A DNA stretch of 14,824 bases, taken from Bacillota bacterium (GTDB lineage Bacteria; Bacillota_I; Bacilli_A; Acholeplasmatales; Acholeplasmataceae). The notes below the pieces were generated by a model. That model saw only the letters and a program-made list of their open reading frames with translations. It made no database searches and was not told the DNA's origin. A program made the position numbers and the translations under genes. The DNA lies in the NCBI GenBank assembly GCA_023458995.1, contig JAEWVV010000186.1, positions 1 to 14,824 of the forward strand, written 5' to 3'. Positions 1-14,824 of this stretch are shown here, piece by piece; position 1 is the first letter of the stretch, and each line of letters starts with the position of its first letter.

Positions 1-346
1 CAATAGTTTTTGCGAGTGTTTCATTAGATACTATTTGTTTCTTTAGTTCTGTAAAATCTGCTTCATTCTTATGAGCAACGATACAGTATTCGTCAAGATC
101 ATTCTCTTCATCATAGTAATCAGATTGAGATTTAACAAAACCAAATCTTTCAGAGATAACTTTTACTACACAATAATCTAGAACTTTATCACCTAAAAAT
201 TCTAGTACTTCATTATTTTCACCACCATATTGTGATGAGTAAGAGCTACGGGTAAAAGCTTGTAAAAGCAAGTCAGTATTATCAAACCAGTAGTTAATCT
301 TTTTTTGAACATCATCTAAGTGTTCACATAAATCTTGCATTTTCAT
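1..346 (-). CDS. RNase III-domain protein, N-terminal 115 residues (runs off left edge)
   Basis: Reading the minus strand from an ATG at 346 gives 115 open codons to the window edge. The protein has the ribonuclease III signature NEVLEFLGD at about residues 44-52, preceded by LLLQAFTRSSY at 26-36 (compare ALTHRSY in the family) and followed by a VSNETLA motif at 106-112 that matches the family's (V/L)VSNxxLA. The Glu, Glu and Asp of the signature that bind the catalytic metal are present. The second catalytic region (Asp..Glu) and any dsRNA-binding domain lie outside the window. A strong Shine-Dalgarno, GGAGG, lies 8 nt upstream and fixes the start. The stretch between the signature and VSNETLA is acidic and unusual, so this may be a divergent paralogue rather than the housekeeping rnc. 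Known role of the family: cutting double-stranded RNA in rRNA, mRNA and small RNA processing. Function here is inferred from the domain alone. The leader is highly structured (see 351-575). Confidence 0.82.
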   Translation of the reverse strand, partial: MKMQDLCEHLDDVQKKINYWFDNTDLLLQAFTRSSYSSQYGGENNEVLEFLGDKVLDYCVVKVISERFGFVKSQSDYYDEENDLDEYCIVAHKNEADFTELKKQIVSNETLAKTI

Positions 347-350
347 TTTG

Positions 351-575
351 ATTTCCTCCAATTATTTTATTAGTCCGAGAGGAAACAAAAAAGACCAATG
401 CCGATAAGAGGTTCCCACTTCTAACAGTAAGTAGATTAACCTCAGTTGCTTTAGTCTTAATTTGATCAAAATAATATTTGTAATTTTATCTATCTAAACT
501 CTACCACTCGCATAGAGGAGTTAAGATAAATACCGTTACTAAAATACTTTGAGGAAACCAATCCTTCCATCGGAC
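351..575 (-). promoter_or_regulatory. Structured 5' leader of the RNase III-like gene with alternative SD-sequestering pairings
   Basis: Minus-strand pairings seen by eye: (1) a closing helix GTCCGA (575-570) with TCGGAC (378-373), extended by GGAAG (568-564) with TTTCC (385-381); (2) TTATCT with AGATAA and AACTC with GAGTT, about 489-527; (3) a long interrupted stem of three helices: GACTAAAGC (456-448) with GCATTGGTC (401-393), GAGGTT with AACCTC, and CTACTT with AAGTGG, followed by six T's (392-387); (4) GTTTCCTC (386-379) with GAGGAAAT (358-351), which covers the Shine-Dalgarno. Several pairs are G-U on the minus strand but would be A-C on the plus strand, so the RNA is most likely minus. 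Pairing 4 and the extended helix 1 compete for the same TTTCC segment. I do not recognise a known riboswitch or T-box consensus. The long stem plus T-run could terminate transcription or be an RNase III substrate. Confidence 0.6.
387..456 (-). terminator. Terminator-like hairpin inside the leader (possible attenuator)
   Basis: Minus strand GACTAAAGC..GCATTGGTC (8 of 9 positions paired, one G-U) encloses GAGGTT..AACCTC (6 bp) and CTACTT..AAGTGG (6 bp, one G-U). It is followed directly by TTTTTT at 392-387. The stem of about 21 bp is interrupted by asymmetric internal loops, so it is less compact than the terminators after dnaN and gyrA. It would end a transcript of about 190 nt before the Shine-Dalgarno is made. 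Confidence 0.45.
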
Positions 576-581
576 ACTTAT

Positions 582-610
582 ATTTTATCACTTGTTTAAA
601 TTTTCGTCTA
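582..610 (-). promoter_or_regulatory. Predicted promoter of the RNase III-like leader
   Basis: Minus strand: -10 TAAAAT at 587-582 with an extended TGa at 590-588, a 17-nt spacer, and -35 TAGACG at 610-605 (4 of 6 matches to TTGACA). A start 7 nt beyond the -10 falls at about 575, the first base of the GTCCGA arm that closes the leader structure. This agreement supports both calls. Confidence 0.5.
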
Positions 611-698
611 TAAATTAGAAAAAAGAATTTTTTTCGAGATTTCTTGTAAACTATTCATTTAATACGTTCTATATAGGATTTCATATCACTTCTATTAA

Positions 699-719
699 AT
701 AAAGATTGTTCATCTTTAT
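699..719. repeat. 8-bp inverted repeat hairpin
   Basis: ATAAAGAT (699-706) and ATCTTTAT (712-719) are perfect complements around a 5-nt loop. A second small hairpin, ATACAA..TTGTAT, lies at about 720-735. They fall downstream, in minus-strand sense, of the membrane-protein remnant and could be the relic of its terminator. The T-run after the stem on that strand is short, so terminator function is doubtful. Confidence 0.35.
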
Positions 720-745
720 ACAAAATGTTTGTATGTTCTTATATA

Positions 746-956
746 TTAATTTAATTGTATATGTCTGAGAATTATAAATACTAAAGAAACCATTGATCCA
801 GTAGATAAGATCATTAAGTGTGTTACAAAATATTTTCTTTGAACAAAACCATCAAAGTAAATTGTTAGAAATAATCCAACACTGGTTACAATAAGTAAAG
901 CATAAAGTAGTAATAAACATATACTAAATATAATAATTTAGTTTTCTTGTTTTCAT
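746..956 (-). pseudogene. Probable frameshifted small membrane protein
   Basis: An ATG at 956 starts MKTRKLNYY and then meets TAG within two codons. Skipping one base near 929 joins a 60-residue open frame ending at TAA (748-746). That frame has two clear hydrophobic spans: one running from about ICLLLLYALL for some 22 residues, and one around THLMILSTGSMVSLVFIIL, separated by a short loop (YFDGFVQRKY). The larger frame has no ATG, GTG or TTG start of its own before its second hydrophobic span. A stop codon, TAA, lies immediately upstream of it. Joined, it would be about 69 residues with a two-helix membrane topology. I do not recognise the family. It could be a decayed gene, a sequencing error, or (least likely) programmed frameshifting, since no classic slippery sequence is visible. 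Confidence 0.4.
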
Positions 957-958
957 TC

Positions 959-1036
959 CTATTCTTTTATTATATTATTTATAAGTTCTGAATTCCCGTA
1001 AAATCTTACTAACTCTTTCGTTTTTTTGACTTTCAT
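959..1036 (-). CDS. Doubtful 25-residue open frame
   Basis: The minus-strand frame MKVKKTKELVRFYGNSELIN (then five more residues) ends in TAG, and the ATG of the membrane-protein remnant follows after two bases (TAG-GA-ATG). The close spacing would fit translational coupling or a further broken piece of one gene. There is no convincing Shine-Dalgarno before the ATG, and an in-frame TGA lies a short way upstream. It is lysine-rich, has no recognisable domain and may be chance. Confidence 0.18.
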   Translation of the reverse strand: MKVKKTKELVRFYGNSELINNIIKE

Positions 1037-1110
1037 GTTTTTATTAATCTTAAAAAATAATATACCTATGAATCACTTTTATATAATGAATTATCCTATA
1101 ATATTTTACA

Positions 1111-1133
1111 AAGAAAAAAGGGATTATCTCCCT
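1111..1133 (-). terminator. Short terminator after the dusB-tRNA-Ser unit
   Basis: On the minus strand AGGGA (1133-1129) pairs with TCCCT (1123-1119) around a 5-nt loop, followed by T's with one interruption. The stem is only 5 bp, but the placement downstream of the tRNA and the T-run fit an intrinsic terminator. Confidence 0.5.
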
Positions 1134-1151
1134 ATTTTCAAAATTTATTAA

Positions 1152-1171
1152 GTTAATACAATTGTATCAAC
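1152..1171. repeat. 20-bp near-perfect inverted repeat just downstream of tRNA-Ser
   Basis: The arms GTTAATACAA (1152-1161) and TTGTATCAAC (1162-1171) are complementary at 9 of 10 positions. The central 12 bp, ATACAATTGTAT, are a perfect palindrome. The odd position is a G-U pair if transcribed on the minus strand. The site lies 15 bp beyond the tRNA CCA and has no T-run. It could be a 3'-trailer processing hairpin or a protein-binding site. Confidence 0.5.
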
Positions 1172-1186
1172 AATGTCGTTCTAATA

Positions 1187-1278
1187 TGGCGGAAGAGATG
1201 GGATTCGAACCCACGTACCCCTTTTGAGGGTAACTGCATTTCGAGGGCAGCTCGTTACAACCACTTCGATACTCTTCC
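1187..1278 (-). tRNA. tRNA-Ser, anticodon CGA
   Basis: The 92-nt minus-strand gene has acceptor arms GGAAGAG / CTCTTCC (7 bp), discriminator G and an encoded CCA. The anticodon loop is CTCGAAA, giving anticodon CGA, which reads UCG serine codons. The long variable arm is TACCCT / GGGGTA around a 5-nt loop, as expected for a type II (serine) tRNA. The T-loop is TTCGAAT with a GTGGG / CCCAT stem. The anticodon stem is CTGCC / TGCAG, leaving a C-U mismatch at the pair next to the loop. The gene begins 8 bp after the dusB stop, so it is probably cotranscribed with dusB. Confidence 0.95.
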
Positions 1279-1286
1279 GTATATGG

Positions 1287-2264
1287 TTACTCGTGATTCA
1301 AAAAGAATTCATCCACATAACCTTTAAATTCAGCCGATGTTCTTGCTTGTGAAAGTTGTTTTCTCAAGCTCGATGCGTGATCAATTCCTCTTAAATACCA
1401 AGGACCATGACTTCTCATCTCAAGAACTGCTGTATGTTCACCTTTTAATTCTACCAAAGATTCAAGATGTTGTAACATCATTTCTCTAATTTCTAGGTGT
1501 GTTGGTCTAGGTAAGATAATACCATCTTTTAAGTAGGCATTAATTTCTCTAAAAATCCAAGGATTTCCAAGAGCACCACGACCAATCATGACTGCATCGC
1601 ATCCTGTATATTCAAGCATACGCTTTGCTGATGGACCATCGATCACATCACCATTACCGATAACTGGTATTTTAACAGCTTCCTTAACTGCTTTAATGAC
1701 ATCTAGATCTGCATGTCCACCGTACCCTTGAGAACGTGTTCTAGCATGTACAGTAATTGCACTTGCTCCTGCTGCTTCAATTCTTTTTGCAACTTCAACT
1801 GCGTTTACACTTTGATGATCCCAACCTGATCTAATCTTAACTGTTACAGGTTTTGATACAACAGCAACGATTTCTTTGACGATATCATAAATAAGATCTG
1901 GATTTTTCATTAATGAAGCTCCAGCTTGAGCTTTAATCGCTACTTTAGGTACTGGACATCCCATATTAATATCAATGATATCACAGTTCGAATTCTTATC
2001 AATATAGAGAGCCGCTTGAACCATTGTCTTTAAATCAGATCCGAAGATTTGTTGTGCCATAGGCTTTTCAAAATCTGTCATATAAAGAAGTTTCTTTGTT
2101 TTTTCGTTATCATACATCAAACCTTTATCTGATACCATTTCTGCAAATACCAATCCCGCACCATAGTTACGTGAAAGCTTGCGAAAAGGAGAGTTTGAAA
2201 CTCCTGCCATTGGGGCTAAAATGATTTGATTTTCGATTACTAAATTACCAATTTTGAATGCCAT
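1287..2264 (-). CDS. dusB: tRNA-dihydrouridine synthase (DusB family)
   Basis: This FMN-dependent enzyme reduces uridine to dihydrouridine in tRNA D-loops. I place the start at the ATG at 2264 (325 codons), not the in-frame ATG at 2309. An AGGTGAT Shine-Dalgarno sits just upstream of 2264, the protein then begins MAFKIGNLVIENQIILAPMA like the family, and the predicted -10 element (2281-2286) lies downstream of 2309. Visible motifs: APMAGV at 17-22 (FMN site), NMGCP at 100-104 with the catalytic cysteine at 103, HARTR at 173-177, GNGD at 203-206 and GRGALGNPW further on. It is followed immediately by tRNA-Ser, so a tRNA-modifying enzyme and a tRNA share a transcript. The upstream promoter is shared back to back with hslO. 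Confidence 0.93.
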   Translation of the reverse strand: MAFKIGNLVIENQIILAPMAGVSNSPFRKLSRNYGAGLVFAEMVSDKGLMYDNEKTKKLLYMTDFEKPMAQQIFGSDLKTMVQAALYIDKNSNCDIIDINMGCPVPKVAIKAQAGASLMKNPDLIYDIVKEIVAVVSKPVTVKIRSGWDHQSVNAVEVAKRIEAAGASAITVHARTRSQGYGGHADLDVIKAVKEAVKIPVIGNGDVIDGPSAKRMLEYTGCDAVMIGRGALGNPWIFREINAYLKDGIILPRPTHLEIREMMLQHLESLVELKGEHTAVLEMRSHGPWYLRGIDHASSLRKQLSQARTSAEFKGYVDEFFLNHE

Positions 2265-2280
2265 TTCTATCACCTGATTC

Positions 2281-2309
2281 ATTGTATCACAAGTGATACT
2301 AAGTTTCAA
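2281..2309 (-). promoter_or_regulatory. Predicted dusB promoter
   Basis: Minus strand: -35 TTGAAA (2309-2304, 5 of 6), a 17-nt spacer, and extended -10 TGaTACAAT (2289-2281). The start would be about 2274, giving a short leader of about 10 nt. The elements interlock with the hslO promoter on the other strand. Confidence 0.65.
2284..2299. promoter_or_regulatory. 16-bp operator-like inverted repeat between dusB and hslO
   Basis: GTATCAC (2284-2290), AA, GTGATAC (2293-2299): perfect 7-bp arms around a 2-bp centre. It covers three bases of the dusB -10 plus its TGn extension, and all of the hslO -35. A dimeric repressor bound here would block both promoters. I cannot assign it to a named regulator; it does not match CIRCE (HrcA) or CtsR sites. 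Confidence 0.5.
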
Positions 2310-2321
2310 TTATGGTACAAT
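2293..2321 (+). promoter_or_regulatory. Predicted hslO promoter
   Basis: Plus strand: -35 GTGATA (2293-2298, 4 of 6), a 17-nt spacer, and extended -10 TGgTACAAT (2313-2321). An AAGGAG Shine-Dalgarno follows at 2330-2335. Confidence 0.6.
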
Positions 2322-2344
2322 ACTAAGGTAAGGAGTGTGCACCT

Positions 2345-3229
2345 ATGAATGATTATGCAATAAAAAGTTATGCTTATCAAAAAGAGGTAAGAATCTATGT
2401 CGCTACATCAACAAATCTTGTTGAAGAAGCGAGAAGAATACATCAAACTTGGCCAACTGCAACCGCTGCATTTGGTAGAACATTAACCGTATCAGCAATG
2501 ATGGGATTAATGTATAAAGAAAAAGAAACAATTACCGTACGAATTAAAGGCGATGGTCCGATTGGTTCGATGCTTGTTGAAGCGAATGCTTTAGGTGAAG
2601 TGCGTGGTGAAATTCAAAATCCGAATGTCTACATCAAATACGAAGACGGTCCTAAAAAAGGTAAACTTAACGTAGGTGCTGCAGTTGGAAGTGGTTTTCT
2701 CCATGTAACAAAAGATTTAAAGATGAAAGATTATTTTACATCCTCAGCTGAACTACAAACCGGTGAAATCGGTGATGATTTTACCTATTATTTTGCTTTA
2801 TCTGAACAAACACCATCTTCTGTTGGTGTTGGTGTTTTAGTAAATCCTGATCAAACAGTTTGTGCAAGTGGTGGTTATATCCTACAACTTATGCCAAAAG
2901 CTACTGAAGAGACAATTCAAAAGATTGAGAAGATCATCAGTGAGATTCCTCCAATGAGCACGCTTATTCAAGAAGGAAAAACACCAGAAGATATTCTTCA
3001 CATCTTAGCTGGCGGAACTGAACAGATTTTAGACCATCATCCAATCTCATATACATGCCACTGTTCAAAAGATGGTTTTGCAAGAAGTCTTTCTGCATTA
3101 GATGAGAAAACATTACATGAACTGATTCATGAAGATGGTATGGCAGAAATTGAATGTCATTTTTGTAGAAAGAAATATATCTTTGATAAGTCTGAACTTG
3201 AAGAAATCAATCGTAGTCGAAAAAAATAA
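2345..3229 (+). CDS. hslO: Redox-regulated chaperone Hsp33
   Basis: Hsp33 is a cytosolic holdase that is inactive while its four cysteines hold zinc. It becomes active when oxidants form disulfides and the C-terminus unfolds. The 294-residue length is normal. The N-terminal domain includes the family-like stretches YVATSTNLVEEAR and TATAAFGRTLTVSAMMG. The zinc-binding C-terminus has the CxC..CxxC arrangement with cysteines at 238, 240, 271 and 274 (30 residues between the pairs), so the redox switch is intact. The start is fixed by AAGGAG 9 nt upstream. It is the only clearly plus-strand gene here and runs against the probable direction of replication. It is monocistronic, ends at a terminator shared with galE, and is divergent from dusB over an 80-bp spacer. 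Confidence 0.96.
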   Translation: MNDYAIKSYAYQKEVRIYVATSTNLVEEARRIHQTWPTATAAFGRTLTVSAMMGLMYKEKETITVRIKGDGPIGSMLVEANALGEVRGEIQNPNVYIKYEDGPKKGKLNVGAAVGSGFLHVTKDLKMKDYFTSSAELQTGEIGDDFTYYFALSEQTPSSVGVGVLVNPDQTVCASGGYILQLMPKATEETIQKIEKIISEIPPMSTLIQEGKTPEDILHILAGGTEQILDHHPISYTCHCSKDGFARSLSALDEKTLHELIHEDGMAEIECHFCRKKYIFDKSELEEINRSRKK

Positions 3230-3246
3230 GCCGCTAAGCGGCTTTT
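3220..3246. terminator. Bidirectional terminator between hslO and galE
   Basis: GCCGC (3230-3234), TAA, GCGGC (3238-3242) forms a 5-bp GC stem, or 6 bp with the flanking A-T. On the plus strand it is followed by TTTT (3243-3246). On the minus strand it is followed by TTA and then seven T's (3226-3220), so it should be stronger for the galE operon. The two genes converge on it with only 20 bp between their stops. Confidence 0.85.
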
Positions 3247-3249
3247 GTG

Positions 3250-4218
3250 TTACTTATTCGATATCTTTTTTCTATAGTTATAATCAGATCTGACAATATC
3301 TTTTAAATTAAATTTAGGCACCCATCCTAAAATACGTTTAGCTTTATCGTTGGATGCGATGAGTTCAGCAGGGTCTCCTGCACGACGTGGTCCCATGACA
3401 ACTTTAAGTGGTGCGATTTCGTTCACTGCATTAGCAACCTCTAAAACGGTATAACCTGCATTTGAACCTAAGTTCATCGTTTCAGATTGTCCACCTTTTT
3501 GAAGGTAATGCGCTCCTAGCACATGGGCATATGCTAAGTCACTGACGTGAATATAGTCTCTCACACATGTTCCATCTTTGGTTGGATAATCATTTCCATA
3601 AATGGTTAAGTGATCTCTAATACCAATGATACCTTGTATAGCAACCGGAATAAGATGTGTTAATTGGTCTTTCATCAAACCAATCTTTAAGGATGCATCA
3701 GCACCAGCTACGTTAAAGTATCTGAAGATCACATACGTGAATCCATGAGCGTTTGCTACCCATTTAATCATTTTTTCTGTTGTTAATTTTGTTTCACCAT
3801 ATGGATTAATTGGTAATGTCTGATCATCTTCATGACAAACACCACTTGCTTCACCATAAACAGCAGCTGTTGAACTAAATACGATCTTTTTAACGTTATA
3901 TTCGTTCATAACTTCTAAAAGAATACGAACACCTTCAACGTTGTTATAGTAATACTCTAAAGGAATCTCTACTGATTCAGGAACAACAATTTTTGCTGCA
4001 AAATGCATCACAACATCAATCTTTTCATGATCAAATACATGTTTGATATCTTCTTTAACTCTAATATCAGCTTTATAAAACTTAGCTTCTGGATGAACTA
4101 ATTCCATATAACCGGATGACAAATTATCCAAAATGACAACTTCTTGTCCATCTTTAATCAGTTCATAAACTGTATGTGAACCGATATAACCTGCACCACC
4201 GACAACTAAAACGCGCAT
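3250..4218 (-). CDS. galE: UDP-glucose 4-epimerase
   Basis: This NAD-dependent cytosolic enzyme of the short-chain dehydrogenase type interconverts UDP-glucose and UDP-galactose. Over 322 residues it shows GGAGYIG at 7-13 (NAD-binding glycine motif), the SSTAAVYG strand at 115-122 with Thr117 as the likely catalytic hydroxyl, and YGETK at 140-144 with the catalytic Tyr140 and Lys144. RYFNVAGAD and the late MNLGSNAGYTVLEV are also typical. A GGAGGG Shine-Dalgarno precedes the ATG at 4218. It is the last gene of a three-gene operon, 18 bp after the DUF1361 gene. That context suggests it supplies UDP-galactose for membrane glycolipid or surface glycan synthesis rather than galactose catabolism; no galK or galT is seen. 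Confidence 0.95.
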   Translation of the reverse strand: MRVLVVGGAGYIGSHTVYELIKDGQEVVILDNLSSGYMELVHPEAKFYKADIRVKEDIKHVFDHEKIDVVMHFAAKIVVPESVEIPLEYYYNNVEGVRILLEVMNEYNVKKIVFSSTAAVYGEASGVCHEDDQTLPINPYGETKLTTEKMIKWVANAHGFTYVIFRYFNVAGADASLKIGLMKDQLTHLIPVAIQGIIGIRDHLTIYGNDYPTKDGTCVRDYIHVSDLAYAHVLGAHYLQKGGQSETMNLGSNAGYTVLEVANAVNEIAPLKVVMGPRRAGDPAELIASNDKAKRILGWVPKFNLKDIVRSDYNYRKKISNK

Positions 4219-4236
4219 TGTAAACCCTCCATAGTG

Positions 4237-4923
4237 TTATTCTATTTCATTATAACCGTATTTATTAAATGATGACATCACAAAATAAGCTGTGATGTGA
4301 ATCAAGACGTAGATAAAGACAAATCCAATGAAGAAATCAAATCTTTCAAATATGTCTGGGATGATTTGAAATATTTTATGAAAATCCCATGAATTAAGAC
4401 GAATAAACCGTCCAATATAGATTCCAACAGAAGAGATAAGAAACAACCCCAAAAGAAAGATATAGTATTTCTTTTTCATCCAACTAAAGAGATATCCTCT
4501 TAAGTTTTTAAGGGATGAAACTCCGAGTTTCGCACCTAAAAGTGCTCCTAATGTGATCATCATCAGTACAACCCAATCAGATATCTGATATGCATAAATT
4601 GATGAATATTCCGTAAAAAACTCATAGGTTTGAAGATGAACAAAATCGGTCATCACATAAATTGTATTTGGAAAAAAGAGGATATACAAGATGAATAAAG
4701 GAATTAAAATCCATAATTTATTCATCTTTTTACGTAATCCAATGAAAACATCTGATAAGAAATAGACGACTCCAGCAAGTATTAAGTTCCATCCTAAAAA
4801 AAGAATGAGAAAATTACGGTAGATGATACCAAATATCATCGCTAAGATAACATATAAAACAAGTGCTAAGTAATGTGGGTCTTTGATTATTCTCTTAAGA
4901 TCCATAAACACGTTCCATTGCAT
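4237..4923 (-). CDS. DUF1361 integral membrane protein
   Basis: A 228-residue hydrophobic protein with about six membrane segments: roughly 18-35, 38-58, 70-86, 116-135, 152-172 and 195-218. It carries the DUF1361 hallmarks: GWNLILAGVVY at 44-54, FFPNTIYVMTD at 83-93 and GRFIRLNSWD at 171-180. The family has no established biochemical function that I know of. The gene overlaps the 3' end of the LtaS-like gene by 29 bp, so translation is probably coupled. The start at 4923 has a weak Shine-Dalgarno. An in-frame ATG at 4905 (MDLKRII) is an equally possible start. Being sandwiched between an LtaS-family enzyme and galE suggests a role in surface glycolipid or glycopolymer handling. That is inference from context only. 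Confidence 0.85.
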   Translation of the reverse strand: MQWNVFMDLKRIIKDPHYLALVLYVILAMIFGIIYRNFLILFLGWNLILAGVVYFLSDVFIGLRKKMNKLWILIPLFILYILFFPNTIYVMTDFVHLQTYEFFTEYSSIYAYQISDWVVLMMITLGALLGAKLGVSSLKNLRGYLFSWMKKKYYIFLLGLFLISSVGIYIGRFIRLNSWDFHKIFQIIPDIFERFDFFIGFVFIYVLIHITAYFVMSSFNKYGYNEIE

Positions 4924-7024
4924 CTTTAATTGTTTGTTGCATACTTCCTTTTGAGATGATGATATCTGATAACTGCTTGAATCTTAAGATATAGTTGTAG
5001 ACTCTTTCATCAACCTTCTTATCGAATGGATATATATTCGCTCTGTTTCTCATCGAGTAAAAATATTCATCTGTAACAACATCCATTAACCGGTTATCTA
5101 GAGCAAACGTCATTTCCTTAGACATACCGTGTACACCATAATAAGGATCATTTCCTACAGGTAAATCGAAGAGTTCAATCATGGTTCGATACATGTCTAC
5201 CTGACTTCTAACCATCTCTTGACGGCCTGTTAGTAGTCCTTTTCTGATCTGAAAATTACCATAATCAATAAAACTTTCACCTGGCACATAGATCCATGCA
5301 GGCACTTTTTGAAGCATTTGACGGGTTTCAATCACTGAAATATTACGACCCATGATGAGATCTAAATCGCCATTTTTAATCCCAGAACCGTGATCACTAT
5401 AGAAGATATAGACACTATTTTCGAGTGTTTGATCTTCACCTGTTTCATTGATGAAGAAACGTTTTAAAATGTCATCAACATAATCGACATAGTTAATGTA
5501 GTTTAGGGTCACACGACTCACTTTTTTAGAAATACTTGGATAAATATCGTAACGTAGGCCGTTTGGATCAAATTCATACGGTGTATGTGGCATCATTGTT
5601 ACTGAAAATAACATCACTTTTCCGTGTGTATCAATCATGTCACTTCCGTGAGCATAGGTAAAATCTGCTAAATGATAATCTGAAATCCAAGGTGAATGAT
5701 GAACAAGATTATTCTCTTGATCATAGAGATACCCATCTTCTACGTTATAACCATCTTGAATGAAATCTTCTAATGAATAGAACCGGTCAAATCCATACAT
5801 TTCAGGATAAATTAAATCTCTATTATAAAACTTTTCCTTATCGCCATGAATCGCTTCTTTATAGTATCCATCTTGGCCAAAGTATGAGACAAGTGAATCT
5901 AAATTATAGGGATCTTTATTGTATTCCCAGTAAAGTGTACGATCTCCTGTAGGATATAATCCCGTTAGCATGGATAACTCACCATCAGAGCTTACACCCA
6001 TACCGACATTATTATAGAAATTACTGAAATAGAAACTTTGATCAAGGAGTGCGTTTAAAAAAGGCATACGAACACTTGTCATTTCTGATTCGATTAAGAA
6101 TGTATTTAAGGATTCTAAGTGAACTAAAACAAGATTTTTATCTTCTAGAACTCCATGAAGACTATCACCTTTTTTAATCGAATCGTCGATATAAAGACTA
6201 TCTACGGCTTGGCTTAATAAGAGTCTATTACCGTATGTTTCACCATTAAAAAAGTTTTGATATTCGCTTCGATTTTTATTATAGGTTTGGTATGCTTCAG
6301 CAAGCTTTTGATCAGTATCAAGCTCAAGATAATCGACAAGATCTAGATCAAAAGGTTGTCCAATAAGTTCACCTAAATAATAAGGATAAACACCTAAATT
6401 TTGAATTGCATATGTACTCTTAACTGAGTTTAAAGGAAGTGTTATCTTATATTGTTCAAAATAAGAAAATATCGCTGTAAATAACGTGACACTTACAAGA
6501 AGAACAGCTGATAAATATTTCTGAAGTGTCACTTTAAAATACATGAATTTCAGTTGATTTCTATCCGCTAGTAAGTAAACCGTTAGAAGCGCACCAAAAG
6601 GAAGAAATACTAAAATCCGGTAATAAGTAATCAGTTCAAGTAGTGCTGTAAAGAATGTTCCAAGCGCAAATCCATCTGCAGGATTCCAGAAAATAGTTGC
6701 TGCTGGAATGGAAAAAGCAGTACCAAAAAACATGTTAAATACACCAAGACCAAAGACAAAGAAATTTAAGAAAAAGGTAAGAACGAGTAAATAAATCATT
6801 CTTCCTCTGACTTTTTTTATGATTAAAAAACCGATGATCATCAGTATAAATAAAATCGAAAAATTACCTAGAAAAGCATTGATTTCACCTAAGAACGTAT
6901 GTCTAAAGGGTGCGATATAACGATTGAGTTCTTGGATAGTCAGCCAGTATGTATTGATGATGTTGAGTATAAAAAACATACTCACAAACATAAAATAGAC
7001 GGACCACTGGTTTTTATGTTTCAT
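4895..7024 (-). CDS. LtaS-family membrane sulfatase / phosphoglycerol transferase
   Basis: This 709-residue protein has the layout of lipoteichoic acid synthase: five N-terminal membrane helices (about 9-29, 53-70, 77-100, 125-150, 170-188), a linker, and a large extracytoplasmic alkaline-phosphatase-superfamily domain from about 297. Metal-site and catalytic motifs are HLES with Glu304, GVSSDGE at 343-349, PHTPY with His480, and YSDHG at 542-546 with Asp544 and His545. By alignment to LtaS (GKTSD), the nucleophilic threonine is Ser345 here. LtaS moves glycerophosphate from phosphatidylglycerol to a lipid-anchored acceptor. Acholeplasmas are known to make glycerophosphoryl glycolipids, so a glycolipid acceptor is plausible, but the substrate is not shown by sequence. 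Start: AAGGGGG lies just upstream of the ATG. It is the first gene of the operon with DUF1361 and galE. OpgB-like or phosphoethanolamine transferases are less likely given the LtaS-like helix count. Confidence 0.88.
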   Translation of the reverse strand: MKHKNQWSVYFMFVSMFFILNIINTYWLTIQELNRYIAPFRHTFLGEINAFLGNFSILFILMIIGFLIIKKVRGRMIYLLVLTFFLNFFVFGLGVFNMFFGTAFSIPAATIFWNPADGFALGTFFTALLELITYYRILVFLPFGALLTVYLLADRNQLKFMYFKVTLQKYLSAVLLVSVTLFTAIFSYFEQYKITLPLNSVKSTYAIQNLGVYPYYLGELIGQPFDLDLVDYLELDTDQKLAEAYQTYNKNRSEYQNFFNGETYGNRLLLSQAVDSLYIDDSIKKGDSLHGVLEDKNLVLVHLESLNTFLIESEMTSVRMPFLNALLDQSFYFSNFYNNVGMGVSSDGELSMLTGLYPTGDRTLYWEYNKDPYNLDSLVSYFGQDGYYKEAIHGDKEKFYNRDLIYPEMYGFDRFYSLEDFIQDGYNVEDGYLYDQENNLVHHSPWISDYHLADFTYAHGSDMIDTHGKVMLFSVTMMPHTPYEFDPNGLRYDIYPSISKKVSRVTLNYINYVDYVDDILKRFFINETGEDQTLENSVYIFYSDHGSGIKNGDLDLIMGRNISVIETRQMLQKVPAWIYVPGESFIDYGNFQIRKGLLTGRQEMVRSQVDMYRTMIELFDLPVGNDPYYGVHGMSKEMTFALDNRLMDVVTDEYFYSMRNRANIYPFDKKVDERVYNYILRFKQLSDIIISKGSMQQTIKDAMERVYGS

Positions 7025-7053
7025 GCCATTCCCCCTTTTGTCGGTTATTCATC

Positions 7054-7059
7054 ATTATA
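7054..7059 (-). promoter_or_regulatory. -10 element of the LtaS-like/DUF1361/galE operon
   Basis: A perfect TATAAT on the minus strand (7059-7054) lies 29 bp before the ATG, which gives a short leader. The -35 region is poor: no good match to TTGACA lies 16-18 nt upstream, and there is no TGn extension. It may therefore be weak or activator-dependent. Confidence 0.45.
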
Positions 7060-7167
7060 ACTCATTTCATCTTTAGATGCATAAATTATGGATGAATATG
7101 TCATGTAATTTTTTGAATAACGAAAGAAATCATTAAAGCTAAATCAATTTTTCATTTTTTCTACATG

Positions 7168-7203
7168 AAAAAAAAAGAAGCGCACCTTAATCTAGGTACG
7201 CTT
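7168..7203 (-). terminator. Strong intrinsic terminator after gyrA
   Basis: On the minus strand AAGCGTACCT (7203-7194) pairs with AGGTGCGCTT (7187-7178) over 10 bp with one G-U, around a 6-nt loop. A C and nine T's follow (7177-7168). It begins 10 bp beyond the gyrA stop and closes the yaaA-recF-gyrB-gyrA operon. Confidence 0.93.
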
Positions 7204-7212
7204 AGTCGTTAT

Positions 7213-9834
7213 TTATTTTTCATCAAAAAGTGAATCGGTTGTTACTTTTTCTTGTTCAACTTCTTCAACTTCATCGGGTGCAAGATCTGCGACTTCAATC
7301 GACTTTTTAGGTTCACTGACATTAATTGATTCTTGAACAAATTGGTTTTCTTCAACCTCATCTTCAAGAACTTCTTCCTGTCTTGGTACTAATGCAATGG
7401 TTGATACTTTATGATCAGGACGTAAGCGAATAATTCTAACACCTTGGGTTGCTCTCTTTGTTTGTGAGATTTGATCAACGTGTGTTCGAATCACAACACC
7501 TTTATCTGAAACAACAATTAAATCTTGATCATCTGAAACAACACGAAGTGTAGAAAGTTTACCATTCTTTTCGGTGACATTCAGTGTCTTAACACCTTTA
7601 CCACCACGAATTTGTTTACGATATTCACCAACGATTGTTCGCTTACCGAAGCCATTTTCAGTGATAACTAGAATTTCTTCTGTTTCATTAGAGATGATAG
7701 CTGCGCCAACAACTTCATCGTTTTCTCCAATATCCATACCACGAACACCAGATGTTGTTCTACCCATTGCACGTGCATCATTTTCATCAAAACGAATGGC
7801 TTTACCATTGGATGCTCCAAGGATAATATCTTTCGTTCCATCGGTTAATCCAACACTTAGGAGTTCATCATCATCTCTTAAGTTAATCGCGTTGATACCG
7901 TTAGTTCTAATGTTTGCGTATTCGATGATGGGTGTACGTTTAATGATACCTTTTTTAGTGACGAATGTTAAGAATTCTTGATCCGTTTCAAAGTCTTTCA
8001 CATTGCAGAAGGAAGCAAGTGTTTCATCCTTTTGGAATTCAAGTAAGTTAACGATCGGTAAACCTTTCGATTGTCTTGAACCTTCAGGAATCTTATAACC
8101 TTTGATCTTATAAACTCGACCTTTATTGGTAAAGAAGAGATGGTAATCATGGGTTGAAGTTAGGCGGATATGTTCGACATAATCATCTTCGTGAACTTTA
8201 ATACCAGACATACCAACGCCACCACGGTTTTGAGTCTTGTAGTGATCGACATTCATACGTTTGATATAACCATTGTTTGTCACTGTGATAATGACATCTT
8301 CAACAGGAATTAAGTCTTCGTTTTCAATACTTAAGTCTTCATGTAAATTAATTTCTGACATACGTGGATCCGCATAGTTTGCTTTAATTTCTAGAAGTTC
8401 TTGTCTGATGATTTCAAGTTTTCTGTCATGGCTTGCAATGATTTCTTTATAGTCTTTAATCTTGATAATAAGTTCACCAAGTTCAGCTTCAAGTTTTTCA
8501 ACTTCAATACCGGTTAAACGTTGTAGACGCATATCAAGAATAGCGCGTGCTTGGATATCTGTTAATGTATATTCAGCAATTAATGCTTCTCTTGCTTCAT
8601 CACCTGTTTTAGATCCTTTAATGATTTCAATCGCACGATCGACATCATGAAGCGCAATGACTAAACCGTCTAAGATATGTTGTCTTGCTTCAGCTTTTTC
8701 TAGATCGTAAACTGTTCTTCTTTGGATGACTTCAATTTGGTGTTCCAAATAGTATTTCAAGAGATCTCTTAAGGTAACCATTTGTGGTTGACCCTTAACA
8801 AGACAGATCATGTTAAAACCAAATGATTGTTGAAGTTGTGTATGTTTGAAAAGATTATTGAGCATGACCTGTGGGTTAACATCACGTCTTAATTCAATGA
8901 CGATACGCATACCTTTACGGTTGGATTCATCACGTAAATCGGTAATACCTTCAACGATTTTTTCTTTTGCAATTTCTGCAATTCTTTCGATTAAGGTTGT
9001 CTTATTCACCGCATATGGAATCGCAGTAACAACAATCGCTTGTTTGTTCTTATGTGTAACGATTTCAGCAGTTGCACGATTCGCAATAATACCTCTACCT
9101 GTTTCATAAGCTTGTCTAAGAGCAGATAAGCCAAGGATTTGACCTCCGGTTGGAAAATCGGGTCCTTTGATATATTGCATAAGTTCAGTGATCGTAATTT
9201 GATCATTATCCATATAGGCAAGAAGACCATCAATGACTTCACCTAAGTTATGAGGTGGAATGTTTGTTGCCATACCAACAGCGATCCCTGTAGAACCGTT
9301 AACAAGTAAGTTAGGATAACGTGAAGGTAGAACTGAAGGTTCATGTTCTGAACCATCATAGTTGTCAACATAGTCAACTGTATTCTTTTCTAAATCTCTA
9401 ACGAGTTCACCAGCGATTTTAGACATTCTTGCTTCGGTATAACGCATCGCAGCTGCACCATCACCATCGACAGAACCGAAGTTACCATGTCCATCAATTA
9501 ATGGCATGCGGTAGTTAAATGGTTGTGCCATACGAACCATTGCGTCATAAACAGAAGAGTCACCATGTGGGTGATACTTACCGATAACTTCACCAACGAT
9601 TCTCGCTGATTTCTTATGTGCTTTATCTGCTGACATTCCTAAATCATTCATCGCGTATAAAATACGTCTTTGAACTGGCTTAAGTCCATCTCTAATATCA
9701 GGTAATGCTCTTGAAACGATAACGCTCATCGCGTAGTTCAGGAAGGAGTTTTTCATCTCACTTGAGATATTGATCTCTTTTACATAACCTTCGGTTGTTT
9801 TTGTAGATTCATTACTTAATGATTGTTGGTCCAT
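7213..9834 (-). CDS. gyrA: DNA gyrase subunit A
   Basis: GyrA cuts and rejoins DNA in the A2B2 gyrase that introduces negative supercoils. In this 873-residue protein the breakage-reunion domain has the active-site Tyr132 ([10 protein letters not shown]) and the family motifs [10 protein letters not shown] at 41-50 and [10 protein letters not shown]. The positions equivalent to E. coli Ser83 and Asp87 are Ser93 and Asp97, the quinolone-sensitive residues. The C-terminal beta-pinwheel carries the GyrA-box QIRGGKG at 741-747 (usual form QRRGGKG), which marks it as gyrase rather than ParC. Residues from about 818 form a very acidic tail, a feature reported to tune wrapping in some gyrases. Start: AAGGGAG 7 nt before the ATG, 14 bp after the gyrB stop. 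It is the last gene of its operon, followed by a strong terminator. Confidence 0.97.
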
Positions 9835-9848
9835 GTGAGTTCTCCCTT

Positions 9849-11750
<1,902 letters not shown>

Positions 11751-12779
11751 CTACTCCTTTTTCAAATGGATCATTTGGATGTGTGCACCTTCAATCAAAT
11801 GGGTGCTATTCATGATGATCTGATGCTCATTGGGTAATTCTTTTAAGAAAAGTTTTTGTCTTTCTTCATCCAATTCGCTTAAGACATCATCTAACAACAG
11901 CGTAACTTGCTGACCTGTTTTCTTTTTTATGAGTTCTAAGAGCGCTAATTTAAGTGCTATAACCATTAAACGTTGTTCCCCTTGTGACGCATAACTCTTA
12001 GCTTCAAATCCGTTAAAACGGAAACTAAGGTCATCTCTGTGAGGCCCTGTTTGGGTTGTTTGATATAAAATATCTTGTTTTTGGTTTTTCACGAGCGCAT
12101 GCATAAATGCTTTTTCATCGACATCAGGTTCATAACATAATTCAACATGATGCAATGAGAAACGTTTGTACGTCTCTTTAAAAATCTGATTGAGTTCGTT
12201 AATGAATTGTCGTCTTTCATCGATAATCTTGGAACCAACTTCATAGAGTTGATCACCTAAAATATTTAAAAACGTATAATCATCATCAATCGTTATTTTT
12301 TTTAATAAACTATTTCGCTGCTTTAAAACATTTTTATATGTATTTAAATAGCGCAAGTAGTTTTTATTGAGTTGCATCCATTCAAGATCGATAAACTGTC
12401 TTCTATCTTGTGGTGATCCTTGAATGAGTTCTAAATCTTCAGGAGCAAACATCACAACACGCAAGTGGCCAATAAAGTCACTGATCTTTCTTTTTTCGAT
12501 GCCGTTAATTGATGCTCTTTTTCCTGATTTAGATAAAATCACATCGTATTTATCTTGATCCGTCAAAAGTTTGACGCTTGCGAAAGGTTCACCGCTCATG
12601 ATAAGATCTTTTTCATCGCTCGTGCGATGTGACTTCGTAGTCGCACAAAAATAGATAGCTTCCAAGATGCTTGTCTTTCCAGAACCATTCAGTCCATGGA
12701 TGTACGAAAATGGTTTATCAAATGAAAGTTCAAGTGAAGGATGATTTCTAAACTGTTTTAGGTTTATTTTTTTGATCAT
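11751..12779 (-). CDS. recF: DNA replication and repair protein RecF
   Basis: RecF is an SMC/ABC-like ATPase that, with RecO and RecR, loads RecA at single-strand gaps. The 342-residue protein has the family N-terminus (MIKKINLKQFRNH), Walker A GLNGSGKTS at 29-37, an ABC signature ASQGEQR at 264-270, and Walker B VTLLLDDVLSELD at 292-304 with Asp297 and Asp298. The reading frame overlaps the end of yaaA by 32 bp and has only a weak Shine-Dalgarno, so it probably depends on translational coupling to yaaA. Six bases separate its stop from the gyrB start, and its last codons encode the gyrB ribosome-binding site. Confidence 0.96.
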   Translation of the reverse strand: MIKKINLKQFRNHPSLELSFDKPFSYIHGLNGSGKTSILEAIYFCATTKSHRTSDEKDLIMSGEPFASVKLLTDQDKYDVILSKSGKRASINGIEKRKISDFIGHLRVVMFAPEDLELIQGSPQDRRQFIDLEWMQLNKNYLRYLNTYKNVLKQRNSLLKKITIDDDYTFLNILGDQLYEVGSKIIDERRQFINELNQIFKETYKRFSLHHVELCYEPDVDEKAFMHALVKNQKQDILYQTTQTGPHRDDLSFRFNGFEAKSYASQGEQRLMVIALKLALLELIKKKTGQQVTLLLDDVLSELDEERQKLFLKELPNEHQIIMNSTHLIEGAHIQMIHLKKE

Positions 12780-12984
12780 CTGTAATCACATACTCATCTT
12801 TTCCAATGACCACGATGTCGCCAGGGTATAATTTCTTACCCCGTTCAGTTCTTTTTTCTTGGTTGACGAAAACATCGTTTTCCATTAAAAAAAACTTGGC
12901 TTCTCCCCCAGAACCAATATGATCGGTTGCTTTTAAAATTTGTCCTAGCGTTATGTATTCTGTGGTAATTCTGAATTTTTTCAT
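12748..12984 (-). CDS. yaaA: S4-domain RNA-binding protein YaaA
   Basis: A 78-residue protein with an S4-like RNA-binding fold: ITLGQILKATDHIGSGGEAK at 11-30, then NDVFVNQEKRTERGKKLYPG at 36-55 and GDIVVI. This is the small protein usually found between dnaN and recF in Firmicutes and mollicutes. A ribosome-related role has been proposed in Bacillus; nothing in this sequence settles it. The start is supported by GAGG 7 nt upstream. It is the first gene of the four-gene operon and its last 32 bp overlap recF. Confidence 0.93.
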   Translation of the reverse strand: MKKFRITTEYITLGQILKATDHIGSGGEAKFFLMENDVFVNQEKRTERGKKLYPGDIVVIGKDEYVITDDQKNKPKTV

Positions 12985-13009
12985 CGATTAACCTCGCCTA
13001 TCCTTTTAT

Positions 13010-13018
13010 ATTATATCA
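13010..13018 (-). promoter_or_regulatory. Promoter of yaaA-recF-gyrB-gyrA (extended -10)
   Basis: TGaTATAAT on the minus strand (13018-13010) is a consensus extended -10. No convincing -35 lies 16-18 nt upstream, as is common for extended -10 promoters. The start would be about 13003, leaving a leader of roughly 20 nt before the yaaA ATG. Confidence 0.6.
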
Positions 13019-13133
13019 TAATATAAGTAAAAATACATCCATTTTCTACTTTTTTTATGATAGCAAACCCTAATTCACGTCTTCTTATAAAATGCTTTTA
13101 AAACGGAAATTTGGGTGAATTTGATTTTTCAAT

Positions 13134-13156
13134 AAAAAAAGGCTACCGCAGTAGCC
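13134..13156 (-). terminator. Strong intrinsic terminator after dnaN
   Basis: Minus strand GGCTAC (13156-13151), loop TGCG, GTAGCC (13146-13141), then seven T's (13140-13134). It lies 21 bp beyond the dnaN stop and separates dnaN from the yaaA operon. Confidence 0.93.
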
Positions 13157-13177
13157 CTCTAGTGTAAAGTCTAATTT

Positions 13178-14308
13178 TTAGTCAATTCGAACAGGTAAGA
13201 TTAAGTGAAGTAAATCAGAATCTAAACTGCCTTTAATAACGAACGGTTTAACTTCTCCTGCAAATTGAATTTGAATCTCTGCTGAACTAAATGACTTCAG
13301 AGCTTCAACTAAATAACGTGAAGAGAATGCAATCTTAATAACAGGTCCTGTGACATCGGAAGAAGGAATAATTTCTTCTAAAGCATCACCGACTTCATTA
13401 TTGGTTGAACTGATTTCTATGATACGATCAGGACGTAAGCTCATCTTGATGATATTATAATTGGTTTCACGATCTCTTGGAGAAAGAAGTGAAACACGTT
13501 CAACTGCAGCTAAAAGTTCTTCTTTGTTAAATGGAACGATAACAGGGAACTCCGTAGGAATAATTCGCATTGTATCAGGATAGGTTCCTTCGAGTAAGCG
13601 TGTTTGGAATAAAATCTTATTCATCTTAAATAAAACTTTATTTGGATTGATAAATAATTCAACATCATCGTTATACGTATCTAGAATCTTTGAAAGTTCA
13701 TCAAGGCTTCTGTTTGGAATAACGATATCGAATTGTTTACTATGCGTTCTTAATTTGACATTCTTTTGAGATAAACGGTAAGAGTCTGTTGCTACACAGT
13801 AAAGATGATTATCTAAATACTTAAAGTTAACCCCAGTTAAGATAGGACGTTTTTCTGATGTCGCTGTCGCATAATTTGTTTCTTTAATAATGGTCTTAAT
13901 GAGTTGTGAATCTAAAACAACAGGATCATCTAAATCGAGGAAGTCAATTTCAGGATAATCTTCAACATCCATTAAACGTAGTTTAAACTCAGAACGATCT
14001 GCTTTGATTACGATGAGTTTGTCTTCGATTAAAGCGAACTCGATACGCTGAGAAACAATCTTTCTGATAATTTCAATTAAGTATTTACCTGGTATTGCAA
14101 CTTTACCACCTTGTTTGATAGATAAGGAATGATCATCGATTAAAACTTGAATAGCAACATCTGTATTACTTGTCGTTAACAAAATGTGATCTTCATTGAC
14201 TTCGAATTTAATAGCATACAAAATGGGAAGAGGAGTTTTAGAAGGAAGACCTTTTTGAACGATAAGAAGTTGATTGAGTAGTACGTCACGATCGATACTG
14301 AAAATCAT
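13178..14308 (-). CDS. dnaN: DNA polymerase III beta subunit (sliding clamp)
   Basis: DnaN is the homodimeric ring that tethers the replicative polymerase to DNA. The 376-residue length and the three-fold repeated clamp domains fit the family. Recognisable parts are the N-terminus (MIFSIDRDVLLNQLLIVQKG), the KTPLPILYAIKFEV segment at 24-37, SEKRPILTGVNFKYLDNHLY in the middle domain and the C-terminal LILPVRID, part of the protein-binding region. AAGGAG lies 7 nt before the ATG. It has its own promoter in the dnaA-dnaN spacer and its own terminator, so it can be expressed independently of both neighbours. Confidence 0.97.
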   Translation of the reverse strand: MIFSIDRDVLLNQLLIVQKGLPSKTPLPILYAIKFEVNEDHILLTTSNTDVAIQVLIDDHSLSIKQGGKVAIPGKYLIEIIRKIVSQRIEFALIEDKLIVIKADRSEFKLRLMDVEDYPEIDFLDLDDPVVLDSQLIKTIIKETNYATATSEKRPILTGVNFKYLDNHLYCVATDSYRLSQKNVKLRTHSKQFDIVIPNRSLDELSKILDTYNDDVELFINPNKVLFKMNKILFQTRLLEGTYPDTMRIIPTEFPVIVPFNKEELLAAVERVSLLSPRDRETNYNIIKMSLRPDRIIEISSTNNEVGDALEEIIPSSDVTGPVIKIAFSSRYLVEALKSFSSAEIQIQFAGEVKPFVIKGSLDSDLLHLILPVRID

Positions 14309-14361
14309 ATGTGGGCTCCTTTATTTCTTTAATTTAATCTTTTAATTATTGTTATTACAAT

Positions 14362-14378
14362 TGTGGGTTTGTGGAAAA
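14362..14378 (-). promoter_or_regulatory. DnaA-box-like tandem in the dnaA-dnaN spacer
   Basis: The minus strand has TTTTCCACA (14378-14370), one mismatch from the DnaA box TTATCCACA. A weaker copy, AAACCCACA (14370-14362, three mismatches), follows with an 8-bp period (TTGTGG twice on the plus strand). AT-rich sequence follows up to the dnaN Shine-Dalgarno. It could serve in DnaA control of dnaN or as part of a bipartite origin. Confidence 0.4.
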
Positions 14379-14405
14379 ATCTAAGAAAGGCTTTATATCG
14401 CTATT

Positions 14406-14434
14406 ATTATACCACATTTCCAACATTCTATAAA
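14406..14434 (-). promoter_or_regulatory. Predicted dnaN promoter
   Basis: Minus strand: -35 TTTATA (14434-14429, 4 of 6), a 17-nt spacer, and extended -10 TGgTATAAT (14414-14406). It begins just 3 bp after the dnaA stop codon. The DnaA-box-like site lies within the untranslated leader. Confidence 0.65.
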
Positions 14435-14437
14435 CAC

Positions 14438-14824
14438 TTATTTTTTGTTAAACGCATCGATTTTTTTAATGATTGTATCGACAGCAATCTTTAATGCAGA
14501 ATCTTGTTTTAAATCGTTATCAATCTTCTCACAAGCAGCTAAAACGGTTGAGTGATCACGGTCTCCAAAGAGGGAACCGATGGTCTTATATGGGATGTTA
14601 TAACGCATCTTAATGATATACATCGCAATATGTCTCGGAAGAATATACTTTGTATGTCTTTTTTTACCAATCAGATCTTCTAAGGTTATACCGTAGAAAT
14701 CACTGACAATCGATTGGATGCGGTCGTAGTTGTTTTCGTTGAGTGAATCACTTTTACGTTTAGTTTTTAATAGCGGTTCTAGAGCCTCATTAACGGTTTC
14801 TATCGTTAAATCAAGGTTGTTTGT
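14438..14824 (-). CDS. dnaA: Chromosomal replication initiator DnaA, C-terminal 129 residues (runs off right edge)
   Basis: The frame stays open from the window edge at 14824 to TAA at 14440-14438, so the gene is cut at its 5' side. The visible part is the end of the AAA+ lid (TVNEALEPLL) and the DNA-binding domain IV. That domain includes DFYGITLEDLIGKKRHTKYI, RHIAMYII, and the DnaA-box-reading signature GDRDHSTVLAACEKI near the end. DnaA binds DnaA boxes and opens the origin. The Arg, Asp, His and Ser/Thr residues of the signature (RDHST) are intact. Its gene order relative to dnaN, recF and gyrB/gyrA is the usual origin arrangement. The promoter, the start and any upstream oriC elements are outside the window. 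Confidence 0.96.
   Translation of the reverse strand, partial: TNNLDLTIETVNEALEPLLKTKRKSDSLNENNYDRIQSIVSDFYGITLEDLIGKKRHTKYILPRHIAMYIIKMRYNIPYKTIGSLFGDRDHSTVLAACEKIDNDLKQDSALKIAVDTIIKKIDAFNKK

Follow-up and report, generated by a model that had tools for sequence, protein, structure and literature searches.

What does an RNase III-like gene do with a leader that can either hide or expose its own ribosome-binding site? The question is raised by the first lines of a 14,824-nucleotide stretch of DNA from a member of the Acholeplasmataceae (the whole of this stretch is called the window here), a piece of an Acholeplasma-type bacterial chromosome whose minus strand carries the first 115 codons of such a gene (positions 2–346, ATG at 346) before the window edge cuts off the rest. 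Around the leader the window holds genes that we take, from their open reading frames, to be dnaA, dnaN, recF, gyrB, gyrA and an Hsp33-like gene. A tRNA gene (Rfam tRNA) at 1190–1278, about 600 bases upstream of the leader, is a possible integration site. The original prediction, made from the letters alone, proposed that this leader is an RNA whose alternative pairings cover or free the Shine-Dalgarno (SD) sequence, and named a ligand, temperature or a protein as possible cues. The observation is confirmed and extends beyond one genome: the leader RNA of this accessory RNase III gene is real and conserved, and it is probably bistable.

The gene fragment is recognized as RNase III by two Pfam models (PF14622, 36.5 bits; PF00636, 29.3 bits, both above the cut-off), as had been proposed, and its closest named relatives, those of Acholeplasma granularum and A. 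equifetale, are 90–91% identical. Close relatives measure about 271–280 amino acids and, like canonical RNase III (TIGR02191), combine an RNase III domain with a dsRBD-like C-terminal part; members of clades B and C (e.g. L025, L028, L035–L038, L102 and L104) have an extra segment that by eye resembles a second dsRBD. The motifs NEVLEF(L/I)GD and ADLFE, presumably the catalytic residues, are kept in seven aligned members. Despite this shared architecture, the family stands apart from the canonical enzyme. Three members scored 90.1, 99.8 and 105.8 bits against the TIGR02191 equivalog cut-off of 166.25, and a canonical rnc gene above that cut-off is also present in all seven host genomes checked. 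In a tree calculated without L032, L056 and L058, where the motif was not found, a 100/100 branch splits the family from five canonical enzymes, with a warning of long branches, and the RNA-bearing members fall into two supported clades of 11 and 14 rows. No PADLOC-DB 2.0 family matched the three members tested at E values up to 0.1.

Directly upstream of the gene, the minus strand encodes a structured leader RNA of about 203 nt (373–575), supported by its folding z-score and by its homologs. Positions 345–580 fold with −67.6 kcal/mol (z −5.40) and positions 373–575 alone with −64.9 kcal/mol (z −5.23), and in both cases none of 200 shuffles was as good. The segments on which the prediction was built lie where it had placed them, and the fold gives each of them a part. 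The outer 5′ strand of the closing helix P1, GTCCGA (570–575), pairs with the outer 3′ strand TCGGAC (373–378), and the helix continues through the inner 5′ strand GGAA (565–568), part of the GGAAG at 568–564; both strands are supported by fold and covariation. Opposite lies GTTTCCTC (379–386), the shared switch strand, whose inner part can pair either in P1 or, as an anti-SD, with the SD GGAGG (355–359) within GAGGAAAT (358–351). Between the strands of P1 the fold places a small junction hairpin GGA...TCC (553–564), which holds most of a second GTTTCCTC (551–558), then the P2 arm, a long imperfect duplex (466–552; helices 4–6 of the alignment) whose tip helix bears the GNRA-type loop GCGA (508–511), and finally the P3 arm (386–464; helices 7–8), composed of the base AAGAC/GTCTT and an inner hairpin.

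The prediction had also put the transcription start on the first base of the closing helix. In our promoter scan the window carries a −35 box TAGACG (605–610), a 17-base spacer and a −10 box TAAAAT preceded by TG (582–587); this promoter ends at 582, leaving six bases before P1, so that transcription would start near 575, the first P1 base. A single site is weak evidence, as the scan returned 11 sites against 7.5 expected. The same placing recurs across the family: the −10 box ends 6–8 bases before P1 in 31 of 32 leaders, L037 (16 bases) being the exception, and the spacer is 17 in 28 of the 32, in a scan limited to 16–18. This count covers leaders other than L106–L108 and includes near-identical ones (L024, equal to L011, among them) and three cut by contig ends. 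Such constancy is strong comparative evidence for the promoter, and because the promoter sits 6–8 bases ahead of P1 in nearly every leader, P1 seems to be made from the first transcribed bases. A helix that begins at the predicted 5′ end of an A/U-rich RNA (GC about 0.35) could be a mere 5′-stabilising structure, or the leader a thermosensor, but neither would call for a conserved fold of several arms in which a tip loop recurs, or for the covarying SD hairpin described below, and we regard both as very unlikely.

Comparison of homologous leaders, which had been set as a test of the prediction, revealed compensatory changes among sequences from Acholeplasma, other Bacillota-like genomes and phage contigs. 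In the fold common to them, the junction closed by P1 contains a very small hairpin together with the two arms, the long P2 and P3. Across the 11 sequences of clade A, 87.2% of the cells are paired, against 47–57% when the structure is slid along the alignment, and 20 of 70 pairs show two-sided changes; for the eight sequences of clade C the values are 90.1%, 41–50% and 17 of 62 pairs, and in each clade 0 of 500 shuffles reached the covariation score. The reference structure in each alignment is the fold of one member, which biases the slide control towards that member. A first MAFFT alignment, analysed with RNAalifold, yielded a pairing that differed in part, and in its place we used one member's fold that is common to most of the others. 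Of 11 single-sequence minimum free energy (MFE) folds, three (L002, L004 and L027) depart partially from the common fold. Clade B (L025, L028 and L032) has the same layout in a largely different sequence.

By eye, the P2 tip of many members is a short helix with a U–G-closed loop (GCGA, GCAA or GAAA) that we take to be of the GNRA type; the tip deviates in L005, L006, L011, L018, L026, L027 and L032. Sequence conservation, also judged by eye, is spread over the helices and the P2 tip and is not confined to the junction. Folding of 14 family leaders, with 60 shuffles each, gave z-scores from −0.77 (L031) to −6.50 (L106), with weak values for L005 (−2.38), L107 (−1.76) and L029 (−1.74). As a control, five of seven canonical rnc leaders gave −2.27, −2.51, −1.30, 0.52 and −0.34; for the other two a start codon was not found. 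Folding counts omit L024, a duplicate of L011, and L103 differs little from L102; not counted as leaders are L019 and L021, where the 5′ half of the RNA is replaced, and L020, L022 and L109, where the gene is a fragment or lies at a contig edge.

Could these repeats act purely as DNA, as sites for recombination or for a regulator? Recombinase-like genes lie beside several copies, and four viral contigs end inside the RNA. Against this stand the two-sided compensatory changes over 200 nt, the G–U pairs on the mRNA strand and the promoter 6–8 bases before P1, and we find an explanation without RNA function hardly credible. The RNA also fits no class in Rfam 15, which gave no match in the leader at gathering thresholds and none up to E 10, neither a riboswitch nor an unrelated RNA, as the prediction had anticipated, and none was found in the leaders of eight relatives' loci up to E 1. 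Near another RNase III locus copy, positions 3423–3531 (minus strand) of L027 match the COG3943 RNA (RF02941, 78.6 bits), so that this region holds another structured RNA besides the leader.

The proposed switch depends on one pyrimidine-rich strand being used in one of two ways, as the bases of the P1 3′ strand complement those around the SD. A degree of pairing with an SD is expected of any pyrimidine-rich strand. When the arms were exchanged between leaders, the SD hairpin formed from a leader's own arms was better than the mean swapped arm in all 25 leaders (0 of 5000 permutations), with a mean of −11.7 kcal/mol for own arms and −8.2 kcal/mol for others, and single swaps can equal the own pairing. 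Within clade C, 1 of 5000 permutations reached as low a value; within clade A the result was borderline (244 of 5000). For P1, own arms were better in 24 of 25 leaders, L005 failing (0 of 5000 permutations; 61 of 5000 within clade A and 161 of 5000 within clade C). The swap test covered leaders other than L106–L108, with L044 skipped. In clade C the SD hairpin has 9–15 bp, reaches past the SD and has species-specific changes on both sides.

Folding of the local tails also paired the SD with the P1 3′ strand, at mean probabilities of 0.57–1.00 in 21 leaders. Against composition-matched shuffled tails, p fell below 0.07 in only 8 of these 21, mostly of clade C, with a Fisher p of 2e-5 over related rows; most clade A members did not reach this level. 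The tail includes the last part of P3 as well, and in L025 it is mainly this P3 strand that pairs with the SD; the SD of L036 was misplaced. As the shuffled-tail test was weak for clade A, we take the swap test as the stronger of the two.

Folding under constraint is consistent with two competing states. When the SD was kept unpaired, P1 formed in 24 of 25 leaders (with only four pairs in L005), L038 being the one without it; when P1 was prevented, its 3′ strand took up the SD in 20 of 25. The free-SD and P1-less states differ by no more than 5 kcal/mol in 20 of the 25. The five exceptions to SD pairing include the window itself, whose P1-less fold has 0 of 7 SD bases on the P1 strand; the full-length fold of the window, in which the second GTTTCCTC is used, agrees with this. 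Full-length ensembles lie on both sides, and the state favoured by energy varies between members. Of 21 leaders folded without the 5′ part, 18 gained in predicted SD pairing, ten of these by more than 0.1; pairing was unchanged in L004 and L007 and lower in L005.

The prediction had further suggested that the second GTTTCCTC makes this a three-way competition. In the window itself the full-length MFE fold does use the second copy. The copy is altered or lost in several relatives, L001 having TTTACTC and no such copy being seen in clades B and C, and a role in competing for the SD is therefore not a conserved feature of the family. The copy forms a small local hairpin, in which L001 has one compensatory change (columns 17/26).

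P1 and the SD hairpin thus appear, by comparison, to be both selected and mutually exclusive. Because both pairings covary, with states of near-equal energy, the leaders seem to have conserved a bistable switch between 'P1 formed, SD free' and 'P1 lost, SD hidden', and the earlier reading of the leader as an SD switch is supported by the comparison of sequences. The leader accordingly unites two features of a translational riboswitch, a conserved domain and an exclusive SD-sequestering structure, the evidence being strong in clade C and borderline within clade A.

How widely is this RNA found, and does it ever occur without the gene? Relatives were confirmed with tblastn at six genome loci (from 46 candidate stretches) and on two of seven viral contigs, and a search with a protein alignment added one more viral contig, the two other loci from that search being repeats. 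Whole-genome searches found the gene in 8 of 88, 8 of 279, 5 of 391, 9 of 247, 4 of 18 and 1 of 6 genomes; these searches overlap in some genomes and used different cut-offs. Phage records gave no match in a DNA search, plasmid and phage records searched by protein held only distant relatives below 60% identity, and the DNA pattern of the clade C tip had no match in viral contigs.

An equivalent RNA is recognisable upstream of the members with enough sequence, with exceptions. Model R1, built without the poorly aligned L005 and L006, found relatives outside the model directly 5′ of the gene in L006 (E 5.5e-16), L034 (3.1e-13), L005 (1.2e-6), L032 (2.2e-6), L036 (1.2e-5), L028 (1.3e-4), L035 (2.1e-4) and L025 (2.5e-4), so that clade B (L025, L028, L032) is reached at E 2.2e-6 to 2.5e-4; matches were weaker in L038 (0.033) and L037 (1.1, partial). 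Model R2 found the divergent L106 (1.3e-5), L107 (1.9e-5) and L108 (5.8e-4), and the window weakly (0.0028). Four divergent members, L023, L029, L030 and L031, had no R1 or R2 match below E 0.9; of these, L023 (z −4.3) and L030 (z −3.6) have structured leaders and may carry further variants of the RNA, with L031 at −0.8 and L029 at −1.7. In both L019 (genome G027) and L021 (G028), other DNA stands in place of the RNA's 5′ half, with breakpoints that almost coincide; the L019 gene also carries a stop. The viral contigs L046, L047, L049 and L050 end 76–125 nt inside the RNA, as if the RNA–gene cassette were a shared repeat that breaks assembly.

Genome-wide scans tied the RNA to one gene. R1, run over 295 genomes, identified six same-sense places in five genomes, both copies in G886 included, and R2, run over 247 genomes, nine same-sense places in seven genomes; all lie 5′ of an accessory RNase III gene. 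The seventh R1 place and the other seven R2 places are opposite-strand matches of the same sites. Two of the nine gene-bearing genomes among the 247 were missed by the R2 scan, G1183, with a gene fragment at a contig end, and G1158, whose leader (L106) R2 did find in a small search. Neither scan, with filters that lose weak matches, found the RNA anywhere apart from the gene. At the canonical rnc loci of the seven host genomes R1 gave no match up to E 1 and R2 a single chance-level match of 31 nt (L060, E 0.78).

A riboswitch class usually, though not universally, serves several gene families of one pathway. Here the RNase III family was the only one found downstream of the RNA in the 295 and 247 genomes, which bears on the proposal that a small molecule or an infection-linked cue stabilises P1 and turns RNase III on. 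That proposal draws on the near-equal energies of the two states and on a layout usual among translational riboswitches, a junction closed by P1 with an alternative that sequesters the SD; there, as here, the P1 strand is common to the folded domain and to the anti-SD hairpin. Unlike those platforms, this RNA has no known ligand; unlike many metabolite riboswitches it serves a single gene family, and its conservation, by eye, extends over the helices and the P2 tip and not only the junction. We consider a riboswitch unlikely. Among the cues originally listed, binding or cleavage by the encoded RNase III seems the most likely, because this RNase III is the only gene found downstream in the scans.

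For 18 gene loci with whole or partial RNA, 71 and 64 neighbour proteins (135 of 159 listed) matched 192 and 247 PADLOC models, respectively, at 1e-10, counts that refer to models and not to proteins. By comparison, 63 neighbours of canonical rnc from seven of the same genomes, a control with fewer loci, matched 11. Among the matches listed are JetB, about 6 kb from the A. granularum gene, BrxL, PglZ and AbiTii in L079, type I restriction, and Cas3c, Cas8c and Cas7c. At L079, L080, L082, L088, L074 and L075, the RNase III gene lies near BREX, type I restriction, AbiL-like, CRISPR I-C and Wadjet-type genes. Paired genes that by eye resemble large serine recombinases lie just upstream in L003, L008, L011 and L048. 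Because the neighbours are rich in defence genes and recombinase pairs recur, the data suggest that the accessory RNase III gene is mobile and defence-associated, and it may itself be a defence gene.

This setting recalls AbiF/RCd22, the closest precedent we found for a structured RNA upstream of a mobile defence gene, in which a conserved structured RNA likewise lies directly upstream of a mobile defence-linked gene (PMC12373285). By analogy, the RNA studied here could act in trans as the nuclease's partner or RNA antitoxin, transcribed from the same start and perhaps excised, with the SD switch secondary. The complex conserved fold and loop and the mobile, defence-gene neighbourhood would suit such a role, and RCd22, an upstream non-coding RNA of a prophage Abi protein, is described as acting in cis and in trans and as binding its protein (PMC12373285). 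However, the AbiF protein belongs to a different family, and RCd22 possesses a terminator of its own and acts in trans (PMC12373285), whereas the window has no terminator-like site between the RNA and the gene. Clade C moreover keeps long SD hairpins that reach past the SD, which a pure trans RNA would not need, and copies away from the gene were absent from the scans of 295 and 247 genomes, whose filters lose weak matches. We hold a primarily trans-acting RNA to be doubtful, if worth serious attention.

We prefer to see the RNA as an autoregulatory leader, or 'operator', that controls the accessory mobile RNase III, which in turn cleaves or binds it, a reading that in our judgement has an even chance of being right. 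Transcription would start at P1, and the RNA would fold so that P1 closes the junction with the imperfect hairpin arms P2, with its GNRA-type tip, and P3. As long as P1 is formed the downstream SD would be free and the gene translated; once P1 is lost, its 3′ strand would pair with the SD and translation would stop. The encoded RNase III would most likely bind or cut the duplex arms, parting the P1 5′ strand from the rest, with the net effect that more enzyme would mean less new enzyme. The comparison of genomes supports four elements of this picture: a fold that is conserved, transcription from P1, a competition between two pairings, and a link to this gene alone in the scans. The direction of the switch and cleavage by the leader's own enzyme are inferred. 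A possible role in phage defence is suggested by the neighbours only. Because a leader that only has to be cut would need no such conserved fold and loop, another binding partner is possible.

The preferred autoregulatory reading has a model in the E. coli rnc leader (rncO), which works through mRNA decay. As in rncO, a structured 5′ leader with a long duplex precedes an RNase III gene, and the role of enzyme target is what we propose here. In contrast to rncO, the enzyme here is an accessory, mobile RNase III, and the fold is larger, conserved across genera and joined to a competing SD-sequestering pairing; this is a comparison of layouts. Autoregulation by RNase III is established, and in S. 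aureus and Streptomyces the enzyme acts in the coding region (PMC3386247). Full-text literature searches revealed no RNase III-linked structured RNA and no RNase III defence system among the matches listed, with a 2017 survey of 224 candidate RNAs lying outside their scope, and a 2021 survey names an Acholeplasma motif located upstream of aroF (PMC8632094).

It is possible, though we advance it only tentatively, that the structured RNA and its dedicated RNase III form a two-part anti-phage module on one transcript, with the leader as sensor. Phage or antisense dsRNA would draw the enzyme off, or a phage factor would block it, and the leader would stay uncut, its SD open, so that more RNase III would be made to destroy dsRNA.

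The finding adds a leader RNA class, absent from Rfam 15 and from the literature listings searched, on an accessory RNase III among defence genes. If the enzyme regulates itself through the switch, the two would form a self-contained dsRNA-sensing circuit, and such a self-regulating switch would help to account for the presence of a second RNase III on mobile elements and for the way in which it is kept safe. Should the RNA act in trans as well, the pair would make up a new RNA–protein defence module.
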